64,000 nucleotides of DNA. Origin: Microbispora sp. NBC_01189 (GTDB lineage Bacteria > Actinomycetota > Actinomycetes > Streptosporangiales > Streptosporangiaceae). A program made the translations under genes and the position numbers. Positions 1 through 64,000 of the stretch are shown here, piece by piece. The notes beneath the pieces were generated by a model. It saw only the letters and a list, made by a program, of their open reading frames with translations. It did no database searches and was not told the DNA's origin. Where the stretch lies: positions 7,501 through 71,500 of the forward strand of contig NZ_CP108581.1 of assembly GCF_036010665.1 (NCBI RefSeq), written 5' to 3'. Position 1 is the stretch's first letter. Each line of letters starts with the position of its first letter.

Positions 1-560
1 GTCCTCACTTGGGCGGACGGCACCGGCCGGCCCTCGTGCACCCGGATGGGGCCGCCCGAGCAGCAGTCCGTTCCGTTGTGCTCCCTGACCAGGCCGAGAG
101 CCACCGTGAGCCGGGCCGGTCCCCGGGCGAGGTCCCGGTCGGGGACCCGGCGCGCCAGGCCCTCCATCCCGGGGCCGCCGGCGTGCGGCATGCGGCGGAT
201 GCGGGCGGTGTGCACGCCCGCGACCACTTCGCCCGCCCGTAGCAGGACGGCCGAGCCGGTGCCCGCGGGCATGCACACGAGGTTGGCGCAGTAGTGCATC
301 CCGTACGTGAAGTAGACGTAGAGGTGTCCCGGCTCCCCGAACATGACGGCGTTGCGCGGTGTGCGCCCCCGGTAGGTGTGAGAGGCCGGGTCCTGCCCCG
401 GGCCGCCGTACGCCTCGACCTCGCTCATCCGGACCGCCACCGACCCGTGCGCGACCACCCGGCCGAGCAGATCAGGGGCGACCACCTCCGACGGGCGGTC
501 GAAGAAGTCGCGGCCGAGCGGCTCGCCCGCGACGCCGTCGATCAGTTCTCGTTCGCCCAT
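1..560 (-). CDS. DNA-3-methyladenine glycosylase (partial, 3' end off window)
   Basis: Base-excision repair glycosylase of the eukaryotic AAG/MPG type, which removes alkylated purines such as 3-methyladenine. Reading from ATG at 560, the protein begins [20 protein letters not shown] and carries the family core [20 protein letters not shown] followed by [20 protein letters not shown] and MHYCANLV. The Glu of VEAY matches the family's catalytic residue. About 186 codons are visible; full-length members have about 200, so only the C-terminus is missing beyond base 1. The start lies inside the last codons of argH (19-nt overlap), so it is probably translated from the same message. The pairing with argH appears to be gene-order conservation among actinomycetes rather than a pathway link. 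Confidence 0.93.
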
Positions 561-1972
561 GCCGCCTGGCCGTCGACGATCTCCCGGAGGTTCGCGACCT
601 GGTCGCGGACCCGGTCGGGCGCGGTGCCGCCGAAGGCGCTGCGGGCGGCCAGCGCGCCGTGCACGTTCAGCACGTCGCGGACGCTCGCGCCCGTCTCGTC
701 CACCGCGAAGTGCGGTGAGACCTTCGCCAGTTCCTCGTCCGTGAGCTCGCCGAGGTCCTTGTCGTTCACCTGGCACCACACCACCAGGTGGCCGACGGCC
801 TCGTGCGCGTCCCGGAACGGGACGCCGCGGCGGACCAGCAGTTCGGCGAGGTCGGTCGCCAGCGCGAACCCGTCGGGCGCGCTGGTCTCCAGCTTGGCCT
901 TGTTGACCCGCATGGTGGCGATCATGCCCGACACGGCCGGGAGCACCAGGAGCAGGGTGTCGACGGCGTCGAAGACCGGCTCCTTGTCCTCCTGGAGGTC
1001 GCGGTTGTAGGTGAGTGGCAGGCCCTTCAGCGTCGTCAGCAGCGACATCAGCGCGCCGATCAGGCGGCCGCTCTTGCCCCTGGCCAGCTCGGCGACGTCG
1101 GGGTTCTTCTTCTGCGGCATGATCGAGGACCCGGTGGAGTAGGCGTCGTCCACCTCGATCCACCGGAACTCCTGCGAGGCCCACAGCACGATCTCCTCGC
1201 CGAGCCGGGAGATGTGCACACCGATCATGGCCGCGCAGAACAGGAACTCGGCGGCGAAGTCACGGTCGGCGACCGCGTCCATCGAGTTCGGCGCGGGGGC
1301 GTCGAACCCGAGCTCGGCGGCGACCGCGGCGGGGTCGAGCGGCAGCGAGGAACCGGCCAGCGCGCCGGAACCCAGCGGCGAGACCGCCGCGCGCCTGTCC
1401 CAGTCCCGCAGCCGGTCCACGTCGCGGGTCAGCGGGTGGACGTGGGCGAGAAGCTGGTGCCCGAACGACACCGGCTGGGCGTGCTGCAGGTGTGTCATGC
1501 CGGGCGCCGCGACGTCGGCGTTCTCCTCGGCCTGGCTGATCAGCGCGGTCTCCAGTTCGACCAGCCGGGAGACGATCGTGCGGACATGGTCACGCAGGTA
1601 GAGGCGCAGGTCGGTCGCGACCTGGTCGTTGCGGCTGCGACCGGCCCGGAGCTTGCCGCCCAGCGAGCCGAGCCGCTCCAGCAGGCCGCGCTCCAGCGCG
1701 GTGTGCACGTCCTCGTCGGCGACGGTGGGACGGAACTCCCCCTTGCGGCAGGCCCGGTCGAGATCGTCGAGCGCGCCCAGCATGCGGTCGAGCTCCTCCT
1801 GCGTCAGCAGGCCGGCGCGGTGCAGCACGCGTGCGTGCGCGCGTGAAGCCAGCAGATCGTACGGCGCGAGCCGCCAGTCGAACTGCACACTCACCGACAG
1901 GCGCGTGAGGGCGTCCGCGGGTCCCCCCTCGAACCTGCCACCCCAGAGCCGCATCGGCTTGTTGTCCGCCAC
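542..1972 (-). CDS. argH: Argininosuccinate lyase
   Basis: Last step of arginine synthesis: argininosuccinate to arginine plus fumarate; cytosolic homotetramer of the fumarase/aspartase superfamily. The 476-residue protein starts at GTG 1972 ([17 protein letters not shown]), with GGAGGGAG 7 nt upstream; the open frame continues further upstream but lacks family similarity. The superfamily signature [11 protein letters not shown] lies near residues 280-290, and [14 protein letters not shown] earlier carries the conserved active-site His region. It is separated from argR by 156 nt, so it may have its own promoter; that gap contains GGGGATCCCC at 2025-2034 and two further GGATCC copies. No argG lies between argR and argH, unlike the mycobacterial order. 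Confidence 0.97.
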
Positions 1973-2128
1973 CGTGTTCTCCCTCCGAATTCCGAATCTC
2001 TGCCGACAAAGGTGACCGTGTAATGGGGATCCCCGTGGTGGATCCTGATGTTGGATCCTCGTGCGGCTAATCCGCGACCTTAGCCGACGGACGGCCCGGT
2101 CCCCGCACACGGTCCGGGTCACACACCG

Positions 2129-4878
<2,750 letters not shown>

Positions 4879-4882
<4 letters not shown>

Positions 4883-5859
4883 CTGGCATCTCCTCCGCTC
4901 ACGACGCCGTCCGCGACCTCCGCGGAGCTCCGGCCGTCCGTCTCCGGGTCCGCGTCCGGCTCGACCATCGTGCCTATTCCCTCGTCGGTGAAGACCTCCA
5001 GCAGCAGGGCGTGCGGCACCCGCCCGTCGAGCACATGCGCCTGCGGGACGCCGCCGCACACGGCCTTCAGGCACGCCTCCATCTTCGGCACCATCCCGCT
5101 GGACAGCGAGGGCAGCAGCGCGGCGAGTTCCGAGGCGGTGATCCGGCTGACGACCTCCAGGCCCGAGCCTGGTTCCTCGCCCTCTTCCGGAGGCTGCCAG
5201 TCCGCGTACAGCCCCTCGACGTCGGTCAGGACGATCAGTTTCGACGCCTTGAGCGCGACGGCGAGTGCCGCGGCCGCGGTGTCGGCGTTGACGTTGTAGA
5301 TCCCGCCGTCTTCACCGCGGGCCACCGAGGACACCACCGGGATGCGCCCGTCGTCCAGCAGAGCCCGCACGGCTCCGGCCTCGACGCGGACGATCTCCCC
5401 CACCTGCCCGATGTCGACTTTGACGCCGTCGACCGTCACGTGCTTGCGCTCGGCTGTGAACAGGTGGGCGTCCTCGCCGGACATCCCGACCGCGAACGGA
5501 CCGTGTCCGTTGATCAGGCCCACGACGTCGCGGTTGACCTGCCCCACGAGGACCATCCGGACGACCTGCATGGCCTCGGGGGTGGTCACCCGCAGGCCGG
5601 ACACGAAGTGGCTGTCGATCCCGAGCAGGTCGAGGTGCGACTGGATCTGCGGTCCGCCGCCGTGCACGATGACCGGCCGCAGGCCCGCGTACCGCAGGAA
5701 GACCACGTCGGCGGCGAACTTCTCCCGCAGATGCTCCTTGGTCATCGCGTTCCCGCCGTACTTGATCACGACGGTCGCGCCGTGGAAGCGGGAGAGCCAG
5801 GGCAGGGCCTCGATCAGCGTGTGCGCCTTGTCGAGGGCGCCGTTGCGTCGGACGCTCAT
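4879..5859 (-). CDS. argB: Acetylglutamate kinase
   Basis: Phosphorylates N-acetylglutamate, the second step of arginine synthesis; amino-acid kinase fold. The 326-residue protein starts [20 protein letters not shown] at ATG 5859, which overlaps the argJ stop (ATGA). [10 protein letters not shown] (nucleotide-binding Lys) and [11 protein letters not shown] (N-acetylglutamate site) are at the N-terminus, and [17 protein letters not shown] is in the second half. The N-terminal helix before the kinase core is typical of arginine-inhibited hexameric enzymes, so feedback inhibition is likely (inference). The C-terminal tail after GIGTMVEPD is about 25 residues long and acidic. Confidence 0.97.
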
Positions 5860-7010
5860 GACGAGTACGCCGAGTTCTCGTGCACGTAGGCCGCCGTGAG
5901 GTCGGTGGTGTGCACGGTCGCACTGTGCGGCCCGGCGGACAGGTCGATCGTGATGGTCACGTCGCGCGGGCGCAGGTCCACCTTCGAGCGGTCGTCGCCC
6001 GCCGCGCCTCCCCTGCAGATCCAGATGCCGTTGACGGCCACGTTGACCCGCTCGGCCTCGAAGCCCGCATCGGTGGTGCCGACCGCGCTGACCACCCGGC
6101 CCCAGTTGGGGTCCTCGCCGTGGATCGCGCACTTCAGCAGGTTCGAGCGGGCCACGGCCCGGCCCACCGCCACCGCGTCGTCCTCCGACGCCGCGCCGAC
6201 GACCTCGATGGCGATCGCCTTGGTGGCGCCCTCGGCGTCCACCAGAAGCTGCCGGGACAGGTCGGCGCAGACGGAGGTGACGACCTTCTCGAACTCGGCG
6301 AGATCGGGGCGCACGCCGGACGCGCCGCTGGCGAGCAGCAGCACGGTGTCGTTGGTGGACATGCAGCCGTCGGTGTCGAGCCGGTCGAACGTCACCGACG
6401 TCGCCTTGCGCAGCACCGTGTCGAGTTCCTCGGACGTGAGATCGGCGTCGGTGGTCAGCACGCAGAGCATGGTGGCCAGGCCGGGCGCGAGCATCCCCGC
6501 GCCCTTGGCCATGCCGCCCACCATGTAACCCCCCTCGCCACGACGGAAGGAGATCTTGCCGACGGTGTCGGTGGTCCGGATCGCGTCGGCTGCGGCCAGC
6601 CCGCCGTCCCGGCTGAGCTGGGCCGCCGCGGTTCCCACGCCGTCGAGCAGCGCGTCGAGCGGCAGCCTCTCGCCGATCAGCCCGGTCGAGCACACCGCGA
6701 TCTCGGCGGCGGAGTCGCCGAGGACCTCGGCCGCCTTCTCCGCGGTGGCGTGGGTGTCCTGGAAGCCCAGCGGGCCGGTGCAGGCGTTGGCGCCGCCGGA
6801 GTTCAGCACGACCGCCCTGACCCGCCCGCCGTCGAGAACCTGGGCGGACCACAGGACCGGCGCGGCCTTGAACCGGTTGCGGGTGAAGACCCCCGCCGCG
6901 GCCCGCGAGGGGCCGTCGTTCACGACCAGGGCGAGGTCGCGGGCGCCGCCGCTCTTGATTCCGGCGACGACCCCGGCGGCACGGAAGCCCAGGGGTGCGG
7001 TGACACTCAT
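5856..7010 (-). CDS. argJ: Bifunctional ornithine acetyltransferase / N-acetylglutamate synthase
   Basis: Recycles the acetyl group from N-acetylornithine to glutamate. It is made as one chain that cleaves itself between Ala and Thr, the Thr becoming the nucleophile. The 384-residue protein begins [20 protein letters not shown]. It shows [26 protein letters not shown] (oxyanion-hole region) and the autoprocessing site [13 protein letters not shown], with the scissile Ala-Thr. NTDAGF-like [16 protein letters not shown] near the end fits the family. ArgJ makes a separate acetylornithine deacetylase unnecessary. It sits 28 nt after argC, and its stop overlaps argB. Confidence 0.97.
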
Positions 7011-7038
7011 GCACGCTCCTCGGAAGGGGAGATCTTGC

Positions 7039-8100
<1,062 letters not shown>

Positions 8101-8122
8101 TCATGTTCTTGCTTGTGTAGAG

Positions 8123-8151
8123 AGTATGCACCGCCGGGCATGGGCATGCAA
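8123..8151 (-). promoter_or_regulatory. Candidate argC operon promoter overlapped by a second palindrome
   Basis: On the minus strand TTGCAT (8146-8151) and CATACT (8123-8128) are spaced 17 bp, a reasonable sigma-70-type -35/-10 pair. The -35 region overlaps a second inverted repeat, GCAT-GGGC-ATGC (8138-8149), centred 57 bp from the first palindrome. This would let ArgR occupy the promoter and a downstream site together. Confidence 0.4.
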
Positions 8152-8183
8152 GCGGCGTTTCGCGAGGTGGACACCTGGCGGCC

Positions 8184-8201
8184 ATACCTACCGGTCGGTA
8201 T
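8184..8201. promoter_or_regulatory. TetR-type operator palindrome
   Basis: ATACCTACCGGTCGGTAT is an 18-bp palindrome with a single mismatched pair, centred about 53 bp before the start of the acyl-CoA ligase. The core ACCNACCGGTNGGT resembles operators of actinobacterial TetR-family regulators of fatty-acid and steroid catabolism. No TetR gene is next to it, so the regulator would act from elsewhere. Confidence 0.5.
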
Positions 8202-8245
8202 CGTGAAACCTCCGGTTAACGTATTCATCCGGGAGCACCTCCATC

Positions 8246-9901
8246 ATGACGATCACGCATGAACAGGTCCAGGCCCAGCTCACCGCCCCCGGTCAGCTCT
8301 TCGAGATGGAGGAGATCGAGGTCGGCGGCAGCAGGATCCGGGCGTGGAAGCACGCCCCCGCGACCTTCCGCGCGCTCCTGGAGATCACCCGGTTCCACGG
8401 TGACAAGGTGTTCGTCGTCTACGAGGACGAGCGGATCACCTACGAGGAGCACTTCCGGCTGGTCGCGACCCTCGCCAACCGGCTCGTGGACGACTACGGC
8501 GTGCGCGCCGGCGACCGCGTCGCCCTCGCCATGCGCAACTACCCCGAATGGATCGTCTCCTTCTCCGCCGTGCTCGCCGCCGGCGCGGTGGCCGTCCCGC
8601 TGAACGCCTGGTGGACCGAGCAGGAACTGGAGTACACCCTCGGCGACTCGGGCGCGACACTGGTGATCGCCGACGGCGAGCGCGCCGCGCGAATGTCCGG
8701 CAGCGGCCTGCCCATGATCGTCGCCCGCGGGGAGGGCGCCAACTGGGCCGGCGTCCTCGGCGAGGTCCGCGCCGACGTGACCCTGCCGCCGGTCGACCTC
8801 CGCCCCGACGACCCGGCGACCATCTTCTACACCTCCGGCACGACCGGCAGCCCCAAGGGCGCGCTCGGCAGCCACCGCAACCTCGGCCAGGCTCCGATGA
8901 CCGTGGCGTACGCGATGATGCGCACCGTGGCCCTCGCGGGCAGGGACGTGTCGTCCGCGGCCGGGAAGCGCAGGATCACCCTGCTCACCGTGCCGCTCTT
9001 CCACGTCACCGGGTGCTTCGCCGTACTGATGACCACGATGTTCAGCGGCGGCGGGCTCGTGCTGATGTACAGGTGGGACCCCAAGCGGGCCCTGGAACTC
9101 ATCGAACGCGAGCGGGTCACCATCCTGAGCGGCGTCCCGACCAACGCCTGGCAGCTGCTGTCCCATCCCGGCCTGGGCGGGCACGACATCTCGTCGCTCG
9201 GCTCGATCTCGTACGGCGGGGCGCCCGCGCCGCCCAAGCTGCTGGAACGGATCACCGAGACGCTTCCCGAGCGCACGCCCGCGAACGGGTACGGCATGAC
9301 CGAGACGACCGCGCTGGCCGTCTACAACAGCGGCCGGGACTACCTGGCCAAGCCCGGCAGCATCGGCCGCCCGCTCGCGGTGGTGGACGTGAAGATCTGC
9401 GACCCGTACGGCACCGAACTGCCGCCCGGCGAGGTCGGCGAGCTGTGCGTGCGCGGGCCGATCGTGATCGGCGGCTACTGGAACCGCCCGGACGCCACCG
9501 CCGAGACGTTCGTGGACGGCTGGCTGCACACCGGCGACCTGGCCCGCGTCGACGAGGACGGCTTCGTCTACATCGTCGACCGGGCCAAGGACATGGTCAT
9601 CCGTGGTGGCGAGAACGTCTACTGCGCCGAGGTCGAGGCCGCCCTGTTCGAGCATCCGGCGGTGGACGACGTGGCCGTGATCGGCGTACCGGACGACGAG
9701 ATGGGCGAGCAGGTCGGCGCGGTGGTCCGGTTGAAGCCGGGCACCGAGGCCGGCGGCGAGGAACTGCGCGACTTCCTGCGCGACCGGATCGCGGCGTTCA
9801 AGGTGCCCTCCCGGTTCTGGTTCAGGGCGGCCGAACTGCCGCGCAACCCCGGCGGCAAGGTGCTCAAGACCCGCCTTCGCAAGGAGATCCTGGGTCTCTA
9901 G
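8246..9901 (+). CDS. AMP-dependent acyl-CoA synthetase (fatty-acid--CoA ligase-like)
   Basis: Activates a carboxylic acid to acyl-AMP and then acyl-CoA; ANL superfamily, 551 residues, cytosolic. Core motifs are in order: YTSGTTGSPKG (phosphate loop, near residue 195), NGYGMTETTA (A5), GWLHTGDLARVDEDGFVYIV (A7/A8), RAKDMVIRGGENVYCAEVE, and PRNPGGKVLKTRLRKEI at the C-terminus with the catalytic Lys. Sequence style fits long- or medium-chain acyl-CoA ligases; the substrate cannot be read from the sequence. ATG 8246 has GGGAG 10 nt upstream. The gene stands alone, divergent from argC, behind a TetR-like palindrome, suggesting induction by its substrate or acyl-CoA. Confidence 0.88.
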   Translation: MTITHEQVQAQLTAPGQLFEMEEIEVGGSRIRAWKHAPATFRALLEITRFHGDKVFVVYEDERITYEEHFRLVATLANRLVDDYGVRAGDRVALAMRNYPEWIVSFSAVLAAGAVAVPLNAWWTEQELEYTLGDSGATLVIADGERAARMSGSGLPMIVARGEGANWAGVLGEVRADVTLPPVDLRPDDPATIFYTSGTTGSPKGALGSHRNLGQAPMTVAYAMMRTVALAGRDVSSAAGKRRITLLTVPLFHVTGCFAVLMTTMFSGGGLVLMYRWDPKRALELIERERVTILSGVPTNAWQLLSHPGLGGHDISSLGSISYGGAPAPPKLLERITETLPERTPANGYGMTETTALAVYNSGRDYLAKPGSIGRPLAVVDVKICDPYGTELPPGEVGELCVRGPIVIGGYWNRPDATAETFVDGWLHTGDLARVDEDGFVYIVDRAKDMVIRGGENVYCAEVEAALFEHPAVDDVAVIGVPDDEMGEQVGAVVRLKPGTEAGGEELRDFLRDRIAAFKVPSRFWFRAAELPRNPGGKVLKTRLRKEILGL

Positions 9902-9903
9902 CC

Positions 9904-9940
9904 GGGCCTCAGCGCCTTCGTCCCGTACGAGGTGAGGCCC
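9904..9940 (+). terminator. Terminator-like hairpin after acyl-CoA ligase
   Basis: GGGCCTCA (9904-9911) pairs perfectly with TGAGGCCC (9933-9940). An inner CCTTCGT/ACGAGG stem extends the structure. There is no T-tract, as is common for actinomycete terminators. Confidence 0.55.
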
Positions 9941-10109
9941 ATGCCTACTCCTTCAGGCCCGGGGCCGGCGCGGCGTACGCGGCCTCCAGCTCAGTCCAGA
10001 GATCGCGCGGCCCCCGGCTGGATGACGGCCCCCCGAAAGGCGTTCCTGAAGGCGTGAAAAGTTCATCGGTGTTTCCGCAGGCCAGACCTGGTTGATCGCG
10101 CATCGGACT

Positions 10110-10159
10110 GAAACATTTCTGGGAGGTCTTTGACACTTTTCGGGGTGACTTCCCAGAAT
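10110..10159 (+). promoter_or_regulatory. Promoter and GAAACATTTC site of deacetylase 1
   Basis: TTGACA (10130-10135) and CAGAAT (10154-10159) are 18 bp apart. GAAACATTTC (10110-10119) lies just upstream, an imperfect version of the LacI-family core GAAACGTTTC found in the same relative position before the second deacetylase. Catabolite or oligosaccharide control is the likely meaning (inference). Confidence 0.5.
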
Positions 10160-10161
10160 GA

Positions 10162-10223
10162 GGCCCCGGCGAACCCCGGGGCCGGGCGGCGCTCCCCACC
10201 AGGGCACCGTGCCGCCCGGCCCC
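10162..10223 (+). promoter_or_regulatory. Two mutually exclusive hairpins in the leader of deacetylase 1
   Basis: GGCCCCGG (10162-10169) can pair with CCGGGGCC (10176-10183). Alternatively GGGGCCGGGCGGC (10178-10190) pairs perfectly over 13 bp with GCCGCCCGGCCCC (10211-10223). The two share bases 10178-10183, so only one can form. The element lies between the promoter and the Shine-Dalgarno sequence and is absent from the second deacetylase. It may be an attenuator or mRNA-stability element; GC bias makes chance pairing a real alternative. Confidence 0.4.
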
Positions 10224-10235
10224 ATCCCGCCTGCG

Positions 10236-11030
10236 CCCGATCAGAGTTCCTATTGGAGGAGCAAAGATGGCCGACAGCGCCGTGCCCGTCGTGAGACGTC
10301 CCGGTTTACGCAAGACCCTCGCCACCGCGCTCGCGGGCGTCGCCGCCGCGGCCCTGGCGACCGTGGCCCTGTCCCCCACCGCCGCCAACGCCGCCGACTG
10401 CAGCGCCGGGTACGTCGGCCTCACCTACGACGACGGACCCAACCCCAGCAACACCACCAACCTGCTCAACACCCTCAAAGCAAACGGCCTGCGCGCCACC
10501 ATGTTCAACATCGGACAGAACGCCCAGAACAACCCCTCACTCGTGAAGGCGCAGGTCGACGCCGGAATGTGGGTCGGCAACCACAGCTACACCCACCCCC
10601 ACCTCACCCAGCAGAACAGCTCCCAGATCCAGTCGGAGCTCCAGCGGACCCAGCAGGCCATCCAGCAGGCCACCGGCACCGCACCAAAACTCTTCCGCCC
10701 CCCGTACGGCGAAACCAACTCCACCCTCAAATCCGTCGAACAACAACTCGGCCTCACAGAGATCATCTGGGACGTCGACTCCCAGGACTGGAACGGCGCC
10801 AGCACCGCCCAGATCGTCCAAGCCGCCGGCCGTCTCCAGAACGGCCAGATCATCCTCATGCACGACCAGTACGCCACCACTGTCTCCGCCATCTCCCAGA
10901 TCGCCGCCAACCTCCGCAGCCGCAACCTCTGCCCCGGCATGATCTCCCCCACCACCGGACGCGCCGTCGCCCCCGACGGCAGCGGACCGAACTCCCCATC
11001 CCCCTCAACACCCCCGCAATCCCCCAGCGC
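10236..11030 (+). repeat. 795-bp direct repeat, copy A
   Basis: Copy A of a near-identical duplication (offset 1260 bp) covering the Shine-Dalgarno region, signal peptide, whole deacetylase domain and linker. By direct comparison I count 16 differences from copy B, 13 of them inside 10677-10746. Confidence 0.95.
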
Positions 11031-11355
11031 CACTCCCACGGTCACGCCTCCGCCGGGGACGGGCGGCTGCACCGCGACGATGGGGACCGTGAGCTCCTGG
11101 GGCGGCGGATTCCAGTCCACCGTGACGGTGCGCGCGGGCAGCTCGGCGATCAGAGGCTGGACGGTGACCTGGAGCTGGCCGGGTTCGCAGTCCATCACCC
11201 AGCTGTGGGGAGGCCTCCAGTCCGGCTCCGGCTCCTCCATCAGCGTGCGCAACGAGTCCTACAACGGCAGCCTGGGAGCGAGCGCCTCCACCACCTTCGG
11301 CTTCGTCGCCAACGGCACCGCCGCCACACCAGCACTGACCTGCAGCGCGTCCTGA
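10267..11355 (+). CDS. Secreted polysaccharide deacetylase (CE4) with C-terminal CBM2-like module
   Basis: Secreted carbohydrate esterase family 4 (NodB-fold) enzyme removing acetyl groups from a polymer such as xylan or chitin; 362 residues. The Arg-rich N-terminus and hydrophobic stretch end in AANA, so cleavage is likely near residue 42-43. CE4 motifs are complete: TYDDGP (catalytic base and metal Asp55/Asp56), HSYTH (His106/His110, metal), RPPYGE (Arg144), WDVDSQDW (169-175) and LMHD (His199). After a Pro/Ser linker (about 235-265) comes a CBM2-like domain with spaced Trp residues (SSWGGGFQ, RGWTVTWSWPGS, LWGGLQ), expected to bind cellulose, xylan or chitin. GGAGG precedes ATG 10267. The catalytic part is nearly identical to the next gene. 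Confidence 0.92.
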   Translation: MADSAVPVVRRPGLRKTLATALAGVAAAALATVALSPTAANAADCSAGYVGLTYDDGPNPSNTTNLLNTLKANGLRATMFNIGQNAQNNPSLVKAQVDAGMWVGNHSYTHPHLTQQNSSQIQSELQRTQQAIQQATGTAPKLFRPPYGETNSTLKSVEQQLGLTEIIWDVDSQDWNGASTAQIVQAAGRLQNGQIILMHDQYATTVSAISQIAANLRSRNLCPGMISPTTGRAVAPDGSGPNSPSPSTPPQSPSATPTVTPPPGTGGCTATMGTVSSWGGGFQSTVTVRAGSSAIRGWTVTWSWPGSQSITQLWGGLQSGSGSSISVRNESYNGSLGASASTTFGFVANGTAATPALTCSAS

Positions 11356-11434
11356 CGAGGGAGGCGGCGTCGCCAGACGTGAAAGCCTCCCGTGTCCCAG
11401 CAGCCCGGATACCGCTCGACCGGTTCATGGATCT

Positions 11435-12693
<1,259 letters not shown>

Positions 12694-12718
12694 CCCGCGT
12701 GGGCTGACCGCCGGGAAC

Positions 12719-12747
12719 GGTGCGGCGCTCTCCGGGAGCGCCGCACC
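12719..12747 (+). terminator. Intrinsic terminator after deacetylase 2
   Basis: GGTGCGGCGCTC and GAGCGCCGCACC form a perfect 12-bp stem with a 5-nt loop, followed by TTCT. Confidence 0.8.
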
Positions 12748-12864
12748 TTCTAGCTGTCCGGGCCTGCTCCGCGACCGTGGCGCCGCCACGGAAAACCCGC
12801 GTTCCGGCAGGGGACAGCCGGGGAATCACTTCGCGTAACGCTCACGCGTTGCTACGGTGAGCGC

Positions 12865-13476
12865 ATGACGGCTGAGGTGTGGAGCGAAGTGCCCATGAGC
12901 GATATTCGCGGCGTCCCGCGCTGGGTTTTTCCTCCCCCGGAAGGATTCCGGGCCACCGACCTCGATCACATGCCGCAACTGCCTGCGCACACAGAGTTGA
13001 TTGATGGAAGCTTGGTCTTCGTGAGCCCCCAAGCCTCCTTCCACACACGAGCCGTCGACCTCATCACAAGCGGCCTGCGCCGCTATCTGCCCTCGGGGCT
13101 CCGCGTACGTCGTGAGATGAGTGTGATTCTCGACCTGCGTCAGCGGCCCGAGCCGGACGTTTGCGTCATTCAGGCGGACGCGGATCGCGGTCCGGACCAG
13201 ACGGCGTACGAGGCCGGTGATGTGACCCTGGTTGTGGAGGTCGTCTCACCGGAGTCCGAGGAGCGGGACCGCAAGCGCAAGCCGCAGCTCTACGCCGAGG
13301 CGGGGATCGCACACTTCTGGCGGATCGAGAACCAGTCCGGGCGGCCCACGGTCTACGTGTACGAACTCGACCCCGCCACCGCCGCGTACGCGCTGACCGG
13401 GATCTACCACGACCGGCTCAAGGTGTCGGTGCCCTTCGACGCCGACATCGACCTCGCCGAGATCGACGAACTGTAG
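12865..13476 (+). CDS. Uma2-family (DUF820) putative nuclease
   Basis: Uma2 family proteins have a PD-(D/E)XK restriction-endonuclease-like fold but mostly no known role; 203 residues, no signal peptide. Visible family features are HTELIDGSLVFVSP at about residue 45, RPEPDVCVI (the PD Asp), LVVEVVSPESEERDRKRK with the ExK-like pair, and YAEAGIAHFWRIEN. These are the expected nuclease-core elements in order. GGTGAG lies 4 nt before ATG 12865. It is a single gene with no toxin, antitoxin or defence partner beside it, so no system can be inferred; the family is often multicopy in actinomycetes and cyanobacteria. Confidence 0.85.
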   Translation: MTAEVWSEVPMSDIRGVPRWVFPPPEGFRATDLDHMPQLPAHTELIDGSLVFVSPQASFHTRAVDLITSGLRRYLPSGLRVRREMSVILDLRQRPEPDVCVIQADADRGPDQTAYEAGDVTLVVEVVSPESEERDRKRKPQLYAEAGIAHFWRIENQSGRPTVYVYELDPATAAYALTGIYHDRLKVSVPFDADIDLAEIDEL

Positions 13477-13720
13477 GCCCCAAACCCATCTGATCCCCAC
13501 CACGACGGCCCCTATCCGGACGCTCCGGCTCCGCGAACGGCAGCGGGTCGCGCATTGACTGCCATCTGCAGGTTCTGCCACGATCGCGGCAAAGTCGGCA
13601 TTGCTCCTCTGGTGACCCCCGCGTATCGTCCAGAGTTGAGCCCGACTCACGTTCACGCGCGTGTGACATCACCACCCCGCCATCCCTTCACCCCCTGACA
13701 CCACGAAGGGAAGTTCCCCC

Positions 13721-16700
13721 ATGCACGCGCGCCTTCGACGGGCGATCACCGCTGCCGCCGCGCTGGCCCTCGTCGCCGTCGGCCTGCCGGCGACGACGGC
13801 CACCGCCGCCCCCTACTACCCGCCTGACGACTACTGCCTGGGCCAGTGCGCGGACATCCTGCCGCCCGGGCAGAACGGCAACGCCACGCTCGTGGACATC
13901 CTGGGCAACCAGACCCTGGGCACCTACCCGGCCCACAGCAAAGACCAGCTCGGCAGGTACGCCGACCTGATCTCCGGCTACACCGGGCTGACCGACGAGC
14001 AGATCTCCGCGTTCTTCGGCGACAGCGGCTTCGGCGTGCCGGCGAACCAGGTCGAGAGCACGGTCAGCCCGCGATCGGACGTCACGATCGTCCGGGACAA
14101 GGCCACCGGCGTGCCGCACGTAACCGGCACCACCCGCGAGGGCACGATGTTCGGTGCCGGGTACGCCGGAGCCCAGGACCGCCTGTGGGTCATGGACCTC
14201 ATGCGGCACGTCGGCCGGGGCGAGCTGACGCCGTTCGCCGGAGGCGCGGCGGGCAATCGGGAGCTGGAGCAGAGCGTCTGGCGCAACTCCCCCTACACGG
14301 AGGCCGACCTCCAGGCCCAGATCGACCGGCTGCGGACCTCCGGCGGCCGCGGCACCCAGCTCTACTCCGACGTGCAGAACTACATCGCCGGGATCAACGC
14401 CTACATCGACCGCTGCATGTCCGCCCGCAACTGCCCGGGCGAGTACGTCCTCACCGGCCACCTCGACGCGATCACGAACGCGGGAGGCCCGCGGTACTTC
14501 ACGATGACCGACCTGGTCGCCGTCTCCGGGGTCATCGGCGGCCTGTTCGGCGGAGGCGGCGGCGCGGAGATGCGGTCCGCCCTCGTACGGGTGGCCGCGC
14601 GGGCGAAGTACGGCGCCGCCGAGGGCGACCGGGCCTGGGCGGCCTTCCGTTCCCAGAACGACCCGGAGACCGTGCTCACGCTGCACGACGGGCAGAGCTT
14701 CCCCTCCGGCGCTTCCCCGTCCGGCGCCACCGGCGTCGTGCTGCCCGACGCGGGCACGGCGGCCCCGGTCGACGTCACGGCGAACGAGACCGGCAGCGCG
14801 ACCTCCCCCACGACGGCGGTCACGAGCGCGCTGACCGGGCTGACCGTGGACAACTCCCGGCCCGGCATGTCGAACGCGCTCGTGGTCTCGGCCGCCAAGG
14901 CGACCGGCGGCCACCCGATCGCCGTGTTCGGCCCGCAGACCGGCTACTTCGCGCCCCAACTGCTCATGCTGGAGGAGCTGTCCGGCCCCGGCGTCCGGGC
15001 GCGGGGAGCGGCCTTCGCCGGGCTCAACCTCTACGTGCTGCTCGGCCGCGGCACCGACTACGCCTGGAGCGCCACGTCGGCCGCCGAGGACATCACTGAC
15101 ACGTACGCGGTGACGCTGTGCGACCCGAGCGGCGGCACGCCCACGCTGTCATCGGACCACTACCTCTACCACGGCACGTGCACCGCCATGGAGACGCTGA
15201 AGAAGACCAACTCCTGGAAGCCGAACACGGCCGACTCCACCGCTGCCGGCTCCTACGACCTCGTCGTCAAACGGACCAAGTACGGCCTGGTGACCTGGCG
15301 GGGGATGACGGGCGGCGTGCCGACGGCGTTCACGGCGCTGCGCTCGACCTACCAGCACGAGACGGACTCCGCGATCGGCTTCCAGATGTTCAACGACCCG
15401 GCCGAAATGGGCTCGCCGACGGCCTTCACGAACTCGGCGTCCACGATCGGCTTCGCCTTCAACTGGTTCTACGTGAACTCCGCCGACACGGCGTACTTCA
15501 TGTCCGGCAACGTCCCGGTGCGATCGGCGGTGTCCGATCCGAACCTGCCGATGGCGGGCGACGCGGCACACGAGTGGAGCGGCTTCGACCCGGCGGTCAA
15601 CACGGCGGCCTACACGCCGCCCTCGGCCCACCCCCAGGCCGTCAACCAGGACTACTTCGTGAGCTGGAACAACAAGCAGGCCAAGGACTACGGCGCGGCC
15701 GACGGCAACTTCAGCTTCGGTCCGGTGCACCGCGCCGACCTGCTCGACGCGCCACTGCGGGCCGCACTGTCCGCGGGCGCGGTCGACCGGGCGGGGGTGG
15801 TGAAGATCATGGCCTCGGCCGCCGTCACCGACCTGCGCGGATGGAAGGTGCTGCCGAAACTGCTCCGGGTGATCGGCAGCGTGTCCGGGTCCGATCCCGC
15901 CCTGGCCTCCGCCGTCGCCAAGCTGTCGGCCTGGACCGAGGCGGGCGCCCGGCGGCAGGAGACCGCCAAGGGCAGCAAGACGTACGCGCACGCCGACGCG
16001 ATCCGGATATTCGACGCGTGGTGGCCGAAGCTGGTGCGGGCGCAGTTCCGGCCCGGCCTCGGCGACGGGCTCTACCAGTCGCTGACCGGGGCGCTGCAGA
16101 TCAACGAGTCGCCGTCCGGGCACCAGCAGGGCGACGCCTCCGCGCTGCCCGGGTCGGCCGGCGAGTCGCAACCGCACAAGGGCTCGGCGTTCCAGTACGG
16201 CTGGTGGGGTTACGTCGACAAGGACATCCGGGCCGTGCTGGGCGATCCGGTGACCGCTCCCCTGCCCGCGAAGTACTGCGGCGCGACCGTGGCGGCCTGC
16301 CGTACGGTCCTGCTGGACAGCCTGTCGGCCGCCCTGGCCGAACCGGCGGCGACGACCTACCCCGGTGACGACTCCTGCTCCGCCGGGGACCAGTGGTGCG
16401 CCGACGCCGTGCGGCAGTCGCCACTCGGCGGGATCAAGCAGTCGCTGATCTCCTGGCAGAACCGGCCGACCTACCAGCAGGTGGTCTCGTTCCCGGCGCA
16501 CCGGGGCGACGACGTGAGCGACCTCGCGCTGGGCCGTACGGCGAGCGCCTCGAGCACCGAGGGCTCCAACGCGCCCGGGCGGGCGGTGGACGGAGACCCG
16601 GCGACCCGGTGGGCCAGCGGATGGAGCAACAACCAGTACATCCAGGTCGATCTCGGCTCGGCGAAGACCGTGGGGCGGGTCATCCTGCGCTGGGAGTCGG

Positions 16701-16900
16701 CCTACGGCTCGTCGTACCGGATCGAGACGTCGCCCGACGGCGCCGCCTGGACCACCGCCGCGCAGACGACCACCGGCGACGGAGGCGTGGACACCGTGAC
16801 GTTCACCCCGGTCGGCGCGCGGTACGTACGCATGCAGGGGGTCAAGCGCGCCACCCTCTTCGGCTACTCGCTCTACTCGTTCGAGGTGTACGGCAGGTGA
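13721..16900 (+). CDS. Secreted penicillin-acylase-family Ntn hydrolase with F5/8 type C domain
   Basis: N-terminal-nucleophile amidase of the penicillin acylase family, hydrolysing an amide bond in an acylated small molecule such as a beta-lactam, acyl-homoserine lactone or lipopeptide; 1059 residues. The Sec signal peptide runs MHARLRRAITAAAALALVAV to about residue 28. The alpha part has RDKATGVPHVTG and AGAQDRLWVMDLMRH. Autocleavage is expected before Ser384 in PGMSNALVVSAAK (family SNAWVV), leaving Ser as nucleophile. FGPQTGYFAPQ and RPTYQQVVSFP are further family blocks. Residues 925-1059 form a discoidin-like F5/8 C (CBM32-type) domain (ASSTEGSNAPGRAVDGDPAT, SYRIETSPDG, GYSLYSFEVYG) that could tether it to a cell-wall or plant glycan. 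The true substrate is unknown. Confidence 0.88.
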   Translation: MHARLRRAITAAAALALVAVGLPATTATAAPYYPPDDYCLGQCADILPPGQNGNATLVDILGNQTLGTYPAHSKDQLGRYADLISGYTGLTDEQISAFFGDSGFGVPANQVESTVSPRSDVTIVRDKATGVPHVTGTTREGTMFGAGYAGAQDRLWVMDLMRHVGRGELTPFAGGAAGNRELEQSVWRNSPYTEADLQAQIDRLRTSGGRGTQLYSDVQNYIAGINAYIDRCMSARNCPGEYVLTGHLDAITNAGGPRYFTMTDLVAVSGVIGGLFGGGGGAEMRSALVRVAARAKYGAAEGDRAWAAFRSQNDPETVLTLHDGQSFPSGASPSGATGVVLPDAGTAAPVDVTANETGSATSPTTAVTSALTGLTVDNSRPGMSNALVVSAAKATGGHPIAVFGPQTGYFAPQLLMLEELSGPGVRARGAAFAGLNLYVLLGRGTDYAWSATSAAEDITDTYAVTLCDPSGGTPTLSSDHYLYHGTCTAMETLKKTNSWKPNTADSTAAGSYDLVVKRTKYGLVTWRGMTGGVPTAFTALRSTYQHETDSAIGFQMFNDPAEMGSPTAFTNSASTIGFAFNWFYVNSADTAYFMSGNVPVRSAVSDPNLPMAGDAAHEWSGFDPAVNTAAYTPPSAHPQAVNQDYFVSWNNKQAKDYGAADGNFSFGPVHRADLLDAPLRAALSAGAVDRAGVVKIMASAAVTDLRGWKVLPKLLRVIGSVSGSDPALASAVAKLSAWTEAGARRQETAKGSKTYAHADAIRIFDAWWPKLVRAQFRPGLGDGLYQSLTGALQINESPSGHQQGDASALPGSAGESQPHKGSAFQYGWWGYVDKDIRAVLGDPVTAPLPAKYCGATVAACRTVLLDSLSAALAEPAATTYPGDDSCSAGDQWCADAVRQSPLGGIKQSLISWQNRPTYQQVVSFPAHRGDDVSDLALGRTASASSTEGSNAPGRAVDGDPATRWASGWSNNQYIQVDLGSAKTVGRVILRWESAYGSSYRIETSPDGAAWTTAAQTTTGDGGVDTVTFTPVGARYVRMQGVKRATLFGYSLYSFEVYGR

Positions 16901-16907
16901 CACGCCC

Positions 16908-16944
16908 GCGGGCGGGCGCCGGCGACAGACCGGCGCCCGCCCGC
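16908..16944. terminator. Bidirectional terminator between the penicillin acylase and pheT
   Basis: A perfect 15-bp inverted repeat (arms 16908-16922 and 16930-16944) with a 7-nt loop lies 7 nt after the acylase stop and 11 nt after the converging pheT stop, so it can serve both. Confidence 0.8.
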
Positions 16945-16955
16945 GATCGTGCTCG

Positions 16956-19552
16956 TCAGGCGCCGCGGAGGTGGGCCCCGGTGCGCTCGGCGGCGAGGGC
17001 GACGGCGGCGTCCCGCGCCGCCGTGGTCTCCTCGACCGTGAGCGTGCGGTCCGGCGCCCGGAACCGCAGCGTGTAGGCCAGGGACTTGTTGCCCTCGCCC
17101 ACCTGCGGCCCGGTGTAGACGTCGAACAGCCTGATCGACTCCAGCAGGCCGCCCGCGCCCTCGCGCAGGGCCGCCGCCACCTCCGCGACCGGGGTCGCGG
17201 CGGGAACGGTCAGCGCGACGTCCTGGGTCGCCACCGGGTAGGCGGACACGGGAGGCGTCTGCACCGGCCCGGCGGGCCGCAGCAGCGACAGCTCCAGCTC
17301 CATCGCGCAGGTGCGCGGCGGCAGGCCGTACGCTTCGATCGCCCGGGGATGCAGCTCACCGGCGTGACCGGCGAGGACCTGCTCCCCGGTCTCCGGGTCC
17401 GGCACGGTCAGCGCGGCGCATCGCCCGGGGTGCCAGGGCTCGTGCCGGTCGGCCCGTACGGCGAGCTCGACGCCGGCCGCCCGCGCGACCGTACGGGCCG
17501 CCTCGACGGCGTCCGCCCAGGTCGCCTGCCTGCCCTCACCCCACCAGCCGGACCGGTGGAACTCCCCGGCGAGCACCACGGCCACCCGGAACGGCTGCCG
17601 CGGCAGCGCGTTCTCGATCGCCGCCAGATCCTCCTCCGAGGGCCGGTGGTCGACCGGGAGGATCGGGGCCGTCGCGGGCGCGTCCGGAGCGGGCCGGTAG
17701 ACCAGCCCCGACTCGAACAGCGCCACGTCGGCGAACCCGCGGCCCACGTTGCGCACCAGCGTCTTCAGCAGCCCCGGCAGCAGCGTGGTCCGCATGTACG
17801 GCTCGTCCTCGCTGAGCGGGTTGACCAGCCGGGTCGTCCGCCTGCGCGGGTCCTGCTCCGGCAGCAGGAGGTTGTCGAGGTCGCGCGGGCCCATGAACGG
17901 ATAGGCGAGCACCTCGACGTATCCAGCGTGGGCCAGCGCCCGTCCGACGCGGCGGCGCAGCCGCTGCTCCTCGGTCAGCCCGCCGCCGACGGGGGCGGGC
18001 GGCAGCACCGACGGGATGCGGTCGTAGCCTTCGAGCCGGATGACCTCCTCCGCGAGGTCGTTCGGGTCGGTGAGGTCGGGCCGCCAGCTCGGCGGGGTGA
18101 CCGTGATCGGGTCCTCGCCCTCGACGGTCAGCTTCCCGGCGAGGTCGCCCGAGGCGAGCACTCCGGTCGCCGCGACGCCCTGGCCGCCGCTCGGGCCACC
18201 GCTCTGGCCGCCGGTCTGGGGGGAGGCGGCGGCGCCCTCGGTCACCACGCAGCCGACCTGCTCCAGCCGGCGGATCACCGTCTCCCGCCCGTAGGTCACG
18301 CCCGCGACGCGGTCGGGATGGCCGGCCGGGATCGTGATCCGCACCGGGGCGACGTCCACCTGCGCGTGCGTCACGCCGGGGTCTGCGACGGCCCCGCCCA
18401 GCTCGGCGAGGAGCCGCACGGCGCGCCAGGACGCGGCCGGCGGCAGCTCCCGGTCGACGCCGCGCTCGAACCGCTTGGACGCCTCGCTCACCAGGTTGTG
18501 CCGCCGCGACTCCCGGGCGATGCCGGTGGCGGAGAAGTGCGCCGCCTCGATCACGATGTCGGTCGAGGTCCCGGAGATCTCCGTGTGCAGGCCGCCCATC
18601 GTGCCCGCCATCGAGATCGGGCCCGAGTCGTCGGTGATGAGGATGTCCTCCTCGTGGAGCGTCCGCACCACGTGGTCGAGCGTCTCCAGCGTCTCCCCCG
18701 GACGGGCCCGCCGTACGACGATCGGGCCGGACAGGCGCGACCGGTCGAAGGCGTGCAGGGGCTGGCCGAGCTCCAGCATCACGTAGTTGGTGACGTCGAC
18801 GGCGAGCGAGACCGAGCGCATGCCGGCGCGGGCCAGCCGCACCCGCATCCACAGCGGCGACTCGGCGGCGGGGTCGAACCCGGTCACCGAGCGCAGCACG
18901 AACCGGTCGCAGGCGGTCGGGTCGCCGATCGACGCCGGCCAGGACTCGCCCCCGCCGTCCGGCGTCTCGATCGCGGCGGGGTCGCGGAACGGCACACCGA
19001 AGGCGGTCGCCGCCTCGCGGGCGACGCCCCGGATCGACAGGGCGTAGCCCCGGTCGGTCGCGACCTCCAGTTCGAGCACGTCGTCACGCAGGCCGAGCAG
19101 TTCGACGACGTCCGCGCCGATCGGGGTGTCCTGCGGCAGCAGCAGGATGCCCGGGGACGACTCGGCGACGCCGAGCTCGGCCTCCGAGCAGATCATGCCG
19201 TCCGACAGCCGCCCGTACGTCTTGCGGGACCCGATCTCGAAACCGCCGGGCAGCACCGCGCCGGGCAGCGCGACCGGGACCACCGCGCCCTCGGAGAAGT
19301 TCGTCGCGCCGCAGACGATCTCGCGCGGCGTGGCCTCGCCGACCTCGACCCGGCAGTGCCGAATGGGCTTCTTGAACCCGGTCAGCTCCTCGATCTCGAG
19401 GACCCGGCCGACCACGATGTTCTTGATCTCGTGGCCGTGCGAGTGGATGGCCTCAAGCTTGAGGCCGGCGGCGGTGAGCCGGTCGGCCACCTCCTGCGCG
19501 GTGACCGCGGGGAGATCGACGTACTCCCGCAGCCATGAAAGCGGGACCTTCA

Positions 19553-19553
<1 letters not shown>
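16956..19553 (-). CDS. pheT: Phenylalanyl-tRNA synthetase beta subunit
   Basis: Beta chain of the alpha2-beta2 enzyme that charges tRNA-Phe; it carries editing and tRNA-binding parts. The 865 residues begin [20 protein letters not shown]. An EMAP-like tRNA-binding domain follows at about 40-155 ([33 protein letters not shown]). The B3/4 editing region contains [19 protein letters not shown]5 is next, then the catalytic-like core ([20 protein letters not shown]) and a C-terminal FDX-ACB domain ([14 protein letters not shown]). It is about 50 residues longer than usual because a Gly/Gln/Ser-rich stretch ([13 protein letters not shown]) is inserted in B5. Its ATG shares one base with the pheS stop (TGATG). 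Confidence 0.97.
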
Positions 19554-20761
<1,208 letters not shown>

Positions 20762-21856
20762 TCAGGCGAAGTCGGGGGTGCCGGTGGGCAAGGTAAATCG
20801 GAACTCGGCGCCGCCGCCGGGCGCGCGCTGCACGCTGATCGTGCCGCCGTGGGCCTCGACGAGACCCTTGACGATGAACAGGCCGAGGCCGGTGCCTCCG
20901 CGGCGGCGGCCGTTGCCCCGCCAGAACTGGCGGAAGACGCGGCCGACCAGCTCGGGCGCCACGCCCTCGCCCTGGTCCCGCACCGACACCGCCACACCCC
21001 ACTCGACCGGCTCCACCACTACGGTCACGGTACCGCGTCCGTGGCGCACCGCGTTCTCCACCAGGTTCCCGAGAACCTGGTCGATCTTGTCCTGGTCGAG
21101 CCACGTCTCGGGCAGTTCCCCGAGGACCTCCAGCCGGAAGCGGTCCTCCGGCTCCCCCGCGGCCGCCCGGCCGGCGATGATCCGGCGCGCCCGGGCCGGC
21201 ACGTCCACGACCTGCCGGTGGATCTCCAACCGGCCCGACTCGATCCGCGAGACGTCGAGGAGCTCCGTGATCAGTCGCGTCACCCGGTCGGCGTCCGCGT
21301 TGACCGTCTCCAGCATGACGAGCCTCTGCGCGTCGGTCAGCCGCTCCCACTTCGCCAGCAGGGTCGCGGTGAACCCCTTGACGCTGGTCAGCGGAGAGCG
21401 CAGCTCGTGTGCGACCGTGGAGACCAGATCGGCGCGGCTGCGTTCGACCCGCGCCCGCGCCGACGCGTCGCGCAGCGTGATGACGACCCGCCGCACCTCG
21501 CCGCCGCGCTCCGGCTCCCGGACGAAGCGCGCGGCGACCAGCAGTTCCTGCCGTCCGGGCAGGTGCAGCGGCCGTTCGGGCTGGCGGCTGCGGGTGCACA
21601 GCCCGCCGTGCGGGTCGAGCCACTTCCACCAGTCGCGGCCGTCCTGGTCGCGCAGCGGCAGCACGTCACCGATGACCCGGCCCACCGCCGCCCGCCGGGT
21701 CACCCCGGTCAGCCGCTCCGCCGCCCGGTTGACCATCAGGATCACACCGTCGGGGTCGGTGGCGACGAGGCCGTCGGGAAGGTCGTCGACGTCGATGCGC
21801 GCCCGCCCTCCGGCGTCCCCTTCAGGGGTGCCGCCGGGGGTGTCGTCACCTCGCAC
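20762..21856 (-). CDS. Orphan PAS-domain sensor histidine kinase
   Basis: Soluble two-component sensor kinase, 364 residues, with no predicted membrane segment. The N-terminal PAS-like domain (about 20-130; DLPDGLVATDPDGVILMVN and ERLTGVTRRAAVG) may sense a ligand or redox state. The HisKA domain has the phospho-acceptor in STVAHELRSPLTSVKGF. The ATPase domain shows N box DQVLGNLVENAVRHG, G1 DQGEGV and G2 GGTGLGLFIVKGL. GTG 21856 has GGAGG 8 nt upstream. No response regulator is adjacent: neighbours are rlmB-like and pheS, so the partner is elsewhere. Confidence 0.9.
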   Translation of the reverse strand: MRGDDTPGGTPEGDAGGRARIDVDDLPDGLVATDPDGVILMVNRAAERLTGVTRRAAVGRVIGDVLPLRDQDGRDWWKWLDPHGGLCTRSRQPERPLHLPGRQELLVAARFVREPERGGEVRRVVITLRDASARARVERSRADLVSTVAHELRSPLTSVKGFTATLLAKWERLTDAQRLVMLETVNADADRVTRLITELLDVSRIESGRLEIHRQVVDVPARARRIIAGRAAAGEPEDRFRLEVLGELPETWLDQDKIDQVLGNLVENAVRHGRGTVTVVVEPVEWGVAVSVRDQGEGVAPELVGRVFRQFWRGNGRRRGGTGLGLFIVKGLVEAHGGTISVQRAPGGGAEFRFTLPTGTPDFA

Positions 21857-21952
21857 GAGACCGCCTCCTGACGCTCCGGAACTGCGCGCGCCGCCCCTTC
21901 CCGCGCGGCTTCTTCGCCGACAATAGCGGGTTTCCGCGGCGCCGCAGCAGCC

Positions 21953-22786
21953 TCAGCGGCCAGGGGTGGTGGGTTCTTCCACGGTTTGTAAGGTCTGCCG
22001 CTGAACACGCGCGGAAGAGTAGAGACACACCGCCGCGGCGGTGGCGAGATTGAGGCTCTCGGCCCGTCCGTAGATCGGGACGCGGACGACCTCGTCGGCC
22101 AGGGCGAGGAGCTCGGGCGGCAGCCCCCACGCCTCGTTGCCGAACAGCCAGGCGGTGGGCGCGTCCAGCGCGACCTCGTCGAGCGTCCGGGTGCCCGCTC
22201 CGTCCGCGGCCAGCACGCGCAGCCCGGCCTCCCGCACGTGCCGTACGGCGTCGGCAACGGAGGTGCCGGTCACCACGGGGAGGTGGAAGAGGCTCCCCGC
22301 GCTCGCCCGCACGCACTTGCCGTTGTACGGGTCGACCGAGGCGTCGGTGAAGACCACGGAGTCGGCGCCCGCGGCGTCGGCCGTACGCAGGACGGTGCCC
22401 GCGTTGCCGGGGTCGCGGACGTGGGCGAGGATCGCCACCAGCCGGGACGTGGGCGTGACCGCCTCCGCCAGCGGGACGTGCACGAACCGGCACACGGCCA
22501 GCAGCCCCTGCGGAGTGACGGTCTGGGTCAGCTCGGCCATGACCTCGCCGCTCGCCCGGTGCACGGGCACGCCGGCCGCGTGGGCGGACGCCAGGATGTC
22601 GGCGTGCCGCGCCTCGGCCTCGACCGTCGCGAACAGCTCCGCCGTGACGTCCTTGACCGCGAGCGCCTCGCGGACCGCCTGCGGCCCCTCGGCGAGGAAC
22701 GCCCTGTCCCGGTCGCGGAAGGCGCGTTTGGTCAGCCTGCGGGCCGCCTTGACCCGCGGCGACCTGATGTTGGTGAGCTCCGCCAT
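21953..22786 (-). CDS. SpoU/TrmH-family RNA 2'-O-methyltransferase
   Basis: SAM-dependent ribose methyltransferase of the SPOUT class, probably acting on 23S rRNA; 277 residues. An N-terminal substrate-binding domain contains KRAFRDRDRAFLAEGPQAVR. The knotted catalytic domain has the three SpoU motifs: VRDPGNAGTVLRTADAAGAD, AWLFGNEAWGLP and VPIYGRAESLNLATAAAVCL. It lies 68 nt after rplT on the same strand, beyond a terminator-like hairpin, the usual place for an rlmB/tsnR-type gene in actinomycetes. A thiostrepton-resistance-type methylase cannot be excluded from sequence alone. Confidence 0.9.
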   Translation of the reverse strand: MAELTNIRSPRVKAARRLTKRAFRDRDRAFLAEGPQAVREALAVKDVTAELFATVEAEARHADILASAHAAGVPVHRASGEVMAELTQTVTPQGLLAVCRFVHVPLAEAVTPTSRLVAILAHVRDPGNAGTVLRTADAAGADSVVFTDASVDPYNGKCVRASAGSLFHLPVVTGTSVADAVRHVREAGLRVLAADGAGTRTLDEVALDAPTAWLFGNEAWGLPPELLALADEVVRVPIYGRAESLNLATAAAVCLYSSARVQRQTLQTVEEPTTPGR

Positions 22787-22810
22787 CCCTGCTCATTCCC
22801 CCTTGACGTC

Positions 22811-22844
22811 GATGAGGGCCCACCGCAGGCGGCGGGCCCTCGTC
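22811..22844 (-). terminator. Terminator-like hairpin after rplT
   Basis: GATGAGGGCCC and GGGCCCTCGTC can pair over 11 positions (one non-Watson-Crick pair) around a 12-nt loop, 11 nt past the rplT stop. There is no T-tract. Confidence 0.6.
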
Positions 22845-22854
22845 GGAGCAGGTC

Positions 22855-23235
22855 TCAGGCGACCGGCGCGTTCACGTCGGACGGGAGCGCCTTCTTGGCG
22901 GACTCGACCAGCGTGGCGAAGGTCGGGGCGTCATTGACCGCGAGGTCCGCGAGGATCTTGCGGTCCACCTCGATGCCCGCGAGGCGCAGGCCCTGGACGA
23001 ACCGGTTGTAGGTCATGCCGTTGGCGCGGGCCGCCGCGTTGATCCGCTGGATCCACAGACGGCGGAACGTGCCCTTCTTGTCCTTGCGGTCCCGGTACGC
23101 ATAGGTCATCGAGTGGAGCATCTGCTCCTTGGCCTTGCGGTAGAGGCGCGACCGCTGCCCCCGGTAACCGCTTGCCCGCTCGAGTACGACCCGGCGCTTC
23201 TTCTTGGCGTTGAGCGCCCGCTTCACGCGTGCCAT
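22855..23235 (-). CDS. rplT: 50S ribosomal protein L20
   Basis: Early 50S assembly protein that binds 23S rRNA. The 126-residue protein begins [20 protein letters not shown], with the basic N-terminal extension typical of L20, then [37 protein letters not shown] and [14 protein letters not shown]. It is the last gene of infC-rpmI-rplT, 25 nt after rpmI. In some bacteria L20 represses this operon by binding the leader; the leader here does not obviously mimic its rRNA site. Confidence 0.98.
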
Positions 23236-23260
23236 GTTGTTCTATCTCCCCGGGTCGTTA

Positions 23261-23455
23261 CTACTTTGCGAGCAGCTTCTTGATCTTCTTGGTGTCGGCG
23301 TCGGACATGACGACGGCACCCTCCAGACGGCGCGTACGGGTGGACGGCTTGTGCTCGAACAGGTGCTGCCGGTTGGCGCGGCGGCGGACAACCTTGCCGG
23401 TGCCGGTGAGCCGGAACCGCTTCTTCGCACCGCTGTGCGTCTTCATCTTCGGCAT
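23261..23455 (-). CDS. rpmI: 50S ribosomal protein L35
   Basis: Small basic 50S protein of 64 residues, the usual length. It starts [20 protein letters not shown] and contains [20 protein letters not shown]. It lies between infC and rplT as in nearly all bacteria. Confidence 0.98.
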
Positions 23456-23532
23456 CTCAGCCGTCTCTCCCTCTTTGGTCCGTGCCGACGGCCCGGGCCG
23501 GTAACCCGAGCCCGGCGGCCTGCCTGGCTCCG

Positions 23533-23551
23533 CGAGACCGTCCCGGTCTCG
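23533..23551. other. Hairpin in the infC-rpmI spacer
   Basis: CGAGACCG-TCC-CGGTCTCG is a perfect 8-bp stem in the 144-nt gap between infC and rpmI. It could be a processing site or weak terminator that sets the ratio of IF-3 to L35/L20; there is no T-tract. Confidence 0.35.
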
Positions 23552-23599
23552 GATTCCGCGTGTCGATACGTGCGCCCCGCCCGGTGGTTCAGGCGGGCG

Positions 23600-24223
23600 T
23601 CACTGCGCCGGGGCGGCCTGCTCCTGCTCCTGCTCCTGCGCGGATTCCTCCGCCGGGAGGTCCTCGTCCCGGTGCGCCTTGGCGGCGGCCTTCTCGGCCC
23701 TCGCCTCGGCCTTCTTCTTGTGCGGCCCGATCACCATGATCATGTTTCGGCCGTCCTGCTTCGGCTGCGACTCGACGAACCCCAGGTCGGTGACGTCTTC
23801 GGCGAGGCGCTGCAGGAGCCGGAAACCCAGCTCTGGCCGGGACTGCTCGCGGCCCCGGAACATGATCGTGACCTTGACCTTGTCGCCGGCCTTGAGGAAG
23901 CGCACGACGTGACCCTTCTTGGTCTCGTAGTCGTGCGGGTCGATCTTCGGCCGAAGCTTGATCTCTTTGATGATCGTGTGTGCCTGGTTGCGACGGGCCT
24001 CGCGCGCCTTCATGGCCGACTCGTACTTGAACTTGCCGTAGTCCATGAGCTTGCAGACGGGCGGGCGGGCCGTGGCCGCTACCTCCACCAGGTCGAGATC
24101 GCTCTCCTGCGCCAGCTTCAACGCGTCTCCGATGGAGACGATGCCGACCTGTTCGCCGTTCGGGCCGACGAGGCGGACCTCGGGCACACGAATACGGTCG
24201 TTGATGCGGGGCTCGGTGCTGAT
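23600..24223 (-). CDS. infC: Translation initiation factor IF-3, probable ATC start
   Basis: IF-3 binds the 30S subunit, proofreads initiator tRNA and start codon, and prevents subunit joining. The protein is [20 protein letters not shown] onward, with [20 protein letters not shown] and [11 protein letters not shown] in the N-domain and [18 protein letters not shown] in the C-domain, then an acidic/Gln-rich tail (207 residues). I place the start at ATC 24223: homology begins exactly at this Ile, GGAGG lies 4 nt upstream (24228-24232), and non-canonical starts are characteristic of infC, allowing IF-3 to repress itself. An in-frame ATG at 24292 would add 23 residues encoded by the terminator hairpin and has no Shine-Dalgarno, so I reject it. 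Confidence 0.93.
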
Positions 24224-24255
24224 GGGACCTCCAAAGGACTTCCGCTTGTCTCGAC

Positions 24256-24299
24256 CGTGCGGGGAAAAACGAAAACCCCGCACGTCACGCATGCGGGGT
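24256..24299 (-). promoter_or_regulatory. infC leader attenuator: terminator and competing antiterminator
   Basis: On the minus strand ACCCCGCATG pairs with CGTGCGGGGT-side bases to give a 10-bp stem (one G-U pair) with a 5-nt loop (24275-24299). It is followed directly by TTTCGTTTTT (24265-24274), a textbook intrinsic terminator 42 nt before the infC start. Its right arm, CGTGCGGGG (24276-24284), can instead pair with CCCCGCACG (24256-24264) to form a 9-bp antiterminator that uses the U-tract as loop. The two are mutually exclusive. A five-codon leader ORF runs through the left arm. Confidence 0.8.
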
Positions 24300-24302
24300 C
24301 AC
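24285..24302 (-). CDS. Five-codon leader peptide ORF upstream of infC
   Basis: GTG-ACC-CCG-CAT-GCG-TGA encodes Met-Thr-Pro-His-Ala. AGGAG lies at 24309-24313, 6 nt upstream, a better initiation site than infC itself has. Codons 2-5 make up the left arm of the terminator and the stop codon is in its loop region. A ribosome at the start codon would mask the left arm and favour antitermination; one that has left would let the terminator form. Existence and role are inferred from layout. Confidence 0.5.
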
Positions 24303-24485
24303 TGAGCTCTCCTGCCGAAAACTCCGGTGTGATCCTGAACCCGTCCGCTTTTCGGCGGAGCAGGTGGGAGGAGGACCTCCGCTTGCGCGTCCAGCTTATG
24401 CCGGACCGATCGAGTTCCTACCTTACCACAAACCCGGGCGGCCCCCGGCGTATTCCGGCCTGGGCCGCCCTGCCCCCGAAGGCGC

Positions 24486-25325
24486 TCAGGAGGCCGCGCG
24501 CCGGGCGACCTCGGCCTCGCCGGCCGCGCGCATCGCGGCGACCGGCACGTCCGTCCGGCCCGTCATGAGTCCGACCTGCCGCGCCGCCTGGTGCAGCAGC
24601 ATGGGGAGGCCGCCCACGACGGTGCGCCCCCGCGCCCGTACGGCCCGGGCCAGCGCCGTCGGCCAGGGCGCGTAGACGACGTCGAACACGGCCCCCTTGT
24701 CGGGCAGGCGGGCCGCGACCCGCTCGGCCAGCGCGTCGGCCGCGCCGGACGGCAGCGTGGAGATGACCAGGCCGGCCGCGGGGTCGAAGTCGTCGAAGGA
24801 GCGCACGGTCACCGCGACGCCGAGCCGCTCGGCGACGCGCAGGGTCTCCCCCGCGCGGGCCGGGTCGCGCACGACCAGGGTGGCCTCCGCGAGGCCCGTC
24901 TCCCGCAGGGCGGCGAGGGCCGAGGCCGCGGTGGCGCCGCCGCCGAGGACGACCGCCGAGGACGGCGCGGGCACGCCCGCCTCGGTCAGTGTCTCGACGA
25001 TGCCGTACACGTCGGTGTTGTCCCCGTGCCGCCCGCCGTCGCGGAACACGACCGTGTTGGCGCCGCCGACCGCCAGGGCGAGATCCGAGACGGTGTCGAG
25101 CAGCGGGAGCACGGCGCGCTTGAGCGGCATCGTGAGCGACAGGCCCGCCCACTCCGGGCCCAGCCCCGCCATCAGGCCGGCGAGCCCGTCCTCGGCGCAT
25201 TCGATCGCGTCATAGCGCCAGCCGCCCAGACCCATCTCCGCGTACGCCGCCCGGTGCAGGACGGGGGAGAGCGAGTGGGCCACGGGCGAGCCCAGGACGG
25301 CGGCCCGGCGGATGGTCTCGCTCAC
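24486..25325 (-). CDS. aroE: Shikimate dehydrogenase
   Basis: NADPH-dependent reduction of 3-dehydroshikimate in the chorismate pathway; 279 residues. AAVLGSPVAHSLSPVLHRAA holds the shikimate-binding SxS motif, LSLTMPLKRAV the catalytic Lys, GGANTVVF and DNTDVYGIVETL the substrate Asn/Asp. VVLGGGATAASALAAL is the nucleotide loop. LLHQAARQVGLMTGR is the C-terminal family block. It starts at GTG 25325, overlapping the mltG stop (GTGA), so it is translationally coupled to the upstream lytic transglycosylase. Gene order alaS-ruvX-mltG-aroE is conserved in actinobacteria. Confidence 0.94.
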   Translation of the reverse strand: MSETIRRAAVLGSPVAHSLSPVLHRAAYAEMGLGGWRYDAIECAEDGLAGLMAGLGPEWAGLSLTMPLKRAVLPLLDTVSDLALAVGGANTVVFRDGGRHGDNTDVYGIVETLTEAGVPAPSSAVVLGGGATAASALAALRETGLAEATLVVRDPARAGETLRVAERLGVAVTVRSFDDFDPAAGLVISTLPSGAADALAERVAARLPDKGAVFDVVYAPWPTALARAVRARGRTVVGGLPMLLHQAARQVGLMTGRTDVPVAAMRAAGEAEVARRAAS

Positions 25326-26476
25326 TGGTAGTTCCTGTTGAACTCGTCGCGCAGCTTCCAGAACTCCGACTCCTTGTCGGTGAACTTGGTGATGCCCCGC
25401 TTCGGGTCGACCGTCACGAAGTAGAGCCAGTTGCCGTCCGCCGGATGCAGCGCGGCCTCGATCGCGTGGTCGCCCGGGTTGCTGATCGGGCCGGGCGGCA
25501 GGCCGGCGTACTTGTAGGTGTTGTAGCGCGAGGTGCTGGTCAGGTCCGCGTGCGAGGCGGCGATGCCGTACTTGTTCAGGCCGTACATGACCGTGCTGTC
25601 CATGCCCAGTTTCATGGGGGGGTTCGACAGCAGCCGGTTGTAGACGACGCGGGCCACCTTGGGCATGTCCTCGGCGCTGCCCGACTCGGCCTGGACGATG
25701 CTGGCGATGATCATGATCTGCCGGGGCGAGAAGCCGACCTGCCCGGCCTGGCCATCCAGGTCGATCTTGTCGGCGGTCTGGTTGAACCGGTCGACCATGC
25801 TGGTGAGGATCTGCTGCGGCGTGAGCTTGCTGTTGATCTCGTACGTCGCGGGGAACGCGTAGCCCTCCAGCCGGCCCTTGGCGTACGCGGGGAGGCCGAT
25901 GTCGGCGCGGGCCGCCTTCTTGAAGTCCTCGACCGGCTTGCCCGAGGCGGTGGACAGCTCCTCGAAGATCTTGCTGAGCCGCAGCCCCTCACGGATGGTG
26001 AGCCGGTTGAGCACGCGGTTCTTCGGGTCGAGGAGGGTCAGCGCCGAGGCGGCGGACATGCCCTTGCGCATCGCGTACTGGCCCGGCTGGAGCGAGGAGC
26101 TCTTCCCGGCCGCGCCGATGGCGTTGACGAACGCCCGCGCGCTGGCCACGACGCCCTGCTCCTCCAGCATCTGGGCGACGTCGGTGGCGCTCTCGCCCTC
26201 CTGGATCTCGACCACGACCTCACCCGTCCCCTCGCCGGTGAAGTCATTGGGGATCATGACGCCGCGCGCCCAGGTGAAGCCCAGGTAGCCGAGACCCGCG
26301 AGGACCGCGACGATGATCACTAAGGCGAACAGCGTGGCGACCCTGCCCTTGCGCCGCTGCCGCTTGCGGCGCCGGCGGCTGCGTCGCTGCTGGGCCCGGC
26401 CGCCGGAGGGGCGACGCCGGGGAGAGCCGTCGTCGTCCTCGGCGCCGAGCAGGAAGTCCATGTCCAGATCGTTCAT
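25322..26476 (-). CDS. mltG: Endolytic peptidoglycan transglycosylase MltG
   Basis: Inner-membrane enzyme that cuts nascent glycan strands and so sets glycan length. The 384-residue protein has an Arg-rich cytoplasmic N-terminus (about 20-48), one membrane segment (ATLFALVIIVAVLAGLGYLG), a LysM-like region, and the YceG catalytic domain. EGYAFPATYEI, IIASIVQAESGSAEDMPKVA (catalytic Glu in VQAE), RLLSNPPMKLGMDSTVMYGL and YNTYKYAGLPPGPISNPG are visible. ATG 26476 (MNDLDMDFLLGAEDDDG) is preferred although its Shine-Dalgarno is weak; an upstream in-frame start at 26584 would run through the repeats. A second mltG lies directly upstream. Confidence 0.93.
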   Translation of the reverse strand: MNDLDMDFLLGAEDDDGSPRRRPSGGRAQQRRSRRRRKRQRRKGRVATLFALVIIVAVLAGLGYLGFTWARGVMIPNDFTGEGTGEVVVEIQEGESATDVAQMLEEQGVVASARAFVNAIGAAGKSSSLQPGQYAMRKGMSAASALTLLDPKNRVLNRLTIREGLRLSKIFEELSTASGKPVEDFKKAARADIGLPAYAKGRLEGYAFPATYEINSKLTPQQILTSMVDRFNQTADKIDLDGQAGQVGFSPRQIMIIASIVQAESGSAEDMPKVARVVYNRLLSNPPMKLGMDSTVMYGLNKYGIAASHADLTSTSRYNTYKYAGLPPGPISNPGDHAIEAALHPADGNWLYFVTVDPKRGITKFTDKESEFWKLRDEFNRNYQ

Positions 26477-26539
26477 AGTGCGCTGGCCAATCTCTCGGTT
26501 CGAGAGGCCTCCCGTCAAGCGAGTGTGCCAGACCGAGGG

Positions 26540-26580
26540 GGTCCGGTGGGGGTCCGGTACGGGTCCGGGCATGAGTCCGG
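26540..26580. repeat. Four direct repeats of about 11 bp between the two mltG genes
   Basis: GGTCCGG occurs at 26540, 26551 and 26562, and AGTCCGG at 26574, giving spacings of 11, 11 and 12 bp. The one-helical-turn spacing is like that of direct-repeat operators such as actinomycete PHO boxes, though the sequence differs from that consensus. It lies about 65-105 bp before the downstream mltG start. Confidence 0.5.
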
Positions 26581-26643
26581 ACAAGGGGACGTTCGCCTAC
26601 CGCGGGCCGTCCGGGCGGCGCCCTGGACGCGCCGGGGGCACCG

Positions 26644-27678
26644 CTAGTTCGTCCCGAGATACCTGTTCAGCTCCTCCCGATATTTCCTGAACTCCATCTC
26701 TTTGTCAGTGAATTTGGTGATTTTACGACGAGGATCGGTGGTCACGAACCAGTACCAGGCGCCCTCGGCGGGGTGGAGCGTCGCCAGCAGCGCGCTCTCC
26801 CCCGGGTTGCCGATGGGTCCGGGCGGCAGCCCGGGGCGCGCGTAGGTGTTGTACGCGGAGCCGTTGCGCGTGTCCTCGGCGGTGACCTTCAGGGTGTGCC
26901 GGTTCAACGCGTAGTTGACCGTGCTGTCCATCTCCAGCTTCGCGCCCCGCGCCAAGCGGTTGTACACCACTCTGGCGATCTTGGGGTAATCGGCCGGGAC
27001 GCCGCCCTCGGCCTGCACGATGCTCGCGACCGTCACCGCCTGCCGGGGCGTGAGGTGCAGGCGCGGCGCCAGCTCCTCCAGGCCCACCTTCTTCGCGGCG
27101 AGGCGGAACCGCGCCACCATCTTCCTGAGCATGTCGCCGGCGGTCGCCCCCGGCTCTATCTCGTACGTGGCCGGGAACAGGAACCCCTCGGCCTCGCCCT
27201 CGGCGTACGCGGGCAGGCGCAGGCGCCGCGACTCTCCGGCGGCCTCGGTGAAGTCCCGCAGCGGGATGCCCGTCCCCTCCGCGAGGACGCGCAGCACCTC
27301 GCCCATGCGCAGCCCCTCAGGCACGGTGACCCTGCGCACCACCCGGCTCGCGGGCGCCAGGAGCAGGTCGAGGGCGGCGGAGGCCGACATGCGCTGCCGC
27401 AGGACGTAGCGGCCCGGGTGCAGGCCGCTCTCCTTGGATCGGGCGATCACCTGCTCCACGAACGACTGGGCGCTGGCGACCACGCCGGCCTTCGCCAGCG
27501 TCCGGCCGACCTCGCCCGCGCTCGTCCCCGGTGTGATCTCGATCGTCACCGTCCCCGAACCGCCGCCGGAGTAGTCGGGCGGGCTGCCGGGCTGGCCGAC
27601 GACCGCGTGCACGCCGTACGCCACCGCCGCCGCGACCAGGGCGAACCCTCCGCCGGCGACGAGCGCCGCGCGCCTCAC
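26644..27678 (-). CDS. Second MltG-family transglycosylase
   Basis: Paralogue of the adjacent mltG (344 residues) with the same C-terminal design: EGFLFPATYEIEPGATAGDM, VTVASIVQAEGGVPADYPKI (catalytic Glu retained), RLARGAKLEMDSTVNYAL, YNTYARPGLPPGPIGNPG and KITKFTDKEMEFRKY. It lacks the long Arg-rich cytoplasmic tail: the membrane segment starts almost at residue 1 (MRRAALVAGGGFALVAAAVA). It starts at GTG 27678, overlapping the ruvX stop by GTGA. Two complete tandem copies are unusual; one may be specialised, for example for sporulation or branching (inference). Confidence 0.92.
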   Translation of the reverse strand: MRRAALVAGGGFALVAAAVAYGVHAVVGQPGSPPDYSGGGSGTVTIEITPGTSAGEVGRTLAKAGVVASAQSFVEQVIARSKESGLHPGRYVLRQRMSASAALDLLLAPASRVVRRVTVPEGLRMGEVLRVLAEGTGIPLRDFTEAAGESRRLRLPAYAEGEAEGFLFPATYEIEPGATAGDMLRKMVARFRLAAKKVGLEELAPRLHLTPRQAVTVASIVQAEGGVPADYPKIARVVYNRLARGAKLEMDSTVNYALNRHTLKVTAEDTRNGSAYNTYARPGLPPGPIGNPGESALLATLHPAEGAWYWFVTTDPRRKITKFTDKEMEFRKYREELNRYLGTN

Positions 27679-28178
27679 CGGGCGGTCCCGCCGCTCGCTT
27701 CCTCACCCGGCCCCGCGGAGGGGCCCGGTGGTCCGAGAGGCCTGCCGGGGGGACTGCCGGTGGCCCGCTCACCGTCGAGCGCGGCCTGCAGCAGCAGGAC
27801 GGCCGCCGCCTGGTCGATCACGTCACGCTGGTCGCGGGCCTTCACGCCGCTGGAGCGCAGCCGCTGCTGGGCGCCCACGGTGGTGAGCCGCTCGTCCACG
27901 AGCCGGATCGGGACCGGCGCGACGCTGCGGGCCAGCCGCGCGGCGAACGCCCGCGCGGCCTCCGCGGCGTGGCTCTCGCGGCCCGACAGCGAGGTGGGCA
28001 GGCCGACGACGATCTCGATCGCCTCGTGCTCGGCCGCGATCTCGGCGATCCTCGCGAGGTCGCCCCGGCCGCGCCGTACGGTCTCCACCGGCGTGGCCAG
28101 CAGTCCCGAGGGGTCGCTGCGGGCCACGCCGACGCGGACGGAGCCGACGTCGACCCCGATCCTGACGCCATGTCTCAT
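27675..28178 (-). CDS. ruvX: RuvX/YqgF-family RNase H-fold nuclease (Holliday junction resolvase-like)
   Basis: RNase H-like protein implicated in 16S pre-rRNA 5' end processing and possibly junction resolution. The 167-residue protein starts MRHGVRIGVDVGSVRVGVAR (the first catalytic Asp in GVDVG). IVVGLPTSLSGRESHAAEAA carries the family GLP block, VDERLTTVGAQQRL the Glu, and KARDQRDVIDQAAAVLLLQ the C-terminal Asp. A Pro/Gly-rich tail of about 30 residues follows. It lies 7 nt after alaS, the standard alaS-ruvX pairing. ATG 28178 is preferred over an in-frame upstream start with no family similarity. Confidence 0.92.
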   Translation of the reverse strand: MRHGVRIGVDVGSVRVGVARSDPSGLLATPVETVRRGRGDLARIAEIAAEHEAIEIVVGLPTSLSGRESHAAEAARAFAARLARSVAPVPIRLVDERLTTVGAQQRLRSSGVKARDQRDVIDQAAAVLLLQAALDGERATGSPPGRPLGPPGPSAGPGEEASGGTAR

Positions 28179-28185
28179 CGGCGGA

Positions 28186-30859
<2,674 letters not shown>

Positions 30860-30870
<11 letters not shown>

Positions 30871-31129
30871 CCTTTACGTCGTAGATTCTGTTGTTGCCGG
30901 TAGTGGTGTCATCAACGGTGTCCAGCCCGAGCTCGGCGCGCAACTGGGTTTCCCTGCTCGCCGACAGGTGGCGCACCTCGCCGGTGAAGTCCCTGAGCTG
31001 GTCCGCGAGGGCCGCCGCGCGGCCGGCGGTGCGCCTGGCCACGTGGTCGGGCCGCAATGACTGAAGCTTACGCATGGCCCAGACCGCGAGGTACGCGCCG
31101 AGGGACATGTAGAAGAGACGGCGGATCAT
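30860..31129 (-). CDS. Small membrane-associated protein (DUF6167-like)
   Basis: An 89-residue protein starting [20 protein letters not shown]: one N-terminal hydrophobic segment, then a basic stretch ([13 protein letters not shown]) and a soluble acidic tail. It resembles the actinobacterial DUF6167 family found between alaS and a DUF948 gene. ATG 31129 overlaps the upstream stop (ATGA), and its own stop lies inside alaS, so all three are probably one message. Function is unknown; a partner role with the DUF948 neighbour at the membrane is inference. Confidence 0.8.
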
Positions 31130-31596
31130 CCGCGCCCCCTTCCGATGGCACGCGGCTCGGCCACGCGCTCGGCGGCGTGCCGCTCCCTGATCCTGTCACC
31201 GGTGCGGGGACCGCCGCGGGCCACCCTCCGGGCCGGGGCCCTGCGGGCCGCGCGGCGGGCCAGCGCGAGGCGGAAGCCGTCGCGGAAGGCGGCGACCCTG
31301 AGCACCGGGCCGGTGAACAGCGTGGACGCCACCCCGGTGATCTTCACCATGTTGCCGCTGACGTCGCGCATGTTGTCCGAGATCGTCTCGGCCGCGACCA
31401 GCCGCCGGTTCGCCTCGGTGACGGTCTGGCTCATGTCGTCGAGGAGCGGCCCGAGGCGGTCACTCAGCTCGGCCACCGACCTGCGGGTCTCGGTCAGCAG
31501 CCTGGCCAGCCTGACCAGCACGACGACCATGAAGCAGACCAGGATCACCCAGAAAATGGCGACCACGAGGCCCGCCAGCTCTCCCGCGGTAAGCAT
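31126..31596 (-). CDS. DUF948-family membrane protein
   Basis: A 156-residue protein with an N-terminal membrane segment (LVVAIFWVILVCFMVVVLVR), a predicted amphipathic coiled coil (RLLTETRRSVAELSDRLGPL, DDMSQTVTEANRRL) and a very basic, Arg-rich C-terminus (from about 115). This is the DUF948 layout. ATG 31596 has GGAG 9 nt upstream; an in-frame start 7 codons earlier is less likely. Function is unknown; the basic tail would sit in the cytosol near the membrane or nucleic acid. Confidence 0.82.
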   Translation of the reverse strand: MLTAGELAGLVVAIFWVILVCFMVVVLVRLARLLTETRRSVAELSDRLGPLLDDMSQTVTEANRRLVAAETISDNMRDVSGNMVKITGVASTLFTGPVLRVAAFRDGFRLALARRAARRAPARRVARGGPRTGDRIRERHAAERVAEPRAIGRGRG

Positions 31597-31745
31597 GTGC
31601 CGATCTCCCTGGATCACCGGAGCTGGAATGGCAAGACCCTATCGCGAACGCCCTGCCCGCCGTTCCGCGGCGCACACGCGGCACGCGCGCCGCTCCCGCC
31701 AGGTCACACCCGCGGCACACATCGTGGGGCTGCGCCCGGTGGCGC

Positions 31746-33089
31746 TCAGTCTCCGCGCAGGAAGGCCCTGATCTTCGCCCAGCGCTCGGCGAACCGCGCC
31801 TCCGCGCCGTGGGAGGTCGGTTCGTAGTAGCGGCGCTCGCGCAGTTCCTCCGGCGCGTAGTCCTGGCGGACGAGGCCGTGCTCGAAGTCGTGCGGATACT
31901 GGTAGCCCTTGCCGTGGCCGAGCGTCCGCGCGCCGGGGTAGTGGGCGTCGCGCAGGTGGCCGGGGACCCGGCCGACGAGGCCGCGCCGCACGTCGTCGGA
32001 GGCGGCGCCGATGGCCTTGACGACCGCGTTGGACTTGGGCGCCAGCGCGCAGTGGATGACGGCCTGCGCGAGGTTGATCCTGCCCTCGGGCAGGCCGATG
32101 AAGTCCACCGCCTGGGCGGCGGCCACCGCGACCTGCAGGCACGTGGGGTCGGCCATCCCCACGTCCTCGCTCGCGAAGATCACGATCCGGCGGGCGATGA
32201 ACCGCGGGTCCTCCCCCGCCTCGACCATCCGGGCGAGGTAGTGCAGGGCCGCGTCGGCGTCCGAGCCGCGCATGCTCTTGATGAACGCGCTGGTCACGTC
32301 GTAGTGCTGGTCGCCCTGCCGGTCGTAGCGCACGGCGGCCTTGTCCACGGCCCGCTCGACGACCTCGACCGTGACCTCGGGCGTGGCGTCCGGCGCGGCG
32401 TCCGGCGGGGCGTCGCCGACCAGCATCGCCGCCGCCTCCAGGTAGGTCAGCGAGCGCCGCGCGTCGCCGCCGGCCAGCCGTACGAGCTGGTCGAGGGCGC
32501 CGGGCCGCACCGCGACCCGCCCGCCGAGGCCGCGCGGGTCGGTCACCGCACGCTCCAGCACGGCGCGCACGTCGTCGTCGGCCAGCGGTTCGAGGGTGAG
32601 CAGCAGCGAGCGGGACAGCAGCGGCGAGATGACCGAGAAGAAGGGGTTCTCGGTGGTCGCGCCGATGAACGTCACCCAGCGGTTCTCCACCGCCGGCAGC
32701 AGCGCGTCCTGCTGCGCCTTGTTGAAGCGGTGGACCTCGTCGACGAACAGCACGGTCTGCCTGCCCGTCATGCCGAGGTCGCGGCGGGCCTGGTCGATGG
32801 CGGCGCGCACGTCCTTGACCCCGGCCGAGACGGCCGAGACCTCGACGAACCTCCGCTTGGTGGCGCCCGCGACGACGTAGGCCAGCGTGGTCTTGCCGGT
32901 GCCGGGCGGCCCCCACAGGAAGAGCGACATCGGGGCGTCGCTCTCCACCAGGCGGCGCAGCGGGGTGCCGGGGCCGAGCAGGTGCCGCTGGCCGATCACC
33001 TCCTCCAGCGAGCGCGGACGCATCCGCACGGCGAGCGGCTCCTGGCCGCGGTGCGCCTCCTCGGCCGCCGAATCGAACAGGCTCTCCAC
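31746..33089 (-). CDS. rarA: Replication-associated recombination protein A (MgsA/RarA AAA+ ATPase)
   Basis: Clamp-loader-like AAA+ ATPase acting at stalled forks, 447 residues. [20 protein letters not shown] is the N-terminal block, [18 protein letters not shown] Walker [21 protein letters not shown] Walker B, and [20 protein letters not shown] sensor 1. The C-terminal tetramerisation part includes [20 protein letters not shown] and [19 protein letters not shown]. The start is GTG 33089 ([20 protein letters not shown]). A short Pro/Ala/Asp insert ([12 protein letters not shown]) follows the lid. It stands as a single transcription unit or with the DUF2231 gene 16 nt upstream. Confidence 0.94.
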
Positions 33090-33105
33090 GCCGCCGACAC
33101 TACCG

Positions 33106-33573
33106 TCAGGCGCCCCACACGGCCGTCGCGCCGGTGTGCCCGGTGCGTACGGCGTAGTAGCCGACGGCCACGGCGAGGATCACGGCGACGGCCGAGACAA
33201 CCAGGACGGCCGTGCGTGGGCCCGTCCCCTCGGGGGCCCGGCGTGCCCGGGTCAGCCACACCAGCGCCAGGGAGACGACGGTCAGCAGCGCGGTCACCGG
33301 CAGGAGGGTCTCGGCGAGCCCCGAGTGGACCTCGATCGCCTCGGAGACCGAGCCCTGGAACATCCGGTGCTCCAGCCGCTCGCCGCTCTCCTTGGCCGCG
33401 AACACCGAGACGAGCGCCGCCAGAGCCGTCGCGACCAGCGCCCAGTCGAGCCGGTGCCGCACGCGGGGCAGGACGGCGTACGCGATGGACAGCGCCGCGA
33501 GCAGCGGCGCGAAGATCACCGCGGCGTGGACGACGAGGGCGTGGACGGGAAGTCCGAAGATCTGGTCGAACAT
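33106..33573 (-). CDS. DUF2231-like four-helix membrane protein
   Basis: A 155-residue protein with four hydrophobic segments. It begins [20 protein letters not shown] and ends [15 protein letters not shown], the pattern of the DUF2231 predicted membrane family, in which conserved His residues suggest metal or haem contact (inference). ATG 33573 is preferred: AGGAG overlaps the in-frame GTG at 33585 and is about 11 nt from the ATG. It is 16 nt before rarA on the same strand. Confidence 0.8.
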
Positions 33574-33772
33574 CGTGGTCGTCACTCCTGAGACGAGGGG
33601 GCCGGCGCGTGGTCCGGGTCTGGCTTCGTCAGGAGGTTCTCAGGCGGTTCTGAGAGCTAGATGAGCGCAAACACCGGTGATACCCATGCGACGCCTGTTT
33701 TACACGAACCCGACGGGATCGCGGATAGAGTGACCCAGCGTAATAACAAAAGGGGAAATGGAAGGCATAGCG

Positions 33773-34681
33773 GTGACCGACACTGATCGGCAGAAGCAGC
33801 CGGCTTCGCGCGTGAGCACGACCGGGCGCACCACCACCCCCCGCCGTCGCCTGGGGAGCACCCTCGGCGCCGGATTGGGGGTTCTCGCGCTCGTGGGCGG
33901 CCTGGCAGCCTGCAGTGACGGCTCGGCCAAGGAAGCGGCCGGGGCGACCCCCTCGGCCTCCGCCTCGGCGGGCCCCTCGACGGGCCCCTCCGCGGTCCCG
34001 TCCGAGTTGCCGGCGGCGACGCCGTCCGCCAAGCCCACCGACCTGCGTCAGGTCAGCTGTGAGTATCGCAAGGACGACACGGGCAGCCCGGCGAAGTTCG
34101 TGGGCTTCCCGCCCAAGAAGCTGAACAGGGCGGTCATCAAGGCGTCCAAGATGACGATCAGGACCAACCTGGGGAACATCGTCATCGACCTCGCCACCGG
34201 CGACGCGCCGTGCACGGTGAACTCGTTCGCCTTCCTGGCGAAGAAGAACTTCTTCGACAACACCGTCTGCCACCGGCTCACGACGGTCGAGACGAACGGC
34301 CTCGGCCTCCTGCAGTGCGGGGACCCGCAGGCCAAGGGGGACGGCGAGAACCCGACCGACGGCACCGGCGGGCCGGGCTACCTGTTCGACGACGAGAACA
34401 TCGGGCCGCAGTACAGCCGGGGCGTCGTCTTCATGGCCCAGCCGGGTGACGCGTCGAACTCCAACGGCAGCCAGTTCGTCATCTCCTACACGGACGAGAA
34501 CGCGCAGCTGCCCCAGGCGTACACGCCGTTCGGCATCGTCAGCAAGGGCCTGGAGATCGTCGACAAGATCGCCAAGGGTGGGGTCAACACGGCCAAGGAC
34601 GGCGTCGACATCACCAGTGACGACGGCGGATCCAACGCCCCCAAGATCAAGGTCCGGATCAGGGACGTCATCGTGTCCTGA
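33773..34681 (+). CDS. Cyclophilin-type peptidyl-prolyl isomerase, lipoprotein
   Basis: Cell-surface cyclophilin that would help fold secreted proteins. The 302-residue product has a long basic N-region, a hydrophobic helix (LGAGLGVLALVGGL) and a lipobox LAAC, so it is a lipoprotein. A Ser/Pro/Ala linker follows, then the cyclophilin domain: APCTVNSFAFLA, FFDNTVCHRL, GGPGYLFDDEN, GVVFMAQPGDASNSNGSQFV and YTPFGIVSKGLEIV. In place of the usual catalytic FHR it has CHR, as in other actinobacterial homologues. GTG 33773 has GGAAGG 7 nt upstream; ATG 33758 is the alternative. A paralogue lies 4 kb away. Confidence 0.9.
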   Translation: MTDTDRQKQPASRVSTTGRTTTPRRRLGSTLGAGLGVLALVGGLAACSDGSAKEAAGATPSASASAGPSTGPSAVPSELPAATPSAKPTDLRQVSCEYRKDDTGSPAKFVGFPPKKLNRAVIKASKMTIRTNLGNIVIDLATGDAPCTVNSFAFLAKKNFFDNTVCHRLTTVETNGLGLLQCGDPQAKGDGENPTDGTGGPGYLFDDENIGPQYSRGVVFMAQPGDASNSNGSQFVISYTDENAQLPQAYTPFGIVSKGLEIVDKIAKGGVNTAKDGVDITSDDGGSNAPKIKVRIRDVIVS

Positions 34682-34696
34682 TCCGCCCGGATCGGA

Positions 34697-34728
34697 AACG
34701 GCCCGCGATCTCATGATCGCGGGCCGTT
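34697..34728. terminator. Bidirectional terminator between the cyclophilin and aspS
   Basis: A perfect 14-bp inverted repeat (AACGGCCCGCGATC and its complement) with a 4-nt TCAT loop, centred between the converging stops at 34681 and 34772. Confidence 0.85.
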
Positions 34729-34771
34729 CTCGTGCCGGCGGGGCGGAGCCGCCCGGCTCGGTGCTACCCGT

Positions 34772-36550
34772 TCACGAGCGGGAAGCCGCGCCGGCGCCGG
34801 GCCGGTCGCCCTTCGGCGCGGCGTCCACGCCGGCCTCCTTGCGCTGCTCCCCCGTGATCGGGGTGGGCGCGCCGGTCAGCGGGTCGTACCCGGAGGCCGT
34901 CTTCGGGAAGGCGATCACGTCGCGGATCGACTCGCCGCCCGCCAGCAGCATGCAGACCCGGTCCCAGCCGTAGGCGATGCCGCCGTGCGGCGGCGGGCCG
35001 TACTTGAACGCCTCCAGCAGCCAGCCGAACTTGCTCTCGGCCTCCTCCTTGGAGATGCCGAGCACGTCGAAGACGCGCTGCTGCATCTCGGCCCGGTGGA
35101 TACGGATCGAGCCGCCGCCGATCTCCATGCCGTTGCAGACCATGTCGTAGGCGTAGGCGAGCGCCTCCCCGGGATGGTCCTGGAAGTTCTCGGCCCACTC
35201 CGGCTTGGGCGCGGTGAACGGGTGGTGGACCGGGGTCCAGCCGCCCTCTCCGCCCTTCTCGTCGGACACCGGCTCGAACATCGGCGCGTCCACGATCCAC
35301 AGGAACGCCCATCGCGACTCGTCGATCAGGCCGCAGCGGCGGCCGATCTCCAGCCGGGCCGCGCCGAGCAGGTCGCGGGAGGCCGCGGGCGCGCCCGCGG
35401 CGAAGAAGATCGCGTCGCCCGGCCGGGCCCCGGTCCGCCCGGCGAGGCCGGCCAGCTCGGTCTCCGAGAGGTTCTTCGCCACCGGGCCGCCGAGGGTGCC
35501 GTCCTCCTGCACCAGCACGTACGCGAGGCCGCGCGCCCCGCGCGACTTGGCCCACTCCTGCCAGGCGTCCAGCTCCCTGCGGGTCTGCGAGGCGCCGCCG
35601 GGCATCACGACCGCCCCCACGTACGGCGCCTGGAAGACCCGGAACGTGGTGTCCGCGAAGTAGCCGGTGAGGTTGGTCAGCTCGACCCCGAAGCGCAGGT
35701 CGGGCTTGTCCGAGCCGTACCGCGCCATCGCCTCGGCGTACGTCATCCGGGGCAGCGGGAGGGGCAGCTCGTAGCCGAGCGTCTCCTTCCAGATGCGCCC
35801 GATCAGGGCCTCGCCCAGGGCGATCACGTCGTCCTGGTCGACGAACGACATCTCGATGTCGATCTGGGTGAACTCCGGCTGCCGGTCGGCCCGCAGGTCC
35901 TCGTCGCGGAAGCACCGGGCGAGCTGGTAGTAGCGCTCCAGGCCGGAGACCATGAGGAGCTGCTTGAACAGCTGCGGCGACTGCGGCAGGGCGTACCAGC
36001 TGCCCGGCTGGAGCCGTACGGGCACCAGGAAGTCGCGGGCGCCCTCGGGCGTGGAGCGGGTCAGGGCGGGCGTCTCGACGTAGACGAAGCCGTGCTCGCG
36101 CATGACCTCGTTGGCGAGGTAGGTCGCCTGCGACCGGACGCGCAGCGCGTGGGCGATCTGCTGGCGGCGGATGTCGAGGTAGCGGTACCTCAGCCGCGCC
36201 TCCTCCGACACCCCCGAGCCGCCCTCGATCGGGAACGGCAGCGGCGCGGACTCGCTCAGCACCTCCACCTCGGAGGCGACGACCTCGATCTCACCCGTGG
36301 GCAGATCGGGGTTCTCGTTGCCCTCCGGGCGCGTGCGGACCTCCCCCGTGACCTTGACGCAGTACTCCGCGCGCAGGTCGTGGGCGTGGTCCTCCTCGCG
36401 GAAGACCACCTGGGCGGAGCCGGAGGCGTCGCGCAGGTCGATGAACACCACGCCGCCGTGGTCGCGCCGGCGCGCCACCCAGCCGGCCAGCGTCACCGTG
36501 TGGCCCGCGTGCTCCCTGCGGAGCGTGCCTGCCTCATGGGTGCGGATCAC
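34772..36550 (-). CDS. aspS: Aspartyl-tRNA synthetase
   Basis: Class IIb synthetase of bacterial size (592 residues). The N-terminal OB anticodon-binding domain (about 1-110) starts [16 protein letters not shown] with [19 protein letters not shown]. The catalytic core shows motif 2 ([20 protein letters not shown]) and motif 3 ([13 protein letters not shown]). A bacterial GAD insertion domain lies at about 280-420. GTG 36550 has AGGGGA 7 nt upstream and overlaps the hisS stop (GTGA). Whether it is discriminating or also charges tRNA-Asn cannot be read here. Confidence 0.97.
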
Positions 36551-37803
36551 GAGAGTTTCCCCTTCAAGAATTCGACGACCTCCGCGAGCGGGACCGCGGT
36601 CTGGTCGGCTGTGGTCAGGTCCTTCACCTGCGCGGTTCCCGCCTCGATGTCCCGGTCGCCGAGAATGAGCGCGTAGCGCGCGCCGCTGCGGTCGGCGGCC
36701 TTCATCGCGCCCTTCACGCCCCGGCCGCCGAAGGCCATGTCGGCCGCGAGACCGGCCCGGCGCAGCTCGCCGACCAGCGGGAAGACCCTCCGTCTCGCCT
36801 CCTCGCCGAGCGGGACGGCGAACACGCCGAGGGCGCGCGACCGCTCGGTCAGCAGCCCCTCCGCCTCCATCGCGAGCACCGTGCGGTCGACCCCGAGGGC
36901 CCAGCCGACGCTGGGCAGCGCGGGACCGCCGATCTGCTCGCTCAGGCCGTCGTAACGCCCTCCCCCACCGACCGCCGACTGCGCGCCCAGCCCGTCGTGC
37001 AGGAACTCGAAGGTCGTACGGGTGTAGTAGTCGAGGCCGCGGACGAGCCGGGGGTCGTCCTCGTAGGCCACCCCGGCGGCCGTCAGCAGCCCCCTGACCT
37101 CCTCGTGGTAGGCCTTGCAGGCCCCGCACAGGTGGTCGGTGACCAGCGGCGCGCCCGTGAGCCGCGCCCGCACCTCCGGGCGCTTGTCGTCGAGCACGCG
37201 CAGCGGGTTGATCTCGATCCGGTCGCGGGTGGCCTCGTCGAGGTCGAGCCCGCGCAGGAAGTCCTGCAGCGCGGCGCGGTAGGCGGGGCGGCACTCCCTG
37301 CAGCCCAGCGAGTTGAGCAGCAGCCGGACCCGGCGCAGGCCGAGCGAGGCGTAGCCGTCCATCGCCAGGACGATCAGCTCGGCGTCGAGGGCCGGATCCT
37401 CCGATCCCAGCGCCTCGGCTCCCACCTGGGAGAAGTGGCGGTAGCGGCCGGCCTGGGCCCGCTCGTAGCGGAAGTAGCTGCCGGAGTACCAGAGCTTGAT
37501 CGGCAGCGGGCCGCCGTACAGGCCGTGTTCGAGCACGGCCCGCATCACGCTCGCCGTGCCCTCCGGGCGCAGCGTCAGCGACTGGCCGCCCCGGCTGGTG
37601 AACGTGTACATCTCCTTGGTGACGATGTCGGTCGACTCGCCGACGCCGCGGGAGAACAGCGCGGTGTCCTCGAAGGCCGGCGTCTCGATGTAGCCGTAGC
37701 CGGCGCGGCGGGCCGGCGCGGACAGCGCGTCCCGCACGGTGAGAGCCCACTCCGAGCGCGGGGGCATCCAGTCGAAGGTGCCCTTCGGCGCCTGAAACGT
37801 CAT
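36547..37803 (-). CDS. hisS: Histidyl-tRNA synthetase
   Basis: Class IIa synthetase, 418 residues. It begins [20 protein letters not shown]. Motif 2 is [20 protein letters not shown] (motif 2 loop Arg). The His-specific block [19 protein letters not shown] and [16 protein letters not shown] (motif 3) follow, then a C-terminal anticodon-binding domain ([18 protein letters not shown]). Its ATG shares one base with the stop of the metallo-hydrolase (TGATG), and its stop overlaps aspS, forming a three-gene run. MBL-hisS-aspS order is common in actinomycetes. Confidence 0.97.
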
Positions 37804-38486
37804 CACAATCCCCTGGTCGGGCCTGCGGGCGGCGCGACGTCCCCGAGGAAGGGGTTGGTCGCGCGCTCGCGGCCGATTGTCGTCTGAGGTCCGTGGCCGG
37901 GCAGGACCAAGGTCTCGTCCGGCAGCGTCAGCGTCCTGGAGAGGCTGCGCAGCATGGCGGCGTGGTCGCCGCCGGGCAGGTCCGTGCGGCCGATGGAGCC
38001 GGCGAAGAGCAGGTCGCCCGCGAACAGGACCTGGATGTCCTCGGCGGGCGCCCGGAACGTCACCGACCCCCTGGTATGGCCGGGCCGGTGCTCGACCGTC
38101 AGCTCCAGCCCCGCCAGGCTCAGCACGGCGCCGTCGGACAGCTCGCGCACGTCGTCGGGCTCGGAAAGTTTCAGGCCGCCGAACACCCCACCGGCCTGCG
38201 GCGGAAATCCCTTGGCCGGGTCCGACAGCAGGTCGCGGTCGTCCGGATGGATCCACGCGGGCACGTCGCGGGCGCCGCACACCGGGGCCACGGACCACAC
38301 GTGGTCGATGTGGCCGTGGGTGAGCAGCACCGCGACCGGCTTCAGCCGGTGCTCGCCGAGCAGCGCGTCGAGGTCCCCGACAGCGTCCTGACCTGGGTCG
38401 ATGACCACGCACTCCTCGCCTGCTGCGGGAGCGACGACGTAACAGTTGGTCTGGAACGACCCTGCGGGAAACCCGGCGACGAGCAC
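37803..38486 (-). CDS. Metallo-beta-lactamase-fold hydrolase (glyoxalase II-like)
   Basis: Zn-dependent hydrolase of the MBL superfamily, 227 residues. [18 protein letters not shown] is the HxHxDH metal motif; PGHTRGSV and [20 protein letters not shown] supply further ligands, and [19 protein letters not shown] the last His. These match glyoxalase II-like proteins encoded before hisS. The start is GTG 38486 ([20 protein letters not shown]): AGAGG lies 8 nt upstream and homology begins there; the in-frame TTG at 38516 has no Shine-Dalgarno. The substrate is unknown. Confidence 0.88.
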
Positions 38487-38622
38487 GGAAGCGGCCTCTG
38501 CGTCTCTACGGATCAATCAAGGATTGCGCGAGCGAATGTAACCGAAGGGTACCGGTGCGGGTCGGCAGGCTGCGAACCGATACCTGTCAGCCGATACGAT
38601 TCGCCCACCTCAATAGTCATTC

Positions 38623-38650
38623 TTGGAGCAGTCGAGCCGGATGCTATAGA
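38623..38650 (+). promoter_or_regulatory. Candidate promoter for the second cyclophilin
   Basis: TTGGAG (38623-38628) and TATAGA (38645-38650) are spaced 16 bp. It would give a leader of about 100 nt before GTG 38754, in the 267-bp divergent gap with the metallo-hydrolase. Nothing else was recognised in that gap. Confidence 0.35.
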
Positions 38651-38753
38651 ACGGGCCACCGCTCCGGAGGACCCCTCCGGCGCGGGCGGCCAATCGGGCG
38701 CGACCGCGTCCGGGCGTACGACCATGGGAAACACGACGAGTCGGGAGGTCGAA

Positions 38754-39599
38754 GTGGTCACCGGCAAGGACCGGCAGAAGCAACTGGCCCGGGAGCACTA
38801 CCAGCGGCAGATGCAGACGCGCGTGGAGCGCGAGCAGAAGGCGCGGCGCAACGCGATCATCGGCACCACCACGGCGGTGGTGGTCGTGATCGGCGGCGTC
38901 GTGGCGGCGACGACCCTCCTCGGCGGTGACGACAAAGCCGACCCCGCCGCCTCCGCCGCGCCGACCGCCAGCGCTCTCGCGAACGACCCGAAGCCGTACG
39001 ATCCGGCCACCGGCACCTGCGGGTACGTGGCCGACAAGGGCAGCGGCCAGGTCAAGGACGTCGGCGTGCCGCCGGAGAAGGTGAGCACGGCCCCGGCGAC
39101 GATGACCATCAAGACCAATCTCGGTCCCATCGTCGCCACGCTGGACAGCGCCAAGGCGCCGTGCACGGTCAACTCGTTCAAGTACCTGGCGTCGAAGGAC
39201 TACTTCGACGACACCAGGTGCCACCGGATGGGCACCGACTTCCCGATCCTGCAGTGCGGCGATCCGCTGGCCAAGGCCGACGGGAAGAACGCGACCGACG
39301 GCCAGGGCGGTCCCGGCTACCGCTTCGCCAACGAGAACCTGGCGGGCGCCAAGTACACGCGCGGCGTGCTCGCGATGGCGAACAGCGGGCCGAACACCAA
39401 CGGCAGCCAGTTCTTCATCGTGTTCGGGGACACCGGGCTGTCGCCCGACTACACGCCTTTCGGTACCGTGACCACAGGACTCGAAATCCTGGACAAGGTG
39501 GCCAAGAAGGGCGTGATCGCCGGTGCCACCGGCGACGGCACCGGAGCCCCGAAGCAGCCCGTAGTCATCAAAGACGTGACAATCACCAGCAAGAGCTGA
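38754..39599 (+). CDS. Membrane-anchored cyclophilin-type peptidyl-prolyl isomerase
   Basis: Second extracytoplasmic cyclophilin, 281 residues. A charged cytoplasmic N-terminus (KDRQKQLAREHYQRQMQTRV) precedes one membrane segment (AIIGTTTAVVVVIGGVVAA) without a lipobox. The cyclophilin domain shares APCTVNSFKYLA, YFDDTRCHRM, GGPGYRFANENL, GPNTNGSQFFIVFG and YTPFGTVTTGLEIL with the 33.8-kb paralogue. GTG 38754 has GGGAGG 5 nt upstream; the in-frame ATG at 38724 has none. The two proteins differ in how they are anchored, a signal anchor here and a lipid there. Confidence 0.92.
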   Translation: MVTGKDRQKQLAREHYQRQMQTRVEREQKARRNAIIGTTTAVVVVIGGVVAATTLLGGDDKADPAASAAPTASALANDPKPYDPATGTCGYVADKGSGQVKDVGVPPEKVSTAPATMTIKTNLGPIVATLDSAKAPCTVNSFKYLASKDYFDDTRCHRMGTDFPILQCGDPLAKADGKNATDGQGGPGYRFANENLAGAKYTRGVLAMANSGPNTNGSQFFIVFGDTGLSPDYTPFGTVTTGLEILDKVAKKGVIAGATGDGTGAPKQPVVIKDVTITSKS

Positions 39600-39658
39600 C
39601 GTAATACAACCAAGGGCACATCGCGCCCTGGAGGCTGATTCAAGTGCGGGAGGACACG

Positions 39659-40888
39659 GTGAGCACCGACCCGTGGGGCCGGGTAGACGAGGACGGCACC
39701 GTCTACGTGCGTACGGCTGAGGGAGAACGGGCCGTCGGGTCCTGGCAGGCCGGCGAGCCGGAGGAGGCGCTGGCCTATTACCGCCGCAAGTTCGACGAGC
39801 TGGCCGGCCAGGTCCAGTTGCTGGAGCAGCGGGTGCGCGGCACCGATCTCGCCCCCGCCCAGGCCGAGTCGAGCATCGCCAAGCTGCGGGAGTCAGTCTC
39901 CGAGGCGCACGCCGTCGGCGACCTGGCCTCGCTGGACGACCGGCTCACGGCGCTGACCGAGCTCGTCGGCAAGCGGCGCGAGGAGCTGCGGGCGGCCCGT
40001 GACCAGGCCCGGGTGCACGCCCGGGAGGTCAAGGAGCGCATCGTCGCCGAGGCCGAGCGCATCGCCGACGAGACGACCCACTGGAAGTCCGGCGGCGAGC
40101 GGCTGCGGCAGCTCGTCGAGGAGTGGAAGGCGGCCGAGCGGGTCGACCGGGCCACCGAGGCGGCGCTGTGGAAGCGGCTGTCCACGGCCCGTACGTCCTT
40201 CGCCAAGCGGCGCAAGGCCTACTTCTCCTCCCTGGACGAGCAGCGCGACGCGGTGCGGGGCGCCAAGGAACGCATCGTGAACGAGGCCGAGGCCCTCTCC
40301 GGCTCGACGGAGTGGAACGCCACCGCGGCGGCCTACCGGGAGCTGATGAGCCAGTGGAAGGCCGCGGGCCGGGCCTCCCGCGAGGTCGAGGACGAGCTGT
40401 GGACGCGCTTCAAGGCCGCCCAGGACGAGTTCTTCCACACCCGCTCCGCGGTGTTCGCCGAGCGGGACGCCTCGTTCGCGGCCAACGCGGAGGTCAAGGA
40501 GGGGCTGCTGGCCGAGGCCGAGCGGCTGCTCCCGGTCGGCGACGCGCGCTCGGCGCGGTCGGCGCTGCGCGGCATCCTGGAGCGGTGGGAGGCGGCCGGC
40601 CCGGTGCCGCGCGACCAGCGCGACCGCCTGGAGGGCGGGCTGCGCAAGGTCGACGAGGCCGTCCGCAGGGCCGAGGAGAACGAGTGGAAGCGCTCGAACC
40701 CCGAGGCCAGGGCGCGCGCCCAGGACACCGTCAACCAGCTCCGCAGGTCCATCGAGCAGCTGGAGACCCGGCTGTCCAAGGCCGAGACGGCGGGCCGGGA
40801 CAAGGACGTCAAGGAAACCGAGGAGGCCCTGGCCGCCCGCCGCTCCTGGCTGGAGGAGGCCGAGCGCACGCTCGCCGAGTTCTCCTGA
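39659..40888 (+). CDS. DUF349 domain protein
   Basis: A 409-residue, strongly helical, charged cytosolic protein. After an N-terminal segment typical of actinomycete homologues (VSTDPWGRVDEDGTVYVRTA, GSWQAGEPEEALAYY) come several DUF349 repeats, recognisable as TTHWKSGGERLRQLVEEWKA, TEWNATAAAYRELMSQWKAA and ALRGILERWEAAGPVPRDQR. A coiled coil fills the C-terminus. The molecular role of DUF349 is not established. GTG 39659 has GGGAGG 5 nt upstream; GTG 39644 also has a site (GGAGG 9 nt upstream), so the start is uncertain by five codons. Confidence 0.88.
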   Translation: MSTDPWGRVDEDGTVYVRTAEGERAVGSWQAGEPEEALAYYRRKFDELAGQVQLLEQRVRGTDLAPAQAESSIAKLRESVSEAHAVGDLASLDDRLTALTELVGKRREELRAARDQARVHAREVKERIVAEAERIADETTHWKSGGERLRQLVEEWKAAERVDRATEAALWKRLSTARTSFAKRRKAYFSSLDEQRDAVRGAKERIVNEAEALSGSTEWNATAAAYRELMSQWKAAGRASREVEDELWTRFKAAQDEFFHTRSAVFAERDASFAANAEVKEGLLAEAERLLPVGDARSARSALRGILERWEAAGPVPRDQRDRLEGGLRKVDEAVRRAEENEWKRSNPEARARAQDTVNQLRRSIEQLETRLSKAETAGRDKDVKETEEALAARRSWLEEAERTLAEFS

Positions 40889-40916
40889 CCCTCCCCGCCC
40901 TCACCGGCGCTCTCCT

Positions 40917-40945
40917 CCCCGGCGCGGCCGCACGGCCCGCCGGGG
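40917..40945. terminator. Bidirectional terminator between the DUF349 gene and relA
   Basis: CCCCGGCG/CGCCGGGG with an inner GGCCG-CA-CGGCC stem and one bulged C, between converging stops at 40888 and 40959. Confidence 0.7.
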
Positions 40946-40958
40946 ACGGCGGCGGTCG

Positions 40959-43328
40959 TCAGTTGGTCACGCGGTAGACGTCGTAGACGCCGGCGATGCC
41001 CCGCACCGCCTTGAGCACGTGCCCCAGGTGCTTGGGGTCGCCCATCTCGAAGGTGAACTTGCTGACGGCGACCCGGTCCCTGCTGGTCGCGACCGAGGCG
41101 GACAGGATGTTCACGTGCTGGTCCGACAGGGTCCGCGTGACGTCCGACAGCAGGCGGGGCCGGTCGAGCGCCTCCACCTGGATCGCGACGAGGAAGACCG
41201 AGTCGTCTCCGGGCGACCAGGCGACCTCCACCAGCCGGTCGGGGACGGTGCTGAGCTGCTCGACGTTCGGGCAGTTCGCCCGGTGCACCGACACGCCGTG
41301 GCCGCGGGTGACGAACCCGACGATGTCGTCCCCCGGCACCGGGGTGCAGCAGCGGGACAGGCGCACCCACACGTCGGGGTCGCCCGCCACCATCACTCCG
41401 GCGTTCGAATTAGCCCTCGGCCTGCCCCTGAGCCGCGTCGGGACCTGCGCCTCGGCGATGTCCTCCTCGGCCCCCTCGACGCCGCCCAGGGCCTGCACGA
41501 GCTTGTCCACGACCGACTGGGCGGCAACGTGCCCCTCGCCCACCGCGGCGTACAGGGCCGACACGTCGGCGTAGCGCAGATCGCGGGCGAGCGCCAGCAG
41601 CGCCTCGCCCGACATCAGCCGCTGCAGCGGCAGGCCCTGCTTGCGCATGGCCCGCCCGATCGCCTCCTTGCCCGCCTCGATGGCGGTCTCGCGGCGCTCC
41701 TTGGTGAACCACTGGCGGATCTTGTTGCGGGCCCGGCCGCTCTTGACGAACTTGAGCCAGTCCCGCGACGGGCCCGCGTCCGGCGACTTCGAGGTGAAGA
41801 TCTCGACGGTGTCTCCGTTGCCGAGACGGGACTCCAGCGGGACCAGCCGGCCGTTCACCCGCGCGCCGATGCACCGGTGGCCGACCTCCGTGTGCACCGC
41901 GTACGCGAAGTCGACCGGGGTGGCGCCCTCGGGCAGGGCGATCACCTGGCCGCGCGGGGTGAAGACGAAGACCTCCGAGACCGACAGGTCGAAGCGCAGC
42001 GACTCCAGGAACTCGCCGGGGTCGGAGGTCTCCTTCTGCCAGTCGAGGAGCTGGCGAAGCCAGGCCATGTCGCCGACCTGCTTGACCTTCCCGGGGCCCG
42101 CCCCGATCATCTCCTCCTTGTACTTCCAGTGCGCCGCCACGCCGTACTCGGCGCGGTTGTGCATCGCCCGCGTGCGGATCTGCAGCTCGATGGCCTTGCC
42201 GTCGGGTCCCATGACCGTCGTGTGCAGCGACTGGTACATGTTGAATTTCGGCATGGCGATGTAGTCCTTGAACCGCCCCGGCACCGGCTTCCACTGGGCG
42301 TGGATCGTTCCGAGCGCGGCGTAGCAGTCGCGGACCGTGTCGACCAGCACGCGGATGCCCACGAGGTCGTAGATGTCGTCGAAGGCCACGGCCTTGGCGA
42401 TCATCTTCTGGTAGATCGAGTAGTAGTGCTTGGGCCGCCCCCGGACGGTCGCCTTGATCTTCGCCTCGCGCAGGTCGGCGGAGACCTTCTCGATCACCTC
42501 GTGCAGGTACAGGTCGCGGCGCGGCGCCCGCTCCGACACCATGCGGGCGATCTCGTCGTACCGCTTGGGGTAGAGCATGGCGAACGCGAGGTCCTCCAGC
42601 TCCCACTTGATGGTGTTCATGCCGAGCCGGTGCGCCAGCGGCGCGAAGATCTCCAGCGTCTCGCGCGACTTCTGCTGGCGCTTGTGCTCGGGCATGTAGC
42701 GCATGGTCCGCATGTTGTGCAGCCGGTCGGCGAGCTTGATCACCAGCACCCGGATGTCGCGCGACATCGCGACGACCATCTTGCGCACCGTCTCGGCCTG
42801 CGCCGCGTCGCCGAACTTCACCTTGTCGAGCTTGGTCACCCCGTCGACGAGCAGCGCGATGTTGTCGCCGAAGTCGGCCCGTAACTCGTCGAGGCTGTAG
42901 GCGGTGTCCTCGACGGTGTCGTGCAGCAGGGCCGCGCAGAGCGTCTCGTCGTCGGTGCCCAGCTCCGCGAGGATCGTCGCCACCGCGAGCGGGTGCGTGA
43001 TGTACGGATCGCCGCTCTTCCGCTTCTGGTCGCGGTGGTGATAGGCGGCGACGTCGTACGAGCGCTCGATCAGCCGTAGGTCGGCCTTGGGATGGGTGGC
43101 ACGGACCGTCTTGAAGAGCGGTTCCAACACCGGATTCATAGCACCCCACTGCCCCCCGAAACGGGCGAGCCTACGTCGCGTGGCCGGCGACGCCGGCTTG
43201 TCCTCAGGGCCCGCAGCGGGGTCGCGCGCCTCCTCGGGGGGCACGTCGGTGACGGGCTCGGGGACGTCGCGGGGTGTCTCACCGCGATCGACCCGCGCGT
43301 CGTCGGGCACGACCACATCACGGGGCAC
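40959..43328 (-). CDS. relA: Bifunctional (p)ppGpp synthetase/hydrolase, Rel
   Basis: Makes and degrades (p)ppGpp in the stringent response; 789 residues, the long RSH type. The HD hydrolase domain is intact ([44 protein letters not shown]), as is the synthetase ([45 protein letters not shown]). TGS ([20 protein letters not shown]), a Cys-containing zinc-finger-like part ([18 protein letters not shown]) and a C-terminal ACT domain ([20 protein letters not shown]) follow, so both activities are expected. GTG 43328 has GGAG upstream. The first 60 residues are acidic and variable. A possible -10 TACACT lies about 50 nt upstream. Confidence 0.96.
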
Positions 43329-43477
43329 ACAGACTCCTCACGTCGAGTCCAGATTCCACAGTGTATCCGTGCTGCCACAGCGCTCTCGGCCGCGTGCCCC
43401 GGTTCGCCCGATCTGGTGCCATCAGTCCGGTTCACCCAGTCTGGCCTGCTCGGTCCGGCCCGCTCGGTCCGATTCGT

Positions 43478-43984
43478 TCAGACGGTGAGCAGGGTGCGCA
43501 CCTCCAGCCCGGGCAGCCGGTCGCGGCCGGACAGGAAGGACAGCTCCATCAGGAAGGAGACCGCCACCACCTGCGCGCCGGTCCGCCTGACCAGCTCCAC
43601 GGCGGCCCGGGCGGTGCCGCCCGTGGCGAGGACGTCATCCACGATCAGCACACGGTCGCCGGGCTCGAAGGCGTCGGCGTGGACCTCGATCGTCGCGGAG
43701 CCGTACTCCAGATCATAGGACGCCTCGTACGTCTCCGAGGGCAGTTTGCCCTCTTTGCGCACTGGGACGAATCCCGCACCGCTGCGGTAGGCCACCGGGG
43801 CGGCGAGGATGAACCCGCGGGCCTCGATGCCGGCCACCTTGTCGAACGCCAGGCCGTCGCCGAGTTCATCCACGACCTGCGTGAAGGCCGCGTGGTCCGC
43901 CAGCAGCGGGGTGATGTCCTTGAAGAGGATGCCCGGCTTGGGGTAGTCGGGGACATCCCTGATGAGTGCCGTCCAGTCAGTCAC
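43478..43984 (-). CDS. apt: Adenine phosphoribosyltransferase
   Basis: Salvages adenine to AMP using PRPP; 168 residues. [37 protein letters not shown] and [20 protein letters not shown] are Apt blocks, and [20 protein letters not shown] is the PRPP-binding motif. The start is GTG 43984 ([15 protein letters not shown]), with AGGG about 8 nt upstream; GTG 43993, three codons earlier, is possible. It lies between secF and relA, as in most actinomycetes; purine salvage next to relA may help balance nucleotide pools, but this is only a gene-order argument. Confidence 0.94.
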
Positions 43985-44042
43985 GACGTTCACCCTAGTG
44001 CCGCGACCACCGGGATCCGCCCGGGCGGAGGCGTACGTGAAG

Positions 44043-44076
44043 GCGCCCCCGGAACCCGTGCGGGTTCCGGGGGCGC
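44043..44076. terminator. Strong hairpin between secF and apt
   Basis: A perfect 15-bp inverted repeat (GCGCCCCCGGAACCC and its complement) with a GTGC loop, 27 nt past the secF stop. It probably ends the sec transcript, leaving apt-relA to their own promoter. Confidence 0.8.
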
Positions 44077-44102
44077 TTCCGGGGTGTGCGTCCGGCGAGC
44101 GC

Positions 44103-45146
44103 TCAGCGCTTCTTGCGCTTGTCGTCGGCCGGGGTCGTGCCCTGCGAGCCCGCCGAGACCGGCTCCTTGACCGTACGGGCGGCCTTGGCGGTGGAGACCT
44201 CCTTGGCGTGCACCCGCTTGGCGAGCGCCTGCCACTTGGGCTCCCGCTCCTTGAGCGTGACCAGGATCGGCGTCGCCACGCACAGGGACGAGTAGGTGCC
44301 GACGACCATGCCGACGAACAGGGCCAGCGACAGGTCCTTCAGCGTGCCCGCGCCGAGCAGCGTGGTGCCGATGAACAGGATCGCCGCCACCGGCAGGATC
44401 GCCACCAGCGAGGTGTTCAGCGACCGGATCAGCGTGTGGCTGAGCGCGTTGTTGGCGGCCTGCGTGTAGGTCATCTTCGCGCCCGTGCCGAGCTTGCCGG
44501 TCACCTCCTTGATCATGTCGAAGACGACGACCGCGTCGTACAGCGAGTAACCGAGGATGGTGAGGAAGCCGAGCATGGTCGCCGGGGTGACCTCGAAGTC
44601 CGACCAGGCGTAGACGCCCGCCGTGATGACGAGGTCGTGCACGAGGGCGACGATCGCCGCGAGGGCCATCCGCCATTCGAACGCCACGGACAGGTACAGC
44701 ATGATCGCGATCATGAAGACCGCGAGGCCGATCCAGGCCTTCTGGGAGACCTCGCCGCCCCAGGTCGCGCCGATGACCTGCGAGCTGACCTGGCTCTCCG
44801 GGACGCCGTACTTCTGGGCGACCGCCTGCTGGATCTTGGTCACCTCCTCGGCCTTGAGGCTCTCGGTGGTGACCCGCCAGTTCGGGCCGGCCTGCTGGAC
44901 GATGACCTGGTTGTGCCCGGCCTCCGCGACGGTTTGCCGGACCTGCTCGATGCTGGAGCCGGGCGTGCGGGCGAAGTCGAAGACCGAGCCACCGCGGAAC
45001 TCCACGCCCAGGTTCAGCCCGTGCAGCAACAGGCCCAGGATGGAGACGGTCATCAGGAACGCGGACAGACCGTACCAGGTCCTGCGCTTGCCGACGAAGT
45101 CGATGTCGATGTCGCCGCGGTAGAGGCGGCTGATCACTCCGGGCAT
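44103..45146 (-). CDS. secF: Protein translocase subunit SecF
   Basis: Six-helix partner of SecD in the RND-like SecDF complex, which uses the proton gradient to pull secreted proteins out; 347 residues. It starts [20 protein letters not shown]. The family motif [16 protein letters not shown], then [20 protein letters not shown] (conserved Asp and helix 4) and [20 protein letters not shown] are visible. A basic, low-complexity tail ends the protein. Its ATG shares one base with the secD stop (TGATG). Confidence 0.96.
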
Positions 45147-46918
45147 CACGCCTCCTGCAGGGTCTGCTCGGCGCGGCCGGTGCGGCCCATGCGCTCCGCG
45201 TCGAGTCCGGACAGCTTGTGGCCCTTGGCGAAGAACCGCATCCGCGCCACGAGGGACATCAGTGGCTTGGTGAAGAGGAACACGACGACGACGTCCATGA
45301 GCGTCGTCAGGCCCATCGCGAACGCGAAGCCGGCCACGTCGCCGACCGCGAGGAAGTAGAGCACCACCGCGGCGATGAACATGACGGCGTCGGCCACCAG
45401 GATGGTGCGCCGGGCGCGCCGCCAGGCCACCTCCACCGCCGAGCGCAGCGTACGGCGGCCTTCCTTGATCTCGTCGCGGATCCGCTCGAAGTAGACGATG
45501 AACGAGTCGGCCGTGATGCCGATGGAGACCACCAGGCCGATGATGTGCGGCAGCGAGAGCCGGAAGCCCGCGTTGTGGCTCAGGACGTCGACGGTCAGGA
45601 ACGTGACGATCGCCGCCACGCAGAGGCTGGCCATGCCGATGAGCCCGAGGCCGCGGTAGTAGAGCAGCAGGTAGAGCATGACGATGATCAGGCCGATGGC
45701 GCCGGAGATGAGGCCGCCGCGCAGCTGGTCCTGGCCGAGGGTCGAGGAGACCGACACGACCGAGCTCTGCTTGAACTTCAGCGGCAGCGCGCCGTACTTG
45801 AGCTGGTCGGCCAGGTCGGTGGCGGTCACCTGGGTGAAGCTGCCGGAGATGCGGGCGCTGCCGCCGGGGATGGCCTCCTCGATCGTCGGAGCGACGATGA
45901 CGACGCCGTCCAGCACGTTGGCGAGCTGGTTGCGCGGGGCCGGCAGGCTGGTGATGCGCCGGGTGATGTCGGCGAACTGCGTGGCGCCCTTCGACTTGAA
46001 GTTCACCTGGACGATCCACTCACCGGTGGTGGGGTCGGTGCCCGCCTGGGCGCCGCTGATCTCGGTGCCCTGTACGGCGGCCTTGTCCAGGATGTAGCGG
46101 GCCGAGCCGTCGTCGCTGCAGGCGACGATCTGCTTGTTCGGGTCGTCGAGGGCGCCCTGGCCGCGGTTCTTCGCGCTGCAGTCGATCGTGCGGAACTCGG
46201 TGAGCAGCGCCTGGTCGATGCCGCTCGTGTCCTGGCCCGCCAGCGGGTCGCCCGCGTCCTCGGGCGCGGCGCTCGACGACGGCGCGGCGGAGGCGGAGGC
46301 GGAGGGAGAGGCCTTCGCGGCACGGCCGCCGGAAGTCCTGGCCCGCTTGGTCTCGCTCGGCTCCGGCGTCGGCGCGGTCAGCGCCTTCGACAGCGCCCGG
46401 CCGGCCGGTGTGGCGTTCCCGCTCGGGGCCGCGCTGGCCTTGGCCGTCGAGGCCACGCCTGGGGAGGCCGCCGGGGAGGCCGCGGCCGAGCCGCTCGGAG
46501 CCGGCGCGGCGGTGGACGGCTGGACCGGCGGCGCCTTGGCCGCGGCCACCGCGAGCACCTGCCGCATGCGCAGTTCGGCCGTGGTGGACACCAGCTTGAG
46601 CGCCTCGTCCCGGCCCGCTCCCGGGATCTGGATCACGATGTTGTCGTTCGACTTCGCGACCTGGGCGTCGGAGATGCCGGTGCCGTTGACGCGCTGCCGG
46701 ATGATCGTCACGGCGCGGTCGAGGCTCTCCTGCGAGGGAGTCTTCCCGTTCGCCAACACCGGCGAGAGGGTCACCGTGGTGCCGCCCGCGAGGTCGAGGC
46801 CGAACTTGGGGACGAACGCCTTCTGAAGGGCGACCGTCGCGCCCATGGCAATGATGAGCACGAGGAGCAGCAGGAGTGTGCGTCCCGGCTTGCTCTGGCT
46901 ACTGGTCGGTGGGGCCAC
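45146..46918 (-). CDS. secD: Protein translocase subunit SecD
   Basis: Larger SecDF subunit, 590 residues. The first helix (TLLLLLVLIIAMGATVALQK) is followed by KFGLDLAGGTTVTLSPV and the P1 periplasmic domain, then five helices with GLVVSIGITADSFIVYFERI (conserved Asp) and DVVVVFLFTKPLMSL. Between about residues 125 and 232 the P1 head is interrupted by a roughly 100-residue Ala/Pro/Ser-rich stretch. GTG 46918 lacks a clear Shine-Dalgarno. yajC lies 41 nt upstream. Confidence 0.96.
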   Translation of the reverse strand: MAPPTSSQSKPGRTLLLLLVLIIAMGATVALQKAFVPKFGLDLAGGTTVTLSPVLANGKTPSQESLDRAVTIIRQRVNGTGISDAQVAKSNDNIVIQIPGAGRDEALKLVSTTAELRMRQVLAVAAAKAPPVQPSTAAPAPSGSAAASPAASPGVASTAKASAAPSGNATPAGRALSKALTAPTPEPSETKRARTSGGRAAKASPSASASAAPSSSAAPEDAGDPLAGQDTSGIDQALLTEFRTIDCSAKNRGQGALDDPNKQIVACSDDGSARYILDKAAVQGTEISGAQAGTDPTTGEWIVQVNFKSKGATQFADITRRITSLPAPRNQLANVLDGVVIVAPTIEEAIPGGSARISGSFTQVTATDLADQLKYGALPLKFKQSSVVSVSSTLGQDQLRGGLISGAIGLIIVMLYLLLYYRGLGLIGMASLCVAAIVTFLTVDVLSHNAGFRLSLPHIIGLVVSIGITADSFIVYFERIRDEIKEGRRTLRSAVEVAWRRARRTILVADAVMFIAAVVLYFLAVGDVAGFAFAMGLTTLMDVVVVFLFTKPLMSLVARMRFFAKGHKLSGLDAERMGRTGRAEQTLQEA

Positions 46919-46959
46919 TGGAGGTCAGTTCTTTCGTCGAAAGGTTGCGATCAGCCTAC

Positions 46960-47316
46960 TCAGGACTGCTTGGTGCTCGTATCGTCGCCGTTCCCCGTGT
47001 CGGGACCGCCGGTCACGGGCTCCTCGGTCTCCACGCCGGTCAGGTCGTCCACGGGAGTGAGCACGCGGCTGATCGCCCCCTTGGTCCAGCGGGTCTCGAC
47101 GCCGGGCGCGAGCTCCAGCACGACGTCGTCGTCCTCCAGGGCGACGACCGTCGCGAACAGGCCTGTCGTGGTCATGACCCGGACGCCCGGGGTGAGGGAG
47201 TTCTGCATCTGGATCTGCTCCTGCTGCCGCCTGCGCTGCGGGCGGATCATTAGGAAGTAGAAAACCACTACCAGCAAGATCAGTGGCAGGAACGTCCCAA
47301 GCGGGTTGTTACCCAC
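46960..47316 (-). CDS. yajC: Preprotein translocase accessory subunit YajC
   Basis: Small single-span membrane protein associated with SecDF, 118 residues. It starts VGNNPLGTFLPLILLVVVFY, with the membrane helix running into FLMIRPQRRRQQEQIQMQNS and LTPGVRVMTTTGLFATVVAL, the YajC signature. An acidic C-terminal tail follows. GTG 47316 has a GGAAGGGTGG tract just upstream. Order yajC-secD-secF is standard. Confidence 0.94.
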   Translation of the reverse strand: MGNNPLGTFLPLILLVVVFYFLMIRPQRRRQQEQIQMQNSLTPGVRVMTTTGLFATVVALEDDDVVLELAPGVETRWTKGAISRVLTPVDDLTGVETEEPVTGGPDTGNGDDTSTKQS

Positions 47317-47550
47317 GGGGGCCACCCTTCCGTAACGTGATGAACCGGCCTGACGCCGGAGGTCTGGTGCGCTGCGACACGCGGGCCACCGCGACGCTGC
47401 TCGCGCCGGCGTGAGCGGCCAGTCAAGCCACGCAGTGTATGCGAGCCCGCCGAAGCCCGGCAACGAACCCACGGCTCGGCGAGCAGGAAAGTTCCCGTTT
47501 CATGGGCTTCGCAATCGGTCTGTTACCTCTTTGCCCCGGTTTCCGCTTCT

Positions 47551-47576
47551 GGAGAGCGCCCGGAGGGGCGCTCTCC
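47551..47576 (-). terminator. Terminator after ruvB
   Basis: GGAGAGCGCCC-GGAG-GGGCGCTCTCC is a perfect 11-bp stem with a 4-nt loop, 12 nt past the ruvB stop. The stretch 47317-47550 upstream of yajC shows no other recognised element. Confidence 0.75.
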
Positions 47577-47588
47577 GGTGAAGCGCGG

Positions 47589-48641
47589 TCAGCCCTCGAA
47601 GAGCATGGGGGCGACGGGCGATCCGAAGCTGTCAGGAGGCGGAGTCAGGCCGAGGTGCGCCCAGGCGGAGGCGGTGGCGACCCGGCCGCGTGGCGTGCGG
47701 GCCAGCAGGCCCTGCCGCACCAGGAAGGGCTCGGCCACGACCTCGACGGTCTCCGGCTCCTCCCCCACCGCCACCGCGAGCGTCGACAGGCCCACCGGCC
47801 CGCCGCCGAACTTGCGCAGCAGCGCGTCGAGCACCGCCCGGTCGAGCCGGTCGAGGCCCTCCGCGTCCACCTCGTACAGGTTGAGCGCCGCCGCCGCGAT
47901 CTCCCTGGTGACCACGCCCTCCGCGCGGACCTCGGCGAAGTCGCGCACCCGCCTGAGCAGGCGGTTGGCGATCCGGGGCGTGCCGCGCGAGCGGCGGGCG
48001 ATCTCCAGGGCGCTGTCGTCGGGCAGCTCCACCGACAGCAGGCGGGCCGAGCGCCGCAGCACCAGCTCCAGCTCCGCCACCTCGTAGAAGTCCATGTGGG
48101 CGGTGAAGCCGAACCTGTCGCGCAGCGGCGCGGGCAGCAGGCCTGCCCGGGTGGTGGCCCCGACCAGCGTGAACGGGGCGATGTCGAGGGGGATCGAGGT
48201 GGCTCCGGGGCCCTTGCCCACGACGATGTCGACCCGGAAGTCCTCCATCGCGAGGTAGAGCATCTCCTCGGCGGGCCGGGCCATCCGGTGGATCTCGTCG
48301 ATGAACAGGACCTCGCCCTCCGTCAGCGTGGACAGGATCGCGGCGAGGTCGCCCGCGCGCTCCAGCGCGGGACCGGAGGTGATCCGCAGCGGCGCGCCCA
48401 GCTCCGCCGCGATGATCATGGCGAGCGTGGTCTTGCCCAGGCCGGGGCCGCCGCTCATCAGGACGTGGTCGGGCGGCCGGTTGCGGCGCAGCGCGCTCTC
48501 CAGGACCAGCGAGAGCTGCTCGCGCACGCGGCCCTGCCCGATGAACTCGTCGAGCCGTCTCGGACGCAGCGCGGCCTCGATCGCCCGCTCGTCGCCCTCG
48601 GGCTCGGGCTCGGGCGACACGAGATCCCGCTCCACACTCAC
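47589..48641 (-). CDS. ruvB: Holliday junction branch-migration helicase RuvB
   Basis: Hexameric AAA+ motor that drives RuvA-bound junctions; 350 residues. [20 protein letters not shown] is the N-terminal block, [20 protein letters not shown] Walker [21 protein letters not shown] Walker [21 protein letters not shown] sensor 1, and [20 protein letters not shown] sensor 2 with the Arg finger region. A C-terminal winged helix carries [23 protein letters not shown] 48641 ([20 protein letters not shown]) is preferred; its Shine-Dalgarno is weak. Confidence 0.96.
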
Positions 48642-48723
48642 TCGGCACCATCCGCTCGGCCTGCCGGGAACCATCCGCCTCCCGGTGAATCTTTCATCGA
48701 ACCGGCGCTCATCGGACTGATGT

Positions 48724-49341
48724 TCACCGGACGCTCAGGACGCGCAGGGCCGACTTCAGCAACGCGGCCACCTGCGGGGCGCGACCGGCCGCGACCTCCG
48801 CGTCGGCCTCCGGGGCCACCGCCGCGACCGCCTCGTCAGCGTCCCTGGCCGAGTAGCCGAGCCCGACCAGGCCGGAATGCACCTGGTCGCGCCATGGGGG
48901 GCGGCCGCCGCCGTTCAGTGCCGCGCCGACGACCTGCGCGGGCGCGCCGAGCCTGTCCTTCAGCTCCAGCACGATGCGCTGCGCGCCTTTCTGCCCGATG
49001 CCGGGCACCATCGTCAGGGCCTTGAGGTCGGCGCTCGCCACCGCCATCCGCAGCGCGTTGGGCGCGTGCACGGCGAGCATGGCGAGGGCGAGGCGCGGCC
49101 CGACCCCGCTGGCCGTCTGCAGCAGTTCGAAGACGGCGCGCTCGTCGTCGGAGGCGAAGCCGTACAGCGTCAGCGAGTCCTCGCGCACGACGAGCGAGGT
49201 GGACAGCCGGGCGGGCTCGCCGGCGCGGAGCCCGGCCAGGGTCCCCGGGGCACAGTGGACGAGCACTCCGACCCCGCCGACCTCGACCACGGCGCTGTCG
49301 GCGCCGACCGCCGTCACCTGCCCCGCAACGGATGCGATCAC
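48724..49341 (-). CDS. ruvA: Holliday junction DNA helicase subunit RuvA
   Basis: Tetrameric junction-binding protein that loads RuvB; 205 residues. It starts [20 protein letters not shown] (OB domain), with [20 protein letters not shown] and [19 protein letters not shown] (first HhH), [20 protein letters not shown] (second HhH), and a C-terminal UBA-like RuvB-binding domain ([20 protein letters not shown]). GTG 49341 has GGAG 6 nt upstream. The gap to ruvB is 82 nt. Confidence 0.95.
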
Positions 49342-49429
49342 CGCGTGCTCCCTCCCCGGCCCTGCCACCCGGCCGCGACCGCGCCGGGCCACCCAGTCCT
49401 ATCAGAGCCTTCGGGGCCGGCGTACGGGG

Positions 49430-49996
49430 TCACGCGTCCTCCCGGCGTACGGGGGCCGGTCGCGGGGCGGAGCGGGAGCGGGCCAGGGCGTCGGCCAGGC
49501 GGTGCTGCACGCCGCCGCGCCAGACGTGGCAGATGGCCAGGGCGAGCGCGTCGGCCGCGTCCGCGGGCTTCGGCATCGCGTCGAGCCGCAGCAGCCGGGT
49601 GACCATGGTGCCCACCTGCTTCTTGTCGGCGTTGCCGTGGCCCGTGATGGCGGCCTTGACCTCGCTCGGCGTGTGCAGGGCCACCGGCAGCCCGCGCCGG
49701 GCCGCGCAGACGATCGCGACGGCCGACGCCTGCGCCGTCCCCATGACCGTGCGCACGTTGTGCTGGGCGAACACCCGCTCGACGGCGACCGCGTCCGGCT
49801 TCAGCTCGTCGAGCCACCGCTCGATCTCGGCCTCGATGACGACCAGCCGGGCGCCGATGTCGTCGTCGGCCGGAGTCCGCACGACCCCGACCGACACCAG
49901 GCTCAGCGGCGCGCCGGGCCTGCCCTCCACGGCGCCGAGGCCGCACCGCGTCAGCCCCGGGTCCACCCCCATCACCCGCACATGGGGCAATCGCAC
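49430..49996 (-). CDS. ruvC: Crossover junction endodeoxyribonuclease RuvC
   Basis: Dimeric resolvase that nicks Holliday junctions; RNase H fold, 188 residues. [17 protein letters not shown] has the first catalytic Asp, [20 protein letters not shown] the Glu, and [20 protein letters not shown] the last acidic pair. A basic C-terminal tail follows. GTG 49996 ([15 protein letters not shown]) has GAGAGG 7 nt upstream; an in-frame GTG at 50035 would add 13 non-conserved residues. Order ruvC-ruvA-ruvB on one strand. Confidence 0.94.
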
Positions 49997-50075
49997 CGGC
50001 TCGCCTCTCCGCCGAACATCAGTTCGGTCGGTCACTCTACCGCGATCACCACCGGTGCGGGGTCGCGACGCGGCG

Positions 50076-51380
<1,305 letters not shown>

Positions 51381-51442
51381 GACGCGCCAACCTATGCCGA
51401 TCGCGGTGTGGCGGGCCAGTGGTTTTCCACCGGCCCGATCCA

Positions 51443-51484
51443 GCGGCCCCGATCGGGCGGCTCCGATCGGGCGGCTCCGATCGG
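51443..51484. repeat. Three tandem 14-bp repeats between yebC and the Eis-like gene
   Basis: GCGGCCCCGATCGG, then GCGGCTCCGATCGG twice, back to back. Each contains the palindrome CCGATCGG. They lie 63-104 bp before the Eis-like start and 11 bp past the yebC stop. Confidence 0.7.
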
Positions 51485-51494
51485 ACGGGCCGGG

Positions 51495-52247
51495 TCAGAC
51501 GTCCAGCTTCTCCATGACGTCGTCACTGACGTCGAAGTTCGCCCAGACGTTCTGCACGTCGTCGCTGTCCTCCAGCGCGTCGATGAGCTTGAAGACCTTG
51601 CGGGCGCCGTCCTCGTCCAGCGGGACGTTGAGGGTCGCCATGAAGCTCATCTCGGCCGACTCGTAGTCGATGCCGGCGTCCTGCAGCGCCTTGCGCACGG
51701 GGATCAGGTCGGAGGCCTCGCAGACCACCTCGAAGTTGTCACCGAGGTCGTTGACCTCCTCGGCGCCCGCGTCGAGGACGGCCATGAGCACGTCGTCCTC
51801 GCTCAACGACCCCTTGGGGACGAGCACGACGCCCTTGCGGTTGAACATGTACGACACCGAGCCGGGGTCGGCGAGCGAGCCGCCGTTGCGGGTCAGCGCC
51901 ACGCGCACCTCGGACGCCGCGCGGTTGCGGTTGTCGGTGAGGCACTCGATGAGAACCGCGACACCGCCCGGGGCGTAGCCCTCGTACATGATGGTCTGCC
52001 AGTCGGCGCCGCCGGCCTCCAGGCCGCCGCCGCGCTTGCGGGCCCGCTCGATGTTGTCGATCGGGACCGAGTTCTTCCTGGCCTTGGTGATGGCGTCGTA
52101 CAGTGTCGGGTTGCCGTCCGGATCGGGTCCGCCGGTCCTGGCCGCGACCTCGACGTTCTTGATGAGCTTGGCGAACAGCTTGCCGCGCTTGGAGTCCAGC
52201 GCCGCCTTCTTGTGCTTCGTCGTCGCCCATTTGGAGTGGCCGGACAT
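51495..52247 (-). CDS. YebC/TACO1-family translation/transcription factor
   Basis: A 250-residue protein of the universal YebC/PmpR/TACO1 family. It starts [20 protein letters not shown], then [59 protein letters not shown] and [12 protein letters not shown]. Members have been described as transcription regulators and as factors that relieve ribosome stalling at proline stretches; which applies here is unknown. It lies 3 nt after pdxT on the same strand, as in most actinomycetes. Confidence 0.95.
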
Positions 52248-52250
52248 CGC

Positions 52251-52841
52251 CTAGAACTCCCTCACCATTTCGACAAAATACGAGTGCACGCGCGCGTCGC
52301 CGGTCAACTCCGGATGGAAGGACGTCGCGAGCAGCGGTCCCTGTCGGACCGCGACGATCCTACTCCCAGCTTCGGTCCGGCCCAGCACCTCGACATCCGG
52401 CCCCACCGACTCGACCCAGGGCGCGCGGATGAACACGGCCCTGATCTCCCCGCGCCCCGCGAAGTCGAGATCGGCCTCGAAGGAGTCGACCTGGCGGCCG
52501 AAGGCGTTGCGGCGGACCACCATGTCGATGCCGCCGAGGGTCCCCTGGCCCTCGACACCGCCCTCGATCCGGTCGGCCAGCATGATCATCCCGGCACAGG
52601 AGCCGTAGGCGGGCATGCCCTCCTTGATCCGCATCCGGATCGGTTCGAGCATCTCGAAGGTGACGGCGAGCTTCCACATCGTGGTCGACTCGCCGCCCGG
52701 GACGACCAGCGCGTCCACCGCGGCGAGCTCCCCCGGGCGGCGCACCGGGACGGCGGTCGCCCCCGACTCCTCCAGCGCGCGGACGTGCTCGCGCACGTCG
52801 CCCTGCAGGGCGAGCACGCCGATCTTCGGTGCGGACGTCAC
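52251..52841 (-). CDS. pdxT: Pyridoxal 5'-phosphate synthase glutaminase subunit PdxT
   Basis: Class I glutaminase feeding ammonia to PdxS for PLP synthesis; 196 residues. [20 protein letters not shown] is the N-terminus, [16 protein letters not shown] the GGES glutamine-binding motif, [20 protein letters not shown] the nucleophile Cys, and [20 protein letters not shown] the His/Glu of the triad. GTG 52841 has AAGGGGA 4-5 nt upstream. Its partner pdxS lies 2.6 kb upstream, beyond a MarR gene and phoD, rather than adjacent. Confidence 0.96.
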
Positions 52842-52904
52842 GGTTTCCCCTTCTGTGGTGACCCGTTCAGGGTATGGCCACGGCCTCCCCCGCCCAAAAC
52901 CCGG

Positions 52905-53330
52905 TCATGTCCGTCCCAGCTTGGCCAGAGCGGGCAGTGCGCTCTCGATGGCCAAGCGCTCCTCGGGGGTCAGCGCGCCGAGCCTGCTGGAGAGATAGGC
53001 GATGCGCGCCCGCCGTACGGCACGGAGGCGGTCGCGGCCCTCGTCGGTGAGCTCGACGGTGCGCACCCGGGCGTCGGAGGCGTCGGTGCCCCGCGCCACC
53101 AGGCCTGCCTCCTCCAAGCGATTGACCTGCACGCTCATGGTGGGGAGCTGCACTCCGTGATCCTCGGCGAGCTCGGTCATCCGGCGGGGCGCCTCCTCCA
53201 GCGAGCCGAGCACGGAGTACTGCTGGGCGGTGACCGGCTGTCCCGCCGTCGTACGGCGCAGCAGCATCACGAGGTGACGCAGCTCACGCGACAGGTGCTC
53301 GGCGAGCCGCCCGGTGTCGTCGGTCGTCAT
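52905..53330 (-). CDS. MarR-family transcriptional regulator
   Basis: A 141-residue dimeric winged-helix regulator. PVTAQQYSVLGSLEEAPRRM begins the DNA-binding part, MTELAEDHGVQLPTMSVQVN is the recognition region, RLEEAGLVARGTDASDARVR the wing with the conserved D-x-R, and VELTDEGRDRLRAVRRAR the C-terminal helix. It may control itself or phoD, whose stop is 42 nt upstream on the same strand. The ligand is unknown. Confidence 0.9.
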   Translation of the reverse strand: MTTDDTGRLAEHLSRELRHLVMLLRRTTAGQPVTAQQYSVLGSLEEAPRRMTELAEDHGVQLPTMSVQVNRLEEAGLVARGTDASDARVRTVELTDEGRDRLRAVRRARIAYLSSRLGALTPEERLAIESALPALAKLGRT

Positions 53331-53371
53331 AGCGGGTCACGATAACGCCGCCGCCGTACGGCCGGCACCGG

Positions 53372-55078
53372 TCAGGGGCGCTCGGTCTCCTGCCGGATCG
53401 TGTCCTCGGCGGTGACGCCCGCCGTACGGGCCGCGATCGGCGGGGAGAACGGGCGCAGATAGGTCTGCTGGACGCCGGGCACCCGGTCCTCGACGACGAA
53501 GGTGGCCCTGGAGTAGGCCTCCGCGCCGGGGACGCTGACCCGGGGCACCACCCTGAAGTCGGCGGTCATCGCCTCCGGCTCGACGCGGGTCAGGACGTAG
53601 CCGCGCTGGTCGTTGTAGAACCTCAGATGCGGGTTGATCCGCAGGAAGGGATGGTCGGCAGGGTCGGAGTCGGCCCCGTCGCCGGTGGTGCTGACGGAGG
53701 TCGTGACGAGCTCGGACCCGACGGTGGGCCCGGCCGGATCGTCGTAGTCCAGCTTCAGGTCGCTCGCCCAGTGCGCGTGTACGTCGCCGGTGAGCACGAC
53801 GGGGTTGCGCACGCGGGCGTCCACCCAGCCCTGGGTGATGCGCCGGCGCGAGGCGGCGTACCCGTCCCAGGCGTCCTGGCTGGTGCGCGTGCCCGGCCCG
53901 GCGTCGCTGTCGCGCCGGGCAAAGAACACCTGCTGGGCGATGACGTCCCACCGCGCCGCCGAGCGCCGGAAGCCGTCGAGCAGCCACGCCTCCTGCTCGG
54001 CGCCGGTGATCGACCGCGCCGGGTCGGCCGCCTCGGGGCAGTCCTTGTACCCGTCGCCGCAGGCCTGGTCGTCGCGGTACTGCCGGGTGTCGAGCAGGTG
54101 GAAGGTCGCCATCCTGCCCCATACGACCCGCCGGTAGAGCCGCATTCCGGCACCGCACGGGACCGAGGTGCGGCGCAGCGGCATGTTCTCGTAGTAGGCG
54201 CGGAACGCGGCCTCCCGGCGCTGCCCGAAGGCGGGCCGCTCCTCCGGGTGCGCCGGCGTCTCGCCGGCCCAGTTGTTGTCCACCTCGTGGTCGTCGAAGA
54301 CGACGAGCCACGGCGCGGCGGCGTGGGCCGCGCGCAGGTCGGGGTCCGTCTTGTACTGCGCGTGCCGCCGGCGGTAGTCCGCCAGGGTCACCGTCTCCGG
54401 GCCCTCGTGGTCGCGCACGTTGCCGGTGGGGGCGACGTAGGTGTCCCTCGCGTACTCGTACTGGTAGTCGCCCAGGTGGAGGACCAGGTCCGGGTGGTCC
54501 TCGGCGAGCCGGCGGTAGGCGGTGAAGTAGCCGTGCTCGTACTGGGCGCACGAGACGAACGCCATCGTCAGCGGGCCGCCGAAGGACGCCGGGTCCGGGG
54601 CGGTCAGCGCCCGGCCGGCCGGTGAGACGTACGGCCCCGCGCGGAAGCGGTACCAGTACTCCCTGCCGGGCCGCAGGTGGTCCACCTCGACGTGGACGCT
54701 GTGCCCCCACTCGGGGCTCGCGTCGGCCACGCCCTCCCCTACGACCCGGCGGCAGCACTCGTCGTCGTAGACCTGCCACCGCACGGGGACGACGATCGGC
54801 GGCATGCCGCCGAGGCCGTCCTCGGCCAGCGGCCGCGGGGCGAGGCGGGTCCAGATCACGAAACCCGCGTGGTCGGGGTCGCCCGAGGCCACCCCGAGCG
54901 TGAAGGGGTCGGAGCACAGGCCGCGTGCGGCCGCCCCGGCCTCCGCGCCTGGCGTGGAGGGCGACGGCGTCGGGGCCGGGTCCGCCGAGGCGGGCGCGGG
55001 GATCGCGGCGGCGAGGCCCCCGGCGAGGCCCGTGACGAGGCCCATGACGAGGAAGGTGCGGCGATCGAGGCCGGGCAA
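53372..55078 (-). CDS. Tat-exported PhoD-family alkaline phosphatase / phosphodiesterase
   Basis: Secreted Ca/Fe-dependent phosphatase of the PhoD family, 568 residues. The twin-arginine signal is DRRTFLVMGLVTGLAGGLAA with an Ala-rich cleavage region near residue 32. An N-terminal Ig-like domain contains PFTLGVASGDPDHAGFVIWT. The catalytic core shows FVSCAQYEHGYFTAYRRLAE (metal Cys), LVLHLGDYQYEY, VVFDDHEVDNNWAGETP and VVLTGDVHAHWASDLKLD, the expected ligands. The start is TTG 55078 with GGGAG 5 nt upstream. Phosphate control would be expected; an array of 15-bp repeats lies 140-195 bp upstream, but no classical PHO box was found. Confidence 0.92.
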   Translation of the reverse strand: MPGLDRRTFLVMGLVTGLAGGLAAAIPAPASADPAPTPSPSTPGAEAGAAARGLCSDPFTLGVASGDPDHAGFVIWTRLAPRPLAEDGLGGMPPIVVPVRWQVYDDECCRRVVGEGVADASPEWGHSVHVEVDHLRPGREYWYRFRAGPYVSPAGRALTAPDPASFGGPLTMAFVSCAQYEHGYFTAYRRLAEDHPDLVLHLGDYQYEYARDTYVAPTGNVRDHEGPETVTLADYRRRHAQYKTDPDLRAAHAAAPWLVVFDDHEVDNNWAGETPAHPEERPAFGQRREAAFRAYYENMPLRRTSVPCGAGMRLYRRVVWGRMATFHLLDTRQYRDDQACGDGYKDCPEAADPARSITGAEQEAWLLDGFRRSAARWDVIAQQVFFARRDSDAGPGTRTSQDAWDGYAASRRRITQGWVDARVRNPVVLTGDVHAHWASDLKLDYDDPAGPTVGSELVTTSVSTTGDGADSDPADHPFLRINPHLRFYNDQRGYVLTRVEPEAMTADFRVVPRVSVPGAEAYSRATFVVEDRVPGVQQTYLRPFSPPIAARTAGVTAEDTIRQETERP

Positions 55079-55214
55079 CTGGGCTCCCTGGGACGATCAG
55101 CGGGTCGGGACGCCCGCGGCCCGGCGATCGATCGCGACGGGGTGGCACCGATCGGCGTGGCGGGCGACGGCCCGGCGACGTCAGGCGCCCTGCCGCGCGC
55201 TGCCGGACACCGCC

Positions 55215-55272
55215 GCGCGGATCTCCGGCACGCAGATCTCCGACGCGCGGATCTCGGCACACAGATCTACGG
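55215..55272. repeat. Four tandem repeats of about 15 bp upstream of phoD
   Basis: Units of the type GCGGATCTCCGGCAC carry (A/G)GATCT at 55219, 55234, 55249 and 55263 (spacing 15, 15, 14). They lie 137-194 bp before the phoD start. Regular spacing suggests a multi-site operator; slippage is the alternative. Confidence 0.55.
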
Positions 55273-55285
55273 CCGCACAGCAAAA

Positions 55286-55313
55286 CGCTCGGCCGGGACG
55301 TCCCGACCGAGCG
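55286..55313 (-). terminator. Intrinsic terminator of pdxS
   Basis: A 28-nt palindrome with one mismatched pair (centre GGGACGTCCC), followed on the minus strand by TTTT. It lies about 110 nt past the pdxS stop and separates pdxS from the phoD promoter region. Confidence 0.75.
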
Positions 55314-55421
55314 AATCGCCTTACCGCCGGTCACCCGCGGCCGACACGCCGCCGACGGGAGCCTCTTTACCTTCCTGGGAACACTGCGCCTTTCCGGGAA
55401 GGCCGTTCCTGCCGGCCGCGC

Positions 55422-56336
<915 letters not shown>

Positions 56337-56435
56337 GGTGCTACCTCACGACGGCGGGCCTACGGATTCCTCTCCATGGTAGGTGCTGGCCGCTCCCGAG
56401 CCCGCAGTGCCCGCCTGTCGAAACCGATCACGCCG

Positions 56436-56479
56436 TTTGTCCGTCAGGTCCAAACTCTTTGTCCGTCAGGTCGAAACTC
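56436..56479. repeat. Tandem 22-bp repeat upstream of pdxS
   Basis: Two adjacent 22-bp units, TTTGTCCGTCAGGTCCAAAC-TC and the same with one C-to-G change, fill 56436-56479. They lie 100-143 bp before the pdxS start and 35 bp past the DUF3048 stop. The two-turn period and AT-richer content suggest a paired operator, for example for a PLP-responsive regulator. Confidence 0.75.
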
Positions 56480-56513
56480 ACGGGCGCGGCGGCCGCGAGG
56501 TCACGGGGCGAGG

Positions 56514-57515
56514 TCACGGGGCGACGGGCTTGCGCGACGCGAGCACCACCCAGACCTGGCCCCGGGCGAACGGCATCGGCTTCCCGTCGGCCATGGTGTA
56601 GACGGTGCCCTCCTTCTCCGAGGCGCGCGACCACTTGACCCGGTACGCCTGGCCGTCCCGCAGGACCACCCCGGTGCCCTTGCCGACGGTGTGCACGAGC
56701 GGGGTGTAGCTCCCGGTGAAGTCGTGGAACTCCGAGCGGTCGGTCTTGACCCACTGCACGACGATCGTGGGCGCGCCCTGCTGGCCGCCCTCGGCGGCCA
56801 TGTCCTTCTCGCCGTCCTGCGTGACCAGCCAGCGCTTCTGGGCCTCCGACCAGGTGAAGGCGAAGCGCGCGGCGGGGTAGCGCACGTTGACCGTCTTCTG
56901 CGGCGTGCCCCCGGCGGGCGGCTCGTCGGAGAAGACGAACCCGATGTCCTTCGCCTTGGTCGCCTCCGGCGCCTTGGCCAGCAGTTTCCTGGGGCTGCCG
57001 ACCAGGTTGTACGGCGCGACCCGGCCGGGCGCGCGGACGTACGCGCCGGGCGCGCGACTGTCGGACACGTCGAACAGCGACGCCCGCTGGACGAAGGGGA
57101 TCATCTTCGTCTGCACGCCGGAGTAGGCGAGGGCGGGCTTGCCGAACACCGGCAGGATGTGCAGGTCGGAGATCCGGGCGCTGCGGACCGGCCCCACCTG
57201 CGCGGGGAGCTTGGAGGAGAAGATCGCCATGAGCCGGGTGAGCCCGCCCTCAACCTGCTCGACGTAGACGACGTCGGCGCTGCGCAGGCCCATCTGCGGC
57301 TTGCCCGCGTGGGTGTTCTCGATCTTCACGGCGAGGACCGGTCTTCGGGAGGCGACCGGGCGCCCGGTGAAGGGGTGTTCCGGAGGCGCGGTCGGCGACG
57401 GCGAGGCCACCGGGCTCGCGCCCTCCGACTGGGCGGCGGGCTTGTCGTCACCCGAGCACGCGGCTCCGGTGAGGACGACCGCCATGGCCAGTGTGAAGCC
57501 GATCCCTGCCCGCAC
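56514..57515 (-). CDS. DUF3048-family lipoprotein
   Basis: A 333-residue exported protein. The signal RAGIGFTLAMAVVLTGAACS carries the lipobox TGAAC, then a Ser/Pro linker. The body matches DUF3048 (YerB-like): RPVLAVKIENTHAGKPQMGL, DVVYVEQVEGGLTRLMAIFS, VGPVRSARISDLHILPVF and a C-terminal domain with TVNVRYPAARFAFTWSEAQK and GTGVVLRDGQAYRVKWSR. Function is unknown, possibly a cell-wall-associated or L,D-transpeptidase-like accessory. GTG 57515 has GGAGG 9 nt upstream; longer in-frame starts lack signal-peptide logic. Confidence 0.87.
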   Translation of the reverse strand: MRAGIGFTLAMAVVLTGAACSGDDKPAAQSEGASPVASPSPTAPPEHPFTGRPVASRRPVLAVKIENTHAGKPQMGLRSADVVYVEQVEGGLTRLMAIFSSKLPAQVGPVRSARISDLHILPVFGKPALAYSGVQTKMIPFVQRASLFDVSDSRAPGAYVRAPGRVAPYNLVGSPRKLLAKAPEATKAKDIGFVFSDEPPAGGTPQKTVNVRYPAARFAFTWSEAQKRWLVTQDGEKDMAAEGGQQGAPTIVVQWVKTDRSEFHDFTGSYTPLVHTVGKGTGVVLRDGQAYRVKWSRASEKEGTVYTMADGKPMPFARGQVWVVLASRKPVAP

Positions 57516-57646
57516 CGTCCCGCTCCTCCCGGTGGAGAGCCCCCGCCACCGGGCATGACGCGACCGGCACGCGGACCGTCGCCCAGCATGGCAATGAAAC
57601 GGCATGAGCTTACCGGGAATACCCCTGATGCCCGTCAAATAGCGAC

Positions 57647-58195
57647 TTATGCGGCCGTCAGGGCGTCCGGGGGCTCATCGTCGATGTCGAAGAACCGGGG
57701 CGGGTCGGTGTGCCCGGCGAGGTGCAGCGCGCGGGCCAGCCAGCGCCGCTGCGCCGTACGGGTGACCGCGGCGGCGTTGTTGTAGAACCGGCGCGAGTAG
57801 ACGACCTTGGCGACCGCCGTGTCCAGTTCCTCCAGCAGCGCCTCCCCGCTGGGGTGCTCCGCCAGCTTCTCGCGGAACCGCTCCTGGTCGACGACCACGC
57901 GCAGGGCCCGTGACAGGTCGCTCTCGGCGTGCTCGCGCTCGTCCGGGCCGGCCGTACGGGCCTCGTGGGCCGCGGCGGCGAGCACCAGGGAGGTGGCGGG
58001 GTCGAGGATGCGCGAGCCGGCCAGTTCCAGGCAGACGGCAGCGCGGCGCAGCAGCGCGGCGTCGAGGGCGGCCTGCGCGGTCTCCAGGCGGATGTGCAGC
58101 CGGTCGAGCCGCCCGGCCCGCCAGGAGACGTAGACGGCGAACAGCACGACGGCCACGAGGGCCACGGCCACCACGATGATCAGGGTCGAGGTCAC
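57647..58195 (-). CDS. Single-span membrane protein of unknown function (pimA operon)
   Basis: A 182-residue protein with an N-terminal membrane anchor (TLIIVVAVALVAVVLFAVYV) followed by an all-helical cytosolic part: RLHIRLETAQAALDAALLRR, LAAAAHEARTAGPDEREHAE, and YSRRFYNNAAAVTRTAQRRW near the end. The helical hairpin layout resembles LemA-type proteins, with the N-x-x-A-x-x-x-R pattern, but it is too diverged to be named. GTG 58195 overlaps the pimA stop (GTGA), so it is made with the PIM enzymes and may organise them at the membrane (inference). Confidence 0.8.
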   Translation of the reverse strand: MTSTLIIVVAVALVAVVLFAVYVSWRAGRLDRLHIRLETAQAALDAALLRRAAVCLELAGSRILDPATSLVLAAAAHEARTAGPDEREHAESDLSRALRVVVDQERFREKLAEHPSGEALLEELDTAVAKVVYSRRFYNNAAAVTRTAQRRWLARALHLAGHTDPPRFFDIDDEPPDALTAA

Positions 58196-59325
58196 GGCAG
58201 CGCGTCCTCCACGACTCCCGCCTCCGCGTGGGCGACCGTCTCGTACACCCGCACGACCTCCCGCGCGACCGTCGACCAGTCGTACTTCCACACGGCCTGG
58301 CGGGCCTCGTCGGAGAGCTTGGCCCGGCGCCCGGGGTCGTCCAGCAGCCGGGCCGCCTCCCGGGCCAGGGCGGCGGAGTCGCCGGTGGCGAACAGCGCCC
58401 CGGCCTGCCCCTCCCCCAGCACGCGCCGGAAGGCGGGGATGTCGCTCGCGAGGATCGGCGCCCCGGCCGACATGGCCTCGGTGAGCACGATGCCGAAGCT
58501 CTCCCCGCCGAGGTTGGGCGCGCAGAAGACGTCGACGGAGTGGTAGGCGCGCACCTTGTCGGCCTCGCTGACCATGCCGAGCAGCCCGACCCGGTCCCGG
58601 TACGGCTTGGGCACCCGAGCGAGCACGTCGCCGGGGTCCCCCGGGCCGGCGACCAGCAGCCGCAGCGCGGGCCGTTCGGCGGCGAGCGCGGCGAACGCCT
58701 CCAGCAGCACGGGCAGGCCCTTGCGCGGCTCGTCCATCCGCCCGAGGAACCCGATCACGTTGCCGTCCGGGCCCCAGCCCGGCAGTGCCTCGCCCTCGGC
58801 GTACCGGCGCACGGTCACGCCGTTCGGGATCAGCACCGCGTCGCCGCCGAGGTGCTCGACCAGTGTCTTGCGGGCGGCGTCGGAGACCGCGATCCTGCCC
58901 GTGATCTTCTCCAGCGCGCTCTGCAGCATCGGCGCGGCCACGGACATCGCCCGCGAGCGCTCGTAGGAGGCGTGGAACGTCGCCACGATCGGCCCCTTGG
59001 CCACCCAGCAGGCGAGCACCCCGAGCGACGGCACGCCGGGCTCGTGCACGTGCAGCACGTCGAACCCGCCCTCCCTGATCCACTTGCGCACCCGGTTCGC
59101 CGACAGGAAGCCGAACGCCAGGCGGGCCACCGAGCCGTTGTACGGCACGGGCACGGCGCGGCCGGCGGAGGTCACGTACGCCGGCAGTTCGGCGTCCTCG
59201 GCGGCGGGGGTGATGACGGACACCTCGTGCCCGTCCTCGATCAGCGCCTCGGCGAGATCTCTGATGTGCGCCTGCACGCCCCCGGGAACCTCCCAGGTGT
59301 ACGGGCAGACGATGCCGACCCTCAC
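58192..59325 (-). CDS. pimA: Phosphatidyl-myo-inositol mannosyltransferase PimA
   Basis: GT4 (GT-B fold) enzyme that adds the first mannose from GDP-mannose to phosphatidylinositol at the inner membrane face; 377 residues. MRVGIVCPYTWEVPGGVQAH has the Gly-rich donor-side loop, AVPVPYNGSVARLAFG the membrane/acceptor region, FDVLHVHEPGVPSLGVLACW the conserved HEP, FLGRMDEPRKGLPVLLEAF the donor-binding Arg/Lys, and CAPNLGGESFGIVLTEAMSA the ESFGxxxxE motif. These match mycobacterial PimA closely. GTG 59325 overlaps the patA stop (GTGA). The pgsA-patA-pimA order confirms the pathway. Confidence 0.93.
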   Translation of the reverse strand: MRVGIVCPYTWEVPGGVQAHIRDLAEALIEDGHEVSVITPAAEDAELPAYVTSAGRAVPVPYNGSVARLAFGFLSANRVRKWIREGGFDVLHVHEPGVPSLGVLACWVAKGPIVATFHASYERSRAMSVAAPMLQSALEKITGRIAVSDAARKTLVEHLGGDAVLIPNGVTVRRYAEGEALPGWGPDGNVIGFLGRMDEPRKGLPVLLEAFAALAAERPALRLLVAGPGDPGDVLARVPKPYRDRVGLLGMVSEADKVRAYHSVDVFCAPNLGGESFGIVLTEAMSAGAPILASDIPAFRRVLGEGQAGALFATGDSAALAREAARLLDDPGRRAKLSDEARQAVWKYDWSTVAREVVRVYETVAHAEAGVVEDALP

Positions 59326-60350
59326 GGCCCGGCCCCGGCGGGTGGTCCGGCGGGTGGTCCGGCCAGGGGCTCGGCGGGGGGCTCGGCGGGTGATTCGGCG
59401 TCGTCGAGCCAGACGCGCTGGAGCATGTGCCAGTCCTCCGGGTGCTCGGCGATGCCCTTCTCGAAGACCGCCGCCATGGCCTGGGTCATGACGGCGACCT
59501 TCTCCTGCCGGGTCCCCTCGGACGGCACCGGGACCTCCTCGTGTATCCGGATGCCCCAGCCGTCCTCCTCGAACCACAGCACGGCCGGCAGCAGCGCGGC
59601 GCCGGTCTGGAGGGCCAGCAGCGCGGGCCCGGCGACCATCCGGGTCCGCGCGCCGAAGAACTCGACCTCGATCCCGCGTTCGGTCAGGTCGCGCTCGGCG
59701 GGCAGGCAGACGGGGCGGCCCTCGCGCAGGCGCTTGGCGAGCGTGCCGAACGCCATGGCGCTGCCGCCGCCCTTGGCGGTGAGCGGCAGCACCTCCATGC
59801 CGAGGCTTTCGCGGTAGGCCACGAACCGCTCGAACAGCGACTCCGGCTTCAGCCGCTCGGCCACGGTGGTGAAGGGGTGGCCCATGTGCACCAGCCAGGC
59901 CCCGCCGAGGTCGTAGTTGCCCATGTGGGGCAGCGCGATCACCACTCCCCTGCCCCGGGCGAGGTTGTCGAAGATGCCCTCGGCGCCGATGAACCGGGTG
60001 CCCTCGAGGATCCGCTCACGGGTGTAGGCGGTGAAGCGGAACGACTCCATCCAGTACCGGAAGTAGGAGCGCATGCCCGCCCGGCTCAGGTCCCGTACGG
60101 CGGGGTCCCCGGGGTCCGCGCCGACGACCCGGGCCAGGTTGGCCTCCAGCCGGCGCACGGACCGGCCACGCCTGCGCCACAGCCGGTCGGCGAGCACCCG
60201 GAAGAACCAGGAGGCCGCCCGCTCCGGCACGTGGCGCACCACCGCCCAGCCGGCGGTGTACGCGGCCGCGACCGCCCGGTCGGCGAGCGGCGTCCCGCCG
60301 GGCCGCGGTCGGCGCGGGGGTGGGCCGGGCGGGCCGCCCGTCTCGCTCAT
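59322..60350 (-). CDS. patA: Phosphatidylinositol mannoside acyltransferase
   Basis: Membrane-associated acyltransferase of the HtrB/LpxL (LPLAT) superfamily that acylates the mannose of PIM; 342 residues. The catalytic HxxxxD is VIALPHMGNYDLGGAWL (near residue 137). FTTVAERLKPESLFERFVAY, VCLPAERDLTERGIEVEFFG (Glu motif) and PEDWHMLQRVW near the end are further family blocks. The first 25 residues and the Pro/Ala tail are low complexity. ATG 60350 overlaps the pgsA stop (ATGA). The LpxL-like alternative is unlikely because Gram-positives make no lipid A. Confidence 0.92.
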   Translation of the reverse strand: MSETGGPPGPPPRRPRPGGTPLADRAVAAAYTAGWAVVRHVPERAASWFFRVLADRLWRRRGRSVRRLEANLARVVGADPGDPAVRDLSRAGMRSYFRYWMESFRFTAYTRERILEGTRFIGAEGIFDNLARGRGVVIALPHMGNYDLGGAWLVHMGHPFTTVAERLKPESLFERFVAYRESLGMEVLPLTAKGGGSAMAFGTLAKRLREGRPVCLPAERDLTERGIEVEFFGARTRMVAGPALLALQTGAALLPAVLWFEEDGWGIRIHEEVPVPSEGTRQEKVAVMTQAMAAVFEKGIAEHPEDWHMLQRVWLDDAESPAEPPAEPLAGPPAGPPAGAGP

Positions 60351-60952
60351 CTGTCCACCGCCTGTCTGTAGACGTGCACCATCCGCTGGACCACCGTGAC
60401 GGCGCTGGCCGCGGCGAGCAGCCAGAGCCCGGCCGCCAGGATGTACGGCACGCCGAGGCCGGACAGGCCGGCCGCGACGAGCACGACCACCAGGCGCTCC
60501 CCCCGCTCGGCGATGCCGACGTTCGCGGTCATGCCGAGCCCCTCGGCCCTGGCCTTGGCGTAGGAGACCAATGCTCCCGCGGCCAGGCAGAAGAGCGCGA
60601 CGGCCGCGAGGACGATCTCGGGCTCGTCCTCGAGGACGAAGTGGAGGATCAGCCCGGAGAAGATCGAGGCGTCGCCGAGGCGGTCGAGTGTGGAGTCGAG
60701 GAAGGCGCCCCACGTGCTCCCCTTGCCCGTCATCCGGGCGAGCACCCCGTCGAGGGCGTCGGCGAGCACGAAGAACGTGATGACGAGTGATCCCAGGAAC
60801 AGATGCCCGGACGGGTAGAAGACGAGGGCCGAGGCCACCACTCCGAGCGTGCCGATCGTGGTGATCACATCGGGCGAGATCCCGCGGCGGGCGAGGGCCC
60901 GTCCCAGGGGGGTCATGACTCGGGTGACGGCGGGGCGCAGGATGTTCAACAT
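60347..60952 (-). CDS. pgsA: Phosphatidylinositol phosphate synthase (CDP-alcohol phosphatidyltransferase)
   Basis: Integral membrane enzyme joining CDP-diacylglycerol and inositol phosphate, the entry to PI and PIM; 201 residues with about six hydrophobic helices. The family signature DG-x2-AR-x8-G-x3-D-x3-D is met by DALDGVLARMTGKGSTWGAF then LDSTLDR. It begins MLNILRPAVTRVMTPLGRAL at ATG 60952; an in-frame ATG seven codons upstream (60973) is possible but family members start at MLN. It is the first gene of the pgsA-patA-pimA run and divergent from EF-G2. The 268-bp divergent gap shows no clear promoter. Confidence 0.92.
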   Translation of the reverse strand: MLNILRPAVTRVMTPLGRALARRGISPDVITTIGTLGVVASALVFYPSGHLFLGSLVITFFVLADALDGVLARMTGKGSTWGAFLDSTLDRLGDASIFSGLILHFVLEDEPEIVLAAVALFCLAAGALVSYAKARAEGLGMTANVGIAERGERLVVVLVAAGLSGLGVPYILAAGLWLLAAASAVTVVQRMVHVYRQAVDR

Positions 60953-61220
60953 CGCCGTCCGATCGTAGGCCATGGAGGGCCGCCGCACCCCGCAAGCACA
61001 TTCGCCGAAAAGTCTTGTGATATGCGCCACATGGGTAAAGGGTGAAGAGCACGCGCCCGCAGGACCGCACGGAGATGACGCGGAGGTGAACCCCGTCGTG
61101 TGATCGGTCGTGTGGTCGTGAGAGGGCGGGCCCCCGGGCGCGGGACAGCGACGGCACGAGCGGCCGGCGCGGGGCGCGTCCGTGCGCCCCCTCCCCGCCG
61201 CTCCGAGGTTGGGAGGCGAT

Positions 61221-63356
61221 GTGGCCGAAAGATCAACCGGCGCGACAACAGGGGCCGCGGGCAGGGCACCCGTGGCCGATCGGCCGGACATGGTGCGCAA
61301 TGTCGTGCTGGTCGGCCATTCCGGAGCCGGGAAGACGACCCTGATCGAGGCGCTGCTCGCGGAGACGGGCACGGTGCAGCGCCCCGGCCGGGTCGAGGAC
61401 GGCACGACGGTCAGCGACTTCGACGAGGTGGAGGTGCGCCAGCAGCGCTCGGTGAACCTGTCGGTCGCGCCCGTCGTCCACAACGGCATCAAGGTCAACC
61501 TGTTGGACACCCCGGGGTACGCGGACTTCGTCGGCGACCTGAGGGCCGGGCTGCGCGCCGCGGACGCCGCGCTGTTCGTCGTGTCGGCCGTCGAGGGCGT
61601 CGACGGGCTCACCCGGATGATCTGGGACGAGTGCGCGCTCGTCGGCATGCCGCGCGCGGTGGTGATCAGCAAGATCGACCACCAGCGGGCCAACTTCGAC
61701 GAGGTCCTCGCCACCTGCCAGGACGCGTTCGGCGACGGCGTGGCGCCGCTTTATCTGCCGGTGGACGGCACCGGGCTGCTCGGCCTGCTGTCGCAGCGGC
61801 TGTTCGACTACGGCGGAGGCCGCAGGACGGAGCGGGAGCCGGGCGCGGACCAGCTCGCGCTCGTCGAGCAGTACCGCGGCGACCTCATCGAGGGGATCAT
61901 CCAGGAGAGCGAGGACGAGTCCCTGATGGACCGCTACCTCTCCGGGGAGACGATCGACACCAAGGTGCTCATCGACGACCTGGAGAAGGCGGTGGCCCGG
62001 GGCAGCTTCTACCCGGTGCTCGCCACAGCGCCCGGCGTCGGCACGCTGGAGCTCCTGGAGATCGTCACGCAGGGCTTCCCCTCGCCCCTGGAGCACCCGA
62101 TGCCGCACGTCACCGGGATCGACGGCAAGCCCTGCAAGGAGATCACCGCCGACCCGGACGGCCCGCTGGTGGCGGAGGTCGTCAAGACGACCAGCGATCC
62201 GTACGTCGGGCGGATCAGCCTGGTCCGGGTCTTCTCCGGCACGCTGCGGCCCGACATGACGGTCCACGTCTCCGGCCACGGCCTGGCCGACCGGGGCCAC
62301 GAGGACCACGACGTCGACGAGCGGGTGGGCGCGCTGTCCTCACCCCTCGGCAAACTGCAGCGGACGGTGGGCAAGTGCGTCGCCGGCGACGTCTGCGCGG
62401 TCGCCAAGCTGTCGCGTACGGAGACCGGCGACACGCTCTCCGGCAAGGACGAGCCGCTGCTGGTCGAGGCGTGGACCATGCCCGACCCGCTGCTACCGGT
62501 CGCGATCCGGGCGAGGTCGAAGGCCGACGAGGACAAGCTGAGCCAGGCCCTCGGCCGTCTCGTCGCCGAGGACCCGACGCTGCGGCTGGAGAACAACGCC
62601 GAGACCCGTCAGCTCGTGCTGTGGTGCATGGGCGAGGCGCACTCCGACGTCCTGCTCGACCGCCTGGCCAAGCGGCACGGCGTGGAGGTCGAGAAGGTCG
62701 GCCTGCGGGTGCCGCTGCGCGAGACGTTCGGCGGCCGGGCGCAGGCCATGGGGCGCAACGTCAAGCAGACCGGCGGCCACGGGCAGTACGCCGTCTGCCA
62801 CATCGAGGTCGAGCCGCTGCCGTCGGGCGGCGGGTTCGAGTTCGTCGACAAGATCGTGGGCGGGGTGGTCCCGCGGCAGTTCATCCCGTCGGTCGAGAAG
62901 GGCGTGCGGGCGCAGATGGAACGCGGGGTCGTCGCCGGCTACCCGATGGTCGACATCCGCGTCACGCTCTACGACGGCAAGGCCCACTCGGTCGACTCCT
63001 CCGACATGGCCTTCCAGATCGCCGGCCAGCTCGCGCTCAGGGAGGCCGCGGCCAAGGTGGCCACGCACCTGCTCGAACCCGTGGACGAGGTCGCGGTGCT
63101 GGTGCCCGACGACTACGTCGGCGCCGTGATGTCCGATCTGTCCTCCCGCCGGGGCAGGGTGCTCGGCACCGAGCCGGTCGGCACGGGCCGCACGCTGGTG
63201 CGCGCCGAGGCCCCGCAGCTGGAGATCACCCGGTACGCCGTCGACCTGCGCTCGCTGTCCCACGGGACGGGCACGTTCACCCGTTCCTTCCTGCGGTACG
63301 AGCCGCTGCCCGCGCACCTGGTCGACAAGGTGGCCGGGGCGGGCGAGCACGACTAG
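61221..63356 (+). CDS. Elongation factor G-like protein (EF-G2)
   Basis: Five-domain translational GTPase paralogue, 711 residues. G1 is GHSGAGKTT (32-40), G3 DTPGYADFVGDLRAGLRAAD, and G4 VVISKIDHQRANFDE, with SKID instead of the canonical NKxD. The G2 region reads RQQRSVNLSVAP rather than the RGITI of true EF-G. Domain IV has QTGGHGQYAVCHIEVEPLPS and KIVGGVVPRQFIPSVEKGV, and domain V SLSHGTGTFTRSFLRYEPLP. Such altered switch motifs are typical of actinobacterial EF-G2, for which GTPase or translocation activity is doubtful. GTG 61221 has GGGAGG 4 nt upstream. Confidence 0.9.
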   Translation: MAERSTGATTGAAGRAPVADRPDMVRNVVLVGHSGAGKTTLIEALLAETGTVQRPGRVEDGTTVSDFDEVEVRQQRSVNLSVAPVVHNGIKVNLLDTPGYADFVGDLRAGLRAADAALFVVSAVEGVDGLTRMIWDECALVGMPRAVVISKIDHQRANFDEVLATCQDAFGDGVAPLYLPVDGTGLLGLLSQRLFDYGGGRRTEREPGADQLALVEQYRGDLIEGIIQESEDESLMDRYLSGETIDTKVLIDDLEKAVARGSFYPVLATAPGVGTLELLEIVTQGFPSPLEHPMPHVTGIDGKPCKEITADPDGPLVAEVVKTTSDPYVGRISLVRVFSGTLRPDMTVHVSGHGLADRGHEDHDVDERVGALSSPLGKLQRTVGKCVAGDVCAVAKLSRTETGDTLSGKDEPLLVEAWTMPDPLLPVAIRARSKADEDKLSQALGRLVAEDPTLRLENNAETRQLVLWCMGEAHSDVLLDRLAKRHGVEVEKVGLRVPLRETFGGRAQAMGRNVKQTGGHGQYAVCHIEVEPLPSGGGFEFVDKIVGGVVPRQFIPSVEKGVRAQMERGVVAGYPMVDIRVTLYDGKAHSVDSSDMAFQIAGQLALREAAAKVATHLLEPVDEVAVLVPDDYVGAVMSDLSSRRGRVLGTEPVGTGRTLVRAEAPQLEITRYAVDLRSLSHGTGTFTRSFLRYEPLPAHLVDKVAGAGEHD

Positions 63357-63363
63357 GCCCGTA

Positions 63364-63400
63364 CCGGACGGCGCTCCGGCGACAACCGGACGGCGCTCCG
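63364..63400. repeat. Two 15-bp direct repeats after EF-G2
   Basis: CCGGACGGCGCTCCG occurs at 63364-63378 and 63386-63400 (period 22), in the transcript tail just before the terminator. Confidence 0.7.
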
Positions 63401-63418
63401 ACGAGATCACATAGGGAC

Positions 63419-63447
63419 GCCCGGCGGCACGCCTCCCGCCGCCGGGC
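63419..63447 (+). terminator. Terminator-like hairpin after EF-G2
   Basis: GCCCGGCGGC and GCCGCCGGGC form a perfect 10-bp stem with a 9-nt loop, 62 nt past the EF-G2 stop. Confidence 0.7.
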
Positions 63448-63745
63448 TCCCGCCCCGCCCGAACCGGCGCGAGGCGTACGGATGTCACCAATCCGCCTCA
63501 GAACCATTCCCCCGCGTCCCGGCGGCCCCTCGCCGGGCCGGGACGGGCCGCGTCCCCGCCGGACGGGCCGTTCGCGCAGCTCATCCGAGCCGCCGGGTTT
63601 GGCCGTACGGCCCCTCGGGGAGCCTCACGACGTGTCCCGCGTCACATCCGCATCACAAGTGCGTTTCTTTTTTTCTGGCTAAACCGCTCTTATGCCGATG
63701 TAAGACTGGTCGCCGGACTTACCGGCAAATCGGAGGGGCAGCCAC

Positions 63746-64000
63746 GTGACCGAGCGGAGACAGGTCGTCCGCCCGTTGATCGCCACCACCGTCATCGCCG
63801 CCGCCGCGATCGGCGCCGCCTACACGTTCGGCCCCGGGGCCCAGGCCGAGAAGATCGGCAACACGGCGAACGCGAAGGACGCGCGGAACCAGGTGGTGAA
63901 GGCGGAGACGCTGACGGCGACGGGCGCCTGCGCGACCAGCGCGAAATATCCCAAGCGCCAGCTCCGCGGTGTCTGGATCGCGACCGTGCACAACGTCGAC
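63746..64000 (+). CDS. Secreted glycoside hydrolase-like protein (GHL10/DUF187 type), partial
   Basis: Only the first 85 codons are in the window. GTG 63746 has GGAGGGG 7 nt upstream. The translation begins VTERRQVVRPLIATTVIAAA, a basic n-region and hydrophobic core suited to a Sec signal peptide, with cleavage likely near GAQA (residue 34). After a polar spacer comes KYPKRQLRGVWIATVHNVD, which matches the start of the GHL10/YngK-like barrel (typically LRGVWIATVxNIDWP). A secreted hydrolase acting on a glycan is therefore likely; the catalytic residues are beyond base 64000. Confidence 0.75.
   Translation, partial: MTERRQVVRPLIATTVIAAAAIGAAYTFGPGAQAEKIGNTANAKDARNQVVKAETLTATGACATSAKYPKRQLRGVWIATVHNVD

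Follow-up and report, generated by a model that had tools for sequence, protein, structure and literature searches.

The infC-rpmI-rplT locus and the start of infC

The window, by which we mean the whole stretch of 64,000 nucleotides from Microbispora sp. NBC_01189 that was analysed, carries on its minus strand an aroE-like gene, a leader region, infC, rpmI and rplT, in that order. All names were assigned from the sequences.

23600..24223, minus strand: infC (IF3), start codon ATC at 24223-24221, Shine-Dalgarno sequence TTTGGAGG
23261..23455, minus strand: rpmI (bL35), named from sequence
22855..23235, minus strand: rplT (bL20), named from sequence

The start codon of infC is ATC in every one of the 169 upstream regions that we gathered (169/169). 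Among the frames with a usual start codon, the longest for infC opens at an ATG at position 24292 (window 24292-23600); as this codon lies inside the terminator hairpin of the leader, automated gene calling may give IF3 about 23 spurious residues. It is likely that the ATC at 24223 is the true start and that gene callers are apt to pick the ATG at 24292. In E. coli, where infC starts with ATT, IF3 autoregulates through the non-canonical start codon, and in Streptomyces IF3 feedback runs through a non-canonical ATC start, as the covered passages of PMC5472188 describe. The ATC start of the window’s infC resembles both arrangements, and IF3 probably acts here through a separate translational feedback at the AUC start codon of infC. 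Control of this kind concerns the translation of infC; it is distinct from the attenuator described below and lies downstream of it. An earlier suggestion that a short leader ORF senses IF-3 or the rate of initiation found no support in our analysis, and IF3 feedback is to be expected from the ATC start of infC.

Two further observations concern genes. Upstream of the aroE-like gene lie two adjacent look-alike genes (window 27678-26644 and 26584-25322), which we take to resemble MltG/YceG lytic transglycosylases, and their likeness in sequence would be compatible with a possible tandem duplication. One genome of the family (G098, C1:1410-1808) has an extra partial infC-like match near a contig start, with 83% identity over residues 50-183, possibly a second or broken copy of infC.

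The leader itself is densely packed, and its features are given here in the order of transcription.

24420..24425, minus strand: -10-like box TAAGGT, with a transcription start predicted near 24413
24331..24412, minus strand: leader domain in which P1 closes P2, P3 and P4 (model R1, covariation)
24408..24411, minus strand: P1 5' strand GAUC (helix 1, changes on both sides in 4/4 pairs)
24389..24406, minus strand: P2 hairpin GUCCGGC/GCUGGAC (helix 2, changes on both sides in 7/7 pairs)
24374..24388, minus strand: predicted antiterminator 5' strand GCGCAAGCGGAGGUC (fold made before the right arm, swap test)
24367..24380, minus strand: P3 hairpin GGAGG/CCUCC (helix 3, changes on both sides in 4/7 pairs, 2 invariant)
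24339..24365, minus strand: P4 hairpin ACCUG..CGGGU (helices 4 and 5, 2/3 and 5/6 pairs)
24331..24334, minus strand: P1 3' strand GAUC (alignment, covariation)
24313-24309, minus strand: Shine-Dalgarno-like AGGAG (sequence)
24285..24302, minus strand: five-codon ORF GTG ACC CCG CAT GCG TGA, 6 nt after AGGAG, apparently incidental
24287..24300, minus strand: predicted antiterminator 3' strand, overlapping the terminator left arm
24274..24300, minus strand: terminator hairpin, arms 24300-24290 and 24284-24274, loop CGUGA
24265..24273, minus strand: rest of the U-rich tail (sequence)
24256..24264, minus strand: downstream strand CCCCGCACG, apparently lineage-specific and no antiterminator

Every element that the preliminary description had placed on the minus strand is present where it was put: AGGAG, the ORF, the hairpin, the U-rich tail and CCCCGCACG. 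The hairpin count and the fold statistics against shuffles place the terminator above chance. A scan of 401 bases, both strands included, gave two terminator-like sites, compared to 0.2 expected from shuffles; the terminator hairpin has 11 pairs and the other site has 5. The 56-nt piece that holds the terminator folds at -22.1 kcal/mol (z -2.4, matched by 4/200 shuffles), and the fold of the whole leader (24420-24215) beats 200/200 shuffles (z -3.5). When the right arms of 45 leaders were matched with their own and with foreign left arms, a positive control for the swap tests below, the right arm tracked its own left arm with a mean rank of 0.056.

A four-helix domain conserved in front of infC

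The preliminary description had missed the domain at 24412-24331, the upstream neighbour of the terminator, which holds a competitor for it. To compare leaders we collected infC upstream regions from two sources. The GTDB family of the window gave 30 loci, infC being matched in 116 of 120 genomes, and a set of named genomes gave 80 more, chosen from 566 candidates. Of these 110 loci, 109 carry the motif NAAG(C/T/A)GGA(A/G) followed by YCCCACC before infC, and the remaining locus, L105, has a variant. Alignment A1 holds 23 cut regions including the window, five of the 28 chosen having been dropped for want of a detectable 3' end, and model R1 was built from these 23 seeds. With a cut-off of E up to 1, R1 matched a single place in the genome from which the window comes, window 24331-24412 (E 1e-14), the window being one of its seeds. 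The domain is a four-helix junction made of P1 (GAYC/GGUC or GAUC), P2, P3 (GGAGG/CCUCC) and P4 (ACCYG/CRGGU plus an inner stem).

Covariation was assessed on alignment A2, with 98 distinct rows. In A2, whose fit to R1 and its structure favours these figures, 90.6% of cells pair compared to 75.5% after shuffling, both sides change in 22/27 pairs compared to 15.2, and 387 cells show changes on both sides compared to 105 after shuffling and at most 70 with slid structures. These counts include a second match in L163 that is probably spurious (E 0.077), and one pair of P3 (Y:A) is present in only 37/98 rows. An independent structure prediction on A1 recovered P2, P3 and P4 but missed P1, because the P1 3' strand is misaligned in A1. 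In two leaders, L044 and L045 (the latter from Kitasatospora), P3 appears much enlarged, with an antiterminator strand CAAGAGGAGGCUCC apart from the usual CUCCCACC; in L045 the terminator pairing is retained.

A large part of the class carries the domain. R1 matched, at E up to 0.01, 7/12 class members, including the genome of the window, and 0/137 other genomes of the phylum, 122 of the 137 being the unlisted remainder; at E up to 0.1 it matched 183/296 class genomes. Model R2, built from 99 aligned matches, found the domain at E up to 0.01 in 200/296 sampled class genomes, a count that is partly circular since R2 was built in part from genomes later searched, and gave no match under strict filters in the other 96. 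In a sample of the phylum R2 matched 22/26 genomes within the class and 0/270 outside it, 254 of the 270 being unlisted and put outside the class by list order. Both the R1 and the R2 searches used strict filters, with which weak matches are lost. We fetched 60 matches, chosen among the R1 matches listed for the 296 class genomes and drawn from 36 families, and all 60 precede infC (59 by pattern and on the same strand, and L178 with a changed residue). Motifs of rplT were found in 75/80 and of rpmI in 72/80 of the loci L031-L110.

A promoter-like sequence accompanies the domain. TANNNT occurs at most 24 nt upstream of the P1-region GAYC in 148/153 leaders, compared to about 26% of shuffled windows (5/158 leaders have no GAYC and were dropped). 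A general sigma-70 scan found no promoter. Several promoters, one of them SigR-dependent, are described for infC in Streptomyces in the covered passages of PMC5472188, so that some transcripts may begin elsewhere.

In two Streptomyces loci that were scanned, the leader coincides with an RNA already in Rfam. RF02830 (Scr1601) matches the Streptomyces locus L047 at 1199-1415 with 187 bits, starting two bases ahead of the domain and reaching the U-run, and the Streptomyces leader L039 with 163.6 bits. A Streptosporangium-type leader, L007, scores 33.7 bits, below the 100-bit threshold; at E up to 1, RF02830 was absent from L067, L104 and L105, and window 20000-30000 matched no Rfam family at the same cut-off, Scr1601 included. 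Of the six loci scanned besides the window, L047 and L039 reached the threshold. The window shares the place and the anatomy of Scr1601: promoter, P1 to P4, terminator and infC. Scr1601 was reportedly first described by Vockenhuber et al. in 2011. According to the covered part of PMC8388888, expression was confirmed for 11 ncRNAs of S. coelicolor, scr1601 among them. Premature transcription units have been catalogued in S. clavuligerus (17 riboswitches, 37 known and 96 novel, in the portion of PMC8269248 covered), and these may include the infC leader.

Predicted competition for the left arm of the terminator

The two states of the leader are apparent when the window RNA is folded at different lengths. 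Ending before the right arm, it forms 13 antiterminator pairs (24388-24374 with 24300-24287); extended up to the U-run, it folds as the P1-P4 domain plus the terminator. The 5' strand of P3 is common to P3 and the antiterminator, and the left arm is common to the antiterminator and the terminator. By computation, then, an antiterminator and an intrinsic terminator exclude one another here, as in an attenuator.

Many other leaders show a like arrangement. Our leader statistics cover 163 leaders, 158 of them distinct, with 5/59 new leaders (degenerate core), L178 and L105 left out. A stricter terminator detector, some of whose picks still look wrong, found a terminator in 137/158 distinct leaders and none in 21/158. 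The best duplex between the core and the downstream sequence overlaps the left arm by at least 5 nt in 121 of the 137 leaders with a terminator, and the mean energy of this duplex is -24.4 kcal/mol, compared to -20.4 kcal/mol with the downstream sequence shuffled. The corresponding energies in the window are -27.4 and -19.9 kcal/mol, and 0/20 shuffles equal the window’s own. Among the 132/158 leaders in which both a terminator and a promoter-like start were found (41 after dereplication), at least 6 antiterminator pairs form before the right arm in 119/132 leaders and in 36/41 of the dereplicated set, while five rounds of shuffling the core left the same fold in 10, 13, 13, 10 and 16 of 41. 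The minimum-energy fold at full length holds the terminator in 79/132 leaders (34/41 dereplicated), and the antiterminator persists in 21/132 (5/41 dereplicated). In two leaders of family f6, L186 and L196, the terminator reads GCCCUGCU..AGCAGGGC, and the complement of the left arm seems by eye to have moved to the linker between P2 and the core (CAGCA); our core to left-arm measure counts both as misses.

A swap test, in which a segment of each leader is matched to the left arm of the same leader and to those of others, was run on 45 leaders dereplicated from 122 with a good-score terminator. The variable loop of P3 favoured the left arm of its own leader (mean rank 0.292, p 6e-5, n=45), and so did the core plus the loop (0.282, p 2.4e-5, n=45). 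The conserved core alone gave no signal (0.492, p 0.85, n=45); none is expected of an invariant core, so the co-evolution rests on the variable loop. Among the negative controls (n=45), P4 stood at 0.513 (p 0.65) and the P2 strand at 0.421, near significance (p 0.06). A version blind to the terminator, which used the whole downstream sequence, gave a mean rank of 0.371 (p 0.0017, n=57), with controls at 0.556 and 0.491. The window’s own ranks were unremarkable (0.114 for the core plus loop and 0.159 for the loop), and its rank of 0.93 in the terminator-blind test speaks against the switch. Across leaders, these sequence comparisons support co-evolution of the P3 loop and the terminator left arm.

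A different switch had been proposed for this leader: a ribosome on the ORF that starts at 24302 would cover the left arm, the right arm would be free to pair with CCCCGCACG, and the rate of initiation, or IF-3, would be the signal. Each of its elements exists, and among close relatives of the window there is something to be said for it. For this comparison we set apart 36 close-relative leaders with a terminator, a grouping of our own (loci L001-L036 and a few named ones), from the 101 others, some of which come from the same GTDB family as the window. The ORF is identical in 15/36 close relatives and one base off in 4 more (19/36), but its stop codon has become CGA in 16/36, and it occurs in 0/101 of the others. 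More loosely, any ORF ending in the hairpin is found in 21/36 close relatives and 12/101 others, and such an ORF plus a Shine-Dalgarno-like site in 9/36 and 0/101. Since the codons of the ORF are also an arm of the terminator, its conservation among close relatives is explained by the hairpin, and the ORF looks incidental. Over the 36 and the 101 leaders taken together we found no conserved leader ORF with a start codon and Shine-Dalgarno site, the mark of a ribosome-mediated attenuator.

The downstream strand of that proposal fared somewhat better in the window than across the class. The 9-bp match between the right arm and CCCCGCACG is above chance in the window (0/50 shuffles), where the pair has the best possible swap rank (0.0), and at least 8 bp can form between the right arm and the downstream sequence in 9/34 leaders of the close group. 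Across 45 dereplicated leaders, however, there is no sign of co-evolution (mean rank 0.470, p 0.53). Topology also points against it, since CCCCGCACG is transcribed only once RNA polymerase is beyond the U-run and so could not prevent termination. With the left arm accounted for by the alternative pairing upstream, we find a ribosome-operated switch on the five-codon ORF hard to credit. Directly after the terminator (window 24259-24249), the sequence CACGRUCGAG recurs in many close-relative leaders, and its conservation does not follow the sequence of the terminator arm. We also considered and set aside a further switch between the downstream GGUCGAG and a 5' CUCGAUC in the leader fold, a pairing that by eye is lost in several close relatives.

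What the leader may sense

The presence of the domain, the terminator, the competing pairing and their conservation over much of the class are supported by the computations above; the locus belongs to a family of structured attenuators. The preliminary view that an attenuator precedes infC-rpmI-rplT thus agrees with what is apparent here, with a terminator above chance and a competing pairing found by computation. Taking these results together, we lean towards an attenuator operated by the structured RNA domain and switched off by a ligand, for which bL20 is the best guess, with IF3 feedback as a separate layer. In such a mechanism, the P1-P4 domain would fold while RNA polymerase moves off the promoter. 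If nothing holds the domain, GCGCAAGCGGAGGUC would capture the terminator’s left arm by base pairing once that arm is made, the terminator would be blocked, and infC, rpmI and rplT would be transcribed. If a ligand holds the domain, GCGCAAGCGGAGGUC would remain in P3, the terminator would form, and termination near 24265 would release a leader RNA of about 150 nt. Here we infer that a ligand exists and that its binding means OFF; the ligand would most likely be an operon product that, when in excess, stabilises the domain.

Free bL20, which the operon encodes in its last gene, is our preferred ligand by analogy. Control of infC-rpmI-rplT has been described in E. coli and B. subtilis (review, PMC10931766, in the part covered), and in B. 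subtilis the binding of L20 stabilises a terminator before the same operon (PMC6097659 and PMC10931766, covered passages). In L20 leaders, two consecutive G-C pairs and an AA dimer are reported to recur (PMC7247131, covered portion). The most conserved bases of our domain include an AA followed by a nearly invariant paired GG (GG:CC), which may recall those elements: in AAGYGG the two A are kept in 99/99 and 98/99 rows, and the final GG in 99/99 and 98/99. These two points are the grounds on which we favour bL20. The 23S rRNA of the same genome carries CUAAGUGGG, which we take to be the L20 site; its match to AAGUGG is six bases long, short enough that it could be due to chance. The domain also lies before an operon that encodes bL20, as a functional L20 leader would.

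Alternatively, the leader could belong to a new class of riboregulator that senses IF3 or another signal of the translational state and not bL20. IF3 would then close, in actinomycetes, a transcriptional loop on top of the translational loop at the AUC start, and Scr1601 would be the waste left by an initiation-factor sensor that occurs widely in the class. We think this unlikely, though worth bearing in mind.

Two narrower forms of the same switch can be distinguished. The domain might be held by IF3 itself or by bL35, which would make it a sensor of an initiation factor rather than of bL20. Position cannot separate the three products, as 60/60 fetched matches lie before infC, but IF3 feedback is already plausible through the AUC start (PMC5472188, covered passages), and in B. 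subtilis the operon is attenuated by way of L20 (PMC6097659, covered passages); we give these two ligands a low probability. The switch might also answer to another signal, be it a small molecule, another RNA-binding protein or, in the absence of any ligand, an effect of transcription speed or ppGpp on folding kinetics. The invariant nucleotides and the junction of four helices would suit a riboswitch, but all 60 fetched matches precede a translation gene. A position before a translation gene is commoner for ribosomal protein leaders than for metabolite sensors, and a signal of this kind seems to us rather improbable.

That Scr1601-type RNAs are trans-acting sRNAs lying before infC by chance fits their Rfam type and the way they are reported in PMC8388888, but the reading is very doubtful given the related domains before infC in 60/60 fetched matches, the competition of antiterminator and terminator in cis, and the S. 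ambofaciens homologue of scr1601, found in a UTR according to the covered part of the same paper. RF02830 spans the infC leader, P1 to P4 included, through to the terminator in two Streptomyces loci. Unlike the leader described here, however, Scr1601 is catalogued as an sRNA, with neither an antiterminator nor a role for infC described in the covered part of PMC8388888. The attenuator, if real, would explain what this Rfam ‘sRNA’ is. In the covered portions of the open-licence full-text literature we found no mention of the attenuator or of an actinobacterial infC leader as a regulator.

Among the closest known systems is the Firmicutes L20 leader (RF00558). It serves the same operon, and L20 there is reported to favour the terminator of the infC leader (PMC6097659 and PMC10931766, covered passages). 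The domain of the window, by contrast, has no sequence or structure match to RF00558, which was found in 0/21 genomes while the control matched in B. subtilis. With no homology to the Firmicutes leader seen in these genomes, we rejected common descent with it. The Deltaproteobacteria L20 leader candidate of Eckert and Weinberg 2020 (PMC7247131) offers a parallel of another sort, as a separate scaffold proposed, in the covered portion, to present the AA dimer and two G-C pairs; it belongs to another group and regulates another gene, and the text and table lines covered of that paper list no actinobacterial infC-operon leader. The ribosome-mediated attenuators of actinobacteria (table of PMC8079986, as covered) share with our leader a choice between terminator and antiterminator in the 5' leader, but here there is no conserved leader ORF outside close relatives. 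If true, a structured attenuator in a large part of the class to which Streptomyces belongs would represent a separate solution to the control of infC-rpmI-rplT. Should bL20 be what it senses, the domain would add one more scaffold to the known L20 leaders, and should it be IF3, a new kind of sensor.
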